From the NCBI RefSeq assembly GCF_000969825.1, contig NZ_KQ033919.1:3608749-3672748 (forward strand): 64,000 nt of DNA. Direction: 5' to 3'. Shown here one piece after another: positions 1-64,000 of the stretch. Under the pieces are notes generated by a model. That model saw only the letters and a program-made list of their open reading frames with translations. It searched no databases and had not been told where the DNA came from. The DNA comes from Parabacteroides gordonii MS-1 = DSM 23371 (GTDB lineage Bacteria; Bacteroidota; Bacteroidia; Bacteroidales; Tannerellaceae). The translations under genes were made by a program, and so were the position numbers. The number at the start of each line of letters is the position of its first letter. Positions within the stretch are counted from its first letter, which is position 1.

Positions 1-584
1 TCTATCCATCTACCATTTACGACAGTGCCATTACTGATATAAGCACCGATGAAGGTTTGGCAAATGTTCGTTATCGTAATGTCCGAAGTAATTTTTTGCC
101 GATGGGTATGTTCGTTTATCCCAAAGGACAGAAAGTCATGGTAGAAGATAAAGATGGAAATTGGGTTGAAGGGACAGAATATCAGAATGGTTTTGATGCA
201 GCGAAATTTAAAGATTTTCAAGGTGATTCCGAAGCATGTAAAATTTTAGGTGTAGGGCGTGAAGATGGAGACGATGTTCCTCAATTTGTCGAGTTCCCAA
301 CCAAGAACTTCGATAAAGACTTTACTGTAACAAAGGATGCTGTAGCGGAGGAAATACATGCAGCGTTCAATCAGGAGGTATTTTACCGTATTCGTTCCGG
401 TGCACTGGGGTTTTCAAACGACATTATTAATGATGCCTTTAACTTTTATAATGCTATGACGATCGACGAGCGTGTCCTGATGGAACAAAGTTTCCGGTCT
501 GTGTTCTCACATTTTGCATATCCGGTTAATCAAACAAACGACTATTCATTAATTCCTTTAAGTTATGAAGTCCAATCTGTTTAA
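1..584 (+). CDS. Phage structural protein, 5'-truncated by window edge
   Basis: The reading frame is open from base 3, so the gene begins upstream of the window; the TTG at 57 is not a convincing start. About 194 residues are visible. They are soluble and acidic, without membrane segments or motifs I recognise. The last 20 bases overlap the next gene, which fits a tightly packed phage late operon. Position just before a head-tail-connector-like gene and a holin-endolysin cassette suggests a virion or tail-associated component, but that is inferred from context only. The residue run around RNVRSNFLPMGMFVYPKG did not remind me of a named family. Confidence 0.6.
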   Translation, partial: YPSTIYDSAITDISTDEGLANVRYRNVRSNFLPMGMFVYPKGQKVMVEDKDGNWVEGTEYQNGFDAAKFKDFQGDSEACKILGVGREDGDDVPQFVEFPTKNFDKDFTVTKDAVAEEIHAAFNQEVFYRIRSGALGFSNDIINDAFNFYNAMTIDERVLMEQSFRSVFSHFAYPVNQTNDYSLIPLSYEVQSV

Positions 585-1119
585 TAAGCAATTAACGGAC
601 GTAGATAGTGTAAAGACTACCGTTCGCCCCATGTCGACGCATGTAGATGTTGAAAAAACACTTGTCTACATTGATGAATCCCAGCAGCAGGATATCAAAA
701 ATGCTTTAGGTGATAACCTTTTCATTGATTTGCTCCGGTATGTCAATCGATCTGAAGGAGAACCAGCTAACGATGCCTATGATAATTTGCTTCATGGTGG
801 TATCTATAAAAATGGAAATGATGAATTTATATTTTCAGGTCTTGAAAAAGCACTGAAATACTTTGTTTATGCTCGTTTGGTTAAACATGGAGACAGGAAC
901 CTGTCACGGGTGGGATTGATGCAGAATCAGGTTGAATATAGCTCACATGCAGAGTTAAAAGAAAAGCAGGAAGAATATAAGGATGCTTTTTCTGTGGCCG
1001 AGGAACTGATGAATGATTGTCTCCGGTATATCAAGCATAATTCAGATAAGTTCCCTAAATGGAGAAAAGGAAGCATTACTCCGGTTCGTGGTCCTGTAAT
1101 TTCTAAAATAGGGGACTGA
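565..1119 (+). CDS. Phage protein, possible head-tail connector type
   Basis: 184 residues, mostly helical and charged. The start ATG lies 20 bases inside the preceding gene and the stop overlaps the holin start (TGATG), so the three genes are probably translationally coupled. Length, helical character and position before the lysis genes resemble the small uncharacterised connector or completion proteins (DUF6712-like) of Bacteroidetes prophages. That family assignment is from memory of similar prophages and is not proven by a motif. No signal peptide or membrane helix. Confidence 0.5.
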   Translation: MKSNLFNKQLTDVDSVKTTVRPMSTHVDVEKTLVYIDESQQQDIKNALGDNLFIDLLRYVNRSEGEPANDAYDNLLHGGIYKNGNDEFIFSGLEKALKYFVYARLVKHGDRNLSRVGLMQNQVEYSSHAELKEKQEEYKDAFSVAEELMNDCLRYIKHNSDKFPKWRKGSITPVRGPVISKIGD

Positions 1120-1544
1120 TGGAGAACTATACAGATAAATTCCTTTTTGGACTGATTGAATTTTTCGCTTGGGCGAAATGGCTTTTCTTCCTGGCTTTAG
1201 TGCTGACGCTGGGTGATCTGAAGTTCGGTATTGCTGCATCACGATACCGGAAAGACCCGATCAAACGATCACGGGCTGTCCGGCGTACAATGGATAAGAT
1301 TACAAGTTATATCATTTGGGTTGTAATGGCTTATTCGTTCGGCCAGGCTTTCGGGCAACCATTTGGGATCGACTTGCTACCGCTTATAATCCTACTTGTT
1401 ATATACGGTGTTGAGTTAGAAAGTATATATGTCAACTACTTTGCGGCACGTGGAAAGCATGTAAAGGTGAAGTTCTTGAATTTCTTTGGAAAGAAAATGG
1501 ATATAATAGAAATAGAAGGTGATAAAAATGAGACAGATAAATAA
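1119..1544 (+). CDS. Phage holin
   Basis: 141 residues with at least three hydrophobic stretches (about 12-32, 63-80 and 86-104) and a basic segment between the first two (SRYRKDPIKRSRAVRR), typical of small phage holins of Bacteroidetes. A holin forms inner-membrane lesions that let the endolysin reach peptidoglycan. It starts inside the stop of the preceding gene (TGATG) and its 3' end overlaps the endolysin start by 17 bases. The gene order holin, amidase, lipoprotein makes the lysis assignment strong even though holins share little sequence. Confidence 0.75.
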   Translation: MENYTDKFLFGLIEFFAWAKWLFFLALVLTLGDLKFGIAASRYRKDPIKRSRAVRRTMDKITSYIIWVVMAYSFGQAFGQPFGIDLLPLIILLVIYGVELESIYVNYFAARGKHVKVKFLNFFGKKMDIIEIEGDKNETDK

Positions 1545-2004
1545 AATCATAATACATTGTACTGCATCGCGGGAGGGACAACCCCTAACAGTTGTGGATA
1601 TTGATAAAATGCATCGGGCACGCGGATGGAACGGTATCGGCTATCATTACGTAGTTTATGCTGATGGATCAGTTCATAAAGGGCGACCAGTAGAAAAAGC
1701 CGGGGCGCACGTTTCTGGGCACAATGCGAACAGTATAGGCATTTGTTATGTCGGTGGGCTAGATGGTTCCGGAAATCCCAAAGATACCCGTACCGAAGCG
1801 CAAAAGGCTGCCATCAGTGAATTGGTGAATGAATTGTGCCGGAAGTATCCGAACGTTATAGAAGTAAAGGGACATCGAGATTATTCACCTGATCTTAATG
1901 GTAATGGTGTGATTGAACCTTTTGAATGGTTAAAGGTTTGTCCCTGCTTTGACGTACAGAGTGAATTTACTTCGTTCCTTCCCTATGTGAATGTGAAACC
2001 ATGA
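1528..2004 (+). CDS. N-acetylmuramoyl-L-alanine amidase (endolysin)
   Basis: 158 residues, a complete amidase_2 domain of the T7-lysozyme type, which cleaves the amide bond between MurNAc and the stem peptide. Visible zinc-site elements are the N-terminal IIIHCTAS (His10), the GHRDYSPD segment and a Cys in KVCPCFDV; GYHYVV carries the conserved Tyr. No signal peptide, so release depends on the holin. I prefer ATG 1528 over GTG 1519 because AGAAGGTG sits at ribosome-binding distance from 1528. The gene overlaps the holin upstream and shares ATGA with the next gene. Confidence 0.9.
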   Translation: MRQINKIIIHCTASREGQPLTVVDIDKMHRARGWNGIGYHYVVYADGSVHKGRPVEKAGAHVSGHNANSIGICYVGGLDGSGNPKDTRTEAQKAAISELVNELCRKYPNVIEVKGHRDYSPDLNGNGVIEPFEWLKVCPCFDVQSEFTSFLPYVNVKP

Positions 2005-2468
2005 AATGGGGGATAATACTTTGGTGTCTGTTTTTTTTATCCGGGTGCGGTTCTAAAAAGCAGAGTTACAGATCGGAAACGGTTAGTATGGCTATCAGCA
2101 GCCAAAAGGATAGTTCCCATGTCACGGAATCTGTTCAGCGGACAATTACGGAGTTACTGGAGTATAAAGGAACCGGTATCATAACTATAACAGAGTTATC
2201 CAAGCCGGACAGTATCGGGAATCAATATATTGTAAAGACTACCCAGATGGATATCCTTTCCGAACAAAAACGATCGGTGACAACAGAAGAGAATTGTGAT
2301 AGGCAGGAAACTGATACATCTATCCAGGTAAAAGATGAAAGTATAAAAGAATTCGTTACAGATGATGTGTTGATTGATCGGAAGTCTGTTTTACCTAGCT
2401 GGGTATTTGGGCTGATTGTTATTCTATTCGGTTGCATGGGCTTGTGGATAGCTAAGAATTTTAAATAG
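2001..2468 (+). CDS. Putative unimolecular spanin (lysis lipoprotein)
   Basis: 155 residues with two membrane anchors: an N-terminal lipoprotein signal ending in the lipobox LSGC (Cys16) and a C-terminal hydrophobic helix at about 131-149, followed by AKNFK. The polar region between is rich in Ser, Thr, Glu and Lys. This is the topology of unimolecular spanins such as T1 gp11: outer-membrane lipid anchor, periplasmic linker, inner-membrane helix. Its place directly after the endolysin with ATGA coupling supports a role in outer-membrane disruption. Sequence similarity to known spanins is not visible, so the call rests on topology and position. It could instead be an unrelated phage lipoprotein. 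Confidence 0.6.
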   Translation: MKWGIILWCLFFLSGCGSKKQSYRSETVSMAISSQKDSSHVTESVQRTITELLEYKGTGIITITELSKPDSIGNQYIVKTTQMDILSEQKRSVTTEENCDRQETDTSIQVKDESIKEFVTDDVLIDRKSVLPSWVFGLIVILFGCMGLWIAKNFK

Positions 2469-2508
2469 TATTTTTTCTCATAGTATATAGTTTAGTTAGT
2501 AATGGAGA

Positions 2509-2542
2509 TCACCTAGTCTGAGATAGATAAGGTGGTTTTTTT
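2509..2542 (+). terminator. Weak terminator after the lysis cassette
   Basis: TCACCT at 2509-2514 pairs with AGGTGG at 2530-2535 (one G-U pair) and is followed by seven T. The stem is short, so read-through is possible. The rest of 2469-2704 is AT-rich and holds nothing else except the kinase-operon promoter. Confidence 0.4.
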
Positions 2543-2676
2543 GAAGGAAATTTTTTACTTAGAATTAAGGTGTTGATAGTCTATGATTTAGATGGCATAT
2601 GTTTAATGTCATGAATTTTAGTTTTAGAAAATGAAAAATATAAAGCTTAATGGATTATTTGTTTGTATATTTTGTA

Positions 2677-2684
2677 TAGTTTTG
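2677..2684 (+). promoter_or_regulatory. Candidate -7 element of the kinase operon
   Basis: TAGTTTTG fits the Bacteroidetes -7 consensus TAnnTTTG and lies 20 bases upstream of the kinase ATG, giving a very short leader. A TTG at 2659-2661 is closer than the usual -33 spacing. An own promoter would let the cargo operon be expressed in the lysogen. Confidence 0.4.
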
Positions 2685-2704
2685 CATAACTAATACAGTC
2701 ACCT

Positions 2705-3517
2705 ATGGATAAAGATGCATTCGAAATATTAAGATTGTTGGCTAAAGGAGGGCAGAAAGTAGTCTATTTAGCTCAAAATAGGAAAGATCATTCTGTGGTT
2801 TTAATCAAAGAAGCTCAAATAGCTAGTATGTCTTCTTGGGAGAGAATTGGACGTGAAATAAATTTGCTTAGTCAATTGGATTCTGAATTTTTCCCTAAAA
2901 ATTATGGTTCAAATTTTGACATAGCGGATAATAAGTTTACTATTATTGAAGAGTATATTGAAGGAGAACCATTGAGAAATGTAATGAAAAATTATAATGA
3001 TTGGTCTTCTATTAAAACGCTAATTATTAATTTGATAGATGGCTTATCGATCGTTTGGGATAAAAATATTGTTCATCGAGATTTAAAGCCCGAGAATATT
3101 ATTATTCGTCCAAATGGAAAACCTTGTATTATAGATTTTGGTATTGCTCGTTTTTTGGAAAAAGAGTCTTTAACAAACACTTTACAAATGTATGGACCTT
3201 GTTCTCTTGGGTATGCGTCCCCAGAACAACTGAATAATGAAAAGAATATAATAGATCAGCGAACAGATTTTTTTGCATTGGGTATTATGATTCTTGAAAT
3301 GTACTTAGGGGAACATCCTTTTTCTCCTCAATTAAATGAAGGAACTATGTCTATTGTTGAAAATATTCTTGCAAATAAGTATGTTTTATCAACTCCTTCA
3401 AAAGCTGAGAATCCTAATATAAGTGCTCTTTGTCGTCGTCTTCTTCAGACACAGCCTTATAATAGATTTCGTAATTATTTGTTATTTAAACAATTTATTG
3501 AAACGTCGTTAGTATGA
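2705..3517 (+). CDS. Serine/threonine protein kinase (prophage cargo)
   Basis: 270 residues, essentially a bare Hanks-type kinase domain. Visible: an N-lobe Gly-rich loop AKGGQKVVYLA (13-23), the ATP-anchoring Lys35 in VVLIKE, helix-C Glu51, the catalytic loop HRDLKPEN (124-131) and DFG (144-146). All catalytic residues are present, so it should be active. There is no transmembrane segment and no PASTA, FHA or other sensor domain, unlike housekeeping PknB kinases, so it probably acts in the cytoplasm. It overlaps the next gene by ATGA. Base composition is much more AT-rich than the chromosome to the right, as for the next two genes. Position between lysis genes and integrase is a classic moron or defence-cargo site. 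Substrate unknown. Confidence 0.85.
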   Translation: MDKDAFEILRLLAKGGQKVVYLAQNRKDHSVVLIKEAQIASMSSWERIGREINLLSQLDSEFFPKNYGSNFDIADNKFTIIEEYIEGEPLRNVMKNYNDWSSIKTLIINLIDGLSIVWDKNIVHRDLKPENIIIRPNGKPCIIDFGIARFLEKESLTNTLQMYGPCSLGYASPEQLNNEKNIIDQRTDFFALGIMILEMYLGEHPFSPQLNEGTMSIVENILANKYVLSTPSKAENPNISALCRRLLQTQPYNRFRNYLLFKQFIETSLV

Positions 3518-4680
3518 AAGTATATCATCAATTAGGATTTAGGGACAATTGGAATATTGACAGTTATAATTTAGGTATAGGTGATGGTTTGATCTTTTCA
3601 CCAATTAATATGGATGCTAAAAAACTATCCGGTTTACCGGTCTTAATAAAGCAACATTCTTTTTTAGATCCACAGCTTTATTTGTTGAATAAGGAGAAGG
3701 CATCTAATATAACTTATCCTTTTTTTCCAACAAATATAAAAGCTGATTTTTCTACGGTGGATTTGGATACAATGCCTGAAAAATTGGCTGAAAGTTGTAC
3801 CGATTTTCAGGTTGATAATGAATTTGAATATGTGGTCATACCTAGTCGTTATTATGATGAAATACCATCAAGGTTTTATGAATTGTCTATGCGGAATTTT
3901 ATTGTTCCATTTCTTGATTATAAAAGAGAAAAAAATATTCAAAAGCCATTTTTATTATCTATTATTGTTAAACAGATATTTATAGTTGATACAGAAAAAA
4001 GAAATAGACTTTTAAATTGGATAACAGGTATATCTGGTATATGTGGAGTTTATATTATTTTTGAAAATTCTTTTTCTAGTAAACAAATAAAAGATTTTGA
4101 TTATCTGTTAAATGTGCTTACCTTTATTAAAATATTAAAAATGAATGATATGGAAGTGCATGTAGGGTATTGTAATACAGAAGGTTTACTTTATAGTGCA
4201 GCTATGCCAGATTCAATAACGATTGGGTCTTATGAGAATTTGCGATCTTTTAAAATTTCTCGTTTTGTTGTATCTGAAGGTTCTAAAAGAAGTCCTAATC
4301 CTCGTTTGTATAGTACACATTTATTACAGTGGATGGAATATAACTATATTCAATCAATGAAGTCTTTAATACCTGATTATATTGACTACTTTGATGATTC
4401 TGTTTATAAGCCATTAATGTTTAACTTAACAGGAAAAGAATATAAATGGCATTTTGCCAAATCAGAATTATATAAACATTACTTTGAAGTCTTTGTTCAT
4501 CAGATAAAAAAATTACCTGATGAACAAATGAGTCGAATAGATTGTTTATTAAAACAAATAGAAAATGCTCTAAATAATTATGTGATTATAAAAAGAGATA
4601 TTTTGTTAGATGGTGATAGTGATGATTCACATCTACCAATATGGTTTAATGTGTTAAGAGCTTTTAGAAAGGGATTGTAA
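3514..4680 (+). CDS. Unknown 388-residue protein of the kinase-nuclease operon
   Basis: I do not recognise this protein. It is soluble, without signal peptide or transmembrane helix, and has alternating hydrophobic strands and helices (for example FLLSIIVKQIFIV near 150 and GVYIIFENS near 180) that suggest an alpha/beta fold, possibly barrel-like; this is a guess. Conserved-looking spots are DPQLYLL near residue 53 and EVHVGYCNTEGLLYS near 215. The C-terminal third is helical. The start ATG overlaps the kinase stop and its stop abuts the next gene with no gap, so the three proteins should be made together. It may be the sensor or the kinase target of the module. Confidence 0.7.
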   Translation: MKVYHQLGFRDNWNIDSYNLGIGDGLIFSPINMDAKKLSGLPVLIKQHSFLDPQLYLLNKEKASNITYPFFPTNIKADFSTVDLDTMPEKLAESCTDFQVDNEFEYVVIPSRYYDEIPSRFYELSMRNFIVPFLDYKREKNIQKPFLLSIIVKQIFIVDTEKRNRLLNWITGISGICGVYIIFENSFSSKQIKDFDYLLNVLTFIKILKMNDMEVHVGYCNTEGLLYSAAMPDSITIGSYENLRSFKISRFVVSEGSKRSPNPRLYSTHLLQWMEYNYIQSMKSLIPDYIDYFDDSVYKPLMFNLTGKEYKWHFAKSELYKHYFEVFVHQIKKLPDEQMSRIDCLLKQIENALNNYVIIKRDILLDGDSDDSHLPIWFNVLRAFRKGL

Positions 4681-5130
4681 ATGTATAGGTCAGAAGCTTT
4701 AATGTCAAAGGATTTTGAGTCTTATTTAAGGGAGAATTTTGGTAAGACTTATTTTAAAGAATTTAAGGGGCTTTTTGGTATACCTGATTATGTCTGTTTT
4801 TCAAAAGATAATAATAATATTAGTATTGTGTCTTTTGAATTGAAATTAGCAAATTGGAAATGTGCAATTATTCAGGCTTTTAGATATCGAAGTTTTTCTG
4901 ATAGAACTTATGTCGTTCTACCAGAAAAGACAGTTCATAATGCTTTGGAAAATATTAACATGTTTCGTCAGTATAACATAGGATTAGTCTCTTTTACCGA
5001 TAGTCAGTTTACTATTTTGTATAGGCCTATGACTCAAAAGCCTTATAATGAAGATATGCGTCGGAAGGTTGTACAGAAAGTTAGAGCTTCTAGGAAAAAA
5101 GCTATTCGGACTATCGATTCTATTTTGTGA
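4681..5130 (+). CDS. PD-(D/E)XK nuclease-like protein
   Basis: 149 residues with the layout of a minimal PD-(D/E)XK nuclease fold: a possible helix-1 Glu13 (DFESYLREN), then IPD at 34-36, a beta hairpin, FELK at 52-55 (E53 and K55) and a helix carrying Gln65 in IIQAFRY, the QxxxY element of RecB-like and MmcB-like nucleases. The motif order and spacing are convincing; substrate is not. The C terminus is strongly basic (RRKVVQKVRASRKKAIR), useful for nucleic-acid binding. Translation could start at ATG 4681, directly after the previous stop, or at Met8. As the last gene of the kinase operon it is the likely effector. Confidence 0.7.
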   Translation: MYRSEALMSKDFESYLRENFGKTYFKEFKGLFGIPDYVCFSKDNNNISIVSFELKLANWKCAIIQAFRYRSFSDRTYVVLPEKTVHNALENINMFRQYNIGLVSFTDSQFTILYRPMTQKPYNEDMRRKVVQKVRASRKKAIRTIDSIL

Positions 5131-5235
5131 TATTTTATTGACTGGTGATAAAATTTTAGCCAATTCTTTAAAGAATATAGGTCTAAAACATTCGGAAATA
5201 TCAAAATTAATCAATCAAAGTCTTTAAGACGGAAG

Positions 5236-5262
5236 GGCTTCCACGGGTTGGAGGCCTTTTTT
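5236..5262 (+). terminator. Terminator of the kinase operon
   Basis: GGCTTCCA (5236-5243) pairs with TGGAGGCC (5249-5256), with one G-U pair and a five-base loop, followed by six T. It closes the plus-strand operon two bases before the stop of the convergent integrase gene. Confidence 0.75.
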
Positions 5263-5264
5263 CT

Positions 5265-6581
5265 TTATTCTCCTTTAAAAAAGGAATTATCTGCTATCCG
5301 TCTGGCATTTTCTTCAATAGACACTTTTAAGTATTTGATTGTAGTCTCAATTTTAGAATGTCCTAATAAATCCTTTATAACAAAGATGTCTGCTCCGGAA
5401 AAGTATAAGTTAGTAGCAAATGATCTACGTGCCGTATGTGTAGATATACATTCGTTCTTATTATATGTATATGTATTGATAACTCCACCTTCAGTTTTAG
5501 AAATTTTCACTTCATCTGTTATACCGGCAATTAAGCCAAGTTCTTTTATATGGTCATTCAATCTTTGATCCGACATTTTAATACTCATGACATTTGTTTT
5601 ATTCAATAGGGTCCGGAAGTTTTTATGTATTGGTATAGAAACAATTTTATTTGTTTTCTGAGTACGTATTTTGATGAGTTCTTTATCTATGTTGAAGTCC
5701 TCAATGCGTGAATAGTCTGATATCCGGAGACCGGTATAGCAACCAACAAGAAATATAAGGCGGGCATCGTTCAACGCTTTTACTTTTCGGGTGATACCGG
5801 ATGGTCGAACATTTTTAAAGAAAGTTTGAACCATCTCAGCAGTAATATTTAGATCGAAAATCTTTTGGACCTCTTTCTTTGTAAGGTATATCGAATCAGT
5901 TTCCTCCTTTTCTTTTTTGAACCTTTTATCTATATAAGCTGTGTTGTTATGTAGTTCTCCGGCAGATTCATTCATGAATTTGGTTATCATCTTGAACAGT
6001 CCTCCTATATAGTTTTTGGAATAATGACGTTGTTGGTTCTTTATGGTATATGTCTTTGTGAGCATATGTGTACGGAACCCATTATAGAAGTCCATGTTTA
6101 TGTTAGAGAAACGAAGTTTGTAACCTGTTTCTTGTTCGTATGCGACAAGATGATTGAGTAAATTTTGATAGTTCCTATATGTACCAGTCGTTTTATCGCA
6201 TGTCTGGATATAGTTCGATATATAATTAGTTAAAAGAGAGTCATCTTTTACTACACCTCCGGCTCCCTCATTTATTTGTGCAATTTTGCTATCAACGGCC
6301 TTTTTGAATGATTGCTGGGTTGGAGTAATCAATTCCTTGTCAAATTCGATAAATACTGAATCTATGATATTGATATATTTTTTTATCTGTTCGTTTTTTA
6401 GAAAGCCATCAGGATACTTTTTGCCTTCACGACACCAGCGTTGGCTATCGATCCAGTGTTCGGTCCGAATAGATATACCTGGAGTGTAACGATATCTTTC
6501 TCCATTTTTTCTAATGATAAACTGTATAGATGTTGTTTCTTTACTTTTGTCAACAAGGAACGGATTTATCTTATTTGCCAT
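5265..6581 (-). CDS. Tyrosine recombinase (prophage integrase)
   Basis: 438 residues in the usual order for Bacteroidetes integrases: an N-terminal arm-binding domain, a SAM-like core-binding domain in the middle and a C-terminal catalytic domain. Catalytic residues visible are the Arg of CYTGLRISDYSRI, HTARR at about 382-386, His of LLGHS at about 408 and the nucleophile Tyr of TIKYLK at about 417, so it appears intact. It should integrate and excise the element. It points away from the candidate attR about 120 bases upstream and converges on the kinase operon. Confidence 0.95.
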   Translation of the reverse strand: MANKINPFLVDKSKETTSIQFIIRKNGERYRYTPGISIRTEHWIDSQRWCREGKKYPDGFLKNEQIKKYINIIDSVFIEFDKELITPTQQSFKKAVDSKIAQINEGAGGVVKDDSLLTNYISNYIQTCDKTTGTYRNYQNLLNHLVAYEQETGYKLRFSNINMDFYNGFRTHMLTKTYTIKNQQRHYSKNYIGGLFKMITKFMNESAGELHNNTAYIDKRFKKEKEETDSIYLTKKEVQKIFDLNITAEMVQTFFKNVRPSGITRKVKALNDARLIFLVGCYTGLRISDYSRIEDFNIDKELIKIRTQKTNKIVSIPIHKNFRTLLNKTNVMSIKMSDQRLNDHIKELGLIAGITDEVKISKTEGGVINTYTYNKNECISTHTARRSFATNLYFSGADIFVIKDLLGHSKIETTIKYLKVSIEENARRIADNSFFKGE

Positions 6582-6700
6582 TTGGAACGAATTTTGGAAC
6601 GATTTGTGTAAATGTTGTGAATGCGAATATAGTCAAAAAATAGTAATGCCTGAAAAAAGTGATAATGCATGTGTTTAATTTAATGATAAACAAATGCTTT

Positions 6701-6716
6701 AATCCCTCCCGGGTCA
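6701..6716 (+). other. Candidate attR: 3' end of a tRNA gene
   Basis: AATCCCTCCCGGGTCA has the geometry of a tRNA 3' end: last bases of the T-loop, a five-base T-stem strand CCCTC, a seven-base acceptor strand CCGGGTC and discriminator A. No tRNA body precedes it, and a terminator hairpin follows at 6735. This is what remains at the far end of an element integrated into the 3' end of a tRNA whose acceptor strand begins GACCCGG. The matching intact tRNA (attL) would lie left of the window, so the site cannot be confirmed here. Bases 6582-6700 hold nothing else I recognise. Confidence 0.5.
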
Positions 6717-6734
6717 CATTAAACGGCAGTAAAC

Positions 6735-6767
6735 AAAAGCGACATCTTTAACAGGGTGTCGCTTTTT
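6735..6767 (+). terminator. Terminator after the tRNA remnant
   Basis: AAAAGCGACA (6735-6744) and TGTCGCTTTT (6757-6766) form a perfect 10-bp stem with a T tract, a normal rho-independent terminator. It probably belonged to the tRNA gene now split by the prophage. Confidence 0.7.
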
Positions 6768-6891
6768 GTATTTTATAGTGTATCATTTGTAGTTAGAAAG
6801 CTATTAGGTTACAAGGAGTGGAAGCAATGAACATTTCTTTACTTCCTTTGTTTTATATATAGTTATTAATCTTATGTAAAAACTAGATAAT

Positions 6892-7329
6892 ATGTTGGCG
6901 ATATACAGATTTTTATTCCCGTCTAAGCCGGACGGAACAACTATTTCACTGTTGTTATTGGCGTTACGTATCCTTTTCGGAGGATTGTTATTAACTCATG
7001 GTATCCAGAAATGGACTAACTATTCGGAAATGTCGGCTGTATTCCCTGATCCGCTGGGAGTTGGTAGCCAGGTTTCACTGGGGCTTGCTATCTTTGGGGA
7101 ACTGGCTTGTTCGATAGGATTTATCTTTGGTGCCTTGTACCGCCTGGCTATGATCCCGATGATCTTTACCATGTGTATGGCATTTTTCGTTATTCACGGT
7201 AATGATGCTTTTGCGGTAAAAGAGCTTGCCTTTATTTATTTGGTCGTATTTATATTAATGTATATAACCGGGCCGGGTAAATTCTCGATAGACAGGTTTA
7301 TCTCTGTGCCTCTGTCGAAAAGAAGGTGA
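6892..7329 (+). CDS. DoxX family membrane protein
   Basis: 145 residues with four hydrophobic helices. The N-terminal LRILFGGLLLTHGIQKW segment is characteristic of the DoxX family (small four-helix inner-membrane proteins linked in some species to quinone or thiol redox chemistry). Exact role unknown. It is the first chromosomal gene right of the prophage and appears monocistronic: a terminator follows and tRNA genes on the other strand come next. Start ATG 6892 gives the usual family length. Upstream, 6768-6891 is AT-rich with no clear promoter motif. Confidence 0.85.
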   Translation: MLAIYRFLFPSKPDGTTISLLLLALRILFGGLLLTHGIQKWTNYSEMSAVFPDPLGVGSQVSLGLAIFGELACSIGFIFGALYRLAMIPMIFTMCMAFFVIHGNDAFAVKELAFIYLVVFILMYITGPGKFSIDRFISVPLSKRR

Positions 7330-7350
7330 TGTATAAATGTGATATAAAAG

Positions 7351-7385
7351 AAAAGTCCGTTAATCTTTCGACTAACGGACTTTTT
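7351..7385 (+). terminator. Terminator between doxX and the tRNA-Val cluster
   Basis: AAAAGTCCGTTA (7351-7362) and TAACGGACTTTT (7373-7384) form a 12-bp stem with A and T tracts on both sides, so it can work in both directions: for doxX and for the minus-strand tRNA transcript. Confidence 0.8.
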
Positions 7386-7391
7386 ATTTAG

Positions 7392-7466
7392 TGGGCGTTG
7401 ACGGATTCGAACCGCCGACCCTCTGCTTGTAAGGCAGATGCTCTGAACCAGCTGAGCTAAACGCCC
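7392..7466 (-). tRNA. tRNA-Val (UAC), copy 3 in transcription order
   Basis: 75 nt on the minus strand, 5' GGGCGTT pairing with AACGCCC plus discriminator A. D arm AGCTCAGCTGGTTCAGAGC, anticodon loop CTTACAA (anticodon TAC), T loop TTCGAAT. CCA is not encoded. Identical in sequence to the two copies to its right. Confidence 0.97.
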
Positions 7467-7494
7467 GAATTGAAATCAATTTGGTATGAATGAG

Positions 7495-7569
7495 TGGGCG
7501 TTGACGGATTCGAACCGCCGACCCTCTGCTTGTAAGGCAGATGCTCTGAACCAGCTGAGCTAAACGCCC
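7495..7569 (-). tRNA. tRNA-Val (UAC), copy 2
   Basis: 75 nt, same sequence as its neighbours. The spacers between copies (7467-7494 and 7570-7596) are themselves near-identical (TTGAAATCAATTTGGTATGA in both), showing that gene plus spacer was duplicated as a unit. Confidence 0.97.
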
Positions 7570-7596
7570 AAGTTGAAATCAATTTGGTATGAAAGG

Positions 7597-7671
7597 TGGG
7601 CGTTGACGGATTCGAACCGCCGACCCTCTGCTTGTAAGGCAGATGCTCTGAACCAGCTGAGCTAAACGCCC
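7597..7671 (-). tRNA. tRNA-Val (UAC), copy 1
   Basis: 75 nt, first of three tandem copies in transcription direction. Cloverleaf complete, anticodon TAC. The region 7672-7810 upstream should contain the cluster promoter; I see no strong motif match. Confidence 0.97.
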
Positions 7672-7810
7672 TTTCATTACTTCAGTAAATTTTGTACGCC
7701 TTATCTCTCTAAAGCGCTGCAAAGATACGGCTTTTTTTATTACCTCCAAACATTTCGGCAAAAAAGTTGAAAAAAAATTCATTACTGCCATTTAGTATGA
7801 AGAAATATAG

Positions 7811-7818
7811 TAACTTTG
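7811..7818 (+). promoter_or_regulatory. Candidate -7 element of purB
   Basis: TAACTTTG matches TAnnTTTG. Transcription would begin near 7825 and give a leader of about 80 nt that contains the hairpin at 7836-7877. Confidence 0.55.
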
Positions 7819-7835
7819 CAATTCTATATTATTAA

Positions 7836-7877
7836 TGTACATGAAGTAATCGATATGGCTGGCATATCGCCCGTACA
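7836..7877 (+). promoter_or_regulatory. Structured 5' leader of purB
   Basis: CGATATG (7851-7857) pairs with CATATCG (7863-7869) around a five-base loop. The hairpin is enclosed by TGTAC (7836-7840) pairing with GTACA (7873-7877). The nested stem lies 27 bases before the purB start. It does not match the purine riboswitch core I know. Function unknown; it may affect translation or mRNA stability. Confidence 0.45.
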
Positions 7878-7903
7878 CTCAGGGTTATCGGTGTATAAAC
7901 TAA

Positions 7904-9253
7904 ATGAATATGATATTTTCGACACTAACTGCCATATCGCCCGTGGATGGACGATATAGAAATAAAGCCGAAAACCTGGCGGCTTACTTCTCGGAGTATG
8001 CACTTATCAAGTATAGAGTGCAGGTAGAGATAGAGTATTTTATTACTCTTGCTGAGTTTCTTCCACAATTGAATAGCCTGGCTACAGTGGAAAACAAGGA
8101 AGCATTGCGTAAAATTTACCAGGAGTTTTCAGTAGAAGATGCAAATCGTATCAAGGAGATCGAGAGCGTAACCAACCATGACGTAAAAGCTGTTGAGTAT
8201 TTTATCAAAGAAAAATTTGATCTGCTGGCTTTGCAGGAATACAAAGAATTTATCCATTTCGGGTTGACATCACAGGATATTAATAATACTTCTGTGCCTT
8301 TGTCTATCAAAGATGCCTTGAATGAAGTGTATTATCCGGGCATCCAGGAAGTGATCGACATGCTGAAAAAATATGCCGAAGACTGGAGCAATGTTTCTAT
8401 GCTGGCTAAGACACACGGGCAACCGGCTTCTCCTACTCGTTTGGGAAAAGAAATAATGGTGTTCGTTTATCGTCTGGAACAGCAGGTGGCTTTGCTGAAA
8501 TCAATTCCTGTATCTGCCAAGTTTGGGGGTGCAACCGGCAACTTCAATGCACATCACGTAGCTTATCCGGCCTACGACTGGAGAGCTTTCGGTAATAACT
8601 TTGTGAACGAAGTGCTGGGTCTGAGCCGTGAGGAATGGACAACGCAGATTTCAAATTATGATAATCTGGCTGCTATTTTCGATGGTTTGAAACGGGTGAA
8701 CACGATATTGATCGACCTGAACCGCGACTTCTGGCAGTATATTTCGATGGAATACTTCAAACAGAAGATCAAAGCCGGTGAAGTCGGTTCATCTGCAATG
8801 CCTCATAAGGTAAACCCGATCGATTTTGAAAATGCAGAAGGTAACCTGGGCATGGCAAATGCGATCCTGGAACATCTGGCTACGAAGTTGCCTATCTCCC
8901 GTTTACAGCGCGATCTAACAGACTCTACCGTGTTGCGCAACGTTGGTGTGCCTTTGGCTCACATCGAAATCGCATTCAAAAGCTTAACAAAAGGGCTGGG
9001 TAAACTGTTATTAAATGAGAACGCTTTATATCGGGATTTAGATCATTGCTGGGCGGTGGTAGCGGAAGGTATTCAAACGATATTACGTCGCGAAGGATAT
9101 CCGAAACCTTACGAAGCCCTGAAGGCCTTAACCCGTACGAATGAAGGAATCACTGAAAAATCAATCAGTGACTTTATTGAAACGCTGCAGGTTAGTGATG
9201 CAGTAAAAGCTGAATTAAAGGCGATTACGCCGCATAATTATACAGGTATTTAG
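7904..9253 (+). CDS. purB: Adenylosuccinate lyase
   Basis: 449 residues. It performs two fumarate-releasing steps of purine synthesis: SAICAR to AICAR, and adenylosuccinate to AMP. The N terminus LTAISPVDGRYR is typical of PurB; HGQPASPTR (near 170) carries a catalytic His, and the superfamily signature SSAMPHKVNPIDFENAEGN (near 295-313) carries the flexible-loop Ser. Length is normal. ATG 7904 or ATG 7910 could be the start; both give a normal N terminus. A promoter motif and structured leader precede it. It is followed after 61 bases by the pseudouridine synthase gene, possibly co-transcribed. Confidence 0.96.
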   Translation: MNMIFSTLTAISPVDGRYRNKAENLAAYFSEYALIKYRVQVEIEYFITLAEFLPQLNSLATVENKEALRKIYQEFSVEDANRIKEIESVTNHDVKAVEYFIKEKFDLLALQEYKEFIHFGLTSQDINNTSVPLSIKDALNEVYYPGIQEVIDMLKKYAEDWSNVSMLAKTHGQPASPTRLGKEIMVFVYRLEQQVALLKSIPVSAKFGGATGNFNAHHVAYPAYDWRAFGNNFVNEVLGLSREEWTTQISNYDNLAAIFDGLKRVNTILIDLNRDFWQYISMEYFKQKIKAGEVGSSAMPHKVNPIDFENAEGNLGMANAILEHLATKLPISRLQRDLTDSTVLRNVGVPLAHIEIAFKSLTKGLGKLLLNENALYRDLDHCWAVVAEGIQTILRREGYPKPYEALKALTRTNEGITEKSISDFIETLQVSDAVKAELKAITPHNYTGI

Positions 9254-9314
9254 TGTGAGAAAGAAAGTGTAGCCGTGAGGTTACCAATTAATTAATTATT
9301 ATTAATTTACAACA

Positions 9315-10841
9315 ATGAGCACAGAAGAAAGAGATGAATCTCAACCGCGTCCTAGAAAGGTGATACCAAGTATCAGACGGGAAAACACAGATCAGGAAGG
9401 TGAAAGAAAACCTTACAATCAAGGTTACAACAGACCTGAGGGAAACAACTATGAACGGAGACCATATAACCGCCCAAGCCGGGATGACCGCGGCGGTTAT
9501 AATTCTTATGGGGATAACCGCTCATCTTACGGAGACCGTCCGAGTCGTCCTCGTACGTATGACAACCGTGAAGGTGGTGGTTATAACAGCAGACCTTCTT
9601 ACAACAATCGCGACAATAATCGTGGTGGTTATAGCAATAACCGTGAAGGAGGTTATAATTCGAATCGTGAAGGAGGCTATAGTTCTAACCGTGAGGGCGG
9701 ATACAATCGCCCTTCTTATGGCAACAATCGTCCTTCTTACGGAAACAATGATCGCTCTTCTTATGGAAACAACGATCGTTCTTATGGCGGTGGTTTCAAC
9801 CGTCCTTCTCGTCCTAACTATGACGAAAGACCGGGCAGAGCCTATTCTGCTTCTCCGGAAGGGGATGCTGCAGGCGACGGCATGAAGAAAAGAAGACCGA
9901 GAGTAGGCGACACTCGTGTCAATTCTTACGACTCTCGCGACAATCGCGGTGGTGGCGGCAGACCTTCGTACGGTAATAACCGTGGCGGTGGATATGGCAA
10001 CAACAGCGGATATGGAAACAGACGTCCGGGTGGCCAGCAGCGCCGTACTAACGATTACAACCCGAATGCCAAGTACAACTTCCAGAAACAGTTGAAGTAT
10101 AAAGAAGTACTGGCTGACCCTAACGAACCGATCCGTCTGAACAAGTTCTTGTCTAATGCAGGTGTTTGTTCACGTCGTGAGGCTGATGAATTTATCACAG
10201 CAGGTAATGTAAAAGTAAATGATGTGGTAGTTACCGAACTGGGTACTAAGATTACTCGTCAGGACAAAGTGGAATTCAACGAAAAAACAGTGCAGATCGA
10301 AAGCAAGGTATATATCGTATTGAATAAACCGAAAAACTGCGTAACTACATCCGACGATCCTCAGGAACGTCTTACCGTTATGGATCTGGTGAAGAATGCT
10401 TGTCAGGAACGTATCTATCCGGTAGGCCGCCTGGACCGTAACACAACCGGTGTATTGCTTCTTACTAATGATGGTGACCTGGCTTCCAAGCTGACTCACC
10501 CGTCATTCAAGAAAAAGAAGATCTACCACGTATGGTTGGATAAGAATGTCTCTATCGAAGACATGGAAAAGATTGCTAACGGACTGGAGCTGGAAGACGG
10601 CGAAATCCATGCAGATGCAATCAGCTATGCCAGCGAAGACGACAAGAGCCAGGTGGGTATCGAAATCCACTCGGGCCGCAACCGTATCGTACGTCGTATC
10701 TTCGAATCACTGGGATATCATGTGACGAAACTGGATCGTGTATACTTTGCCGGACTTACAAAAAGAAACCTGGGAAGAGGTAAATGGCGTTACCTGAACG
10801 AACGTGAGGTGAACGCACTCCGAATGGGGGCTTTTGAATAA
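9315..10841 (+). CDS. RsuA/RluB-family pseudouridine synthase with long RG/YGNN tail
   Basis: 508 residues in two parts. Residues about 1-260 are low-complexity, with repeats such as NREGGY, RPSYGNN and YGNNDRS rich in Gly, Arg, Tyr and Asn. From about 272 an S4 RNA-binding domain (IRLNKFLSNAGVCSRREAD) leads into a catalytic domain with GRLDRNTTG; the Asp near 373 is the expected nucleophile. The enzyme isomerises a uridine in 16S or 23S rRNA; the exact site cannot be read from sequence. The tail resembles RGG-type RNA-binding and condensate-forming segments. Such extensions are seen on Bacteroidetes members of this family, but the length is far above the roughly 250 residues of E. coli RluB or RsuA. 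Confidence 0.9.
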   Translation: MSTEERDESQPRPRKVIPSIRRENTDQEGERKPYNQGYNRPEGNNYERRPYNRPSRDDRGGYNSYGDNRSSYGDRPSRPRTYDNREGGGYNSRPSYNNRDNNRGGYSNNREGGYNSNREGGYSSNREGGYNRPSYGNNRPSYGNNDRSSYGNNDRSYGGGFNRPSRPNYDERPGRAYSASPEGDAAGDGMKKRRPRVGDTRVNSYDSRDNRGGGGRPSYGNNRGGGYGNNSGYGNRRPGGQQRRTNDYNPNAKYNFQKQLKYKEVLADPNEPIRLNKFLSNAGVCSRREADEFITAGNVKVNDVVVTELGTKITRQDKVEFNEKTVQIESKVYIVLNKPKNCVTTSDDPQERLTVMDLVKNACQERIYPVGRLDRNTTGVLLLTNDGDLASKLTHPSFKKKKIYHVWLDKNVSIEDMEKIANGLELEDGEIHADAISYASEDDKSQVGIEIHSGRNRIVRRIFESLGYHVTKLDRVYFAGLTKRNLGRGKWRYLNEREVNALRMGAFE

Positions 10842-10908
10842 TAGTAAGATTAGCCGGTAGTCAATACCGGCTATCTTGTTTTGATTATCTAAGAATAAAC
10901 ATATAAAC

Positions 10909-12315
10909 ATGGAAACAATTACTAGAACAAAAATTGTAGATGTACTGAAAAGTGAAGCTTACGGTACAACCGTTAACGTGAAAGGATGGGTACGTACCCG
11001 TCGTGGTAGTAAACAGGTCAGCTTTATTGCGCTGAATGACGGCTCTACAATAAATAATGTTCAGATCGTTGTGGATGTGGAAAAACTGGGTGAAGAATAT
11101 CTGAAACCCATCACTACCGGTGCCTGTATCAGTGTGAACGGCGAACTGGTAAAATCTCAGGGACAGGGACAGAATGTAGAGATCCAGGCTACTGAAATTC
11201 AGATTTACGGTACGGCCGATCCTGCTACTTATCCGTTGCAGAAGAAAGGACACTCATTGGAATTCCTGCGTGAGATAGCTCATTTACGTCCGCGTACCAA
11301 TACATTTGGTGCTGTGTTCCGTATCCGTCATAATATGGCGATCGCTATCCACAAGTTCTTTCATGAGAGAGGGTTCTTCTATTTCCATACTCCGATCATT
11401 ACTGCTTCAGACTGTGAAGGTGCCGGACAGATGTTCCAGGTAACTACAATGAATCTGTATGACTTGAAGAAGGATGAAAACGGCTCTATCGTCTACGAAG
11501 ACGATTTCTTCGGAAAGCAGGCCAGCCTGACAGTATCTGGTCAGTTGGAGGGTGAATTGGCAGCCATGTCTTTGGGAGCTATTTATACATTCGGGCCGAC
11601 ATTTCGTGCTGAAAACTCCAATACACCACGCCATCTGGCCGAGTTCTGGATGATCGAACCGGAAGTTGCCTTCAATGAAATTGCAGAGAATATGCAGTTG
11701 GCTGAAGACTTTATCAAATATTGTATACAGTGGGCTCTGGATAACTGTATGGATGATATCCAGTTCCTGAACAATATGTTTGATAAAGAGCTGATCGAGC
11801 GTCTGCAATTCGTCCTGAAACATAACTTTATCCGTCTGCCTTATACCGAAGGTGTTAAGATCCTCGAAGAGGCAGTGGCAAAAGGACACAAGTTCGAATT
11901 CCCGATATTCTGGGGGGCCGACCTTGCTTCAGAACACGAACGTTATCTGGTGGAAGAACATTTCAAATGTCCTGTAATCTTGACCGATTATCCGAAAGAG
12001 ATCAAATCTTTCTATATGAAGCAGAATGAGGATGGAAAGACTGTTCGTGCTATGGATGTACTGTTCCCGAAGATCGGGGAGATCATCGGTGGATCTCAGC
12101 GTGAAGAGGATTATGAAAAGTTGGCCAGACGTGCCTCTGAAATGGGTGTGCCTGAAAAGGATATCTGGTGGTATATGGATACCCGTCGTTTCGGTACAGC
12201 GCCTCACTCGGGCTTTGGTCTGGGATTTGAGCGTCTGTTGCTGTTCGTAACAGGTATGACAAACATTCGTGACGTAATACCTTTCCCGAGAACTCCGAAC
12301 AATGCAGAATTTTAA
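10909..12315 (+). CDS. asnS: Asparaginyl-tRNA synthetase
   Basis: 468 residues, class II synthetase that charges tRNA-Asn. An N-terminal OB-fold anticodon-binding domain ([18 protein letters not shown], from about residue 22) is followed by the catalytic domain: a motif-2-like [22 protein letters not shown] segment near 225-246 and motif 3 [12 protein letters not shown] near 440. Ending and length match bacterial AsnRS rather than AspRS. A 67-base gap separates it from the pseudouridine synthase. Two hairpins follow the stop. Confidence 0.96.
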
Positions 12316-12319
12316 ATAG

Positions 12320-12348
12320 AACTTCCCGGCTTTCATGTCGGGAGTTTT
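12320..12348 (+). terminator. First hairpin after asnS
   Basis: AACTTCCCG pairs with CGGGAGTT (one bulged base) and is followed by TTTTT. A plausible terminator for asnS. Confidence 0.55.
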
Positions 12349-12355
12349 TCCTAAT

Positions 12356-12390
12356 AAAAAAGGGCTTTTCAATTTGAAAAGCCCTTTTTT
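12356..12390. terminator. Bidirectional terminator between asnS and the Lrp gene
   Basis: A perfect 15-bp stem (12356-12370 with 12376-12390), five-base loop, flanked by A6 and T6, between convergent genes. It should stop transcription from both sides. Confidence 0.9.
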
Positions 12391-12395
12391 ATTAT

Positions 12396-12866
12396 CTATT
12401 CGTCATCCAGATCGATAGGGATCTGTCTTTTAAAAGCCTCTTTGAAAGATATCAGCGATTCTGTTCGGGCCAATCCCAAAGGTTGAAGTTTATTGTGTAT
12501 GATATTTAACAAATGCTGGTTGTTCTTAGCGTATATTTTGATGAACAGGTCATATTGTCCTGTGGTGTAATGGCATTCCACTACTTCGGGGATCTTTTTT
12601 AATGCTTCTGTTACGGAGGGGAATTGTCCCGGTGATTTCAGGAATAATCCCATATAAGCGCAAGTCTCATATCCGACTTTTGTGTTGTCAACAATAAACT
12701 CAGAACCTTTGATGACACCCAGATTAGTAAGTTTCTGAATTCTCTGGTGTATGGCTGCTCCTGATACGTTACACTCTCTGGCAACTTCAAGGAAAGGCAT
12801 TCGGGCATTTCCTATGATCAGTTTCAATATTTTTTCATCTAATTCATCAAGTTGATGGTGTGCCAT
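12396..12866 (-). CDS. Lrp/AsnC family transcriptional regulator
   Basis: 156 residues. An N-terminal helix-turn-helix (LDELDEKILKLIIGNARMPFLEVARECNVSGAAIHQRIQKL) is followed by a ligand-binding RAM domain (GQYDLFIKIYAKNNQHLLNII). Family members bind amino acids and control amino-acid metabolism. The frame extends upstream to 12929, but I choose ATG 12866: it gives the family N terminus MAHHQLDELDEK, and a -7-like element at 12917-12924 lies inside the longer version. It stands alone, converging on asnS; ligand unknown. Confidence 0.92.
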   Translation of the reverse strand: MAHHQLDELDEKILKLIIGNARMPFLEVARECNVSGAAIHQRIQKLTNLGVIKGSEFIVDNTKVGYETCAYMGLFLKSPGQFPSVTEALKKIPEVVECHYTTGQYDLFIKIYAKNNQHLLNIIHNKLQPLGLARTESLISFKEAFKRQIPIDLDDE

Positions 12867-12916
12867 AATTTCTGTATATTTGTATTTCTGTTTTTTATGT
12901 AAATTACAATTAGATA

Positions 12917-12924
12917 CAAATATA
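12917..12924 (-). promoter_or_regulatory. Candidate -7 element of the Lrp gene
   Basis: On the minus strand TATATTTG matches TAnnTTTG, about 50 bases upstream of ATG 12866. It supports that start over the one at 12929. Confidence 0.55.
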
Positions 12925-13012
12925 GTCAAACTATAATGATTAGGCGATATAATTCGCCCAATTATTTTATTTCGTAAGTTTTCTTTTATTAATCAATCAA
13001 TATTATAAGAGT

Positions 13013-13561
13013 ATGAGTTTAAGTACGGTAATCGAATGCAGGCCGGTGAAAGATTTTTCCGATCCTTTATTGGATAAAGTAGAAAAGACATATAATGACT
13101 CCTTTCCGGAGGCCGAACGACGAGCGTTCTCTTTGGTAAGAGAGCTGGTGAAGGCGGAGTCTCGTTTTATTGTATACACATTATTCAGGAATGAGGTTTA
13201 TGCAGGCTTTATTACTGCGTGGCAATTTGACTCTTTTGTTTATGTTGAACATTTTGCCATTGACGAGTCTGCTCGCAACGGAGGAATAGGGGCAGAGGCA
13301 ATGAAGCAGTTTATGGCCTTATGTGATCTTCCGGTTGTGCTGGAGGTGGAAATACCTGCGGAGGAGATGAGTAAGCGCAGAATCGGCTTCTATGAGCGGC
13401 TGGGGTATGTCCTGGATAATCATGTCTACTATCAGCCGCCTTACCGCCAGGGAGAGGAGTTTCTGGAAATGCGTCTGATGACTTATGGTAATATTGATTT
13501 ACAAGATGCTTTTGAAGAGGTGAAATCTTGTATTCACCGGTATGTATATGGTGTTAAGTAG
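13013..13561 (+). CDS. GNAT family N-acetyltransferase
   Basis: 182 residues. The acetyl-CoA binding element is visible as IDESARNGGIGAEAMKQF (motif RNGGIG) near residue 85, followed by a strand with VVLEVEIP and the C-terminal IGFYERLGY typical of the GNAT fold. It transfers an acetyl group to an amine; substrate cannot be read. Single gene, divergent from the Lrp regulator, which could control it. A strong terminator follows 22 bases after the stop. Confidence 0.85.
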   Translation: MSLSTVIECRPVKDFSDPLLDKVEKTYNDSFPEAERRAFSLVRELVKAESRFIVYTLFRNEVYAGFITAWQFDSFVYVEHFAIDESARNGGIGAEAMKQFMALCDLPVVLEVEIPAEEMSKRRIGFYERLGYVLDNHVYYQPPYRQGEEFLEMRLMTYGNIDLQDAFEEVKSCIHRYVYGVK

Positions 13562-13583
13562 ATCAAGGTCGGTTTACTCCAAT

Positions 13584-13616
13584 AAAAAAGGCAGAACTTA
13601 AAGTCCTGCCTTTTTT
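13584..13616. terminator. Terminator between the GNAT gene and the exb cluster
   Basis: AAAAAAGGCAG (13584-13594) and CTGCCTTTTTT (13606-13616) form an 11-bp stem with A and T tracts, able to serve both convergent transcripts. Confidence 0.85.
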
Positions 13617-13633
13617 GTTTATTATTGAATTGA

Positions 13634-14101
13634 TTAATCAACATGTTGTCTTGCTGAGTAACTAATCTTCAATGCGTATGCTTCACGAAGCGCTTGTTTT
13701 ACGTCTGTAATAACACCCATCTTGGTTTCTTTATCCGCCTTGATAGATACAGTCATAAACGGCTGGTCTTCTTCTTTCATACTTGACTTTTCCTGAGCGA
13801 TGTAGTCCTGGATTTCATCTACGTCTGCGATTTGATCGTTCAGCTGTAGACGGGTTTCAGAACCCATTTTAGCTCTCAATTCCTGAGTCGGTTTACCTAC
13901 ATAGATGAATGTTACCAATGATTTCTTTTCCAACTTCTGAAGCTCTGTAGCCTGAGGAGCCTGGAATACTACTTTCAAAGTTACTTCACGCATAGATGTT
14001 ACCATCATGATAAAGAACAAGAAGGCAAATACCAAGTCAGGTAATGATGACGTATTTAATTCGGGCATTTCTCTTCCGCCCGCTTTGCTAAATTTTCCCA
14101 T
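13634..14101 (-). CDS. ExbD-family biopolymer transport protein (second copy)
   Basis: 155 residues with one transmembrane helix near the N terminus (LPDLVFAFLFFIMMVTSM) preceded by a short cytoplasmic segment, then a periplasmic domain: the topology of ExbD and TolR. The helix carries the membrane-embedded Asp expected for proton coupling (Asp at SLPDLVFAF). It is the last gene of a four-gene operon and its ATG overlaps the stop of the upstream exbD (TAATG). With ExbB it should use proton flow to energise TonB. Confidence 0.9.
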   Translation of the reverse strand: MGKFSKAGGREMPELNTSSLPDLVFAFLFFIMMVTSMREVTLKVVFQAPQATELQKLEKKSLVTFIYVGKPTQELRAKMGSETRLQLNDQIADVDEIQDYIAQEKSSMKEEDQPFMTVSIKADKETKMGVITDVKQALREAYALKISYSARQHVD

Positions 14102-14694
14102 TACTTTTTGTCTCCATAATTTTTAGGTTCTGCTTCTGATATCTTCTGAGGATAAATCATCTGCACAGCCTTTTGTTGTTCTTCATCCAGGTCAGCGAAA
14201 GCTTTACCGAATTTCTTTCTTGAAACATCGTCTCTCAGTTCATTATAGGCTCTTGCCAATTCGTTCTGAACGTCGATGTAAGCTTGGTATTCAGTACCAC
14301 GGTCGTTCTGCAAAGAGATAACGTGATTTTTCGTTACCATTTGTTTTCCAAAGAACGGTACGTCTACTTCTACTTTTTCCGGTTTATGCTCGTCGTTATA
14401 AGGATTCTCAATGAATTCTCTAACCTTGTCTTTCAGTTGCTTAATATCAATGAATTCGTTATTACAGAGAATCTGGTTGTTGCTGTTGATCAGCACGACC
14501 ATGATATTTCTCTTTTTGATATCCATTTCTTCGTTTTTCTTCTGGTCTTTGGGTACAGGAGGCGGTAAACGTCTTGCCAAACCTTTATCTGTATCCATTG
14601 AAGTAGTAATAAGGAAGAAGATAAGCAACATGAAAGCAATATCGGCCGAAGAGGTCGCATTCATTGCGGGCACTTTTCTTTTCTTTTTTGCCAT
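14101..14694 (-). CDS. ExbD-family biopolymer transport protein (first copy)
   Basis: 197 residues, longer than typical ExbD (about 140) because of an extended periplasmic domain with charged helices in the last third. The N-terminal helix SSADIAFMLLIFFLITTSM contains the conserved Asp, followed by DTDKGLARRLPPPVP. Third gene of the exb cluster, coupled to the second exbD through TAATG. Two non-identical ExbD proteins in one cluster are common in Bacteroidetes and may form a mixed complex with ExbB. Confidence 0.92.
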   Translation of the reverse strand: MAKKKRKVPAMNATSSADIAFMLLIFFLITTSMDTDKGLARRLPPPVPKDQKKNEEMDIKKRNIMVVLINSNNQILCNNEFIDIKQLKDKVREFIENPYNDEHKPEKVEVDVPFFGKQMVTKNHVISLQNDRGTEYQAYIDVQNELARAYNELRDDVSRKKFGKAFADLDEEQQKAVQMIYPQKISEAEPKNYGDKK

Positions 14695-14730
14695 ATAGCT
14701 TTTTGTTTTATCGGATTCGTTATTACTATA

Positions 14731-15204
14731 TTATCTATTAAGCATTCTTTTTACAGATCCTGCAACAACAGCAATGATGATTAAAGCCATCAAAACAACA
14801 GTAGAATAAATCCACATGTCTGTTACTTTAAGCCAAAGAGGTACGTTGTATTCCTGAGAATCAGCATTCAAACCCTTCAAAGGAGTTGCGTCTCCCATTG
14901 AGTAAGTGATGAACAATACAGCTGCAAAAAGCACAACAACAACAAGTGAAGCTAATGCTGATTTCGGGCTTGTCTGCAATAGTGTAATGAATTGCCAAAG
15001 AGCAAACAATACTGTACTAATTGCTGTAACAAAGAATAGAACAGATGTCCAATTGATCAATAAACCTGTATATATAGGCTCCTTCATTTCGGCAGAAGCG
15101 TCTACAACTCCTCCCGCGTAGAACATACCCAGTATAACAAGGCTGATAATAGATATCAGTAGCAATGTCCAACTAGATATTTTTCTTATTTTAGTAACTG
15201 CCAT
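14731..15204 (-). CDS. Uncharacterised membrane protein within the exb cluster
   Basis: 157 residues with four hydrophobic helices (about 11-30, 50-72, 83-101 and 130-150). No enzyme motif. It lies between exbB and exbD, 9 bases after the exbB stop and 36 before the exbD start, so it is very probably part of the same operon. I know this arrangement from other Bacteroidales, where the protein is annotated only as hypothetical. It may be an accessory subunit of the ExbB-ExbD motor; no functional evidence is visible. Confidence 0.8.
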   Translation of the reverse strand: MAVTKIRKISSWTLLLISIISLVILGMFYAGGVVDASAEMKEPIYTGLLINWTSVLFFVTAISTVLFALWQFITLLQTSPKSALASLVVVVLFAAVLFITYSMGDATPLKGLNADSQEYNVPLWLKVTDMWIYSTVVLMALIIIAVVAGSVKRMLNR

Positions 15205-15213
15205 AATTCTAAA

Positions 15214-15951
15214 TTATTTTTTGAATTTAAGGTTGTATTTGATAACCATATCAAGCAATGTGATTGAAGCGTCTTCCATCTGGTTCAAGATAGCTTCCAA
15301 CTTACTTAATAAATAGTTATAGAATACCTGAAGGATCAATGCAACAACCAAACCACCTACTGTTGTGATCAAGGCCACTTTCATACCACCTGCTACAACC
15401 GTCGGGCTGATATCACCAACCTGTTCGATTTTATCGAACGCCATAACCATACCTACTACAGTACCCAAGAATCCTAATGACGGAGCCATAGCGATAAACA
15501 ATGTGATCCAAGACATGTTCTTTTCCAAAAGACCACCCTGTACACCACCGTAAGATACGATTGATTTTTCAACAACGTCGATACCCTGATCAATTCTCAT
15601 TAATCCCTGATAAGCGATAGAAGCGATAGGGCCTCTTGTGTCGCGAGCAATAGCTTTTGCACCTTCAACATCGCCTTTATCAAGTGCATCTTCGATACCT
15701 TTCAATAACTTGTTAGCGTTAGTTTCAGCCAAATTAAGATAAATAATTCTTTCAAGGCAAAAAGCCAAACCGAAAATCAAAGCGATAGCAACCAAACTCA
15801 TGAAGTCGGCGCCACCTTCAATAAACTTTGTTTTTAAAGCCTGATACATGCCACCTTCAACAACTTGTTCTGTAGCTTCCTGAGCGAATGCTACGGTAGA
15901 AGTTCCAAGGGCGCAAATACCCAAGAATGTTTTTGCAAAATACTTTTTCAT
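15214..15951 (-). CDS. exbB: ExbB/TolQ/MotA proton channel protein
   Basis: 245 residues: a cleavable N-terminal signal (FLGICALGTSTVAFAQ), an expected feature of Bacteroidetes ExbB, then three transmembrane helices at about 48-66, 145-168 and 188-210. The MotA/ExbB signature region is visible as PSLGFLGTVVGMVMAF. It forms the stator-like channel that energises TonB with ExbD. First gene of the four-gene cluster. tonB itself lies 2.2 kb away, on the same strand but in another transcription unit. Confidence 0.93.
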   Translation of the reverse strand: MKKYFAKTFLGICALGTSTVAFAQEATEQVVEGGMYQALKTKFIEGGADFMSLVAIALIFGLAFCLERIIYLNLAETNANKLLKGIEDALDKGDVEGAKAIARDTRGPIASIAYQGLMRIDQGIDVVEKSIVSYGGVQGGLLEKNMSWITLFIAMAPSLGFLGTVVGMVMAFDKIEQVGDISPTVVAGGMKVALITTVGGLVVALILQVFYNYLLSKLEAILNQMEDASITLLDMVIKYNLKFKK

Positions 15952-16032
15952 TGTGTGTTTAATTTTTAAGATTAATAATTCTCTTATTTGTTTTTATTTT
16001 TGTTGTTAATAATATCCTCATGGTATTTAAAG

Positions 16033-16120
16033 CGGAGAGAGCGGGATTCGAACCCGCGAAACCCTTTAGGGGTTTACACGCTTTCCAGGCGTGCCTCTTC
16101 AACCACTCGAGCATCTCTCC
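16033..16120 (-). tRNA. tRNA-Ser (GGA)
   Basis: 88 nt on the minus strand, with the long variable arm typical of serine tRNAs (TGTAAACCCCTAAAGGGTTT). Acceptor GGAGAGA pairs with TCTCTCC, discriminator G, anticodon loop CTGGAAA (anticodon GGA), T loop TTCGAAT. CCA is not encoded. Confidence 0.96.
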
Positions 16121-16270
16121 AATTTTCAGCCCCTGCCTCCTCTAAAACGAGCGCAAAATACGAAAAAAATCGCATATCCAAACGTTTCAGTGCACAAATC
16201 TAAAGTTTTTGCTTGACATATACACAATATCTGACAGAATAAATTTTGTCTATCGGCTGAAAAAGTCAAA

Positions 16271-17056
16271 CTATGCATGTTTATTAGTAATTTTAAATAA
16301 ATCCAGCGCGTTTTTTCTTGTTATTTCTACTGTTTCGTCCAGTGTCAGGCCGTATGTGTCCGCTACCTTTTCTGCCGTTTTCCATATATATATAGGCTCA
16401 TTTCTTTTCCCTCTGTAAGGGACGGGAGCTAGGTATGGAGCGTCTGTTTCGAGTACTATGCTGTTAATGTCGGTAGATAAAATTGTGTCCGACAGTTTTG
16501 AGTTTTTAAAGGTGATTACCCCGTTAATACCCAATTTGAATTTTTTCAATTTCTTAATCTCTTCCAGATCTGTAATTGTACCGGTAAAACTATGGAAAAC
16601 TCCTGTTAGTTTATCGGCTCCGACTTTGTGGATGCTTTCCAGTACTTCCGGATAAGCGTCTCTTGTATGGATTGCGACTGGGAGATCCAGGTCAATACTC
16701 CATTTCAACTGTTCTTCGAATACAATTTTCTGCTCTTTCAGGTATGTCTTGTCCCAATACAGGTCGATCCCTATTTCTCCGATAGCACAATAAGGCCGTT
16801 TACCGAGATATGATTCTGTCTTTTTCAGGGCTTCGGCATAGTGTTCGTCCACACTTGTCGGGTGTAATCCCATCATAGGATAGGCGAAACCGGGGAATCG
16901 GTCGCATAAATTATGCATCCGGTCTATTGTTGTGAGGTCTACATTCGGCAGAAGCAGTGTGTCGATACCTGACTTCAGGGCAGCGTCAACCAGTGCTTCT
17001 TGCTCCGGGTCGAATTCCTCCAGGTACAGATGATTATGCGTATCAATTAACTTCAT
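16271..17056 (-). CDS. TatD family metal-dependent hydrolase
   Basis: 261 residues, TIM-barrel amidohydrolase of the TatD DNase family. Metal-binding motifs are visible: DTHNHLY at the N terminus, GEIGIDLYWDK near 100, PVAIHTRDA near 130, GVFHSFTG near 155 and ETDAPYLAP near 205. TatD enzymes degrade DNA with 3' exonuclease activity and are linked to DNA repair; natural substrate here unknown. It follows the polyprenyl synthase with a 4-base gap, so the two are co-transcribed. Confidence 0.93.
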   Translation of the reverse strand: MKLIDTHNHLYLEEFDPEQEALVDAALKSGIDTLLLPNVDLTTIDRMHNLCDRFPGFAYPMMGLHPTSVDEHYAEALKKTESYLGKRPYCAIGEIGIDLYWDKTYLKEQKIVFEEQLKWSIDLDLPVAIHTRDAYPEVLESIHKVGADKLTGVFHSFTGTITDLEEIKKLKKFKLGINGVITFKNSKLSDTILSTDINSIVLETDAPYLAPVPYRGKRNEPIYIWKTAEKVADTYGLTLDETVEITRKNALDLFKITNKHA

Positions 17057-17060
17057 ACGA

Positions 17061-18035
17061 TTAAGACTGGCGATACATTAAATGATTAGTAACTTCTTTT
17101 AATATCGTTAATTTCTCAGCCGGTACATTTAATTCTGCCAGATGTTCCATAGCCTTGTCGTAGTATTTCTGCATTTTAGCAGTGACAATATCTTTCAGAA
17201 GCAATTCATTATATATAGTAGTGACAGCTTCGATTTTTTCAGCAGGTACAAATGTATCTTTGCTGATCCAGTTGTTTAAAATTGCTTTTTGCCCGGCAGA
17301 GGCCAGTTCAAAGGCATGTATCAGCATAAATGTCTTTTTGTTGCAGATAATGTCTCCACCGATATTTTTACCGAATGTGGCAGTGTCTCCATAAACGTCC
17401 AGCAGATCATCCTGTAACTGGAAAGCCAGGCCGATGTTTATTCCGAATTCATAAAGATGGATCGCATCTTCTTTAGAAGCCCCTCCGATGATGGCTCCTG
17501 TTTTTAAGCTGCAAGCAAGCAGAACAGCTGTTTTTAACCGGATCATTTCCATATATTCCGGTTCGGTCACGTCAGCCCGTGATTCAAATTCCATATCATA
17601 TTGCTGACCTCCACAGATCTCGAGAGCTGTGGCAGTGAACAGGTCGAACACTTCTTTCAGGTGTTCCGGTTTTGTTTTTCCGATCAGTTGATAAGCGGCA
17701 ATTAACATTGCGTCTCCCGAAAGAATCGCTGTGTTGTCGTTCCATACTTTATGAACTGTCGGTTTGTTTCTTCTTTTATCCGCTTTATCCATCAAATCAT
17801 CATGCAACAGGGTGAAGTTATGGAATACTTCTATTCCCAATGCCGGATTGATCACATTGTCTACATTTTCCTTATATAAGTTGCAGGCCATTAATGCTAA
17901 TGCCGGACGGATCCTTTTCCCCCCCAATGACAGGATATATTCGATCGGGTCATATAAGCTTTTAGGAGGATATTCGAAACTGAGTTGAGAGATTTCGTTT
18001 TCTATTTTTTGCAGGATCTTGTTGAAAGATAACAT
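17061..18035 (-). CDS. Polyprenyl diphosphate synthase
   Basis: 324 residues. Both Asp-rich motifs that bind Mg-diphosphate are present: LLHDDLMDKADKRR (first) and LQDDLLDVYGD (second), with GGKRIRP and KTFMLI in the expected places. It condenses IPP with allylic diphosphates to make isoprenoid precursors of quinones or carriers. The first motif is plain DDxxD without the two-residue insertion of bacterial FPP synthases. Phe five residues before it would favour a shorter (GGPP-like) product, while the length resembles long-chain IspB; product length therefore stays open. Operon with tatD. Confidence 0.9.
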   Translation of the reverse strand: MLSFNKILQKIENEISQLSFEYPPKSLYDPIEYILSLGGKRIRPALALMACNLYKENVDNVINPALGIEVFHNFTLLHDDLMDKADKRRNKPTVHKVWNDNTAILSGDAMLIAAYQLIGKTKPEHLKEVFDLFTATALEICGGQQYDMEFESRADVTEPEYMEMIRLKTAVLLACSLKTGAIIGGASKEDAIHLYEFGINIGLAFQLQDDLLDVYGDTATFGKNIGGDIICNKKTFMLIHAFELASAGQKAILNNWISKDTFVPAEKIEAVTTIYNELLLKDIVTAKMQKYYDKAMEHLAELNVPAEKLTILKEVTNHLMYRQS

Positions 18036-18066
18036 ATAGATATTGAATTATGGATAAGACAAAATA

Positions 18067-18097
18067 AAAAAGGCTGCAAGTTTACAGCAGCCTTTTT
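18067..18097 (-). terminator. Terminator after tonB
   Basis: An 11-bp stem (18067-18077 with 18087-18097). Read on the minus strand it ends in TTTTT and lies 18 bases after the tonB stop, separating tonB from the polyprenyl synthase gene. Confidence 0.85.
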
Positions 18098-18114
18098 AAT
18101 ATGTTTAAAAATTA

Positions 18115-18804
18115 TTATTGTAATCTGAAGGTTACAGGTACTGTATATTTTACACGTACGGGTTTACCTCTCTGCTTACCAGGAGACCATTTCGGCATAC
18201 TGTTGATCACACGCAAGGCTTCTTTATCCAAAGATGGGTCTACACCACGGATAACTTCTGCGTCAACGATAGAACCGTCACGGTTTACAACGAACGAACA
18301 AGTTACACGACCTTGAATACCATTTTCCTGTGCAATAACCGGATACTTGATTGATTTTGCAAGGTATTTCAATAATTCTCCTTGTCCACCCGGGAATTCC
18401 GGCATTGTTTCTACAACGGTGAAGATCTGTTGAGCGGATTCTTCTTCTTCTTCTACAACTGCGGGTGCAACGTAAGCTTCAACCTGTGCTGAGCTCTGGT
18501 CGTCCTCAGATGAGATAAGATCCACTTGATCCAGTTCGACATCATCTTCCACAATGTTCAGTTGTTCTACTGCAGCAGGTGCTGGTGGTGGAGGAGGTGG
18601 AGGAGGTGTGTCCTCCGGTCTTGTAATTTCAATTTCTTCTTCAGCGATGATATCTGCTACGCCTTCTGTTTGGACGATCTGGATATCACGGGTTCCCCAT
18701 TCGAACCCAACGAATAGAACGGCCAGACCAACAACCATACCCATCAGGATACCGAGTGTTTTGCCCCCTTCTAAGTCCGCTTTCGGTGATTTCTTAATTT
18801 CCAT
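18115..18804 (-). CDS. tonB: TonB family energy transducer
   Basis: 229 residues: a cytoplasmic stub, one transmembrane helix at about 16-34, a proline-rich periplasmic linker (PEDTPPPPPPPPAPA) and a C-terminal TonB domain with GGQGELLKYLAKSIKYP and VTCSFVVNRDGSI. It carries energy from ExbB-ExbD to outer-membrane transporters. The frame runs up to 18852, but ATG 18804 (MEIKKSPKADLEGGK) is the family start. A -7-like element at 18842-18849 lies close upstream. Transcribed alone and closed by a terminator. Confidence 0.92.
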   Translation of the reverse strand: MEIKKSPKADLEGGKTLGILMGMVVGLAVLFVGFEWGTRDIQIVQTEGVADIIAEEEIEITRPEDTPPPPPPPPAPAAVEQLNIVEDDVELDQVDLISSEDDQSSAQVEAYVAPAVVEEEEESAQQIFTVVETMPEFPGGQGELLKYLAKSIKYPVIAQENGIQGRVTCSFVVNRDGSIVDAEVIRGVDPSLDKEALRVINSMPKWSPGKQRGKPVRVKYTVPVTFRLQ

Positions 18805-18841
18805 ACTCTTTATAATGTTTAAATATGTGTTTTCCAGTACG

Positions 18842-18849
18842 CAAAAATA
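18842..18849 (-). promoter_or_regulatory. Candidate -7 element of tonB
   Basis: TATTTTTG on the minus strand fits TAnnTTTG; a TTG on the same strand (18867-18869) is 17 bases upstream, slightly closer than usual. Confidence 0.45.
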
Positions 18850-18996
18850 CAAATTATTTTATATATCAATAGAAAACAGGGAAAAATACTTCTGTATTTT
18901 CATTTTTTTTTGAACCGGAAGAAAAATAACAGCGATTATATACCTTTTTCCTGTTTTTTCCGTTTCTGTTTATGGTATATGTTATAACCGTATTAA

Positions 18997-19004
18997 TATC
19001 TTTG
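18997..19004 (+). promoter_or_regulatory. Candidate -7 element of porQ
   Basis: TATCTTTG matches TAnnTTTG and ends 20 bases before the porQ ATG at 19025. Confidence 0.5.
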
Positions 19005-19024
19005 TACGCATTTTGTTGAAAAAT

Positions 19025-20026
19025 ATGAGAAATATATTATCTGTACTGTTCCTTTCGTTCTTTTTGCAGTCTGTCGCGGCACAAACCGGAGAGCAGGTGT
19101 TTACGTTTTTGAATTATCCTTCATCAGCCAGGGCTAATGCTCTTGGGGGACATACCGTGTCCCTGATAGAAAGAGACCCTTCCCTTATTTTTCATAATCC
19201 GGCTTTACTGGGTGGTGAAATGGACGGTATGATAAACCTGAACTATATGAATTATATAGCAGATGTGAATGTGGGAAGTGCCCTTTTCACAAAAGCATTC
19301 CGTGAACGCGGAGCCTGGGGTGTCGGGGTTAATTATTTCCATAATGGTAAATTTATAGGGATGGATGAGAATAATCAGCCGACAGCAGATTTTACTGCGA
19401 ACGATATTGCAGTGAACGGTTTTTTCTCTTATGACCTGTCGGAGCGCTGGCGTGGTGGTGTCTCTATGAAGTTCCTTTATTCCAATTATGATATTTATAC
19501 TTCAGTAGGGCTTGCGGTAGATGCCGGTTTGAGCTATTACAATTCGGAAAAGGAATTTTCGTTTGGTTTTGTATTCAAAAATATCGGAGCCCAGTTGAAG
19601 CCTTATAACGATGATCGTCAGAAGATGCCTTGGGACATCCAGATGGGAATTTCAAAGAAGATGAATCATGCGCCTTTCCGTTTGTCTGTTACAGCCATGC
19701 ATCTGAACCGTTGGAAATTCGATTATATCGACAAGACTGATCCCGACTATAAGGGAGATAATTTCGCTCAGGCCTTGTTTAAGCATTTTGTATTTGGTGT
19801 AGATTATATACCCAGTGAAAATTTCTGGATCGGCGTAGGCTTTAACCCGAAAACCAAGATGGATATGAAACTGCAGGGAGGAGGTAGCGGACTGTCCGGT
19901 TTCTCTGCCGGTGCAGGTGTAAAGATCAAAATGTTTGATGTTGGTGTCTCTTTCGCCAAATACCATCCTTCGGCGATGTCGATGATGGTTAGTGTTTCAA
20001 CTACGCTGGCCGATTTTAAACCTTGA
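19025..20026 (+). CDS. porQ: Type IX secretion system protein PorQ
   Basis: 333 residues: signal peptide ending in SVAAQ, then a beta-rich outer-membrane protein with PorV-like features ([28 protein letters not shown] near residue 34) and a strand-rich C terminus. PorQ belongs to the T9SS attachment complex that processes and anchors cargo proteins at the cell surface. The immediate neighbour cmk is what I remember for porQ in other Bacteroidales, which strengthens the call over a generic PorV-like protein. ATG 19025 is chosen over TTG 19013 because it starts the signal peptide [13 protein letters not shown]. It is relevant to the T9SS cargo genes at 40-51 kb. Confidence 0.82.
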
Positions 20027-20045
20027 AAATATAATTAAGACAAGA

Positions 20046-20735
20046 ATGAAAAAGATAGTAATTGCAATAGATGGTGTTTCTTCTACGGGAAAGAGCACTA
20101 TGGCAAAAGACTTAGCAAAAGAAATTGGCTATACTTATATAGATACGGGAGCCATGTATCGCGCGGTAACATTATATTGTATTCAGCATAACCTGTTCAA
20201 AGGAGATCAGATCGATGAGGAAAAATTGCAGGCGGCGATGGGTGATATCCATATCTCGCTCCGTTTTAATCCGGAGACAGGACGTCCCGATACTTATCTG
20301 AACGGCGTTAAGGTAGAAAAAGAAATCCGTGGAATGGAAGTGGCAAGCTGGGTAAGCCCTGTGGCTACATTAGGATTTGTGCGCCGTGCCCTGGTGGCAA
20401 TGCAGCAGGAAATGGGGAAAGAAAAAGGGATCATCATGGATGGCAGGGATATCGGAACAGTTGTTTTTCCGGATGCCGAACTGAAGATCTATGTAACCGC
20501 CAGTCCGGAAGTTCGTGCACAACGTCGTTTGGACGAGCTGAAAGCAAAGGGAGAAGCTGCTTCCTATGAAGAAGTACTGGAGAATGTCAAGACCCGCGAT
20601 CATATAGATTCCACACGTAAGGAAAGCCCTCTCCGACAGGCGGATGATGCCCTGGTGCTGGATAACTCGAACATGACCATTGCTGAACAAAAAGCCTGGT
20701 TGCTTGTTCAATACAATAGAGCTATCTCTAATTAG
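20046..20735 (+). CDS. cmk: Cytidylate kinase
   Basis: 229 residues. It phosphorylates CMP and dCMP. The P-loop GVSSTGKST sits at 9-17, followed by [12 protein letters not shown] (CMP-binding region) and the later [13 protein letters not shown] and [14 protein letters not shown] segments, all standard for Cmk. ATG 20046 starts [10 protein letters not shown], 19 bases after the porQ stop; the upstream in-frame extension overlaps porQ and is not conserved. Middle gene of porQ-cmk-ispH, in one direction with gaps of 12-19 bases. Confidence 0.95.
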
Positions 20736-20747
20736 GTAACAGTTACA

Positions 20748-21620
20748 ATGATTGAAGTAGAAATAGATAAAGGCTCCGGCTTCTGCTTCGGGGTAGTGAC
20801 AGCTATTGAAAGTGCCGAACGTGAATTGAACAATACGGATATTTTGTATTGTTTAGGTGATATCGTGCACAATAGCCTGGAGGTTGAACGGCTACAGGCA
20901 CATGGCCTGCGAACGATCGACCATCGTGAGTTCTCAGCATTAAAGGGAAAAAAGGTCTTGCTTCGTGCCCACGGCGAACCTCCTTCAACTTACGAAGTTG
21001 CCCGGCAGAACGATATTACAATAGTCGACGCCACTTGTCCGGTAGTTCTTCAATTACAACGTAAAATACATAAAAGCTATCAGGAAAGCCGTATTAACAA
21101 TACCCAGCTGGTCATATACGGAAAGAAAGGACATGCCGAAGTGAACGGCCTGGTGGGACAGACTGAAGGTACGGCAATTGTGGTGGAAAAGATAGAAGAC
21201 CTGGATCGCCTGGATTTTGGTCGCGACATTTGTCTGTTTTCCCAGACTACCAAGTCGCTGGACGGATTCCGTAAGATCGTGGAAGAGATATATCAACGGA
21301 AGGCAGAAAATGCCCGTTTTGAATATCATGATACAATCTGCCGTCAGGTAGCCAATCGTCTCCCCAATATCAAAGCGTTTGCATCCAGCCACGACTGGAT
21401 TTATTTCGTGGCAGGTAAAAAAAGTTCGAACGGTAAAATGTTGCTGGAAGAATGCCGCAAGGCAAATCCCAATACCATCTTTATATCGGAAGTGAAGGAG
21501 ATCACCGAACCGCTTCCGGCCGGAGTGCGCCGGGTGGGTGTTTGTGGAGCGACCTCTACTCCGAAATGGTTGATGGAAGAGGTGGCTGTTCGTATTCAGG
21601 AGCTCAATGCAGGTCGTTGA
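20748..21620 (+). CDS. ispH: 4-hydroxy-3-methylbut-2-enyl diphosphate reductase
   Basis: 290 residues. Last step of the MEP isoprenoid pathway: HMBPP to IPP and DMAPP. The three iron-sulfur Cys are visible: Cys13 in GFCFGV, Cys about 96 in DATCPV and Cys about 266 in GVCGATSTP. RAHGEPP carries an active-site His. Length is normal. It starts 12 bases after the cmk stop, so it is probably co-transcribed with porQ and cmk. Its products feed the polyprenyl synthase encoded 3 kb upstream on the other strand. Confidence 0.95.
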   Translation: MIEVEIDKGSGFCFGVVTAIESAERELNNTDILYCLGDIVHNSLEVERLQAHGLRTIDHREFSALKGKKVLLRAHGEPPSTYEVARQNDITIVDATCPVVLQLQRKIHKSYQESRINNTQLVIYGKKGHAEVNGLVGQTEGTAIVVEKIEDLDRLDFGRDICLFSQTTKSLDGFRKIVEEIYQRKAENARFEYHDTICRQVANRLPNIKAFASSHDWIYFVAGKKSSNGKMLLEECRKANPNTIFISEVKEITEPLPAGVRRVGVCGATSTPKWLMEEVAVRIQELNAGR

Positions 21621-21681
21621 TAGAATGATTAAGATTTCATTAAGTTTAAGAGAAAATGAAAGGTTGTTGGCAAATAATTAC

Positions 21682-21689
21682 TATTTTTG
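21682..21689 (+). promoter_or_regulatory. Candidate -7 element of pfkA
   Basis: TATTTTTG fits TAnnTTTG and lies 27 bases upstream of the pfkA ATG. No TTG at ideal distance. Confidence 0.45.
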
Positions 21690-21716
21690 CCGCGAATAAT
21701 ATAAAATAAAGACGCT

Positions 21717-22697
21717 ATGTCTACTATTAAATGTATTGGCATTTTAACGTCCGGAGGTGATGCTCCCGGAATGAACGCTGCCATCCGTGCAGTGACGCGT
21801 TCCGCTATTTATAACGGGATAAAGGTTAAAGGTATTTTCCGAGGTTTCAGAGGATTGATTACAGGTGAAATTGAAGAGTTCAGGACTCAGAATGTAAGTA
21901 ACATCATCCAGCGTGGTGGAACAATATTGAAAACAGCTCGTTGTATGGAGTTCAAAACTCCCGAAGGCCGTCAGCAGGCATACGATAAGCTGATGGAAGA
22001 AGGAATCGATGCACTGATCGCCATCGGTGGTGACGGTACATTGACCGGAGCTCGTATTTTCGCACAGGAGTTTAATTATCCTATAGTAGGTCTTCCCGGA
22101 ACGATCGATAACGACTTGTATGGTACGGATGTAACGATCGGATACGATACCGCTTTGAACACGATTATGGAGTGTGTGGATAAGATCCGCGATACAGCCA
22201 CTTCGCACGACCGTCTGTTCTTCATCGAGGTGATGGGACGCGACGCCGGTTTCCTGGCATTGAACGGTGCGATTGCTTCCGGAGCTGAAGCGGCTATTAT
22301 TCCGGAGATATCTATGGAAAAAGACCAATTGGCCGAAATGATCGAAAACGGTTTCCGTAAGTCGAAGAACAGTAGTATCGTTCTGGTGGCTGAAAGTGAA
22401 GTGACCGGTGGCGCAATGGGAGTTGCCGAACGTGTAAAGAACGAATATCCTCAGTTCGACGTCCGTGTCTCTATTCTGGGACACTTGCAGCGTGGTGGAT
22501 CGCCTACGGCTCAGGATCGCATTCTGGCAACCCGTATGGGAGTTGCCGCGATCGATGCATTGCTGGACGACCAGCGTAATGTCATGATGGGTATACAGAA
22601 CGACCAGATCGTATATGTTCCGTTCTCGAAAGCCATTAAGAATGATAAACCGATCAACCGTGATTTACTGAATACACTTCGCGTGTCTTCTATTTAA
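21717..22697 (+). CDS. pfkA: ATP-dependent 6-phosphofructokinase
   Basis: 326 residues. It converts fructose 6-phosphate to fructose 1,6-bisphosphate. Visible: [18 protein letters not shown] (ATP site), [11 protein letters not shown] near 101, [13 protein letters not shown] near 125 with the catalytic Asp, [14 protein letters not shown] near 168 and [13 protein letters not shown] near 258. The Gly of GGDGT is the residue that usually marks ATP rather than pyrophosphate as donor. Normal length. Single gene with a promoter motif and a terminator. Confidence 0.95.
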
Positions 22698-22720
22698 ACA
22701 TCCGGTTGTCAGACATAAAT

Positions 22721-22751
22721 AAACCCCGCAGGAAATGATCCGGCGGGGTTT
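22721..22751. terminator. Terminator between pfkA and meaB
   Basis: AAACCCCGC (22721-22729) and GCGGGGTTT (22743-22751) form a 9-bp GC-rich stem between convergent genes. Confidence 0.7.
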
Positions 22752-22770
22752 ATTCGTTTTAGGGTAAACC

Positions 22771-23868
22771 TTATTTCTTTGATAAATTTTCCAGGAACAA
22801 ATCCATCATCCGTTTGGCCGCAACGAACGAGCTGATCTCGTTGTTCAGCACCTGCTGTTCTGTCCGTGCCAGCATACCTTCTACGGCCGGATTATGATAG
22901 AATGTTTCACGCAATGTATCGTTGATGCTTTCATACATCCAGTACTTGGCTTGTTCATTTCGTTTGAAATTGAAATAACCGTTCTTTTTGGTAAACTCCA
23001 TGTATTCACCGACCATGTCCCAGATCTCTTTGATCCTTAGATTGTAGTAACCGGAATAAGTCAATACTTTCGGGAACCAGCCTGAGTCGGCAGGCGGGAA
23101 AAGATGAAGTGCATTTTTGAACTGGGCGGCAGCTAAATTCGCTTTATCGATATTATCGCCATCCGCTTTATTGATGATGATACCATCCGCCATTTCCATG
23201 ATACCGCGCTTGATACCTTGCAGTTCATCCCCGGTTCCGGCCAATTGGATAAGCAGGAAGAAGTCGACCATTGAATGTACAGCCGTTTCACTCTGTCCGA
23301 CACCCACTGTTTCAACGAATACAGTATCGAAGCCGGCAGCTTCGCACAATACGATCGTTTCGCGTGTCTTACGGGCAACACCACCCAGCGAACCGGCCGA
23401 GGGTGAAGGGCGGATAAACGCATTCTTCTCCCGTGAAAGGGCTTCCATGCGGGTTTTATCTCCCAGGATACTGCCTTTAGAACGTTCGCTACTCGGGTCG
23501 ATGGCCAATACGGCCAGTTTGCGTCCTTCCTTGATCAGATGCATACCGAACGCATCGATGGAAGTGCTTTTTCCGGCACCGGGAACACCGGTAATACCGA
23601 TACGCACCGATTTACCGGCATGAGGAAGACATTTTTCGATAATCTCCTGAGCCAGTTGCTGATGCTCGTATTTAGCGCTCTCGACCAAGGTTACTGCCTG
23701 GCTGAGAATGGTTATGTTACCTTTCAGTATCCCTTCTACAAATTCGGAAGGGGTATATTCTTTACGTTGGAGTCTCTTTTTCAGATACGGGTTTACAGTC
23801 GGTACGTCGGCTACTCCCTTGTTTACCTTTAATCCTCTGTAAAGATCGTCGTTTTCGGGATGTTCCAT
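22771..23868 (-). CDS. meaB: Methylmalonyl-CoA mutase-associated GTPase MeaB
   Basis: 365 residues, SIMIBI-class G protein. P-loop GVPGAGKS at 94-101, followed by AIDPSSERSKGSILGDKTRM, ETVGVGQSE and INKADGDN (the NKxD guanine-specificity motif). MeaB protects and reloads the B12-dependent methylmalonyl-CoA mutase used by Bacteroidales in propionate production. The mutase genes are not in this window. It starts 9 bases after the stop of the upstream DUF1573 gene, so it is likely in the same transcript. Confidence 0.94.
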   Translation of the reverse strand: MEHPENDDLYRGLKVNKGVADVPTVNPYLKKRLQRKEYTPSEFVEGILKGNITILSQAVTLVESAKYEHQQLAQEIIEKCLPHAGKSVRIGITGVPGAGKSTSIDAFGMHLIKEGRKLAVLAIDPSSERSKGSILGDKTRMEALSREKNAFIRPSPSAGSLGGVARKTRETIVLCEAAGFDTVFVETVGVGQSETAVHSMVDFFLLIQLAGTGDELQGIKRGIMEMADGIIINKADGDNIDKANLAAAQFKNALHLFPPADSGWFPKVLTYSGYYNLRIKEIWDMVGEYMEFTKKNGYFNFKRNEQAKYWMYESINDTLRETFYHNPAVEGMLARTEQQVLNNEISSFVAAKRMMDLFLENLSKK

Positions 23869-23877
23869 AATGAATAA

Positions 23878-24990
23878 TTATTTTTCTGCTGTTACTTTTA
23901 TCAGGCGAACAGGGCCGTTCGGGTCGTTGCATACAACATTGATAAGCGCTTCCAGTTTCGTCTTGATCTCTCTCGGACGGACTGAAATCTTATAAGTTGC
24001 AGTTACTCCCGGTTTAATCTCTTTCTTACCTCCGGAGATATCTACCAAGTCATTATCACACGTGATACTATGGATAATCAATGGTGATTTCCCGGTATTG
24101 GTAATGTCGACAGTTCCGGTCACTTTTCCTCCGATCAATGGGATGAAACCACCCCTTTCCGGCAGTTTACCGAAGTCGAGCAATGTTCCCGATAACTGTG
24201 CAACAGGAGCTTGCGCCTTTTCTGCAGCCGATAATTTTCCAAAGTTATCGATAATATTGGCAGCAACATGTATTTTGCCGGAAATTTCTTTTTGTCCGAT
24301 GCTTTCAACCGTTAAAGGAATTTCTGTTGTAACCCGTCCTTTTCTTTTAGTTGCTTTGGCATCCAGCAATAAGGTTATTTCACCGACTTCATCCGGAGCC
24401 AGTTGAGTAGGACGTATCTCCACAGTCAGGAAATGGGGAACTTTTCCCTGTTGGATAGTCAGGGTTGTTTTGCCTTCATTCTTTACACTGATCTTTTCGC
24501 CCAATGTCTCGTCCGGACGGATACTGCTGTACAGAACCGTTTTGGTCTGCAACTTCAGGTCACCGATCGAGTAGGGATAGATGAATGCGGGCTGAATCGG
24601 TTTAGGTGTAACGTTTCCTTTGATAGCCAGCGTGTAGCTGCCTTTTTTACCGTTGCTGAATATAGAAACAGTTTTGTAGAACGGGCCCGGACGTCCTTTG
24701 GGATTGTAGGTTACTTTCACGTTTCCTGTCTTTCCCGGGGCAATAGGAGCTTTTGTCCATTCCGGTTGCGTACAACCGCAGGATGCAGTGATACGGGTGA
24801 TGACCAATGGGCTGTCTCCCGTATTTTTAACGACAAAAGTATGACTGGCCAATCCGTCCGCTTCGGCAATCGTTCCGAAGTTGTAAGTCAGTTCGTCTGC
24901 ACTTATCTGAGCTCCGTTCTGTGCGGCTATATTCGCTGTGAACAGGAATATGCAGCACAGAATAAAGCACAGTCTTTTTATATTCAGCAT
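23878..24990 (-). CDS. DUF1573 domain protein, long form
   Basis: 370 residues with a signal peptide (MLNIKRLCFILCCIFLFTANIAAQ). Residues about 25-125 are a DUF1573 immunoglobulin-like domain with FGTIAEADG, VVKNTGDSPLVIT and ASCGCTQPEW; further beta-sandwich repeats follow (NTGKSPLIIHSITCDNDLVDI near 300). The family is exported and of unknown function. The first domain is clearly paralogous to the short protein just upstream, so the pair arose by tandem duplication with later extension or loss. The last residues are KVTAEK. Confidence 0.88.
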   Translation of the reverse strand: MLNIKRLCFILCCIFLFTANIAAQNGAQISADELTYNFGTIAEADGLASHTFVVKNTGDSPLVITRITASCGCTQPEWTKAPIAPGKTGNVKVTYNPKGRPGPFYKTVSIFSNGKKGSYTLAIKGNVTPKPIQPAFIYPYSIGDLKLQTKTVLYSSIRPDETLGEKISVKNEGKTTLTIQQGKVPHFLTVEIRPTQLAPDEVGEITLLLDAKATKRKGRVTTEIPLTVESIGQKEISGKIHVAANIIDNFGKLSAAEKAQAPVAQLSGTLLDFGKLPERGGFIPLIGGKVTGTVDITNTGKSPLIIHSITCDNDLVDISGGKKEIKPGVTATYKISVRPREIKTKLEALINVVCNDPNGPVRLIKVTAEK

Positions 24991-25019
24991 TCTTTGTTTT
25001 TAGTTTTGCTTGTTTGGTA

Positions 25020-25397
25020 TTAAAGAACTTCTCCCCGAATGGTCAGGATAAAACTACCCGTTTTACCGTTGCTGTAAACTGAAATCGTTTTAGAGAACGG
25101 GCCGGGACGTCCTTTCGGATCGTATGTAATCTTAATGTCTCCACTCTGACCGGGAGCGATCGGTTCTTTTGTCCATTCCGGTGTCGTGCATCCGCAGGAA
25201 GCAATTACGCGAGTAATAACCAGCGGAGCATCACCTGTATTTTTGACTGCGAATGTAGCAGATACTTTTCCGTCGGCTTCTTTAATTTGTCCAAAGTCGT
25301 GAGAGGTTTGTTCTGCAGAAATAACTGCTTTTTTCTGAGCAGAAGCCATTCCTGTAGCAAGCAGGATTGCCATAAAAATAAAAATAATCTGTTTCAT
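25020..25397 (-). CDS. DUF1573 domain protein, single-domain form
   Basis: 125 residues: a signal peptide (MKQIIFIFMAILLATGMASAQ) and one DUF1573 domain containing FGQIKEADGKVSATFAVKN, ASCGCTTPEW and PKGRPGPFSKT. The sequence closely follows the first domain of the neighbouring 370-residue protein. Exported, function unknown. A -7-like element at 25429-25436 probably drives this gene and, by read-through of the 29-base gap, the long DUF1573 gene and meaB. Confidence 0.88.
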   Translation of the reverse strand: MKQIIFIFMAILLATGMASAQKKAVISAEQTSHDFGQIKEADGKVSATFAVKNTGDAPLVITRVIASCGCTTPEWTKEPIAPGQSGDIKITYDPKGRPGPFSKTISVYSNGKTGSFILTIRGEVL

Positions 25398-25428
25398 TTT
25401 ACTTTTTATTTAGCTATTGTTTATGTTA

Positions 25429-25436
25429 CAAAGATA
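25429..25436 (-). promoter_or_regulatory. Candidate -7 element of the DUF1573-meaB transcript
   Basis: TATCTTTG on the minus strand matches TAnnTTTG, about 30 bases upstream of the short DUF1573 gene. Confidence 0.45.
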
Positions 25437-25447
25437 GAGAATAAGAA

Positions 25448-28400
25448 TTAAAAACTGACAGATATTGCCTCACTTTCTGTATGTGAAACAAACTCGGGAG
25501 CGTACAGGCATTGAATTGTACTGAATCCTCCGGCATAATCACCGGTGCGTGTTACGTAAACCGGATACTCGATTACGAAGGTTCCCGCCGGCAAACGGTT
25601 GAAGAAGAAGTTTTCTGATACATCCGTCGGCGACTGATAGTACATCACTCCATCCCTGAATTTCGTACCGGAGATCTGGTCGGCCGGCTCAAAGCATCCT
25701 GCCCGCAGGTCTTTCAGGAATACATAATCCATTTCGCGGTCTGTGCGGATGGTCAGGCGTACAACCACTTTATCACCCACACGGAGCTTGCCTTCTGTTA
25801 CCGGTTGTATCTGCAGACCTGTTCCGCTGTTGCTCTCAATAAATAATTTCTTTTCCACATTGAGTACACCCTGTCGTTTATCCACTTTATTGATGTTCTC
25901 GAAATACTGTTCGTAAACAGCTCCCCAGGCAGGCGCATTTCCTTCCTTCCGGATGGAAACGGAATTGCTTTCGGAAGAAATTTCTTTTTCACCCAGTACA
26001 ACCTTCAGATAACCTGTTGCCGTTTCACCTTCGGCGGTGCTGTATGTCTTACCTCCCCAGTTGACGGTGCAGGTATTGTTTTCATTCAGCCAGTCGCTTC
26101 CGGTCAGCAGCAATGCATAGATTGCGTTTATCGTGGCGGGAACCGATTCCCAGTTCTGGGTACGCTTCTGGTTCAGCAGCCATTGTTTCAGGCGGTCGGT
26201 ATCTTTGGTGTTCGGTGATAACGTATTGAACACTTTCATCAACAGGCAGTGCGTATCGATCGGAGAGATAAAGAAACTGTTTTCTCTCCGGTTGTTAGCC
26301 CAGTACATACCCTGTTCGTTGGAAACGGTTGCCGTTTTGCGCAACCATGCCAGGATATTGTTTGCCACTTCTTTCTTTCCGTTCCGTTGCATCAGCAGGG
26401 CAATTTCACCTTTACCGTAAAGGCCCTGTTTGCTCCATGTTTTCTCTGCTTGTGTCGTATAGAAACGGATCGCTTCGCGGGCGTCTCCCAGTTCCGGGAT
26501 ATCGCGGTAGGAACTGCGGACGAACAAGTATTCCAGTTGCAGGGAGTTAGGTACGCTTGTCTGCCAGTTCTTATCGGCTTTTTGCAGGCGTTCGTAATCC
26601 AGTTGCATCTGTTTATCCAGATATTTCAATGCTTTCATCTGCATTTCTTTTTCTTCCTGTCCGTATTGAACGGCACTCAGTTCGACCAGTTGCGACATAC
26701 CTTTCAGGATATGCAGGGTGATTTCACGGCTCGGGTAGAAACCTTTGAACCAGCCCCAGGCACCCTCTTCGTTCTGTTGTTTCAGCAACTGTTGCAAAGC
26801 CAGTTCGCGTTGCTGGCCGGCACGGTTCATGTCGAACAGCAACGACAGGCGTTGTTTCTGTTCTGTTTCGTTGTCGGCAGCCAATACCCACGGCGTTTCC
26901 TGTAGCAGGATATTCTTCAGTTCCTGGTTCTTTTCCAGGTTCGAATATAAGGTGGATGCTGTTCCTCCCTGTGCCTTCCACTGGCTGATCACCTGCTGGA
27001 TGCGCGGGTTGGCTGTGGCAATGTAATTAGCCAGCGTATTGCTGTAATAGGAAGCGAACCAGGAAATGATATTGTCGTTTTCCGGCTGTGTCAATGTCGG
27101 CAGCGCCTGTACGGCATACCAGATCGGGTTGGCAGTCAGTTCCAGTGTCATGCTGAACGGCTTACGGGTTCCGGTTGCCTTGTTTCCTGACAAGCGGATC
27201 TGTTGTTCGTTATCTCCCATCAGGTAGAACGGAGTACTTTCCGTGATCAGTATCTGATTGGAGAGAACCGGGATTAAATGCTGTTCGCCATCGCTGCCGG
27301 AATCGGAGTCGGCCACGATACGGCAACCGATCAGATTGATCGTTTCCGGCACGCGGAATGTCCATGAAGCAGTCGTGATGCTGTCGGCCGACAATGTAAA
27401 GGCCTTCTGCGATTTGGTAAGGCAGATCACAGGCTGGTCTGTTGCCGGATCGAACAATTCGAGGCTAACCCGTCCGGAGATAGATTCTTTCGAGTTGTTT
27501 ATCACCTGTGTACTGATGGATACTTCGTCGCCCTGACGCATAAAGCGTGGAAGATTCGGCAGTACCATCAACGGCTTACTGCTGATCACCTCTTTGGTCA
27601 GCATACCATATTTCATATCGGCGGTATTAGCCAAAGCCTGGAATTTCCAGGTCGTATTGCTTTCGGGTAATGTGAATTGCAACATGACGTCTCCTTCTGC
27701 ATTTGTCAGCAGGGAAGGATAGAAGAAGGCCGTTTCGTTGAAGTTTTCACGAACCTGTACCGGTAATGTTTCCTGATAACTGTCTGCTACTCCTTCTTCT
27801 GTTTCTGCACTTTGTGAAACGACCATGTTCTCACTCAATACTCCTCCGGTAAGCGATGCCGCATCATCTGCTGCATATTCTGCAACTTCTGCCTGTGCCA
27901 CCATCGGAGCGGCAGCAGATTTCATCATAATACCTCCGCCACGGATCCTATAGTTTCTGAAGTCCATAATACCTTGCCAGTTTAAACGGTCGTACTGGTA
28001 ATCAGGAATATTGGCTAGTTTCAACTCTCCGGCATCATACATTGTCCGCTGATCCATGCTTGTGCCTGTATTAAAGGTTGGAGCATACAGATAAACAAAA
28101 CGTTCCGGATTGAAGAACCAGTTGAACGGCAGTATCTTGTCCAGTGAAGCATCATACATGCTTGCCAGAATTTCGGCGGCTACGGGAACAGAGTCGGCAT
28201 CCAGTATACGGAACTTCCATGTTTCCTGGCTACCCGGCAGCAGACGGTCGCGGAATGTTGTCGGCCGGATGGTCAGGCGACGATCCGGTTGCTGATGTTT
28301 GATCTGCGACTGTGTAGTATACAGCTTACCGTTCTTTACAAAGGTAAAGCTGGCAACAATACCTTCCCCGTAACTTTCCAGGAATGGGATACGGAAGAGG

Positions 28401-31111
28401 TGGTTCTCATTATTCAATACCATTTGTTTGCGTGAGATACATTTGCCGTTCTGGTAAAGTTCGTATAACACATGTGCATCTTTATCCGATGTACCGAACA
28501 CTATTCGGGCTTCTTCGCCAGGCTGGCAATCTGTCTTTTCATTCAGTAACCACAGGTGAGTGAATACCGGCGGTCTTTTATCACGCAGGCTGTATAGGAT
28601 AAAGTCGTCTTGTGCAGTGGCGGGACGGCCTTTACTGTCTTTTGCTTCCAGCTTGATGCGATAACGGCCGGCCGGAAGTTTTTTGAATACTTCTTTGTCG
28701 ATCGTCTGACCGGAAATGAAATTACCGGCTCCAACTTGTTGCTCTTCTTTATATTCTTCCTGTCCGTATCGGTTCTCTTTGCCGGTATCGCTCAGTTTAT
28801 AGATCGTATAAGTACCGTTGACAGTCAGTTTTTCCCCGTTCAGGGTTTGTGCCGAAACGGTTGCATTGACAGAATCTTTATCTATCTGCGACGGGATATT
28901 GGTGCTCAGGACGATACCTGTTTCACCAACAGAGAAAGTGTATGTAGCTTCCTGTGTCTCTCCGTTACTGTCGGTCAGGGTTGCTGTAACGACATAGCTC
29001 TGGTAGGGGAAGAAGCTGTATCCATCTGTTGATTTCTCCGGACGGAAATCAACGGAGAATGTGCCGTCACTGTTGATGGTTGTAGTTCCTTCTGCCACTT
29101 GCTCGTTCGTGTTTCCTCCAAAATAACCACGCAACCAGAAAGGTCGTTTATTAAAGCGGTAAGTCACTTCACCGCTTTGCAGGGAAACGCCGGAGAAGGT
29201 TTGTGCCTTACCCTCGATCGTTACCCGGTCGCCGAAAGAGATATCACCTTTAATCGGAAGCAGTTCGACAAAGAACGTCGGACGTTTATATTCTTCCACA
29301 CGAATGCTGGCGCTTGTATATTCGGTGGAAAGCGTGAACATTCCGCTAAGTGTTTGTTGCGGCAGTGTAAACTCTCCGTTGAAGGAACCGAACTTATCTG
29401 TTTTCAGTGTTTTGGTAGCCACCTCTTTCCAGTTGGCATCCCGTAAAGTTATTTTATAGCTTTCTCCTTCAACGGCATAAGGTGTTTGCGTATCGTTGAC
29501 GTAAGCAATACCTTTAAAATATAATGTTTGTCCCGGACGGTATAGACCCCGGTCGGTGAACAGTGACAGTTGAGGACGTTTTTTTGTTTTATTCTGCATT
29601 TCCCGACTGTTCGGATAAAAAAGCGTCAGCATGGAATAGGCATCTTCGCGGTGTGTGACCTGATAAGCCATCATATCACTTTGACGGGGAAGAACGGCTA
29701 ATCCGTCGCGGTCTGTTTTTACGCTACCTTGTTTTTGCAGGTTACGGCGTTTGCCGGAATAGTAAGTCACGGAAGCATCGCTTACCGGTTTGCCACTCAG
29801 ATAGTCCGTCACCAGTATTTCTGTGGAACCATCCGGCATATTGCGTGAAACAGCAGCCAGGCGGCTGACACTAAACAGATTGTTTGTCTTTAGCCCTTTG
29901 CCGGGTACGGTGACGATACATTCATAGAGCCCCATGTTCTCCATCGGGATAACAAGGGTTGTATCCAAGTCGGTGTATGTGTTCGGTTGTGATAAAGAGA
30001 AAGTGACTTTTTTAACGAGTGCACCCAGCGCTTTACTCGTATCTGCTTCATTATAATATGTTGTCTGCTGAGGTGTTTTCAGGCTTTTGTATATACTGAC
30101 TGTGATCTCGGGGACATTTTTGTAATTCACCTTAAGAGTCAACTCTTTTCCCGGATAGATATTATTTTCCGTATTGATCCGCAGTGACGGATTTTGCATT
30201 TGTGCCAGTCTGTTCTTTATCAGGCCGATCCGGTCGTAGTTCGGGAAACGGGCGATTGTTTCTTTACAAAGGTTGTATTCTATTGCCTTGATAGAATCTA
30301 TTTTGGCAGGATCGTCATAGTTGTAGGCAAATCCAAATGAATTCAACCGGGCAGCTACGATCTCCACCGAATAATCTTTATCGGCATATACTTTCATCAG
30401 GCTGTCGAGGGCGGCCTGATATTCTGTTCTCTCTTTTTCCTGGTGCAGGGAAGAATATTTGAATTGCAGATAATCGAGAGTGGTAAGGACTACCGCTTTC
30501 TTATCCGGCTGTGTATTCAACCAGGCAATCAGCTTTTCATATATCTCTGTCGAGGGAGTTATATCCAGTGCACGGAATGCCAGGAAATCGTATAGGCTGG
30601 GGCGCAGGGTAGGGGTGTCTTTCCCGGTTTCGAGGATTGTCTTGAAATCGGATACCGGCGTTTGCTGTAACAGCTCGGCCGGTTGCAAGGAAGCGGTTAG
30701 CTCTTCTTTGACCTTTTGGGTGAAAAGATTGGAAGTCCATTCCCGTATATCTTCGGGAACGTAACCGACCAGGTCTGTCCGCTGGTTGATTTTCCAACGG
30801 TTCTGCATGTAGTAGTTGTTATACATTTCCGCTACCATCGAATACAATACGGCTGCGGAAGCCGGGTCTTTACATTCGGCTGCATAGTTTTCCACTTCTT
30901 TGATAAGCGCAGGGAAGTCATCATCGTTCACTTCTAACTGGTCTTTCATCTTACTGATCAATGCTTTGATCAGTTGGGATGTATTCTTGCCTTGAATGGC
31001 TCTTTCAATCATTTTACTTTCATTTGTCGATTGTGCCGCTCTTGTGTACATGAACGCTGCCGAAATGCAACATACGATCAGCGCGGAAATCAAAATTGCT
31101 CTTATCTTCAT
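25448..31111 (-). CDS. Alpha-2-macroglobulin family protein (giant)
   Basis: 1887 residues with an N-terminal signal segment (LISALIVCCISAAFMYTRA). After an alpha-helical N-terminal part, MG2-type macroglobulin domains are recognisable (FTDRGLYRPGQTLYFKGIAYVND near 515), then the A2M segment PLMVLPNLPRFMRQGDEVSI near 1170 and an alpha/alpha toroid (QRELALQQLLKQQNEEGAWGWFKG). Bacterial relatives sit in the periplasm or envelope and trap proteases. The canonical CxEQ thioester is not seen; the equivalent region reads TLTQPENDNIISWF, so this copy is probably non-thioester. A short Ala-rich linker lies near 1055. Monocistronic as far as visible. Confidence 0.9.
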   Translation of the reverse strand: MKIRAILISALIVCCISAAFMYTRAAQSTNESKMIERAIQGKNTSQLIKALISKMKDQLEVNDDDFPALIKEVENYAAECKDPASAAVLYSMVAEMYNNYYMQNRWKINQRTDLVGYVPEDIREWTSNLFTQKVKEELTASLQPAELLQQTPVSDFKTILETGKDTPTLRPSLYDFLAFRALDITPSTEIYEKLIAWLNTQPDKKAVVLTTLDYLQFKYSSLHQEKERTEYQAALDSLMKVYADKDYSVEIVAARLNSFGFAYNYDDPAKIDSIKAIEYNLCKETIARFPNYDRIGLIKNRLAQMQNPSLRINTENNIYPGKELTLKVNYKNVPEITVSIYKSLKTPQQTTYYNEADTSKALGALVKKVTFSLSQPNTYTDLDTTLVIPMENMGLYECIVTVPGKGLKTNNLFSVSRLAAVSRNMPDGSTEILVTDYLSGKPVSDASVTYYSGKRRNLQKQGSVKTDRDGLAVLPRQSDMMAYQVTHREDAYSMLTLFYPNSREMQNKTKKRPQLSLFTDRGLYRPGQTLYFKGIAYVNDTQTPYAVEGESYKITLRDANWKEVATKTLKTDKFGSFNGEFTLPQQTLSGMFTLSTEYTSASIRVEEYKRPTFFVELLPIKGDISFGDRVTIEGKAQTFSGVSLQSGEVTYRFNKRPFWLRGYFGGNTNEQVAEGTTTINSDGTFSVDFRPEKSTDGYSFFPYQSYVVTATLTDSNGETQEATYTFSVGETGIVLSTNIPSQIDKDSVNATVSAQTLNGEKLTVNGTYTIYKLSDTGKENRYGQEEYKEEQQVGAGNFISGQTIDKEVFKKLPAGRYRIKLEAKDSKGRPATAQDDFILYSLRDKRPPVFTHLWLLNEKTDCQPGEEARIVFGTSDKDAHVLYELYQNGKCISRKQMVLNNENHLFRIPFLESYGEGIVASFTFVKNGKLYTTQSQIKHQQPDRRLTIRPTTFRDRLLPGSQETWKFRILDADSVPVAAEILASMYDASLDKILPFNWFFNPERFVYLYAPTFNTGTSMDQRTMYDAGELKLANIPDYQYDRLNWQGIMDFRNYRIRGGGIMMKSAAAPMVAQAEVAEYAADDAASLTGGVLSENMVVSQSAETEEGVADSYQETLPVQVRENFNETAFFYPSLLTNAEGDVMLQFTLPESNTTWKFQALANTADMKYGMLTKEVISSKPLMVLPNLPRFMRQGDEVSISTQVINNSKESISGRVSLELFDPATDQPVICLTKSQKAFTLSADSITTASWTFRVPETINLIGCRIVADSDSGSDGEQHLIPVLSNQILITESTPFYLMGDNEQQIRLSGNKATGTRKPFSMTLELTANPIWYAVQALPTLTQPENDNIISWFASYYSNTLANYIATANPRIQQVISQWKAQGGTASTLYSNLEKNQELKNILLQETPWVLAADNETEQKQRLSLLFDMNRAGQQRELALQQLLKQQNEEGAWGWFKGFYPSREITLHILKGMSQLVELSAVQYGQEEKEMQMKALKYLDKQMQLDYERLQKADKNWQTSVPNSLQLEYLFVRSSYRDIPELGDAREAIRFYTTQAEKTWSKQGLYGKGEIALLMQRNGKKEVANNILAWLRKTATVSNEQGMYWANNRRENSFFISPIDTHCLLMKVFNTLSPNTKDTDRLKQWLLNQKRTQNWESVPATINAIYALLLTGSDWLNENNTCTVNWGGKTYSTAEGETATGYLKVVLGEKEISSESNSVSIRKEGNAPAWGAVYEQYFENINKVDKRQGVLNVEKKLFIESNSGTGLQIQPVTEGKLRVGDKVVVRLTIRTDREMDYVFLKDLRAGCFEPADQISGTKFRDGVMYYQSPTDVSENFFFNRLPAGTFVIEYPVYVTRTGDYAGGFSTIQCLYAPEFVSHTESEAISVSF

Positions 31112-31282
31112 ATCTATACGGATTTACTTGTTAAACAACATCGTTTGCTATATAGATACAAAGAAAGAGTAAAAAGTTGTAAAGTAGTTGTTAATAAGGT
31201 GTAATAGTGGAAGGGGCGTTCCCTTATGATAAAGAGTTGCTTAAAGTTTCAATCGATAATGGAGTAGAAAAGAAATAATCTC

Positions 31283-31290
31283 TATCTTTG
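31283..31290 (+). promoter_or_regulatory. Candidate -7 element of the toxin-antitoxin operon
   Basis: TATCTTTG matches TAnnTTTG and ends 21 bases before the antitoxin ATG. Confidence 0.5.
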
Positions 31291-31311
31291 TAGATATAGA
31301 ACCAAAATAGA

Positions 31312-31575
31312 ATGGATGTAATGAATACAGATGCGTTAAAAGTAAGTATTTTCCGGGAAGTAATGAATCTAAGTGAGGATAAGCTTCGGAAAGTACATGA
31401 TTACATTGAAGCTTTAACTTCTCAGAAAGAAGTAGAGGTGAAAGAATATGTAATGCCTGATGATTTGATACAATCTGTAGCCGAGTACACAATGAAGGTG
31501 GCAGAAAGTGAAGGCCCATTGTATTCCACAACTGAAGTGACGGATTATATAGATAAGAAGATGGGATGGAAATAA
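31312..31575 (+). CDS. Type II antitoxin-like protein
   Basis: 87 residues, acidic, with a helical N terminus (SIFREVMNLSEDKLRKVHDYIEAL) similar to small DUF2281-like antitoxins and a flexible C-terminal half suited to wrapping a toxin. The 3' end overlaps the toxin gene by 10 bases, the classic antitoxin-first arrangement. ATG 31312 or ATG 31321 may be the start. It should neutralise the downstream toxin and may repress its own promoter. No clear ribbon-helix-helix or HTH pattern is visible, so the DNA-binding mode is open. Confidence 0.75.
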   Translation: MDVMNTDALKVSIFREVMNLSEDKLRKVHDYIEALTSQKEVEVKEYVMPDDLIQSVAEYTMKVAESEGPLYSTTEVTDYIDKKMGWK

Positions 31576-31901
31576 TCTGGACTGACTTTGCAAAAGAGAG
31601 TGTGCTTAATTTACTCCTTTTTATCAGGAAATGTTGGGGAGATACGATTGCTGCAACTGCCTGGGGGAATATTCAGAAAGATATAGCTTTGCTAGAGAGT
31701 TTTCCTGAAATCGGTCAGGTATATTTGGCCAATAAACCGTTAGATATAGTTATACGTGAGTTAGTGGTAAACAAAAAGAATAAGATTTACTATTATATCC
31801 GAAATGATAAAGTTTATATTGTTATGGCTTGGGACACAAGGACAAATCCTAAAACGTTAAAACGACTTCTCCTGCATTTCTTTCAGATTAATAACTATTG
31901 A
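31566..31901 (+). CDS. RelE/ParE-family toxin
   Basis: 111 residues with the ParE/RelE plasmid-stabilisation layout: N-terminal strand IIWTDFAKESVLNLLLFIRKCW, a helix with QKDIALLESFPEIGQVY (the ESFPEIG type segment is typical), then strands IVIRELVVNKKNKIYYYIRNDKVYIVMAWDTR. RelE members cut mRNA at the ribosome, ParE members poison gyrase; the sequence does not decide between them. The conserved Arg-containing strand IREL is present. Translation overlaps the antitoxin. Confidence 0.85.
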   Translation: MEIIWTDFAKESVLNLLLFIRKCWGDTIAATAWGNIQKDIALLESFPEIGQVYLANKPLDIVIRELVVNKKNKIYYYIRNDKVYIVMAWDTRTNPKTLKRLLLHFFQINNY

Positions 31902-31921
31902 AAAAAGTGTGCCGAAAGCCG

Positions 31922-32005
31922 TTCAGCCTTCATAGGGGCTTCATTTAGCTTTCAAGGTCTTCACTTAATGTTTCAGTTCTTGACAGATATGAGTGTTCAG
32001 TTCTT
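31922..32005 (+). repeat. TTCA-rich phased segment with a 24-bp direct repeat
   Basis: TTCA begins at 31922, 31929, 31940, 31951, 31960, 31972 and 31996, roughly every 11 bases. Within this, TTCAGTTCTTGAC is repeated at 31973-31985 and 31997-32009, 24 bases apart. No coding potential. It is the left edge of the repeat-filled region that extends to 32892. Confidence 0.5.
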
Positions 32006-32146
32006 GACGGAGGTGAGCCTGTTTATAGCGACGGTGCCGAACCCTCCGGGTCCGGCGCAGTCGCTAATTGTTTCACATTTTTCTATATATGAGTCTGTTT
32101 ATAGTGTCACAGGTGGAGTTGGCATACATCCTTTCTCTAAGCACTT

Positions 32147-32194
32147 CAACAAAAGTTTTTCAGAATAAATCCTTCAATCCTTCAGTGTAATGCT
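32147..32194 (+). repeat. Left arm of a ~46-bp imperfect inverted repeat
   Basis: It pairs with 32629-32674. The core AATAAATCCTTCAATCCTTC is perfect in both arms; the flanks (CAACAAAAGTTT on one side, AATGCT or ATTGCT on the other) are nearly so. The enclosed segment is 434 bp and carries no gene. Confidence 0.75.
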
Positions 32195-32412
32195 ATATGT
32201 TTGATTATCTAATGTTTACGGCTGAATGATTTTCTACTGTATGAAGGAAGCTGTTTGCATTTTCAGATAAATGCTTCATACTCCAGTCTGAAATTAATAC
32301 TTGTTTTAGTCCACTCTTTCAGGCAAAGAATAAGAGTAGGATTAATAAGTAAGAATGAGGTACATAACGACCTGTTAACATGAAAGATATAACCTATTTA
32401 TTATTTGTCAAC

Positions 32413-32500
32413 TGTCGAACGCTTGTTTTACAGTTGTCGAATAAGCGTTTGATATATGTCAAACAAGCGTTCGACAATTGACAAACAGAAAAGAAGAAAG
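32413..32500 (+). repeat. 22-bp tandem dyad array
   Basis: TGTC or TGAC begins units at exactly 32413, 32435, 32457 and 32479. Units 1-2 read TGTCGAAC... and TGTCGAAT...; later units are in part the reverse complement. As a result 32404-32428 and 32461-32485 also form a 25-bp inverted repeat with one mismatch. There is no gene here. Confidence 0.75.
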
Positions 32501-32628
32501 GACTATTGAACTAAAAGGCCAGCACTCATGTGTTAGAATAGAGTATGCAAAAAATCAAAATTCAAGATAAATCCTTCATATAAACTATTATCCTTCAGCT
32601 GTAGAATAATGATTATAAGAAAGATAAC

Positions 32629-32674
32629 AGCAATGCTGAAGGATTGAAGGATTTATTTTGATAAACTTTTGTTG
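32629..32674 (-). repeat. Right arm of the ~46-bp inverted repeat
   Basis: Reverse-complement partner of 32147-32194. Two further partial copies of the ATAAATCCTTCAT motif lie between the arms, near 32268 and 32568. Confidence 0.75.
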
Positions 32675-32764
32675 TAGGGATTGTTCAATTGGAAAGATAT
32701 TCTTTTTTTTCTTGATAATATAGATAGATCTTGTGTCATAGCGAAGGAGCAGGCCAGGATGGAT

Positions 32765-32808
32765 ATGAAAGCACTATGAAGGCCCTATGAAAGCGGAATG
32801 AAGGCAAA
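32765..32808 (+). repeat. Four-unit 11-bp tandem repeat
   Basis: ATGAARGC starts at 32765, 32776, 32787 and 32798, exactly 11 apart, with variable last three bases. On the other strand the motif is TTCAT, mirroring the left edge of the same intergenic region. Confidence 0.75.
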
Positions 32809-32814
32809 AGAAAA

Positions 32815-32871
32815 TGGGTTCATATAGTAAGATGCATACAACCAGAAGGTTATGCCACTATATGAACCCAT
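32815..32871. terminator. Palindrome after folA, possible terminator
   Basis: TGGGTTCATATAGT (32815-32828) and ACTATATGAACCCA (32858-32871) are a perfect 14-bp inverted repeat with a 29-base loop, 22 bases beyond the folA stop. There is no T tract, so it may instead stabilise the folA mRNA 3' end. Confidence 0.45.
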
Positions 32872-32892
32872 GAACCCAAATATGGGATAAAC

Positions 32893-33390
32893 TTATTTTT
32901 TACGAATGTAAGTCAGGAACGTATATGGATAAGCATGTTTTGCGTCGGCAGGAAACTCCTGGCGTTCTACTTCTTCCCATAACTCCCAGTTTACAACCGG
33001 AAAGAAGGTATCTGCATCCTTAAACTCTCCGTGTACACGTGTGATATACATTTTATCTGCGATACGTAATGCCTGACGATAAACCAATGCACCACCCAGA
33101 ATGAATATTTCATCTTCTTTTTCACAAATATCCAAAGCCGAACCCATCGACTCGCAAGCGAAACAGTTTATAAAACCTGCTTCCGGCAAAGTTGTCAGGA
33201 CTACATTCTTACGGTTGGGAAGCGGACCCTTTGGCAGCGACTCGAACGTTTTACGTCCCATGATCACGGCATGGCCGGTTGTCAAATCTTTAAAACGTCT
33301 CATATCTGCAGGCAGACGCCATAACAACTTATTGTCTTTACCAATCGCGTTGTTCTCTGCAATAGCGGCAATGATTGAAATTGTACTCAT
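32893..33390 (-). CDS. folA: Dihydrofolate reductase
   Basis: 165 residues. It reduces dihydrofolate to tetrahydrofolate with NADPH. Visible: SIIAAIAENNAIGKDNKLLWRLPADMRRFK (substrate site, acidic Asp of the PADM segment), VIMGRKTFESLP (NADPH site), EIFILGGALVYRQAL (GG motif) and FPVVNWELWEE. Normal length. Downstream of thyA with a 53-base gap, the common thyA-folA pairing: ThyA makes dihydrofolate, FolA recycles it. Confidence 0.96.
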   Translation of the reverse strand: MSTISIIAAIAENNAIGKDNKLLWRLPADMRRFKDLTTGHAVIMGRKTFESLPKGPLPNRKNVVLTTLPEAGFINCFACESMGSALDICEKEDEIFILGGALVYRQALRIADKMYITRVHGEFKDADTFFPVVNWELWEEVERQEFPADAKHAYPYTFLTYIRKK

Positions 33391-33443
33391 AAACTTATCA
33401 ATTTATATAGTAATATTATACTCAGTCTTTAATCTTCAACATC

Positions 33444-34238
33444 TCAAACGGCCACTTCTCCCTTGATGTGCGGATGAGGGTCGTAGCCGGTCAGGTTGAA
33501 GTCTTCGAATTGAAAGTCGAAGATGCTTTTTACATCCGGATTGATCTCCATCCGGGGAAGAGGACGCGGTTCGCGGGTAAGCTGCAATTTTACCTGATCG
33601 AAATGATTGGTGTATATATGGGCATCCCCCAGCGTATGAACAAAATCTCCGGCTTTAAGTCCTGTAACCTGTGCCATCATTTGTAAAAGCAACGCATAAG
33701 AAGCAATATTGAAAGGAACACCGAGAAATATATCGGCACTACGCTGATACATTTGCAGGCTCAGGCGTCCGTTCGCCACATAGAATTGGAAGAAGGCGTG
33801 ACAGGGCGGAAGATTCATATTTCCGAGGTCGCCCACATTCCAGGCACTGACAATGATCCTTCGTGAATCAGGATTATGTTTGATCGTTTCAACGGCTTCG
33901 CTGATCTGGTCGACGGAGCCGCCTTTGTAGTCGGGCCACGAACGCCACTGGAATCCGTAGATATGTCCCAGGTTTCCGTCTGCATCCGCCCATTCGTTCC
34001 AGATACGTACGCCGTGATCCTGCAGATACTTCGCATTCGTATCCCCTTGCAGGAACCAGAGCAATTCGTATATGATTGACTTCAGGTGTAGCTTTTTTGT
34101 CGTAAGGAGAGGAAACCCCTCTTCCAGATTGAATCGCATTTGATGACCAAAAATACTTTGGGTACCTGTTCCTGTGCGGTCTTCCTTCCTAACTCCCTCA
34201 GCTAATACGCGATTTAGCAAATCTAAATACTGTTTCAT
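33444..34238 (-). CDS. thyA: Thymidylate synthase
   Basis: 264 residues, the same length as E. coli ThyA. It methylates dUMP to dTMP using methylene-tetrahydrofolate. The catalytic Cys146 is in [41 protein letters not shown] and DAHIYTNH are also standard. The frame runs to 34304, but ATG 34238 gives the conserved [12 protein letters not shown] start, and a clear promoter at 34260-34290 would exclude the longer form. Operon with folA. Confidence 0.97.
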
Positions 34239-34259
34239 TTTTATCCTTCTAGTAGAATA

Positions 34260-34290
34260 CAAAAGTACGAAAGGGATTTGTATTAAACAA
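34260..34290 (-). promoter_or_regulatory. Promoter of thyA-folA
   Basis: On the minus strand TTG (34290-34288), a 20-base spacer and TACTTTTG (34267-34260) give a full Bacteroidetes promoter match, 22 bases before the thyA ATG. Confidence 0.65.
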
Positions 34291-34555
34291 CAGCAATCTT
34301 CCAAAACGGCTTTTTCCGGCTTTCACATTGTCAGGAAAGATGGTTTATAAGGGTGCGGAGGGAGGTGTTAAAAAACGTATCTAAATATACATGTCTATTT
34401 ACTTCGGCATGTAATTTTGATTGGGGCAATAGGAAAATAAGGAACAGATGATTTGAAAATGAATAGATGGCAATCTTATGATTATATAATTCTAAGAAAG
34501 TTTAGAACAAGCGGATTGGCTAATTGGCTAAATTTGGATTTCTATTTATTAATAT

Positions 34556-34573
34556 TAATGTACAGGTACATTA
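34556..34573. promoter_or_regulatory. TAATGTAC palindrome upstream of the first DUF6383 gene
   Basis: TAATGTAC-AG-GTACATTA, an 18-bp palindrome. A nearly identical element, AATGTACG-CA-CGTACATT at 51340-51357, lies at a comparable place upstream of the other DUF6383 gene. Shared palindromes of this size are typical protein-binding sites. The rest of 34305-34690 is AT-rich and shows nothing else. Confidence 0.5.
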
Positions 34574-34696
34574 TTATAAAGACCTTTCGCCCGCTAGCAG
34601 TACCTATTTTCTACCCCGCTTAACTGGTAATCCGAATGATTATGCATGCTTTGAAAATTAACAGGAGAGGTGCATTGTGGACTGACTAAAAAAAAC

Positions 34697-34873
34697 GTTC
34701 CTTTTTTCCATGCAGCAAAAATAAGCATTCCTTTCGAACCTACAATCCTTTTCAGAACTTTTTTCACTTTTCTATCTGCTTTCTTATCAGTACGATACGG
34801 AAATGAGGACAAAATCCCCGCTTCTCGTTACAAAAGTGAACAAATCTTAAACGCATGACTAGAAAAAAGGAAC
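34697..34873. repeat. Possible degenerate invertible element
   Basis: GTTCCTTTTTTC (34697-34708) has its reverse complement at 34862-34873; CATGC and GCATG next to the inner ends also pair if a four-base offset is allowed. The enclosed segment of about 150 bp contains a leftward promoter and is related to the clear inverted segment at 51450-51655. The arms are much weaker than there, so inversion is uncertain. Confidence 0.4.
34716..34745 (-). promoter_or_regulatory. Leftward promoter upstream of the first DUF6383 gene
   Basis: Minus strand: TTG (34745-34743), a 19-base spacer, TATTTTTG (34723-34716). Spacing and flanking sequence (the region 34737-34790) match the promoter at 51484-51513. 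It points towards thyA and away from the surface-protein gene. Confidence 0.55.
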
Positions 34874-34914
34874 CTTTAAACTCGCCATTTGGGTTGGCTG
34901 AGGATTAAAATAAT

Positions 34915-34933
34915 GCCTGTTTACAGGCTTTTA
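34915..34933 (+). terminator. Short hairpin GCCTGT-TT-ACAGGC with T run
   Basis: A 14-base palindrome (34915-34928) followed by TTTT, lying between the promoter-like region and the DUF6383 gene. It could attenuate leader transcription of that gene. Confidence 0.35.
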
Positions 34934-35055
34934 CCGGTTCCCTTAATTGACTTTTTCCTGTGGCTTACACAGTTAGATCGCTGAAATGAGCTAAATGATG
35001 AGATGATAATCAATTTGAGTATAGATCATAATTTTATTAATTAAATGTTTTACGT

Positions 35056-38000
35056 ATGAGAAAAAGTACTTTGGTAAAAGGCGGGTCGGCCGCTCTTTTA
35101 TGTGCTATGGCTTTTTATGGCTTGTCTCCGATGCTGAATGCAGCAGGGGAAGACTATGCTAATATAAAAGCAAAATGGTATGAAGGTGTGAGCACCGAAG
35201 CCGCGTGGGATGATGAATCGACACTGGTTGGTGACGGTTTGTATAATTTCAAGCCACTCGACAAGGTAAATGTGCACAATCATTGGGAAGCTAACTCAAC
35301 TTCTTATGGTAACTATGAGTCGTTGATCGATTTCACAAAGATGGATGCAGGTTTAATGAATGGTGCTTTTGTTACCTTCTTTAACCTGGATGACAGTGAT
35401 ACTCCTAACTATTTGAAACCATTTACCGGAAAGTATCTGGAAATGGCTTATTCGGATATTAAGAATCACGAAGAAATGAACACTGCCGAATATCTGAAAT
35501 TTACAGATGATAAAGGCAATACCGGTTTGGGTATTTATCAGAATCAGACAGCCAGTTCACGTGTAGACTTTCTGTATAGCACTAAAGGCTTGACAGGTGT
35601 TGAAAGTGTTGAAATGGACGTTCGTGCTTTTGGTAATATTGATCTGGTGAATCGTAAGATCGACTGGACATATGACGTATATGTTTATGATATCTCTGGT
35701 GAATATGTAGGTCAGATGGTTAGTGACCGTGCAATTTTCACGGCAAGCAATCATGAAGTAGTTACAGCGCATACACATCATATTAAAGCGCATGTTTCTG
35801 ATGCTGATAATACAAATGCTAATTCCTGGCAACAAGGTTCTCTGGATAACAAGATCATTCTTGTTATGTTCAAGGGAGCTAAATCGGTTGCTGACGATGC
35901 AGTTTCTTCTACAGGCTCAAAGAACACAGAACCGTTGACAGTTTTCACTAATGCTCGCTTGGCGTTCAATCGTCCGAATGTAGCTTTCGGTGCAGCAAAT
36001 ACGAAAGTGTTTGAAGCGGGTGCCGGACGTAATACTTCCTGTGTTGCCGATACATTGGTAACAACTGTGGAATTGTGGAATACATTGTATAAGAATAATA
36101 AGGATAATAATGAGTATACAGCAACTTTCAGCGGTGTTGATCGTGATGGTCTTTTTGAAGCAGATCAGGACGCCGCTCCGAAAGAAGAACTGGCTTATTA
36201 TGAACTGAACGTTATATATCCGTTTATTGCTGACGAAATGGAAATTTCTCAGGAAAGCGATTTGACAAAAGTTCAGGGTTGGGTTTCTTTGGATCAGATG
36301 GTTGCTGACGGTAAGATCGGTAGAACGGGTACACCTGGTAAGGATAAGAAAGTTACTTATCTGATTCCTCGTGAATATTTCGTTCAGACAGATGCTACAG
36401 ACGACCGCGATTGCAAATCAAGTGCTCGTTTTACTTATTTCTTCGCTCCGCAGGAAGTTAAAGCATTTGACAAAGATAATTATATCTGGTCTACAATCAC
36501 TGCTGAAGCTTCAGACACAGCTCGTTACGAACTTCAGGCTACTTCTATTCCTGAATATAACGAATTGAACGATCTTCATTTCGACGAATATCTGGATTTC
36601 AAGACTGCACAGGTTAGCTTCAAGAACTTGCCTTACTTCAATTCGGTAATTGGTCGTACAACTACTTATACATTGCCGGAATCTCTGTTTGGTGGTCTGA
36701 CTTTGGAAAATCGTACCAAAGCTCCGAAACAGTCAACAGGACGTTATGATGACGATGTGAATATCAAAGGTTGGAAGATCGTGTTTGTAAATGAAGGAGG
36801 TTCGAAAGACTCAACTTATTATGCAGGACGTTTCTTGCCGATGTCACTTACAGGATATAGCTATACCGACTGGAAATCATGGTTGGAAGAAAATGGATGT
36901 GCTGAATGTTGTATTAGTGATTACCCTGAAGAAGTTGGTAATTATGCGGAACTTGATGTAATTGATTGCGCAGGTAATATCAATCCGGATATCATCAGTA
37001 TCAATGCAATCTTCAAATATCACCGTGGTGATGTGAACATCGGTGACGACGAGTCTAAATATGTAAACGAAACATATACAATCGCTCCGCGTCTGGTTTA
37101 CGATGCTTCTGTTGCAAGATATAATGTAAATGAAGATGTACTGTCTGGTACGACTTATACTTACAGCGGTCAGGATCTGATCAACAAAGTAGGTGATGCA
37201 GTTTATACAGGCCCGATCAAGATCTTCGGAAACAATACATTCGTATGGTTCCAGGATACCGACCAGTCTCTGTTAAGCCACGCTATGGGCGTAATGAGCT
37301 CTGAATTACTGAAATACTTCGAAAAGATCGATCGTAAGGACTTCTTCTTCGCTCCGTATGACGAATGGGATAATTACAAATATGAGTCAAGACCTCACAC
37401 AGTGAAGGTATTTGCTACAGGTTTGAAACCGGACGTAGAAGGTGGAACAGTTGCTTCTATCAAGATCTTCAAAGAACAGTTCTCTAAAACATTTGAAGGT
37501 GTAGACGATGCTGTTTATCATACAAATGCATTCGTATTCACAGGTGAAAGCCTTGACTTTGCGAAAGTATATGTGAAGAAAGGTACTCAGGAAAAACCGA
37601 TCGAAGAATACAGCGGTGCTACATTCGGTAAGTTTATCGGTATGAGCGTTGGTGATACTTTGGTTTATAAGGTTGATCTGGATGACGACTATGCTGTACA
37701 GTATGTAGAAGAAAACGGTCTTGAAATGACTGTTAAGTATGTTCCTTACAATGACGTGAACCTGGTTCCGATCGTTGCTGAAAGCTGGAATTCTTGTTTC
37801 GAAGGTACTCCTAACGTATTCAACCACGTAGCTCAGTTCGGTGCAACTACAGCTAACAATAAAGGTTGGAACGAATTCTATACATTCGGTACTACCGACA
37901 GAGGTTTGATCACTACAATGAATGCAGATAAGATCATCGGTTCTTATACTAGCTTCTATTCATTCCTGACTCAACAGTTCGGTAACTGCAACTCTTGCGG

Positions 38001-40191
38001 TGGCGGAAATATTCCGAACGCTCTTAATATAGATGATAGCGGATCATCAGAAAGCTGGGTTCCTGCTCCTAACTTCATCTATAACGAAATGTTCCGTAAG
38101 GATTACAAGACTCGTTATGTAAATACTTGCTATCCGGTACGCGACGGTCAGTTCATCATCGCTGGTTTGAACATCACTGATCCGGTGGATATGGAAGTAT
38201 TCTCTAACAAGGCCGGTGCATTCGGTTATGAAGTAACAGTTCTGGGCGACCTGAACGGTGAAGCTTATGGTCAGGTAGACACAGTAGGTACAAAGGTTCA
38301 GATTTCTCCGAACAAATACGGTGAAGTATTGGCTCTGGTTTCTGCTAAGTTCGATCCGAAAGATCGCGACGGTATTGAAATGACTATCGATACAATCACT
38401 AGTGGTTCTGAAAAGGGTATGTGGGCTCGCTACTATGCGAAAGACTCTATCCGTCTGGCTCCGCAACAGCGTGCTGCTGAAGCAGAAGCTTACAACCGCG
38501 TATACTTCTTCGACTTGGATGATTACAAACGTAATCTGACTTTCAATGACGAAAGATGGGCTAAATTCGGTATCTGGGCTCCTTACGGAATCAACGTAAA
38601 CGATACGCTGACAGCCGGTATCAAGGGTGACGTGAAAGTTCCTGAAGTATGGTTCAGCTCTGACGCAGCAGGTAAGAATAAGATCGAAGCATTCCAGTTC
38701 GGTGTTGTAAACGGTGGCGCATCTAAAGATTCTGTATTCTATATCCAGGGTCGTGACCTGCCGCATTACGGTACTACTGTTGATGGTGAAGAATCTAAGA
38801 TTGAACAGGAAATCAACTTGTTGAGCGCTTCTGACTTGTTCACTTTCGGAACAAACAAAGCAAAAGAAGTGAAACTGTTCATCCGTGAGAAATCTATGGA
38901 ACTGGCTGCAACAGCAGAAGAAGCTCCTTATACTTATAAAGGTGGCGAAAACGACCTGGTGAACAATGTTCTTCGTGGTGACGTAGCTGCTAAGATCGAT
39001 GTTCGTGCAACTCCGAACGTAGAAGACCTTTGCGATGTAGAAAACGCATTGTCTCTGGCTGCTGTATGTGATGTACAGAAAAACTTGCCGTTGGCATTTA
39101 CTGCCGGTCTTGAAATGCCTTATATCAAGGATATGGAACCGGGTGACGTAGGTGGTAGCGATGCTCGTATCAAGTGGACAGCCACTCCGGGTGCTCAATA
39201 TTATCAGGTTGCTGTAGGTCGCTTCACTCCGAAGTACACTTCTGAAGATGTATTCATGTCTGAAGTTCGTGCCGACGATGCTAGCAAGACTATCTGGGTT
39301 GAATTGTTCAACGCAACAGGCGATGTGATCCACCGTGATAACAAAGTTAACTACTGGTTGGAAGTAACTAAAGAATATACAGATGCAGCAGGTAAACCGC
39401 AGAAAGAAGTTACTAAGGTTAGCGTAGACAACTTCAAACTGCAGGGTAATACTGAACCGATCGACAGAAACTGGGGTTATGCTCCGATTGCCCACCAGAT
39501 GGACAACATGGAACTGACTACCGATATCACGAAACCGGTTAAATATACAATCCGCCTGATGGAAGGATTCCAGACTGACGAACACCAGATCGATATCTAT
39601 CTGTTCGATACTCCTGCAACATGGATGGTTAGAAAACCTGTTCCGGGTATGCCGATCAACGGTGGTGAGTTCAATACAGGTGACTGGAGAACTGAAGTAG
39701 GTTCATTGCCGACTGCTTATTACGAATGGCAGGATGATATCAACTTCGACGGTGAAGAATCGTTCAAGGTTGATCCTTCCTCAACTTCAATAGCTGTTCA
39801 TAACCTGATCCCGCAAACAGCTTACACGGCTCGTGTACGTGCATTCAACGAATGTGTGGGTGGTGAGGAAATGATTCCGTCGGAAGACTTCTATGACTTC
39901 GCAACATCTAAGACTGCTACCTCTACGGGTGACATCTACTTCGATGAAGCTGATGAGCATAATCCGGTTTCTAACGAATCTATCAATACAACTGCTGTAA
40001 CAGTTCTGGGTGGCCAGGGTAAGGTAACGATCCTGAATGCTACTAACAAGAAAGTTATTATCAGCAATGTATTAGGTCAGACTATTGCTAACTCGGTAGT
40101 TTCTTCCGACAAGGTTACATTCGACGCTCCTGCTGGAATCGTTGTTGTAACGATCGAAGGTGAAACAGCTGTTAAGGCAATCGTTAAGTAA
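35056..40191 (+). CDS. Giant secreted surface protein with DUF6383 C terminus
   Basis: 1711 residues with an N-terminal signal segment (SAALLCAMAFYGLSPMLNAAG). The long body is beta-rich with several DxD-type acidic repeats, a Cys cluster CNSCGGG near 978 and, near 1360 and 1600-1640, fibronectin-like stretches (IKWTATPGAQYYQVAVG; SIAVHNLIPQTAYTARVRAFNE). The last 70 residues match those of the 1092-residue protein at 51.7 kb (ISNVLGQTIANSVVSSD, APAGIVVVTIEGE, ending KAIVK): the DUF6383 domain, probably a surface-targeting signal. Similar proteins are abundant in Parabacteroides. Codon use is strongly biased (GGT, AAC, CTG), suggesting high expression. Exact function unknown; S-layer-like or adhesin is inference. 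Confidence 0.8.
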   Translation: MRKSTLVKGGSAALLCAMAFYGLSPMLNAAGEDYANIKAKWYEGVSTEAAWDDESTLVGDGLYNFKPLDKVNVHNHWEANSTSYGNYESLIDFTKMDAGLMNGAFVTFFNLDDSDTPNYLKPFTGKYLEMAYSDIKNHEEMNTAEYLKFTDDKGNTGLGIYQNQTASSRVDFLYSTKGLTGVESVEMDVRAFGNIDLVNRKIDWTYDVYVYDISGEYVGQMVSDRAIFTASNHEVVTAHTHHIKAHVSDADNTNANSWQQGSLDNKIILVMFKGAKSVADDAVSSTGSKNTEPLTVFTNARLAFNRPNVAFGAANTKVFEAGAGRNTSCVADTLVTTVELWNTLYKNNKDNNEYTATFSGVDRDGLFEADQDAAPKEELAYYELNVIYPFIADEMEISQESDLTKVQGWVSLDQMVADGKIGRTGTPGKDKKVTYLIPREYFVQTDATDDRDCKSSARFTYFFAPQEVKAFDKDNYIWSTITAEASDTARYELQATSIPEYNELNDLHFDEYLDFKTAQVSFKNLPYFNSVIGRTTTYTLPESLFGGLTLENRTKAPKQSTGRYDDDVNIKGWKIVFVNEGGSKDSTYYAGRFLPMSLTGYSYTDWKSWLEENGCAECCISDYPEEVGNYAELDVIDCAGNINPDIISINAIFKYHRGDVNIGDDESKYVNETYTIAPRLVYDASVARYNVNEDVLSGTTYTYSGQDLINKVGDAVYTGPIKIFGNNTFVWFQDTDQSLLSHAMGVMSSELLKYFEKIDRKDFFFAPYDEWDNYKYESRPHTVKVFATGLKPDVEGGTVASIKIFKEQFSKTFEGVDDAVYHTNAFVFTGESLDFAKVYVKKGTQEKPIEEYSGATFGKFIGMSVGDTLVYKVDLDDDYAVQYVEENGLEMTVKYVPYNDVNLVPIVAESWNSCFEGTPNVFNHVAQFGATTANNKGWNEFYTFGTTDRGLITTMNADKIIGSYTSFYSFLTQQFGNCNSCGGGNIPNALNIDDSGSSESWVPAPNFIYNEMFRKDYKTRYVNTCYPVRDGQFIIAGLNITDPVDMEVFSNKAGAFGYEVTVLGDLNGEAYGQVDTVGTKVQISPNKYGEVLALVSAKFDPKDRDGIEMTIDTITSGSEKGMWARYYAKDSIRLAPQQRAAEAEAYNRVYFFDLDDYKRNLTFNDERWAKFGIWAPYGINVNDTLTAGIKGDVKVPEVWFSSDAAGKNKIEAFQFGVVNGGASKDSVFYIQGRDLPHYGTTVDGEESKIEQEINLLSASDLFTFGTNKAKEVKLFIREKSMELAATAEEAPYTYKGGENDLVNNVLRGDVAAKIDVRATPNVEDLCDVENALSLAAVCDVQKNLPLAFTAGLEMPYIKDMEPGDVGGSDARIKWTATPGAQYYQVAVGRFTPKYTSEDVFMSEVRADDASKTIWVELFNATGDVIHRDNKVNYWLEVTKEYTDAAGKPQKEVTKVSVDNFKLQGNTEPIDRNWGYAPIAHQMDNMELTTDITKPVKYTIRLMEGFQTDEHQIDIYLFDTPATWMVRKPVPGMPINGGEFNTGDWRTEVGSLPTAYYEWQDDINFDGEESFKVDPSSTSIAVHNLIPQTAYTARVRAFNECVGGEEMIPSEDFYDFATSKTATSTGDIYFDEADEHNPVSNESINTTAVTVLGGQGKVTILNATNKKVIISNVLGQTIANSVVSSDKVTFDAPAGIVVVTIEGETAVKAIVK

Positions 40192-40244
40192 GACGATGAA
40201 TAACTATTGATATAAAGAAGTTTATAATCAATAATTTAAATTCA

Positions 40245-40390
40245 AATAACCGCGTGGCGGATGTAGAGGCGTGCGGCAGTACGCCTCTACCTGACACCAA
40301 CTAATCCGTGAGGACGAAAAAGCGGGTATTAATACTAAAGTAATGAAATATAAATTCTTCCGCCCTAACTCTGTGAAGAATGAAAGCGGA
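40245..40390 (+). ncRNA. Structured RNA element in the 3' region of the first DUF6383 gene
   Basis: Predicted helices: P1 AATA/TATT plus CCGC/GCGG (40245-40253 with 40322-40330), P2 a 10-bp stem GTAGAGGCGT/ACGCCTCTAC (40263-40290), P3 TCC-GTGA-GGA (40305-40314) followed by CGAAA. The unpaired tail AATACTAAAGTAATGAAATA leads to a last hairpin, where CCGC (40360-40363) pairs with GCGG (40386-40389) or, alternatively, TTCTTC pairs with GAAGAA. The same design with changed base pairs occurs at 55049-55185. A terminator-like stem follows. Rfam class unknown to me. Confidence 0.6.
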
Positions 40391-40391
40391 T

Positions 40392-40428
40392 ACAAACCCT
40401 GGCGGAGTTTTCTTTTGTCAGGGTTTGT
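40392..40428 (+). terminator. Terminator-like stem after the first DUF6383 transcript
   Basis: ACAAACCCTG (40392-40401) and CAGGGTTTGT (40419-40428) form a perfect 10-bp stem with a 17-base loop. The T tract is weak. From 40429 to 40502 the sequence is AT-rich and shows no clear promoter for the next gene. Confidence 0.6.
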
Positions 40429-40502
40429 ATTATGTTATACAACTTGATTATAAGCACTTACTATCTATTGATTGAAGTATAAACTAATTAAAATAATTGC
40501 GT

Positions 40503-43500
40503 ATGAACAAAGTATACTTAATCGATGTGAGTAGGCGACTACTTATATTGATACTATTATTGGGAGGGTATATCACACAAGCAGTTGCAGCCGACATCTA
40601 TGTCCCCGTAAAAGATGTCCTGTCAGTTTATGAAGGAACCAGTAACGCAAATGCGGAGCAGCTGAAATCCCATATCCAAAGTTTATTGCAGGAAGCTGTC
40701 GACCAGAGTGATCAGACGGCAACGATATCCGATGTTACTATCAGAGGTACTGGTGGCGATCAGACCGGTGATTTGGTAGCCGGAAGTTATAACTATACCT
40801 TTAAAGTGACTTCCTCCACCTCCATTACGTTGAATTTTGAACGGGCGATCGGTACGGGGAATATAACTCCCGTCACGCTTTTCGGCATATTGGATCATGA
40901 GCAGGTGGTAGTAACAAATGCTATCGAGATCAAAGCCCGGCAATCTGTCGGTAATCTGAATTTCCCGTCAAACTGGGGGAATTATGTGTATGGTACGCCA
41001 GTCAACGACCTGAGTACTAAAATAGAGGTCTTGGGTATGGCCGGAGTTTCATTTAATGATGCTTCGGTTTATCTGGTTAAAGACGGTTCGTCTATATTAT
41101 ATACAGGTAATAATAGTCTGGATGCAGGAGAATACGACGTGCAACTTACGTTTCCTCCGACAGAACAGTTTGCCTATACTCCGGCTTTAAGTAATTGTAC
41201 ACAGCTGGCTGTTGGCTCCTATATCTCGACAGTAAAGCTGAAAGTGAAAGAAAAACCGATCACTAATACTACATTCCCTGTATTTTTAGAAGATGTGGGC
41301 GGCCTGGGTAAGATGGCTGTCAATACTAATCTGAACAGGGCGAAGAACCTGATCGGTAACAATATTAATCCTTCCGACTTTGTCTCGGAGATAAAAGTAT
41401 ATTCCGATGCTAATTTCAGTAATGAGGTAACAGCCGGCAGACTGGCTCCGGGAGGGGTATATAGCTATCGTGTTGTGCTTTTACCGAATTATGGCAAAGG
41501 AAATAATGTCTCTGCCGGTGTGGGAGGGGCAACCATAAACTTTAATACATCGCAGCATAGTTATGATATCGTCAATGCGATTACGGTTGAAAAGAATACA
41601 TTGGCGGTTAAACTGCCTGACTTCGTTTCAAGCCCGATCCGCATAGGTGATTATACGGATAATGTGGCTGTAGCTACCATGCTGAAGCGACTGATCCAGG
41701 ATATAAATCCGGATATGGTCGATCAGAATCTGGTTCCTCAGGTTGAGGTGACCGCTGGTACCGTTTCTGCCGGCATGGCCGATAACAGCCAGTTAGGATA
41801 TAAGGTAACTGTACAGGGTGACCTGACAAAGACAAATCTGAACTTTGTTACAGATGGAAATGTTTCCTCTTCCAACCTGATTGTTAACGGTAACGTTTGT
41901 ACATTCAATAATTCTTTGTTGTTTGTAACTACATTGCCTACTACGCATTCCCTGGCTTATCCGGGTAACTACCAGATTGCTTACGAAAAAGACATGCTTC
42001 CGAATGCGGTTATCCGCCGTATTAAGAGTGATCTGTTGGTTCGTAATGCAGGTGTTCTGGGTAATGAAACATTCGTTGTTCGCCTGATCACGAATGACCT
42101 GGGTAATAAGAATGCGATCGCGGAAACAGACGACTCGTTCGGTTATAAGATCATCATCACAAAGAGCGCAACTTTGCAGGAAATAGAAACTCCGGCTAAT
42201 CAGCGTATTAATGTCGTTGATAAGGGGACAACTATCGAGATCACTTATTCAAGAAGCATTGCAATCGTTCCCCGTCCGGCGATCGATTTTACATTCGGTG
42301 AATATACCGTTCAGTATGTGAAAGATATGACCCCAGCACAGGTGGCCGATAAGGTTCGTGAATACATCTATCTGGCAAATCCGTACGTAGCAGAATATAT
42401 AACGAATGTACAGATCACGGATAATCGGATCAGGGAAAATATGGGTACGGCTACTTACCGGGTAACGTTAAGTGCAGACCTGGATCTCCTGTTCTCGGAA
42501 GTAACGGTGAACGGACAACCGCATAGCTCGACTACATTCAATGGAACCGTAAACATCACTCCGCGTCCGATCGCACAAGTGAAACTTTACAAGTATGAGT
42601 TCAAGAAGGAAGGCGCTTCTAATGAAATGATCGAAAAAGCGATCATGGCCGACCTGCTGTTGAAGAACCCGGATATGAAGGGGGCTTATATTTCCAGCGT
42701 AACATTAGTTCCGGCAATCGGTAGAGATCTTTACTCTTATTCGGTGGTATTCAATCCTAATGATAATATCCAGAAGATTGAAGTGACGAATGAAGATGGT
42801 GGCATTATCGTTCCGATAACAATGTTCGGTTATACAACCGCTACTTATCTCCGTTCCGTACGGTTGACAGATAACGGACAGTCACTGGCCGAATATCCGT
42901 TGCCGATCAACGTACAACTGCCTCTGTGGGAACGTCCGTTCGGACAGACTGCCGACGAGTATGCACTGGATCTGATAAATGACTTCAGACTGACTCCGGG
43001 TGCAGACCGTGTAACGGTTCCCGACCTGAATAACTGGGGCGTAAAAACCTATCTGATCAATAACGAAACTTCTACAGGCGATGTCCCGGTACGTATTGCC
43101 GGCGAAAGCTATCCGCAGGTTTCCGACTTGTATGGTTACGAAGTGGTGACAGGCTCAAATACGCAGTTCTCACAATACTATACATTAAACTATACGGCAC
43201 CAAGCAGTATCCATCTGACCAAGAATGGTAACGATGTAATTGCCAAGTTGGCCCTGCGTATCGTGAAAGCGAAACGTACGCTCACTTTGCCTACGGTAAA
43301 TGTTACTTATAATGACATCAATACAAAAGTAGCTTTGCTCGATTCTGTAAAGAAAGCGGTATTGGAAGACCCGGCAAACGAAGAATTCTTCGAACTGGTA
43401 ACTAAGGCTGGTGTGAAACCTCTGAAGAGCTTTACTGTTACCATTAATAATATAGAAGAAGAAGGTACGACTGCCGTTAAGACCTATACTTATTCAGTTG

Positions 43501-46500
43501 CATTCGTTCAGAAGGTAACCGATAATATCGAAATAAGAGAAACCGGCACGAAGACACTGGTAGTAAACAAAGCTCCGGTGGTATTCACTTTCCCGACAGA
43601 TATCACTTATCGTTACGGTAAACGGAAAGCGGCTATCGAAGCAGACATCCTCAGTCAGTTCCTGGCTGCCAACGAAGGTCTGTTAAGCAGTTATAGTTGT
43701 TTCGAAAATCCGGCAGACCTGTTCAAGGTGATGCTGACAACTGCCGATTGTACTGCGGAAGCAACGGAAACGATGCCGAAGAACGGTGATTACGGTTACA
43801 GAGTGGATGTGCTCGACCCGGCATTGTTGTCAAACTTCCAGCTTGACAATCAATTCGGAAGCAACTTCCATAATGTACAGAACTCTGTGCAGATCGGTCA
43901 ACGTAAACTGACTATCACATTGCCTACTTATCTGGCTGCAACAGCCGAAGAAGGAACTGCTGCGAAAGCTGTATTCACCTTTGGTAAGGCGACAAAAGAC
44001 CAGATCGTTCAGCAGATCTATGATGATATCGTGGCTCTGAACGGTAGCAAGATCAAGAGTGACTATACCTTAGTTGTCGACCTGGTTACTACCAAGGCGC
44101 AACTGGATAAACAGAATCCGGTGATCGGTGATTACAACTATACAGTCAATCTGACATCTGCCGACTATACCTTCGTTTATGCAATTGAAGGTGCGGAAGT
44201 TACAACCGAACCTGATACGGAAGTCGTTACTGCCGTTAATGCAGTGAAGGTTGTTGCTCCGGGTGTTGTAGTGACATTCAACGAGAAAGAGCTTAAAGGT
44301 ATCTGGACGATTGTGAGCGGTGCCCCTGTTTACGATCTGACTAACCTGACGCTGGCGACTGATGATTACGGCTTTAGCCTGGTTTCCCTGGTGGAAGATC
44401 CGGAAAACCCGACCGCTGCAATGACGAAAGTCCGTTGGGATAAGCTGTTCAGTACGAATAAACTGCACTGGGCATTGTACCGCAACGATAAACTTCAGTT
44501 CCACGGCAATACGCTGAATAGTGTATTAGTCGACTCGGTTAAGAATAATGTAACCCAGGGTACATTCAAACTTCGTATCATAGACGCTTCCACCCTGAAA
44601 GCTGCTATCGGTAACTTCGAGATCCAGCTGGATACCGATCTGGCCAACCTCAAAGTGACTCCGGCAACCGTAGAAGTGAAAGCCGCGAAGGATACTTATA
44701 CGAAGGTATATGGAACAGAGGTAACAAAAGACTCCGACCTGAGTGCTAAACTTGTATTTGCAACAGAACCGAAGTTGACTGCCGCTAAATTACTGGCAGA
44801 CAAGAATGTGATCGACCTGTTCGAAACAATCCTGCCTGTTGAGGCAAATGTCTATGAAGCGGATGCTCCGGTAGGCGACTACCAGATCCGTGCCGTTGAA
44901 GCGATGGTGAAGGGTATGCTTACTCCGGTAACCGGTGTTAAGTTTGCTGCTAGTGAAACACAGGCGACTGTAACGGTAACTCCGGCTCCGCTGACTGCAA
45001 CCGACGCAACGATCACTGTTTCCGTTGTTCGCGAATATGGTGAAGAAACGACAGATGCCGATGTATATGTAGCTGTTGCAGGTGAATTGTCGGAAGCCTT
45101 CCAGGTAGAGATCACCCAATTACTGAATGCCGATAAGGTGGCCCGTACAAGCTGGCTCGACCTGTCCGGTGTCAATAAGAAAACGGATGTCGGTACTTAC
45201 GAATTGCGCTTTACTTCTTCAGCCGCTGCACAGATCGCAACATTGCTGCCGAACTTCAATATCGCAAGTGCTACATTGGTTAATGCAGGCCTGACGGTAA
45301 CAAAAGCTCCGCTGACAGTACGTGCTTGTAGCTACAGCCGTCCGTACGGTGGTGGCAACCCGGATCTTGAGATCGAATATATCGGTTTGAAGAACAATGA
45401 ATATGAAAACCTGGCGGATGTATTCTCTATCATGCCGAAGGTGGCGACAGATGCACGCTCAGACTCCCGTGGTTCTTACGACATCTACTTCACAACAGAA
45501 GGTGTGGCACGTAACTATACGGTGATCCACGAAAACGGAACCTTGTCGATCGATAAGATCAAACGTTCTATCATCTGGCCGGAAGACCAGCGCAACTTGG
45601 TGATCCCGGTAGGCGAAACAGTGGAATTGTCTGCTTACCTGAAATCGGAAGCCGACGGCAAACCGTCTATCTACGATATCCGTTACGAGCTGTCGGGCAA
45701 CGATCGCGAACGCGTGATCCTGTCTGAAGTATCGAAAGGCGTTTATTCTGTAACCGGCCATGTGCGTACGGAAGGTGACAACTTGGTGACCATCACCGTA
45801 TTTGCCGACGGCGACGATACCTACGAAGATGCCACTCCTGTAACAGGTACGATCAAGGTAATCGCTCCGGAAGGGGATGCAGCGAAGATCAACGTAATCG
45901 TTTCCAACGTGACCAGCATTTACGATGCCACTCCGAGAGCCGTAAGCGTAAAAGCAACGAACGTGGAAACGGGTGAGGCGATCCCTGACTTCAGTATCTA
46001 TTATGAAGGCGACCAGTTCGGCTCTGTTCCGACACTTTATCCTTCTACCCAGGATGCTCCGGTGGATGCTGGTATATATAATGTAACGGTAAAAGCGACG
46101 CTTGGCTCGGTAACTTATGCTTACACGGCGAAGAACAAGATGATCATCGCTCCGAAGCCGGTAGTGGTAACCGCCCGCAGCTTCAGCATCAAGTATGGCG
46201 ACGCAATGCCGTCTTATGCAAATGCGTACGATTATAATAAGAATGACTTCATGAACGGTGAAGACTTCCTGGTTGGCCAGGCTCCGGTGGTTCGCGTGGA
46301 AGCATACAGCGGCAAGGCCGGTTCTTATAAGCTGACTCCGTATTCTGCCCAGGACTTCGGACGTAACTACGTGATCACCTATGTTTCCGGATTGCTGACT
46401 GTTAGCAAAGCGGCTCTGTCTATCGTGGCGGACAACAAGGAAACGGTGTATGGCAAGGATCTGGAAGACCTGACCTATACGGCTACTGGTTTCGTGAACG

Positions 46501-47180
46501 GTGAATCGCTGAAGAACCTCGGCTTTGCCCCGCGTATCAGCTCGACTGTAACAAAAACTTCCGATGCAGGTACTTATCCGATCACATTTGCTGATAACTA
46601 CACTTCCGACAACTACGAAGTGGCTTACACAGACGGTAAATACATCCTTGTTCCCGCTTCACAGAAAATCAGTTGGAGCCCTGAAACGACAATAGATGTA
46701 GATGGTGGCGATGTATTACTTACAGCCAGTGCATCAAGTAAACTTCCGGTTTCCTTCAATTCGTCCAACGATGCAGTTGCTTATGTGAACCAGATTGGTG
46801 ACAACTGGTGGCTGACTCCGGTTACTTCCGGTATCGTAACGGTTACAGCTATGCAGCACGGTAACAAGAACTACTTCGGTGCTGAACCTGTAGCAGTGAC
46901 GATCATGGTAGACGACGACTATCTGTCGGTAGGCAATGAAAAGCTTGTCGTAGCAGATCAGATCGATGTATATCCGAGAATGTTCACCCACAACGTAACG
47001 GTGGCTGCTCCTTCTGAGATCAAGCAAGTAGAGTTGCTGTCCGTGAACGGAACATTACAGAAAGTTATTCGCAAACCGGGATCTGTTATTGATCTGTCCT
47101 CATTTGGATCAGGTATCTATCTGCTCAATGTCACATTGGAAGACGGAACCTTCAAATCTGTGAAGATCATTAAGAAGTAA
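40503..47180 (+). CDS. Giant MBG-repeat adhesin-like protein, T9SS cargo
   Basis: 2225 residues with a signal peptide (LLILILLLGGYITQAVA). Residues about 50-1500 contain divergent repeats of roughly 100-120 residues with a shared pattern (for example TFGEYTVQYVKDMTPAQVADKVREYIYLANP, later YRYGKRKAAIEADILSQFLAANEG). From about 1600 come MBG/YGX domains (RPYGGGNPDLEIEY, KYGDAMPSY, VYGKDLEDLTYTATGF), then an Ig-like domain and a C-terminal T9SS type A sorting domain ending VTLEDGTFKSVKIIKK. Secretion by T9SS and display on the cell surface are expected. ATG 40503 is preferred to TTG 40497. The next gene begins 19 bases after the stop and is a shorter relative. Confidence 0.85.
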   Translation: MNKVYLIDVSRRLLILILLLGGYITQAVAADIYVPVKDVLSVYEGTSNANAEQLKSHIQSLLQEAVDQSDQTATISDVTIRGTGGDQTGDLVAGSYNYTFKVTSSTSITLNFERAIGTGNITPVTLFGILDHEQVVVTNAIEIKARQSVGNLNFPSNWGNYVYGTPVNDLSTKIEVLGMAGVSFNDASVYLVKDGSSILYTGNNSLDAGEYDVQLTFPPTEQFAYTPALSNCTQLAVGSYISTVKLKVKEKPITNTTFPVFLEDVGGLGKMAVNTNLNRAKNLIGNNINPSDFVSEIKVYSDANFSNEVTAGRLAPGGVYSYRVVLLPNYGKGNNVSAGVGGATINFNTSQHSYDIVNAITVEKNTLAVKLPDFVSSPIRIGDYTDNVAVATMLKRLIQDINPDMVDQNLVPQVEVTAGTVSAGMADNSQLGYKVTVQGDLTKTNLNFVTDGNVSSSNLIVNGNVCTFNNSLLFVTTLPTTHSLAYPGNYQIAYEKDMLPNAVIRRIKSDLLVRNAGVLGNETFVVRLITNDLGNKNAIAETDDSFGYKIIITKSATLQEIETPANQRINVVDKGTTIEITYSRSIAIVPRPAIDFTFGEYTVQYVKDMTPAQVADKVREYIYLANPYVAEYITNVQITDNRIRENMGTATYRVTLSADLDLLFSEVTVNGQPHSSTTFNGTVNITPRPIAQVKLYKYEFKKEGASNEMIEKAIMADLLLKNPDMKGAYISSVTLVPAIGRDLYSYSVVFNPNDNIQKIEVTNEDGGIIVPITMFGYTTATYLRSVRLTDNGQSLAEYPLPINVQLPLWERPFGQTADEYALDLINDFRLTPGADRVTVPDLNNWGVKTYLINNETSTGDVPVRIAGESYPQVSDLYGYEVVTGSNTQFSQYYTLNYTAPSSIHLTKNGNDVIAKLALRIVKAKRTLTLPTVNVTYNDINTKVALLDSVKKAVLEDPANEEFFELVTKAGVKPLKSFTVTINNIEEEGTTAVKTYTYSVAFVQKVTDNIEIRETGTKTLVVNKAPVVFTFPTDITYRYGKRKAAIEADILSQFLAANEGLLSSYSCFENPADLFKVMLTTADCTAEATETMPKNGDYGYRVDVLDPALLSNFQLDNQFGSNFHNVQNSVQIGQRKLTITLPTYLAATAEEGTAAKAVFTFGKATKDQIVQQIYDDIVALNGSKIKSDYTLVVDLVTTKAQLDKQNPVIGDYNYTVNLTSADYTFVYAIEGAEVTTEPDTEVVTAVNAVKVVAPGVVVTFNEKELKGIWTIVSGAPVYDLTNLTLATDDYGFSLVSLVEDPENPTAAMTKVRWDKLFSTNKLHWALYRNDKLQFHGNTLNSVLVDSVKNNVTQGTFKLRIIDASTLKAAIGNFEIQLDTDLANLKVTPATVEVKAAKDTYTKVYGTEVTKDSDLSAKLVFATEPKLTAAKLLADKNVIDLFETILPVEANVYEADAPVGDYQIRAVEAMVKGMLTPVTGVKFAASETQATVTVTPAPLTATDATITVSVVREYGEETTDADVYVAVAGELSEAFQVEITQLLNADKVARTSWLDLSGVNKKTDVGTYELRFTSSAAAQIATLLPNFNIASATLVNAGLTVTKAPLTVRACSYSRPYGGGNPDLEIEYIGLKNNEYENLADVFSIMPKVATDARSDSRGSYDIYFTTEGVARNYTVIHENGTLSIDKIKRSIIWPEDQRNLVIPVGETVELSAYLKSEADGKPSIYDIRYELSGNDRERVILSEVSKGVYSVTGHVRTEGDNLVTITVFADGDDTYEDATPVTGTIKVIAPEGDAAKINVIVSNVTSIYDATPRAVSVKATNVETGEAIPDFSIYYEGDQFGSVPTLYPSTQDAPVDAGIYNVTVKATLGSVTYAYTAKNKMIIAPKPVVVTARSFSIKYGDAMPSYANAYDYNKNDFMNGEDFLVGQAPVVRVEAYSGKAGSYKLTPYSAQDFGRNYVITYVSGLLTVSKAALSIVADNKETVYGKDLEDLTYTATGFVNGESLKNLGFAPRISSTVTKTSDAGTYPITFADNYTSDNYEVAYTDGKYILVPASQKISWSPETTIDVDGGDVLLTASASSKLPVSFNSSNDAVAYVNQIGDNWWLTPVTSGIVTVTAMQHGNKNYFGAEPVAVTIMVDDDYLSVGNEKLVVADQIDVYPRMFTHNVTVAAPSEIKQVELLSVNGTLQKVIRKPGSVIDLSSFGSGIYLLNVTLEDGTFKSVKIIKK

Positions 47181-47199
47181 CCTGTAAAACTAATTTAGT

Positions 47200-50100
47200 A
47201 TGAAGAAATATATTAAATCAATATTAACATCGAGGAAGCAGCTTATGCTGCTTCCCCTGATGCTTGTTTCAGGCGGTATCATGCAGGCGCAAACGGCTGT
47301 ACCCGATACTGTGTATGTAAGTTTCAATAATAATACGCCGGTAGAGATGACGTATGGCCAGGATCTGGCTACGGCTGCTGCGGGTATCGATGGGGCGAGT
47401 TTCAACTATTTCTATGTCAATGGAGATGGTAGTGAATATGGTAGTATCGGTACAGGCGTAACGTTCAAGAACTCGGCACAGGCGATCGATATCCTGAAGT
47501 TTTCGGCTACTCCGACAGTCAGCGGTGGCGAGACATTAGGTTTCGTAGCCAATAACCTGACTGAATATTTTCAGTATACAAATCCGAATGTAGTCTTCTT
47601 TGTCAGCAACAGGGCCGGTGCTTTTACAAGCCTGCCTTTAACGGTGAACCCGGCAACGTTGAATATTGCAGCCCGCGACACCAGCCGTTTCTACGGCGAT
47701 GAGAACCCGGCAACACCCTGGTCTGCCAAAGACTTTGTGTTTAGCGGTTTTGTGAATGGTGATACGGAAGCGATCTTTTCCAATTCACAAGTGAATGTCC
47801 TGCCGGACGTAACATATGGCGGAGCTAATAAAGCTTCCCTTCCCGGCTCTTTTGTGATCGGACTTAGTGGGGGACAGGCTGCTAACTACACGCTGAACCT
47901 GCTGGTTTGGTCGGATGCATGGCCCGAAGGAAGAGGTTTGCTTACAGTTAAAAGAGCTCCTCTTACCCTGGCTGTTCCCGACAGTGCCCGTCTGTATGAT
48001 GAAGCCAATATCCAGACTATTCCGGGTAGTGAGCTTCTTATTACCGATGGTGTACTGAAGAACGATCAGACATTGGCCGGATTACTGACTGGCAACCTGG
48101 CTGTTACCCATACTGCAATATCGGCAGCGGTGAATAAGCCGAAAAGTGATGTCGGTACTTACAGCTACGAACTGACGGAAGCGGCGGTAAGTGATGTTAA
48201 ATGGAGATTATCGAATTACGATGTCCAGGTAATCACTGCCGGTAAATACGAAGTGAAGAAAGATACGATCACGATCACTGTATTCGACGCCTATTCGGAA
48301 GTTTCCATAGATGGAAAGCCGGTGAAAGTAATGCAGAAGATCTATGGCGAACCTAATCCTGACGGCTTCTTCTGGTTGAAGAAGAGAGCAGAGAAACCGG
48401 CGGCGGTAGCTCCTTCCTATGCTTTCTCCAAAGCTGCTGAGGCAGTGAATTATATCTCCGCAACAGCCGAAGGCGACAGAGGTTTCAAGGTTGCCCCGCT
48501 TGCCGGATACTTCGACTATGAAGGCCGTAAAGCAACCGAAAAGACGGAAGCAAGCCTGAAGCGTGAGAAACCGAATCAGAAGGAAGACAGCGTGTATGTC
48601 GCTAAAGTGGACAACGCCGACAAAGTATCTTCTCTGAACTACGCATTCAAAACGGTTGACGGTTCGTTCCTGATCAACCAGCGTCAGCTGGCTATCTGGA
48701 AAGTGATCGTAGACCGCGTATACGGTGAAGCCGATAAGGATACTACTTGGACATTTGAACCGAACGATGCCGCTAAACAGCGTGGTCTCGCCAGCTTCGA
48801 TTCTAAGTACCAGACAACAACAACTCCCGACGACATCATCGACTTTATGCCGAAGGTAGTCGTTAAACCGGTTGCTGCCGACAATACCTTGCATGCCGGT
48901 TCATACAACGATACCCTGCATATCAAGGTCGTTACGGAAGACAAGTTCATCCAGCCGCCGTTCCAGGCTAAGGATCGTAACTATAAACTCAATATGAATA
49001 CACTGGTTCCGGGTACGATGACGAACGACAGCGTGCGTCTGGAAGTGGCGAAAGCTCCGCTGATTATCCGTCTGGATACGATCAAGAGAGCATTCGGTTC
49101 GGCTGATCCTGAATTCAACAAAGCCGACGTCCAGAAAGAGTTTATTTCTTACGAAGGCTTCAAGCTGGATGAATCGGCCAACAGTCTCGACTCTACGGCT
49201 ACCGTAGCTGTCGGCAACCGTATCAAGAACCTGGTTATCAACAACCGTCCGGAAGGCGTGCTGCCGGTAGGTACGTACGAACTGACCGGCATCTCTGCCA
49301 TCAACAAGGAAAATACCAATTATGAGATCACCATTGTAGGCAAGCCCCGTTATCAGGTATATCCGGATAACAGCTATGTAATGGTTTGGACTCCGATACA
49401 GAATGAACTGATCGTAGGTGACCTTGTGCGGTTGAATGCAGTCGTTAAGCAAGGTTCTACCGTAATTGCCGAAGGCTCCCAGATCGTGTACGAATCTTCC
49501 AACCCGGCTCTGATCCAGGTGGAAAAGGTGGAAAGCATCTGGTATCTGCGTGCAAAAGCATTGACGAGCGACGAAGGTGTAACGATCACCGCCCGCTACA
49601 ATGCAGAGTCCGGACAGCAGGAAGCCCTGAAGTCGGAAGTATTCAAAGTATTGCGTCTGAAGAATGAAGCAGACTTCAACGTGATCCTGGGTAACATGGT
49701 ATTCGACTATGACGGTAACGGAAAAGCAGCCGACGTGCAACTGACCGACCTGAAGGGTATCACAACTTACACTCCGATCATCACTTACAACGGTGATTAC
49801 GACCTGCCTGTCAACGCCGGTATGTACAACATCTCCATCTTTGTAAAACATAACGGTTCCGACCTGCTTGTCCGCAAAGAAAAGATGCAGATCAAACCGC
49901 GTGAAGTCATCGTTAAACCGAAAGACGCATTGATCGCTTATGGCGAAGCATTGCCTGAACCATTCGAATATACTTATTCGGGCTTCATCGGCAGCGACGA
50001 CTTCAAAGCCGCTTCTGCTCCTTCGGTAAAAGTAGCTGGTTCCATAACGGAAGCAGGCAACTACACCCTGTATATTGATGGTGGCGATCCGGGCGAGAAC

Positions 50101-50901
50101 TATACAATCGTTGGTGAAACCGGAACCCTGACCGTATCGAAAGCCATGCTGACAATCAGCGCAGATACAGTAGATATCGTTTACGGAGATGAAATACCGG
50201 AATTGAAACCTACTTATAGTGGCTTCGTAGGCAACGATAACCCGGATGCTCTAAACTTCATCTACACCGTAAAGACCTTGGTTAACCCCGTTAACGCAGG
50301 TGCTTACGACTTGGTTATCGACTGTCTGAGTTCAGATGAAGACAACTACGCTGTAACACTGGTTCCCGGTAAGCTGAATATCGCGAAAGCAGATGCTGGA
50401 CTTGAATGGTCTGTCGAATCGACATCGATTACCGTGGGCGACTCCGTCCTGCTGTACGCTTCCTGTGAATCTCCGGCAACGATCGGCTATACCGTTGAAA
50501 ATATAGCTGTCGCCGGTACAAGAAATCATATCGAAGGTGTACACGTGATCGGTAAAAACGAAGGTCTAACGAAGTTGTACATCACAGTGCCTGAGTCGAC
50601 CAACCACCTGTCACGTCGTGACTCTGTCACCTTCAATGTGAAGCTGGGAACTGTGGGTAACGAATCGATCACCCTGCAGGGCGTAGGTTTGTATCCTACT
50701 TTGGTTGAAAATAATGCAACAGTAGTTTCCAATTCTCCTGTAGACGCTATCGTTGTGATCGATGCGGCCGGTAGAATACAGAAGGTAATAAATAATCCGG
50801 AGCAGGTAATCGACCTGAGCCAGCTGCGTAGCGGCTATTATCTGGTTCGTATCGTTCTGGATAACGGTGAAGCGAAGACTGTCCGTATTATTAAGAAGTA
50901 A
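47200..50901 (+). CDS. MBG-repeat surface protein, T9SS cargo
   Basis: 1233 residues. A signal peptide (LMLLPLMLVSGGIMQAQ) is followed by successive MBG/YGX-type domains recognisable by YGD or YGE turns (FYGDENPATPWSAKDFVFSGF near 165, IYGEPNPDGFFW, VYGEADKDTTW, AYGEALPEPFEYTYSGF near 912, VYGDEIPELKPTYSGF near 992) and a C-terminal type A sorting domain (LYPTLVENNATVVSNSP...GYYLVRIVLDNGEAKTVRIIKK). Co-transcribed with the 2225-residue gene 19 bases upstream; the last domains of the two are similar, so they probably arose by duplication. Likely a filament-like surface adhesin; ligand unknown. Confidence 0.87.
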   Translation: MKKYIKSILTSRKQLMLLPLMLVSGGIMQAQTAVPDTVYVSFNNNTPVEMTYGQDLATAAAGIDGASFNYFYVNGDGSEYGSIGTGVTFKNSAQAIDILKFSATPTVSGGETLGFVANNLTEYFQYTNPNVVFFVSNRAGAFTSLPLTVNPATLNIAARDTSRFYGDENPATPWSAKDFVFSGFVNGDTEAIFSNSQVNVLPDVTYGGANKASLPGSFVIGLSGGQAANYTLNLLVWSDAWPEGRGLLTVKRAPLTLAVPDSARLYDEANIQTIPGSELLITDGVLKNDQTLAGLLTGNLAVTHTAISAAVNKPKSDVGTYSYELTEAAVSDVKWRLSNYDVQVITAGKYEVKKDTITITVFDAYSEVSIDGKPVKVMQKIYGEPNPDGFFWLKKRAEKPAAVAPSYAFSKAAEAVNYISATAEGDRGFKVAPLAGYFDYEGRKATEKTEASLKREKPNQKEDSVYVAKVDNADKVSSLNYAFKTVDGSFLINQRQLAIWKVIVDRVYGEADKDTTWTFEPNDAAKQRGLASFDSKYQTTTTPDDIIDFMPKVVVKPVAADNTLHAGSYNDTLHIKVVTEDKFIQPPFQAKDRNYKLNMNTLVPGTMTNDSVRLEVAKAPLIIRLDTIKRAFGSADPEFNKADVQKEFISYEGFKLDESANSLDSTATVAVGNRIKNLVINNRPEGVLPVGTYELTGISAINKENTNYEITIVGKPRYQVYPDNSYVMVWTPIQNELIVGDLVRLNAVVKQGSTVIAEGSQIVYESSNPALIQVEKVESIWYLRAKALTSDEGVTITARYNAESGQQEALKSEVFKVLRLKNEADFNVILGNMVFDYDGNGKAADVQLTDLKGITTYTPIITYNGDYDLPVNAGMYNISIFVKHNGSDLLVRKEKMQIKPREVIVKPKDALIAYGEALPEPFEYTYSGFIGSDDFKAASAPSVKVAGSITEAGNYTLYIDGGDPGENYTIVGETGTLTVSKAMLTISADTVDIVYGDEIPELKPTYSGFVGNDNPDALNFIYTVKTLVNPVNAGAYDLVIDCLSSDEDNYAVTLVPGKLNIAKADAGLEWSVESTSITVGDSVLLYASCESPATIGYTVENIAVAGTRNHIEGVHVIGKNEGLTKLYITVPESTNHLSRRDSVTFNVKLGTVGNESITLQGVGLYPTLVENNATVVSNSPVDAIVVIDAAGRIQKVINNPEQVIDLSQLRSGYYLVRIVLDNGEAKTVRIIKK

Positions 50902-50948
50902 TTCTGTTTTGTTCCCTTTTACTCCTTTTAGGGAATGAAATATGGCTG

Positions 50949-50993
50949 AAGAAGCTGTCCCGGGCATAACCCAGGGATGGCTTCTTTTGTTTT
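50949..50993 (+). terminator. Terminator of the MBG operon
   Basis: AAGAAGC (50949-50955) pairs with GCTTCTT (50980-50986), extended inside by CCC/GGG pairs, and is followed by TTGTTTTA. Confidence 0.65.
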
Positions 50994-51089
50994 ACTTATG
51001 GACTTCCTTAGTCCTTTTTATATCAACTCTGTAACAATTAAGCCCAAACGTCCTTATCTTTAAGGTCAAAGTATATGATATCTAAGCAT

Positions 51090-51190
51090 GAAAGTGCTAA
51101 TATTGAAATAAGTAAGGCTATTATTACGAATATGTAAGGCTAACTTTACATAAAAGTAAGGCATGCCTTGCGTATATGTAATGCTATCCT
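51090..51190 (+). repeat. 22-bp tandem dyad array, GTAAGGC units
   Basis: GTAAGGC begins at exactly 51112, 51134 and 51156; a degenerate copy GTAATGC starts at 51178 and a weaker one at 51090. Each unit carries an internal dyad (GTAA...TTAC, or GTAAGGCATGCCTTGC). Not coding. Confidence 0.75.
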
Positions 51191-51339
51191 TTCTTTTTTA
51201 AAAGTCCTGAGAAAAGCCAATAATTGTCCCGTCTTTAAACCTTAAGAATGCTGACCTGGATGCTTAGTTCTCCCCATAACAACAGAAGTAACCCTAAAGC
51301 CTTTGGAAAACAAGTACTTATTAATCGATCCTATATATT

Positions 51340-51357
51340 AATGTACGCACGTACATT
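51340..51357. promoter_or_regulatory. AATGTAC palindrome upstream of the second DUF6383 gene
   Basis: AATGTACG-CA-CGTACATT, a perfect 18-base palindrome preceded by TATATT. Counterpart of 34556-34573. Both lie 90-140 bases left of the leftward promoter. Confidence 0.55.
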
Positions 51358-51449
51358 GTTATATACATATGATAATTCTCCAGTGAATTACCTGGACTAA
51401 AAAGCTATATTATATATTGAAAAGTAAGGAGTGAATGATACAAAGTGTA

Positions 51450-51482
51450 TGACTAGAAATAACGGTCGTTTATTCTCGTCAA
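51450..51482 (+). repeat. Left 33-bp arm of the inverton
   Basis: Begins ATGACTAGAAATAACGG and ends TCTCGTCA. All 33 bases match the reverse complement of 51623-51655; identity stops exactly at both ends, as expected for a maintained recombination site. Confidence 0.85.
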
Positions 51483-51483
51483 C

Positions 51484-51513
51484 AAAAGTACTCATAAGTT
51501 TTAAACCTGCAAT
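51484..51513 (-). promoter_or_regulatory. Leftward promoter inside the inverton
   Basis: Minus strand: TTG (51513-51511), 19-base spacer, TACTTTTG (51491-51484). The sequence upstream of the -33 element (51514-51557 on the plus strand, including GCTTTCTTATCA) is conserved at 34746-34792, which suggests functional upstream DNA. Confidence 0.6.
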
Positions 51514-51622
51514 CCTTTTGATTAATTTTTTTCCTGACCTATATGCTTTCTTATCAACCGGATAGAAAGATTAGTATGAAATTCCTTCTTTTTATGACAA
51601 AGGCATCACTCCCTATAAAGTG

Positions 51623-51655
51623 TGACGAGAATAAACGACCGTTATTTCTAGTCAT
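51623..51655 (-). repeat. Right 33-bp arm of the inverton
   Basis: Exact reverse complement of 51450-51482. It would form part of the 5' leader in the ON orientation. Confidence 0.85.
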
Positions 51656-51732
51656 TTGATATGACATGCCCTCAGAACGGGGCTATAAAGGAGTTTTTAG
51701 TAACACTATTATTAATATTAAATTTATTGATT

Positions 51733-54700
51733 ATGAACAAAAAGTTTTCTACGCTTATGATGGCGGGTATGCTGGTTGCAGGCTCGTCGTTTAGTGCTTT
51801 GAATGCGCAGGTAAAGCTGAACAACAAGCCATTGGCTGTCGTAAAGGCTTTTGAAACTGCCGCTGATAAAGACAACTCGGGTGATTATATTGTTGTTCGC
51901 GATGCGAATAATAATGGTAAAGTTGATGCAAATGATTATATCCTTATTGCTGAAAAGAATCAATTAGGGGAAATTACTTATTCTTCAAAAAAAATCACAG
52001 CTGATAATGTTACAATCACTGATGAAACAACAGCTGTTTGGACGTTGACTGAAAAGGACAACAAAGCAGTGGGTGCAACTGAAGCCTCTTGGCTTTATGG
52101 CTTGAAGAGTAAGAATACTGGGTATTATTTGACTGTAAAGAATGGTGCAATTCAGGAAACAGTAAGTGATTCTAAAGATGCTTTGACTTTAGATTTAGAT
52201 AATACTGTTGGTTCAACTTTTTGTGTTGGGCAGGGCAATGATAGTAAGACCAGAATTGCTCAAAATTCTACCCTCTATACTTATAAGACGACAAATGGAG
52301 CCAATGGCTTTATGGCAAATTCAGGGGGGTGGGTAATTGGAGATCCATCAGGAAATCATTACGGCCTTCTTTTCGTTACGTTTGCAGAACGTACTGTAGA
52401 CTTTGTGGATGAACTGAACGATATCAAAGGCGGCAAAGGCTTCCAATTCTCTTTCCCTGATCAAAAAGATAAAACTATCATCGATAATATCTTTGCCAAT
52501 CAGGATGTAAGAGCATTCAGAGTTAAGATGGATTATAGTGATCCTACTATACTTGGAGACTCTATCGGTTGGGTTGCTAACGGAAATTATTATGAAATTC
52601 CTGCCGGTACTTATCTGGCAACAGATTGGAGTGGATTGAGTGAAGAAACACTTGCTAATAACACAATCACAACAAAAGAAGAATTCCAGAAAGCAACTTT
52701 CATCGCTATTGATCCGCAGGATTTTACAAAGATTACTAATACAGAACGTAAAAATGGTGTTGGCTTTACTTTAGCTACAGTTAAAGGTTCTGATATGAAC
52801 TTCTACGATGCAGAAACAAATAAAGCACACAATAAGTATGACGGAACTTTGGAATCTTCAAATGCTGATGTGTTTGTAGGTAATGCTTGCTTTGCTATTA
52901 CTGTTCCCGATCCATTAGCTAAGAACGACCAGTACAACTTGGCTGTAAAGAACGCTCGTCTGGATCTTAAGGATGATGATGCACATGCAGCTAAGGGTGT
53001 CGTAATTAGTGTAGTAAGTAATACTAATAATGTGGATGATGCAACAACAGATATCGTTTATCTGGTTACTAATACATCAAAAGCTGCTACCGTGAAAGCT
53101 GTTCCTTCTTCAAACATTGCTGATGTAACAGAATTGTTGAACGAAGATGCAACTCCGGCTATCTATGCTATTAAGTTTATCAGTGGTGCTGATGCAGAAG
53201 ATGGTGAAGTTTCTGAATATGGTCAGTATCTGACTGTTGAATCTAACGGTTCAACTTCACCGTCAAATTCCTGGAGAGCAGTTACGATGCCTAATGCAAA
53301 CGAAAATGATCCTTTGTATCAGTTCGTTCTTTCAGGTGTGAAAGACTTCGATAAAGATGGTAATTATGAAACTCTTGTAGCAACTAACCGTCAAACAAAA
53401 GTTCCCTTCTCTGCTGTATTGTATAAAGAAGAAGCTTTGGGTGACAATGTTTATACGATCTATCCGGATAAAGAATTGCCATGGGAAAACATCCAGGTTG
53501 CAACAGACGAGGATGGTAAGTTGAAGTTTAAGAAAAAATCGTTCAAAGGTATGCTGGTTCAGCTGATCGAGAAAGAAAATGTGGACAAATTTGCTACATT
53601 CGAAACAGCTGAAAGCGAAGAAGGTCTGTATACATTCGAATTTGCTAAGACTGCTGAGTCTGAAGACAGATTGTTCGCTGCTGCAACAAGAAATACAGAT
53701 GATGAAATTCAGTATACTGGTCGAGTTGTAACTGCAACAACAGCTGATCAGTTCGAGTTGATCCGTGTGAAAGAAAGCAATGGTAAAGATAAAGTAACTA
53801 ATATTTTGAACGACTTTATCTATCTGTCAAATGGTACAGTAAAGACATCTGCTATCGAAAAGGATACAGTTGCTTACTATTCTTACAATGTTAGATACTT
53901 TGCTCCGGATCAAAATGATGAATATTATCTGAAATCCGGTAGTTTGGCTACTACTCCTTCTGCTCACATTATCAAATATAATGCAGATGGTTCTGTTTCT
54001 TTGTTTGATGAAGCTGCTACAAATGACTTTATTACTACTGCTGGTACTCCGAATGCTAAAGCTCAATATTTAGCAATGGACGCATTGAAAGGTGCTAGCC
54101 AAGTAAATGAAAAGGCAAATATTGGTAAGAGTGCATGGACTTGGGGCGACTACTATCTTAATGAAGGTACTTACAATGCGACAGTAAAGACTTTCATGGT
54201 ACAGGAGAAAGTATACGGTACATTGAATCCTATTGCACAGACAACTGCATTTGAAAACGAATTCGGTTATGTAAATATGAATGCAGATAAGGCTGGTATC
54301 TTGAAACCTGCTGAATCAATGACATTCAGACTGGATACAGTAGATTCAGACAAGAACATCCCGTCATTCTATATTTCTAAAGAAATAGACGGAGTACATC
54401 ACTTCATGTATTTTGCAAAAGACTCTGCTGAAAGCTATCGTTTGACTAGCTGGCAGAAGTATGCATTCGAGAATGGTTCTACAGGTTCAAATAATAGAGC
54501 TACAAGATTGATCTTCAAGGCTGGTCAATTAGTTGACACGGATACATTGAAGACAATGATAGATGGTAAATCTACATTTGTAGCAGAAAAAGCCAACGCT
54601 GTTAAGGGTGTTAAAGGTGGTCTGAATAACTTCAAGTTCCAGGTAATCGAATCTGGTGACGATGATGATACTTATGTAATCCGTAATAAAGCAACAAGAT

Positions 54701-55011
54701 CTTATGTAATCAACATCAATGGTAACTTGACATTAGGTTCAAGCTTGGCTGGCGCTACTCGTTTCACTGTTGATCCTGACGAAACGGTAGCTAACGAGGC
54801 AGTCGGAGTTTCTTCTATCGAAGTTATCGCAGGTAACGGTTATGTAACAGTGATTGGTGCTCAGGGTAAGAAGGTTGCTATCAGCAACGTACTTGGTCAG
54901 ACAGTTGCTAACACAGTAATCTCTTCCGATAACGCTACAATCGCTGCTCCTGCAGGTGTAGTTGTAGTTGCCGTAGAAGGTGAAGCCGCTGTAAAGGCAA
55001 TCGTAAAATAA
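51733..55011 (+). CDS. Phase-variable surface protein candidate with DUF6383 C terminus
   Basis: 1092 residues. Signal peptide MNKKFSTLMMAGMLVAGSSFSALNAQ; then calcium-loop-like stretches DKDNSGDY (45-52) and DANNNGKVDAND (57-68), a long beta-rich body, and a DUF6383 C terminus (ISNVLGQTVANTVISSD, APAGVVVVAVEGE, ending KAIVK). Several D-S/T-hydrophobic sites (DSIGW, DTVAY, DTLKT) fit the Bacteroides O-glycosylation motif. The frame continues upstream to 51661, but ATG 51733 begins the signal peptide and the upstream part abuts the inverted repeat. Control by the inverton is inferred. Surface-layer-like glycoprotein is the best guess, not proven. Confidence 0.82.
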   Translation: MNKKFSTLMMAGMLVAGSSFSALNAQVKLNNKPLAVVKAFETAADKDNSGDYIVVRDANNNGKVDANDYILIAEKNQLGEITYSSKKITADNVTITDETTAVWTLTEKDNKAVGATEASWLYGLKSKNTGYYLTVKNGAIQETVSDSKDALTLDLDNTVGSTFCVGQGNDSKTRIAQNSTLYTYKTTNGANGFMANSGGWVIGDPSGNHYGLLFVTFAERTVDFVDELNDIKGGKGFQFSFPDQKDKTIIDNIFANQDVRAFRVKMDYSDPTILGDSIGWVANGNYYEIPAGTYLATDWSGLSEETLANNTITTKEEFQKATFIAIDPQDFTKITNTERKNGVGFTLATVKGSDMNFYDAETNKAHNKYDGTLESSNADVFVGNACFAITVPDPLAKNDQYNLAVKNARLDLKDDDAHAAKGVVISVVSNTNNVDDATTDIVYLVTNTSKAATVKAVPSSNIADVTELLNEDATPAIYAIKFISGADAEDGEVSEYGQYLTVESNGSTSPSNSWRAVTMPNANENDPLYQFVLSGVKDFDKDGNYETLVATNRQTKVPFSAVLYKEEALGDNVYTIYPDKELPWENIQVATDEDGKLKFKKKSFKGMLVQLIEKENVDKFATFETAESEEGLYTFEFAKTAESEDRLFAAATRNTDDEIQYTGRVVTATTADQFELIRVKESNGKDKVTNILNDFIYLSNGTVKTSAIEKDTVAYYSYNVRYFAPDQNDEYYLKSGSLATTPSAHIIKYNADGSVSLFDEAATNDFITTAGTPNAKAQYLAMDALKGASQVNEKANIGKSAWTWGDYYLNEGTYNATVKTFMVQEKVYGTLNPIAQTTAFENEFGYVNMNADKAGILKPAESMTFRLDTVDSDKNIPSFYISKEIDGVHHFMYFAKDSAESYRLTSWQKYAFENGSTGSNNRATRLIFKAGQLVDTDTLKTMIDGKSTFVAEKANAVKGVKGGLNNFKFQVIESGDDDDTYVIRNKATRSYVININGNLTLGSSLAGATRFTVDPDETVANEAVGVSSIEVIAGNGYVTVIGAQGKKVAISNVLGQTVANTVISSDNATIAAPAGVVVVAVEGEAAVKAIVK

Positions 55012-55048
55012 GAAGTAATTATTTATAATCAAATAATTCTAAATTGTT

Positions 55049-55185
55049 TACCGCGCGTCGTAAGGGCGGTTTTCGAATCGTCCTTACAATAAGTATCCCG
55101 TGAAGGGCGAACAAGCGGTAGATATTAATACTAAAGTAATGAAATAAAGTTCTTCTGTTCGAACTCTGTGAAGAGTAAAAACAGA
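55049..55185 (+). ncRNA. Structured RNA element in the 3' region of the second DUF6383 gene
   Basis: P1 TACCGC/GCGGTA (55049-55054 with 55115-55120), P2 GTAAGGGCG/CGTCCTTAC (55060-55068 with 55079-55087), P3 CCC-GTGAA-GGG (55097-55107) followed by CGAAC. Then ATTAATACTAAAGTAATGAA, identical to the first copy, and a last hairpin CTGTT/AACAG (55155-55159 with 55180-55184) that competes with TTCTTC/GAAGAG. P2, P3 and the last stem differ in sequence from the first copy but keep pairing. galM has its own promoter downstream, so this belongs to the DUF6383 transcript or is free-standing. Confidence 0.6.
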
Positions 55186-55192
55186 CAAAAAC

Positions 55193-55223
55193 AAACCTTC
55201 CCGGATTATTTCCGGGGAGGTTT
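55193..55223 (+). terminator. Terminator of the second DUF6383 transcript
   Basis: A 12-bp stem (55193-55204 with 55212-55223, one G-U pair), seven-base loop, followed by CTGTTTATT. Confidence 0.7.
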
Positions 55224-55279
55224 CTGTTTATTGGAACAATTTTATCTTTTCTAAGGCTGCTACTATTCAGATAAAAGTG

Positions 55280-55287
55280 TATATTTG
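55280..55287 (+). promoter_or_regulatory. Candidate -7 element of galM
   Basis: TATATTTG matches TAnnTTTG, 40 bases before the galM ATG and after the upstream terminator. Confidence 0.5.
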
Positions 55288-55327
55288 CCATCCTATGAAA
55301 TGTACACTTTAAATTATTAATTTTCAA

Positions 55328-56452
55328 ATGAAGAGACTATGTATGGCTGTCATGGCAATGTGTTTGTTGCTGTCGTGCGCCGAAAAGAAAGAAGAGGCTA
55401 CACTCTCCGGGTTATTGAAGTCTGATTTCGTGTCAGAGGTAGAAGGTAAACCAACGGCATTATATGTGCTGAAGAATAAGAACGGTGCCGAAGCGTGCAT
55501 TACCAATTATGGCGGACGCTTGGTTTCTGTCATGGTGCCCGACAAAAACGGAAAAATGACCGATGTTGTTCTTGGTTATGACAATGTAGATCAGTATGTA
55601 AAATCAGATGGTAACTATGGCGCCCTGATCGGACGTTACGGCAACCGTATCAACCAGGCTAAGTTTACTTTGGATGAAACGGAGTATACCCTTCCTGCTA
55701 ACGACGGTATGCACTGTCTGCATGGCGGCCCGCTGGGATATCATACCCGCATGTGGGATGCTAAACAATTGAACGACCAGGCTCTGGAACTTACTTATCT
55801 GTCGAAAGACGGTGAAGCCGGTTTCCCCGGAAATCTGGATATTAAAGTAACATATACTTTGACGGATGACAATGCAGTCGATATCAAATATGAAGCTACT
55901 ACCGATAAGAAAACAGTGGTGAACCTTACCAACCACAGTTATTTCAACCTGTCAGGCGTTCCCGGTTCAGATGTGCTGGATCAGGAGATCATGATCAATG
56001 CCGACAATTATACTCCGGTTGACGAAACGCTGATCCCTACAGGCATAAGCACGGTTGCTGAAACTCCGCTGGATCTGCGTACTCCGGTGGCTATCGGCAA
56101 ACATATCAACGAACCTTTCGATCAATTGCAGAAAGGCCGCGGATACGACCATAACTGGGTGCTGAACTCAAACGGTGACAAGAACGTACTGGCTGCAAAA
56201 GCTTATTCTCCAACCAGCGGTATCGCTTTGGAAGTATATACCAATGAACCGGGTATACAATTCTATACAGGAAACTTTATGGATGGAAAAGATACCGGCA
56301 AACATGATGTGTTATATCCTCATCGCGGTGCTTTCTGTCTGGAAACCCAGCATTATCCTGATACTCCCAATCATCCCGACTTCCCGACAGTTGTCTTGAA
56401 TCCGGGTGAAAAGTATTTCAGCGAATGTATTTATAAGTTCACCGCCGAATAA
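55328..56452 (+). CDS. galM: Aldose 1-epimerase, lipoprotein form
   Basis: 374 residues. It interconverts alpha and beta anomers of galactose and other aldoses. An N-terminal lipobox LLSC (Cys17) predicts a lipid-anchored envelope protein, unlike the cytoplasmic E. coli enzyme. Active-site segments are visible: GRYGNRINQAKF, HGGPLGYHTRMWD, LTNHSYFNLSG with the catalytic His, RGYDHNWVL, and FCLETQHYPDTPNH with the catalytic Glu. A mutarotase in the periplasm fits the glycan-degrading lifestyle of Bacteroidales. Own promoter motif and terminator, so probably monocistronic. Confidence 0.93.
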   Translation: MKRLCMAVMAMCLLLSCAEKKEEATLSGLLKSDFVSEVEGKPTALYVLKNKNGAEACITNYGGRLVSVMVPDKNGKMTDVVLGYDNVDQYVKSDGNYGALIGRYGNRINQAKFTLDETEYTLPANDGMHCLHGGPLGYHTRMWDAKQLNDQALELTYLSKDGEAGFPGNLDIKVTYTLTDDNAVDIKYEATTDKKTVVNLTNHSYFNLSGVPGSDVLDQEIMINADNYTPVDETLIPTGISTVAETPLDLRTPVAIGKHINEPFDQLQKGRGYDHNWVLNSNGDKNVLAAKAYSPTSGIALEVYTNEPGIQFYTGNFMDGKDTGKHDVLYPHRGAFCLETQHYPDTPNHPDFPTVVLNPGEKYFSECIYKFTAE

Positions 56453-56500
56453 TCCGGGTGATAAAATATACGGGTAGAACTATCCTGCCTGTTGATGAAT

Positions 56501-56530
56501 AAAGGGTACCGTTTTACGGTGCCCTTTTTT
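56501..56530 (+). terminator. Terminator of galM
   Basis: AAAGGGTACCG pairs with CGGTGCCCTTT (one G-U pair) around a five-base loop and is followed by a T tract. Confidence 0.85.
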
Positions 56531-56654
56531 TCTTGTTAATAATTCTTTGCAAACAATATCTTTTATTGCTTTTCGCTATCTTTGCTGCCACAACATGTTG
56601 GCCGGACATTGAGTTTCGGTTGTTATCTGTTGGTAAGTTAAGCGTTTAAGATAT

Positions 56655-56662
56655 TATCTTTG
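56655..56662 (+). promoter_or_regulatory. Candidate -7 element near the 6S-like RNA
   Basis: TATCTTTG with TTG at 56630-56632 (22-base spacer). A second TATCTTTG lies at 56577-56584. Either could drive the RNA; only the upstream one would include the whole outer stem. Confidence 0.4.
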
Positions 56663-56809
56663 GAACTGAAAATCGCCAAGTTTCAAGTCGGACAAGGATA
56701 ATAGGCAACTAAACGCTCACGCTTGTTATATATACTCATGTATATAGAATAGGGCGTGGGCTGTTGTCTTATTATTTGTTCGATGGGTGTTTGGCGATAC
56801 CTCAGTTCC
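56662..56809 (+). ncRNA. 6S-like regulatory RNA
   Basis: Both halves of this stretch pair into one long rod: GGAACTGA/TCAGTTCC (56662-56669 with 56802-56809), TCGCCAA/TTGGCGA (56673-56679 with 56791-56797), a large open region, CAA..ATAATA/TATTATTTG, CAAC/GTTG, GCTCACGC/GCGTGGGC (56715-56722 with 56754-56761) and an AT-rich end loop TATATA/TATATA. A rod with a central bubble is the hallmark of 6S RNA, which binds RNA polymerase holoenzyme. Exact ends are uncertain and the name rests on shape, not on a model search. It fills the gap between galM and the next gene. Confidence 0.6.
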
Positions 56810-56890
56810 GAATAATAGATTAACAGTTTCCACGCTTCTTTATGATATAAAATGCCAAACGAGGGAAACGGGGCGGCACAGATTAAAAGT

Positions 56891-57250
56891 ATGAATCCAC
56901 AAGAAAAAGAACGGATTGCTGTTTGCTGTGTTTTACTTGATATCGCGGAAAGTATTGGTGAGAGTGTTTCTATCTCCGATTGTCCTCACTATAAACAGCT
57001 GAAAGATAAAATCCTTCTGACGGAACAGGACTTTGAAATGGCTCGCAAGGAGTCTGTTTTATCCAGTCTCGGCGTACTGAAAAAGGTACATTACAATACG
57101 AAGATGATGCTGGCTATGGCTGTGTGCGACCTGTATTCCGAATACATGGTCGTTCCGTTCGACTATCGTGTTGCCTTCGAGACGTTGATGAACGCTATCG
57201 ACTGGCCCATCTCGTTCTCCGAAATCCTGGCACGAAGCAGAACGGAATAA
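56891..57250 (+). CDS. Small conserved-looking hypothetical protein
   Basis: 119 residues from ATG 56891 (132 if the in-frame ATG 56852 is used). Soluble, helical, with LLDIAESIGESVSISDCPHYKQLKDKILLTEQDFEMARKES, faintly like the acidic helical TerB fold but without convincing metal-binding residues. I do not recognise a family. It follows the 6S-like RNA directly and converges on porE with only 9 bases between the stops. Codon use looks native. Confidence 0.65.
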   Translation: MNPQEKERIAVCCVLLDIAESIGESVSISDCPHYKQLKDKILLTEQDFEMARKESVLSSLGVLKKVHYNTKMMLAMAVCDLYSEYMVVPFDYRVAFETLMNAIDWPISFSEILARSRTE

Positions 57251-57259
57251 CTTTTGTTG

Positions 57260-59254
57260 TTAGAATAAATTGTAGTTTGTCCGGAGCACTTTGAACTCTG
57301 TACGGCGGTTTATCTGATCGGCCATCTCCTGTTGTTCGGGTGTCAGCGTCAGGATAAACTCTTCCGTCAGGACATCTCCTTCTTTCAGGAAGTCGAAACT
57401 TTTAGCCAGCTTCTTATTGATTGTCTTCGGGACGCTTTCGCCGTAACCTTTGGCTTCCAGGCGTTCCTTGTCGATACCTCCGGCAATCAGATAATCCACA
57501 ACGGACTGGGCACGCCGCTGGGCGAGACGTTCGTTGTATTGATCCGTTCCTTTACGGTCGGTGTGCGCTCCCAACTCGATCGTGACATTCGGATTGTCGT
57601 TCAGCATCTTGATCATTTCGTCCAGTGCTTTCTGTGATTCCGGACGCAGGGTTGCCTTGTCGAAGTCGTAGAAAATATTGTCGATTACGACCGGTTTACT
57701 GATCGGGGAGAGGAAGAAGTCCACGATATAGGTCTCGTTCTTTTCTTCCGGGCCGGTTTTCAATTCGAAATTCTGGTTGAGGTAACCGCGGGCACTGGCC
57801 ATCATTACATAACGGATATCACGTTCCAGTTCAACCCGGTAGCTGCCGTCTTTCTTAGCCGGCACTTTAACATTCAATCCATCTTTGCCGACGATACGCA
57901 CGGTGGCATCTTCGATCGGGTATTCATCTACATCCGAAACGAGTCCTTCGATAAATATGGTGATGGTCGGTAGTTCGAATGAATAAAGATGATCGTAACC
58001 ACGCGCGTCATTCCGATTGGAGCTGAAGAAACCTTTTTCCTTCTTCCCTTCGAAAGTGATACCGAAATCATCGCCCATCGAGTTGATCGGTGCCTTCAGG
58101 TTCTCCACATGCCATTTACCGGTACTGTCCTGTGTCGCTTTGAACAAGTCGAGACCACCCATGCCCGGATGGCCGTTCGAGGCAAAGTAGAGCGTAACGG
58201 AGTCGCGTACATACGGGAACATTTCATCTCCGGGCGTATTGATCTCCGGCCCCAGGTTTTCCATCGGGCCAAAGTCGCTGCCGACCAGTCTGGAACGGAA
58301 GATATCTTTTCCCCCGAAGCCTCCGACGGCATCCGATACATAATACAGGTATTTTCCATCGGGTGAGACGGACGGATGTCCTAAAGCTGTTACAGAGTCT
58401 TTTACAATAGAGGCGCGTGTCCCTTTTCCCCATTTGGCACTGCTACGGGTGGATACGTATATTTCAGAGGTGCGCGGGCCTTCCGGATCTTGTGCGCAAT
58501 AAGTATAGTACATCGTGTTGCCGTCTTTCGAGAAGGAAGGTGTTCCTTCATCGAATTCGGTGTTGACTTCATCTTCCAGTTCGATAGGAGCCAGCCAGTT
58601 ACCTTGTTCATCCTTCTTTACGAGGAAGAAATCGTTGTTTCTTAATCCTGTGATGGCGCTGATCGTTTCTTCTTTATCTTTTCCGGCTCCTTTAGGTGTA
58701 CGGGAAGAGGTAAAATAAAGCTGGTCGTAAGCATCGCCGAATAGCATCGGACAGAATTCGCCGCGGCGGGAATTGAATTTCTCCATACGTTTAACGACGT
58801 AACGGCTTGGGTTCTGCTTCCATTGCGGAGCCAGTTCGCTTCCCTTGATACCGTTCAGGGCCAGTTCGCTTTCCGGGTTTAGTTTCAGAAATTCGTTGTA
58901 ATAACGGATAGCGTCGGGATATCTGCCGCTTCTCTGGTACATCTGTCCCAGTCGCAGGTTTACAATGCTGTCAGGATAGTCGTAGCGCAGTGCGTTCATA
59001 TAGGCGCTTGTCGCCCTCGGCGTATTATTGATAAGCCGGTTACATTCTGCCATCCTGTATGCGATATATCCGCGTAAATCCCTTTTCTGGGGAGACGTTT
59101 TCGTATAAACTTTCCGGTAGATAGCCGCTGCTTCAAAGTATTCACCAATGCGCTGCTTCTCTTCCGCATCACTCAGCTTGGCTGATTTGCAGGAAAACAG
59201 TAGCATTGCAGATAAAAACAGTAGTATATAGGGAGTAATCTTCTTATTCATCAC
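57260..59254 (-). CDS. porE: Type IX secretion system lipoprotein PorE (TPR, PD40, CRD, OmpA)
   Basis: 664 residues. Lipobox LFSC (Cys22); TPR repeats at about 30-140 (GQMYQRSGRYPDAIRYYNEFLKLNP); a beta-propeller of PD40/WD40-like blades at about 165-415 (GTPSFSKDGNTMYY, HPSVSPDGKYLYYVSD); a carboxypeptidase-regulatory-like domain near 430-500 (EGLVSDVDEYPIEDATVRI); a C-terminal OmpA domain (FYDFDKATLRPESQKALDEM, GAHTDRKGTDQYNERLAQRRA) that binds peptidoglycan. This domain order and length match PorE of Porphyromonas gingivalis, which is thought to tether the T9SS machine to the cell wall. Some OmpA-family paralogues share the order, so the symbol is likely but not certain. Confidence 0.82.
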   Translation of the reverse strand: MMNKKITPYILLFLSAMLLFSCKSAKLSDAEEKQRIGEYFEAAAIYRKVYTKTSPQKRDLRGYIAYRMAECNRLINNTPRATSAYMNALRYDYPDSIVNLRLGQMYQRSGRYPDAIRYYNEFLKLNPESELALNGIKGSELAPQWKQNPSRYVVKRMEKFNSRRGEFCPMLFGDAYDQLYFTSSRTPKGAGKDKEETISAITGLRNNDFFLVKKDEQGNWLAPIELEDEVNTEFDEGTPSFSKDGNTMYYTYCAQDPEGPRTSEIYVSTRSSAKWGKGTRASIVKDSVTALGHPSVSPDGKYLYYVSDAVGGFGGKDIFRSRLVGSDFGPMENLGPEINTPGDEMFPYVRDSVTLYFASNGHPGMGGLDLFKATQDSTGKWHVENLKAPINSMGDDFGITFEGKKEKGFFSSNRNDARGYDHLYSFELPTITIFIEGLVSDVDEYPIEDATVRIVGKDGLNVKVPAKKDGSYRVELERDIRYVMMASARGYLNQNFELKTGPEEKNETYIVDFFLSPISKPVVIDNIFYDFDKATLRPESQKALDEMIKMLNDNPNVTIELGAHTDRKGTDQYNERLAQRRAQSVVDYLIAGGIDKERLEAKGYGESVPKTINKKLAKSFDFLKEGDVLTEEFILTLTPEQQEMADQINRRTEFKVLRTNYNLF

Positions 59255-59323
59255 CGGAAATTCTTTATAATAAATAATAACGAATAGATTGAAAGGATAT
59301 TGCCTTTACCTTGTATTCATTAA

Positions 59324-60541
59324 TTATAACAGCAGCGAACTATCCCCATAACTCAGGAAACGGAAATCATGTCCGAGTGCATAGTCATAGATATTCTTCC
59401 AGTCGCCTTTGACAAAGGCGGAGATCAGCAGGAGCAAAGTGCTTTTGGGCTGGTGGAAGTTGGTGACGATGCCTTTGACGATCTTGAACTCATAGCCTGG
59501 GGCGATGATGATCTGCGTGGCGGTAACCAACGTTTTCAGCTGATGTTTATCCAGGTAATCCAGAATATTCTGTAAGGCATCGGCAGGCGTCAGCCGGTTA
59601 TTTTCCTCGTTGTAGGGCATCCATTGCTTCACAACCAGTTCGTTGGAAGTCGCTTCCGGGTTGGAAGCGAGCGCTACACCTATATAATAAAGGCTTTCGA
59701 GGGTACGAACGGAAGTTGTACCGACAGCTATGATCTTACCGAGATTTTGTTTGACACGTTCGATGGTACTGCGGCGTACGGAAATAAACTCCGTATGCAT
59801 TTCATGCCCTTCTATCGTCTCACTCTTTACCGGTTTGAATGTCCCGGCACCCACATGCAGCGTAAGCTCTTCGCGGCCGAAACCTTTGGCTTCCAGCTCT
59901 GCCAATACTTCCGGAGTGAAATGGAGTCCGGCTGTCGGAGCGGCAACAGAACCTTTTATCTTGGAATAAACCGTCTGATAAGTCTTCAAGTCGCTTTCTT
60001 CCGTTTTCCGGTGCAAGTAGGGAGGAATAGGCAGTTCACCCGCGGCATCCAGCACTTCGGCGAAGCTGAAACCACCATCCCAGCTAAACCGGATCTGATG
60101 TGTCTCCCCGTAACTCTGCACCTTTTCTGCACGAAGCGTTACCTTCTGTCCGTCGATCTCGATCTCCCGGAAAAGGCACGGTTCTTTCCATTTCTTCGCA
60201 TTCCCGATCAGGCAGATCCAGCAACAGGTTGCCGTTTCCTGGAAGATCAGTTCGTAATCGTGCGGCTCGGAAGGATCGAGACAAAATACTTCTATCTGTG
60301 CTCCCGTCGCACGCTGGAATAAGAGCCGCGCTTGTATCACGCGGGTATTATTGAATATCATCAGCGAACCTTCCGGAAGGTACTCCGTGATCTGTTTGAA
60401 GATACTCTCGCTCACCTCTCCGTTGCGGTAAAGTAATAATTTGGATTCATCCCGTTTCGGCAGCGGGAACTTGGCGATCCGTTCGTCGGGCAACGAATAA
60501 TTGTAATCTTCGATGCTTATCTGTTGAGTTTTTGTAACCAT
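59324..60541 (-). CDS. queA: S-adenosylmethionine:tRNA ribosyltransferase-isomerase
   Basis: 405 residues. It moves the ribosyl part of SAM to preQ1 at the tRNA wobble base, making epoxyqueuosine. The N terminus has LPDERIAKFPLPKRDESKLLLY; LMIFNNTRVIQARL, AAPTAGLHFTPEVL and HVGAGTFKPVKSETIEGHEMHTE are typical QueA segments, as is the ending NFHQPKSTLLLLISAF. Longer than E. coli QueA (356) by internal insertions common in Bacteroidetes. It is divergent from the Smr gene and shares its intergenic region. Confidence 0.95.
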   Translation of the reverse strand: MVTKTQQISIEDYNYSLPDERIAKFPLPKRDESKLLLYRNGEVSESIFKQITEYLPEGSLMIFNNTRVIQARLLFQRATGAQIEVFCLDPSEPHDYELIFQETATCCWICLIGNAKKWKEPCLFREIEIDGQKVTLRAEKVQSYGETHQIRFSWDGGFSFAEVLDAAGELPIPPYLHRKTEESDLKTYQTVYSKIKGSVAAPTAGLHFTPEVLAELEAKGFGREELTLHVGAGTFKPVKSETIEGHEMHTEFISVRRSTIERVKQNLGKIIAVGTTSVRTLESLYYIGVALASNPEATSNELVVKQWMPYNEENNRLTPADALQNILDYLDKHQLKTLVTATQIIIAPGYEFKIVKGIVTNFHQPKSTLLLLISAFVKGDWKNIYDYALGHDFRFLSYGDSSLLL

Positions 60542-60584
60542 TGCTTTCTTTAATTACCGGGTACGATCTTACTGAACCCGGCTG

Positions 60585-60592
60585 CAAAAGTA
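60585..60592 (-). promoter_or_regulatory. Candidate -7 element of queA
   Basis: TACTTTTG on the minus strand, 44 bases upstream of the queA ATG. No TTG at the ideal distance. Confidence 0.45.
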
Positions 60593-60623
60593 CAAATTTG
60601 TATGATATTATGGTATAATGAAG

Positions 60624-60631
60624 TATCTTTG
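60624..60631 (+). promoter_or_regulatory. Candidate -7 element of the Smr gene
   Basis: TATCTTTG with TTTG at 60597-60600. It lies inside the longest in-frame extension of the Smr gene, so it supports ATG 60660 as the start. Confidence 0.5.
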
Positions 60632-60659
60632 TCGACACGAATATAAAGATAATATAAGT

Positions 60660-61730
60660 ATGAATATAAAGGTTGGTGACAAAGTGCGTTTCCTGAATAC
60701 GACAGGAGGCGGCATCGTACGTAGTTTTAGAGGTAAAGATCAGGTTTTGGTGGAAGACGAAGACGGTTTCGATATCCCGGCCCTGATCCGCGAATGTGTC
60801 GTCGTTGGCGGCGAAAATGAGATGCAGGTACACAGTTCTAACCGTCCGCGGGTGCAACCCCAGCCGCAGGTTCAGCAGCCCATGCCGAAGCCGCAACCCA
60901 AACCGGAAGAAGTGAAGGTGGAAGAAACAGCCGAAGGTGAACGCCTGAACATCTATCTGGCTTACCTGCCGATGGAACCGTCGAAAGTAATGCAGGACAG
61001 CGCTTACGAAGCCTATTTTGTGAATGACAGCAATTACTATCTGTTTTTCAACTACATGTACCGGAACAACAATAGCTGGATAAGCCGTTATAACGGTCTG
61101 ATAGAGCCGAATACAAAGATCTTTATGGAAGAGTTTGGCAAAGAAGATCTGAATGACCTTGAACGCGTATGCGTACAGTTGATCGCTTTCAAGAAAGATA
61201 AACCTTACTCGCTGAAGAATTCTATCTCCGTAGAATTGCGTCTCGACACGGTTAAGTTCTACAAACAGCACTGTTTTATGGAAAACGATTTCTTTGAAGA
61301 AGAAGCGATGGTTTATCCGATCGTACGCAATGACGTTCCGGAGAAAGAGTTGCTTGTCTCCGCTGCTGAATTGAAGGAAGCGATGTATCAGAAAGCCCGT
61401 GAAGACCGCCATGCTCCGCAGACTATCGTTAAGAAGAAGTCTGATGGTGCCGTACTGGAAGTCGATCTGCATATCACGGAGTTGCTCGACAATACAAATG
61501 GCCTGAGTAATGCGGATATGCTGACGTATCAGCTGGATAAGTTCCATGAAATACTGGGCAAGTATGCGGGCCATAAAGGACAGAAGATTGTCTTTATCCA
61601 CGGAAAAGGGGACGGTGTGCTTCGTACTGCCATAGAGAAAGAACTGAAGACAAGATACAAACAACACTATTACCAGGATGCTTCTTTCCGTGAATACGGG
61701 TTTGGTGCCACAATGGTTACCATCAAATAA
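60660..61730 (+). CDS. DUF2027 and Smr domain protein
   Basis: 356 residues. An N-terminal SH3-like KOW-type segment (VGDKVRFLNTTGGGIVRSFRGKDQVLVEDEDGFDIP) is followed by a Pro/Gln linker (QPQPQVQQPMPKPQPKP), a middle DUF2027 domain and a C-terminal Smr domain with LEVDLHI and the HGKGDGVLR motif. Smr domains are endonuclease modules related to MutS2 and act on nucleic acids or collided ribosomes in other bacteria; the role of this Bacteroidetes form is not known. ATG 60660 is chosen because the upstream extension overlaps a promoter motif. Confidence 0.88.
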   Translation: MNIKVGDKVRFLNTTGGGIVRSFRGKDQVLVEDEDGFDIPALIRECVVVGGENEMQVHSSNRPRVQPQPQVQQPMPKPQPKPEEVKVEETAEGERLNIYLAYLPMEPSKVMQDSAYEAYFVNDSNYYLFFNYMYRNNNSWISRYNGLIEPNTKIFMEEFGKEDLNDLERVCVQLIAFKKDKPYSLKNSISVELRLDTVKFYKQHCFMENDFFEEEAMVYPIVRNDVPEKELLVSAAELKEAMYQKAREDRHAPQTIVKKKSDGAVLEVDLHITELLDNTNGLSNADMLTYQLDKFHEILGKYAGHKGQKIVFIHGKGDGVLRTAIEKELKTRYKQHYYQDASFREYGFGATMVTIK

Positions 61731-61798
61731 GAATTAGCTCCTGATTAATAAGAACTAAGTACCGGATGAATCGTATTTACCCTTGCAGGAAATCTGTT

Positions 61799-61882
61799 GC
61801 CGACGCCCTCGAAAGCTTTGCCGACGTCGTCGACAATTTAGCCGACGCCCTCGGCAATATAGCCGACAGCGTCGGCAACAAC
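61799..61882 (+). repeat. 21-bp tandem dyad array, GCCGAC units
   Basis: GCCGAC starts four units at exactly 61799, 61820, 61841 and 61862. Each unit has an internal dyad (for example GCCGACGCCCTCGGC) followed by an AT-rich linker. Not coding; it fills most of the gap between the Smr and CYTH genes. Confidence 0.85.
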
Positions 61883-61951
61883 TTTCCTACAAGAGTAAAA
61901 TAAAATACATGCCGTTCAAATACGGCTGACAACCGGAGAAAATAAAAAGAT

Positions 61952-62428
61952 ATGGCTACTGAGATAGAAAGAAAATTCATTGTTAAAGGCGACTTCACTA
62001 CTGATGTTTACAGTTCGGAGCGCATTGTGCAAGGATATATCTGTTCCGAGCCCGGTCGCACGGTACGTGTCCGTATCCGGGGGGAGAAAGGTTTCCTGAC
62101 TATCAAAGGCCCTTCGGATGACAAAGGCCTGAGCCGTTACGAGTTCGAGCAGGAAATACCGTTAGCGGATGCCGAACAACTGTTGAAGCTCTGCGAACCG
62201 GGAGCCATAGATAAAGTGCGCCATCTCGTCCGGGCCGGCAAGCACACTTGGGAAGTCGATGTCTTTCACGGAGCCAACGAAGGTCTGGTCATGGCTGAAA
62301 TAGAATTGGCTTCCGAAGACGAACCTTTTGAAAAACCGGACTGGATAGGAGAGGAGGTAAGCGGCGACAGGAGATATTACAACTCGATGCTTACCAAACA
62401 ACCCTATACACAATGGGCAAAGAAATAA
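61952..62428 (+). CDS. CYTH domain protein
   Basis: 158 residues, a single CYTH triphosphate-tunnel domain. The signature EIERKF is at 4-9; VRVRIRGEKGFLTIKG and the Glu-rich strands FEQEIPL, WEVDVFHG and MAEIELASEDE line the tunnel. Known relatives hydrolyse tripolyphosphate or thiamine triphosphate, or make cAMP; the substrate cannot be read here. The gene lies 24 bases upstream of the S46 peptidase and may share its transcript. Confidence 0.9.
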   Translation: MATEIERKFIVKGDFTTDVYSSERIVQGYICSEPGRTVRVRIRGEKGFLTIKGPSDDKGLSRYEFEQEIPLADAEQLLKLCEPGAIDKVRHLVRAGKHTWEVDVFHGANEGLVMAEIELASEDEPFEKPDWIGEEVSGDRRYYNSMLTKQPYTQWAKK

Positions 62429-62452
62429 TACTAATTTAAACGATAAAACACT

Positions 62453-64000
62453 ATGAAGAGAATCTTATTATCCCTTTTGGCAGGTGCCCTGTCGTTGCCG
62501 GCGGTGGCGGATGAAGGAATGTGGTTGCTTCCGTTGCTTAAGCAGCAGAAGTTTCCGGAGATGCAGGCTTTAGGATTGAAGTTGCAGGATTACGATATCT
62601 ACAGTCCCGACTCGGCTTCGCTGAAAGATGCCGTCGTGATCTTTGGCGGCGGCTGTACGGGCGAGATCGTATCACCGGATGGCTTGTTGTTGACCAACCA
62701 TCATTGTGGATACGGCCAGATACAACAACACAGTACCCTGGAACATGATTACCTGACCGACGGCTTTTGGGCGACTACCCGCGACCAGGAACTACCCAAC
62801 CCGGGACTGACCGTGACGTTCATCGACAAAATAGAAGACGTCACCGACTACGTAAAGAAGGAACTCGAAAAGGATACCGATCCGAACAGTATGAACTTCC
62901 TCTCCCCCAAATATCTGAACGGACTGGCAAAGGCAAAGGTCGGTGAACAGTTCCTGCAGGATAACCCCGGAACAGAGGTGGAGATCAAAGCCTTCTATGG
63001 CGGTAACGTATATTATATGTTCACGAAGAAGATCTATTCGGATATCCGCCTTGTCGGAGCTCCCCCTTCGTCTATCGGTAAGTTTGGTGCGGATACCGAC
63101 AACTGGATGTGGCCGCGCCATACGGGCGACTTCTCCGTTTTCCGTGTCTATGCCGATGCAAACGGTAATCCGGCCGAATATTCGGAAACGAACGTTCCCC
63201 TTCGTCCGAAGCGCTGGTTCAAGATTTCAATAAAAGGAGTAGAGGAAGACGATTATGCCATGATGATGGGCTTCCCCGGGCGGACAAACAAATACTATAC
63301 ATCCTGGGAAGTAGCCGAGCGTCGCGATATCGACAATGCTGTCCGTATCAATATCCGTAATCTTCGTCAGGAAGTGATGTTGGACGAGATGCTGAAAGAT
63401 CCTTCCGTACGTATCCAGTACGCCAGCAAATATGCCGGATCGACCAATGCCTATAAAAATGCTATCGGTAGTAACTGGGCGATCAAGAAACGTAACTTTG
63501 AGAAGGTAAAGAAAGAAGAGCAGGATCGTCTGATTGCCTGGTCGGAAGATCACGATGAATCGGATTATCCCGAAGCATTGCTGACACTCGAACAGATCGT
63601 ATCCGACCGTAAAGACTTGCGCTTCCGTAGCTGGATGCTGGATGAAGCAATCCTTCGCGGTATTGAATTTACGAAAGTCCCTTCTGAGATACAACCGGTT
63701 TGTGATGCCCTGAAAGGCAAAGACCGCAACGAACAACAAAAGCAGGTGCGTATGCTGGATATGGCTTACCATCGTTTTGCCGATAAAGATTATGCTCCCG
63801 AGGTGGATAAGAAAATCGCCAAAGTGATGCTGAAGGAATACCGCCGCCTGGTTCCTGCCAAGTCGCAACCGGCTTACTTTGCTCTGATCGACAAGAAGTT
63901 CAAAGGAGATGTAGACCGTTTCGTTGACTATCTGTTCGACAAATCGATCTATGGCAGCGAAGAAAACTTCGATAAGTTTAAGACACATCCTTCCGTGAAG
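62453..64000 (+). CDS. S46 family dipeptidyl peptidase, 3'-truncated by window edge
   Basis: The first 516 residues of a protein expected to be about 720 long. Signal peptide MKRILLSLLAGALSLPAVA, then EGMWLLPLL and the S46 catalytic-His motif TNHHCGYG (His84); the Asp-containing segment DTDNWMWPRHTGDFSVFRVY is near 222-241. The catalytic Ser and the residue that separates DPP7 (hydrophobic P1) from DPP11 (acidic P1) specificity lie beyond the window. These periplasmic enzymes release dipeptides from oligopeptides and are typical of Bacteroidetes. ATG 62453 gives a clean signal peptide. Confidence 0.92.
   Translation, partial: MKRILLSLLAGALSLPAVADEGMWLLPLLKQQKFPEMQALGLKLQDYDIYSPDSASLKDAVVIFGGGCTGEIVSPDGLLLTNHHCGYGQIQQHSTLEHDYLTDGFWATTRDQELPNPGLTVTFIDKIEDVTDYVKKELEKDTDPNSMNFLSPKYLNGLAKAKVGEQFLQDNPGTEVEIKAFYGGNVYYMFTKKIYSDIRLVGAPPSSIGKFGADTDNWMWPRHTGDFSVFRVYADANGNPAEYSETNVPLRPKRWFKISIKGVEEDDYAMMMGFPGRTNKYYTSWEVAERRDIDNAVRINIRNLRQEVMLDEMLKDPSVRIQYASKYAGSTNAYKNAIGSNWAIKKRNFEKVKKEEQDRLIAWSEDHDESDYPEALLTLEQIVSDRKDLRFRSWMLDEAILRGIEFTKVPSEIQPVCDALKGKDRNEQQKQVRMLDMAYHRFADKDYAPEVDKKIAKVMLKEYRRLVPAKSQPAYFALIDKKFKGDVDRFVDYLFDKSIYGSEENFDKFKTHPSVK

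Follow-up and report, generated by a model that had tools for sequence, protein, structure and literature searches.

The window analyzed here, a stretch of 64,000 nucleotides from the genome of Parabacteroides gordonii, contains a perfect inverted repeat around a promoter that points away from the gene next to it. This arrangement raises the question whether the locus is a phase switch, which enzyme would turn it, and whether it stands alone in the genome. A family of phase-variable glycoproteins in Parabacteroides distasonis was reportedly described by Fletcher et al. in 2007. Phase-variable glycoproteins of that species are also named in later work (PMC8400631), as are the glycoproteins DgpA and DgpC (PMC2943079). 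They offer a parallel from within the genus that we know by citation only: surface glycoproteins whose promoters invert. An earlier note on this DNA had proposed a switch of this kind, and its claims are taken up where our results bear on them.

The inverted repeat and the gene behind it

A repeat search of the window returned two arms of 33 nt that are 100% complementary and lie 141 nt apart (Table 1). The earlier note had described a perfect 33-bp repeat with identity ending sharply at both ends, and this is what we find: 33 of 33 bases match, and both the outer pair (51448/51656) and the inner pair (51482/51622) next to the arms are mismatched. Only its numbering needs correction, as the start was placed one base late (the arm begins at 51449) and the interior measures 141 bp, not 140. 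When up to 3 mismatches are allowed, the arm sequence has just these two copies in the window, none in 100 dinucleotide shuffles, and no further copy in the 6.79-Mb genome. It had been proposed to look for the same arm in front of other genes; near-identical copies are absent elsewhere, but a looser dyad site does precede other DUF6383 genes, as described below.

The interior carries a minus-strand promoter of the type TTG-N19-TACTTTTG, again as claimed earlier. Between about 1.1 kb before and 0.7 kb after position 51661, where the frame begins, a plus-strand TTG-N18-21-TAnnTTTG is absent, and the statement that the gene has no promoter of its own thus holds for the plus-strand consensus in this stretch. 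The DUF6383 gene indeed lies to the right of the repeat, with 77 and not 78 bases between the arm and its ATG. At the end of the leader, 43 bases that run into the gene are identical at three loci of the genome.

Pairing is possible for any inverted repeat, and the arms could be a chance repeat that acts as a hairpin or terminator without any recombination. The probability of this is practically negligible: shuffling did not produce the repeat, the right arm and leader of the window switch fold no better than shuffled sequence (z -0.42), the arrangement is conserved in a family, and at the level of this family the opposite orientations of one member among its orthologues (see below) contradict it. 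A conserved leader hairpin was also considered and dropped, as the folds vary among loci and that of the window switch is at shuffle level.

The frame of the window protein is open over 1092 codons. Its C-terminus matches DUF6383 (PF19910) with 101.3 bits at a cut-off of 23.7, and an N-terminal signal was recognized by eye. DUF6383 has been named a putative T9SS targeting domain (PMC9722745). Against the type IX sorting domain TIGR04183 the protein reached 13.4 bits (E 0.056), which is below the cut-off of 23, and when the protein alignment was searched against solved structures, no convincing relative came up (best E 0.52).

Table 1. Positions of the switch elements, the gene behind them and the candidate invertase (window coordinates unless a contig is named)
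Feature	Position	Strand	Remarks
Left arm of the inverted repeat	51449..51481	+	Putative recombination site 51450-51481; 2-bp center GT at 51465-51466
Right arm of the inverted repeat	51623..51655	-	Putative recombination site 51623-51654; center AC at 51638-51639 (GT on the minus strand)
Putative invertible interior, 141 bp	51482..51622	.	Between the arms; L143, a paralogous switch, has its interior reversed compared with its orthologues L163 and L068
Bacteroidetes-type promoter TTG-N19-TACTTTTG	51483..51512	-	-7 box 51483-51490; -33 TTG 51510-51512; points away from the DUF6383 gene
Upstream promoter element TTGATAAGAAAG	51546..51557	-	Conserved; accompanies the promoter at switchable as well as locked loci
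GTAC palindrome AATGTACGCACGTACATT	51340..51357	.	Begins 110 bp left of the left site
Leader, right arm to start codon	51656..51732	+	Terminal part conserved in both orthologues
Predicted DUF6383 surface-protein gene behind the switch	51733..55011	+	1092 aa; start ATG at 51733 conserved with relatives
Second window switch	34683..34887	.	Sites 34683-34714 and 34856-34887; centers TT/AA; before a DUF6383 gene, ATG at 35056
Mpi-family serine DNA invertase, 200 aa	G000:C1:4436365-4436964	-	0.78 Mb from the window switch, same contig

A family of paired sites upstream of DUF6383 genes

Paired sites were sought by inverted repeats first and then by the dyad TGACTAGNNAAAACG-NN-CGTTTTNNCTAGTCA, each site being scored out of 26. 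The genome that holds the window (G000) has 38 DUF6383 matches, two in the window and 36 elsewhere; all 38 upstream regions were read, and 20 of them carry paired sites. For ten relatives from the genus 207 matches were reported, and 100 upstream regions were examined among the matches listed, with paired sites in 62. Over the 11 genomes this amounts to 82 of 138 regions. The regions examined, given per matches, were 24/31 in G021, 20/24 in G023, 10/13 in G013, 11/14 in G014, 7/14 in G016, 6/9 in G020, 9/21 in G002, 6/27 in G004, 4/30 in G019 and 3/24 in G009; from the fragmented assemblies of G002, G004, G019 and G009 plus-strand genes only were taken. The 100 regions are what is left of 106 selected ones after six had been removed, some of them cut by a contig end, and two stretches of G021 (L127, L128) were extended owing to short frames. 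The 24 matches of G011, G012, G017 and G018 stand outside this tally, and the switches L225, L258 and L259 outside the 82.

The same pair criterion applied to dinucleotide-shuffled regions gave 0 of 414. Among 66 real chunks of 2.2 kb, taken from the window and from other stretches, pairs occurred in only 2, and both were the window's own switches. Site spacing in G000 is 163-174 bp with a single exception of 185, and the element TTGATAAGAAAG is present with 12 of 12 bases in 77 of the 82 switches and with 11 of 12 in the remaining 5. The second switch of the window has weaker sites (21/26 each) and is OFF, with its promoter on the minus strand at 34716-34745. Eight more pairs or near-pairs adjoin genes other than DUF6383, some of them in neighborhoods that by eye are of the capsule type. 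With some twenty switches of similar make, the window switch among them, the cell could vary its coat.

There are also DUF6383 genes that lack the sites. In one of them in G000 (L049) the same promoter module, together with TTGATAAGAAAG, faces the gene. It has counterparts in seven other genomes (L131, L162, L171, L186, L193, L214 and L221), which makes 8 of the 11 genomes, and L049 and its counterparts look like locked-ON paralogues. Some 20-24 kb past the window gene (G000) or its orthologue (G021 and G023) comes the locked gene. Further site-less DUF6383 genes have a plus-strand promoter at other distances (e.g., L042, L044 and L050).

Forms of the GTAC palindrome with at least 13 of 16 bases occur at 6 of the 20 switches in G000, and looser variants were seen by eye at most of the others. 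The forms with at least 13 of 16 bases begin 34-110 bp left of the left site, and they are also found near the locked loci L171, L186 and L193. A role of the palindrome as recombinational enhancer was considered and not adopted; its closer forms are present at a minority of switches, their distance varies and they occur at locked loci too.

Site structure and recombinase class

Within each arm, 32 bp form an imperfect palindrome about a 2-bp center, and its halves (ACG-NN-CGT) presumably resemble the Mpi consensus. The centers of the 20 switches in G000 are TT in 11, AT in 7, and GT and AC in one each; TA is common in G013, G014 and G020. It is characteristic of serine recombinases that the overlap at the crossover measures exactly two bases; tyrosine recombinases require six to eight. 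When the sites were paired by script, the center was equal in both arms of 81 of the 82 switches, compared with a mean of 37.8 and a maximum of 53 in 10,000 shuffles within genomes; hand pairing of the three-site locus L158 brings this to 82 of 82. The sites of L158, which is from G023, lie at 311, 485 and 662, and the second equals the third in sequence and orientation.

Position by position, each of the two center bases matches in all 82 switches (shuffle means 45.8 and 62.3), position 13 matches in 68 (62.2 when shuffled) and position 14 in 73 (72.4 when shuffled). Matching extends beyond the center, above all at position 19, which matches in 79 of 82 as against 52.5 when shuffled; it is accompanied in the inner half-site by positions 23 and 28, with 66 and 46 matches against 50.2 and 33.9. 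Outer half-site positions are mostly no better matched than shuffled ones. Apart from position 22, which is invariant, only the 2-bp center is matched in all 82 loci. The arms of the window switch are identical throughout and therefore cannot decide the class of the enzyme by themselves; it is the family that decides. Because the center matches within every locus while adjacent bases sometimes do not, a serine recombinase is indicated, and this is the class that the pattern of center matching fits.

The earlier note had suggested a tyrosine recombinase as the enzyme that inverts a switch of this same kind, and there are circumstances that would suit such an enzyme. The genome has 66 matches to the phage-integrase family, and a tyrosine-type recombinase gene is described beside inverting capsule loci of P. 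distasonis (PMC8400631). In Bacteroides thetaiotaomicron the S-layer switches lie near site-specific integrases, and near-identical repeats stand beside tyrosine-type invertases (PMC12118408). However, an identical crossover region of six to eight bases was not found across our family for centered overlaps: ahead of the center, the second base (position 14) mismatches in 9 of the 82 switches and the third (position 13) in 14, so that at least 9 switches would lack an intact overlap of 6 bp and at least 14 one of 8 bp. The halves of our sites are, moreover, like the capsule-promoter repeat GTTCGTTTAA of Bacteroides intestinalis and unlike the repeats beside tyrosine-type enzymes (PMC12118408), and a serine invertase of the Mpi family is present in the genome. 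The suggestion is thus not supported, and we hold inversion by a tyrosine recombinase to be quite improbable.

Rather than forming chiefly an ON/OFF switch, the same sites could serve as exchange cassettes in the manner of a shufflon, where sites of equal center at different loci would recombine and move promoters or genes. Such traffic would have many partners in G000 among the switches with TT and AT centers (11/20 and 7/20), it would find three sites to act on in L158, and the over-matching of positions 19, 23 and 28 within a locus looks as if cassettes move whole. For the window switch this reading is very improbable all the same: among the DUF6383 switches of G000 its center GT is common only to L065 (as AC on the other strand), and the nearly fixed spacing of the sites speaks for local inversion.

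Orientation of the switches

Judged by the promoter motif, 76 of the 82 switches are OFF, 3 are ON and 3 are undecided. With L158 re-paired and the element CTTTCTTATCAA used for the two that lack the motif, the count becomes 79 OFF and 3 ON, the latter being L143 in G021, L170 in G013 and L219 in G020. If both orientations were equally frequent, 3 or fewer ON among 82 would have a probability of 2e-20, and OFF is therefore strongly favored in these assemblies, each of which gives the majority state of the sequenced DNA only. In every genome examined, at most one switch is ON. One-at-a-time expression was considered as an explanation, but we do not claim it or any mutual exclusion, because with 3/82 ON at most one ON switch per genome is expected (probability 0.58 under independence).

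The interior of L143 aligns in reverse with that of L163 from G023 (93% over 195 bp) and with that of L068 from G000 (87% over 196 bp), while the flanks run in the same direction in both comparisons. A same-direction alignment of L143 and L163 at 86% also spans all 884 bases, the interior included; we call the interior reversed on account of the 93% reversed match and of the printed sequences. The promoter points toward the gene in L143 and away from it in L163 and L068. Since one member shows both orientations among its orthologues, inversion is real in the DUF6383 switch family. Together with the same architecture in 82 of 138 regions, this member lends support to the earlier claim that the window holds a phase switch in the OFF state before a predicted surface-protein gene.

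The orthologues of the window switch in G021 (L003, L135) and in G023 (L002, L159) are OFF, which with G000 makes 3 of 3, and their arms are imperfect at the inner end. Both orientations are known for the family member L143 and its orthologues, while at the window locus itself a single orientation was seen. A switch of the same type in P. faecis (L225) is OFF as well, and it was the sole locus returned by a scan of named genomes with a pattern that had one fixed promoter-to-arm distance.

Uniform OFF copies and imperfect arms in the two relatives are what one would expect if the window locus were a relic, that is, a former switch frozen OFF whose gene is silent or read from elsewhere. In G000, however, the arms are perfect over 33 bp, their centers are equal, the promoter and TTGATAAGAAAG are intact, and the reading frame has stayed open over its full length. 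OFF is furthermore the usual state family-wide, including the orthologues of the switch that is ON in G021. We consider a relic unlikely.

A candidate invertase

The strongest of four serine-recombinase matches in the G000 genome belongs to the Mpi family. The protein matches NF009949 (NCBIfam, master DNA invertase Mpi family) with 322.8 bits at a cut-off of 272, and its best solved relatives are DNA-invertase chains (4m6f, 3uj3). Active serine recombinases have the motif RVST, and this motif is found in the protein. The enzyme has copies of 96% identity in G021 and G023, which are the nearest genomes. Of 25 genomes of the genus, G000 included, 22 have a homologue of more than 50% identity, which in two cases covers only part of the protein.

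In G000, G021 and G023 a site of 22/26 lies 58 bp before the start codon of the invertase. Sites scoring 20 or more were absent from 3 Mb of Markov sequence, and in the remaining genus loci compared the site before the invertase is below 18/26. This site ties the enzyme to the switch sites in the three nearest genomes, and its position suggests that the enzyme may control itself.

Among the 25 genomes, G004, G006 and G018 have no close homologue, and G006 and G018 have no match to the switch DNA either. The fragmented assembly of G004 has the switches L199, L258 and L259 but matches to Mpi only at 30% and, in a split gene, at 46%. An invertase homologue is present in G019 (60%) and in G009 (65%), yet by the consensus none of the DUF6383 regions examined there has paired sites (0/4 and 0/3). 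Co-occurrence of enzyme and sites was tried as proof of their connection and set aside, since G004, G019 and G009 spoil it.

Several other recombinase genes were seen along the way. A Mpi-family paralogue in L079 (9469-10065, plus strand) has RVTT in place of the active motif, and its counterpart from G004 in L257 likewise has Thr; the RVTT paralogue may bind DNA without cutting. In L256 (G004, contig 427, 2901-3990) a Mpi-family gene lies in two halves, residues 1-103 on the minus strand and residues 101-200 on the plus strand, which points to either an inversion within the gene or a misassembly. The window itself has a tyrosine recombinase gene at 5319-5765 on the minus strand, one of the 66 phage-integrase matches (PF00589, in a frame of 455 aa); it lies some 46 kb away from the switch.

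Discussion

We consider it highly likely that the window locus is an invertible-promoter phase switch of the Mpi type, in the OFF state, that it belongs to a large repertoire of surface proteins, and that an unlinked serine invertase of the Mpi family acts on it. The segment is very probably flipped by an enzyme that is encoded elsewhere in the genome. Two inverted 32-bp dyad sites with GT crossover centers would bracket a complete promoter module; the Mpi-family invertase would pair both sites, cut at the center dinucleotide and rejoin the segment the other way round. By mirrored coordinates, the -7 box would then come to lie at 51614-51621. Transcription of the ON state would start within the right arm, as the earlier note had reasoned as well, about 105 nt before the ATG, and the DUF6383 protein would be produced. 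One invertase would serve about 20 DUF6383 switches and some other loci. The observations behind this model are the arms, the promoter, the architecture of the family, the matching of the centers, one switch seen in both orientations and the enzyme gene; from them we infer that the enzyme acts on these sites, that the window segment inverts and that expression changes with it. Against it stand the 3 of 3 copies that are OFF, the 3 of 82 switches that are ON, the mismatch of enzyme and sites in G004 and in G019 and G009, the score below 18/26 before the invertase gene in the remaining genus loci compared, and the matching of position 19.

Serine invertases, dyad sites and a 2-bp crossover are features of the Hin and Gin systems. 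The Hin gene adjoins its own switch, whereas here the enzyme gene is distant. In this respect the Mpi switches of Bacteroides fragilis are similar, where one unlinked serine invertase, Mpi, is described for 13 invertible regions, with seven capsule loci (PMC4747536; PMC5903667). Common to both is a single unlinked enzyme of the Mpi family with many short promoter segments between inverted repeats; unlike in B. fragilis, many members drive single DUF6383 genes, there are 20 of these switches in a genome, nearly all are OFF, and several centers are used. The capsule promoters of B. intestinalis (183-186 bp) have the repeat GTTCGTTTAA (PMC12118408), which in our own reading fits AAACG-TT-CGTTTAA. 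With the BT1927 S-layer family of B. thetaiotaomicron our switches share paralogous surface proteins, invertible promoters and a strong OFF bias, BT1927 being expressed in about 1 in 1,000 cells (PMC12118408). That family differs in its repeat, CCGTTACCTABVRAGTAAC, which is located near site-specific integrases and apparently belongs to another enzyme class (PMC12118408). A description of DUF6383 switching was not found in the open-licence literature, which is a weak sign of novelty, as most subscription papers lie outside that search.

The kind of switch is already known from Bacteroides. What seems to be added here is the link of the DUF6383 family to Mpi-type sites and the center rule, together with the scale of the system, the paralogue that looks locked and the site in front of the invertase gene. 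It is tempting to combine these into a genus-wide coat repertoire under one master invertase that is in turn bound into this system. About 20 DUF6383 switches, nearly all OFF, would fall by their centers (TT, AT and GT/AC, with TA in other species) into groups compatible for recombination, a locked-ON paralogue would serve as the default coat, and through the site before its gene the invertase could regulate how much of it is made. This wider picture is speculative, and we offer it as a tentative possibility.

Capsules and S-layers bear on phage resistance (PMC12118408), and coat switching probably also bears on the encounters of commensals with the host immune system. Given many loci, the center-dinucleotide rule offers a way to separate serine-type from tyrosine-type switches by sequence. 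A lone inverted repeat becomes a definable regulon that comprises a gene family across Parabacteroides, the motif of its sites and a probable enzyme, and coat switching in these gut commensals would become readable from sequencing reads and testable by the deletion of one gene.
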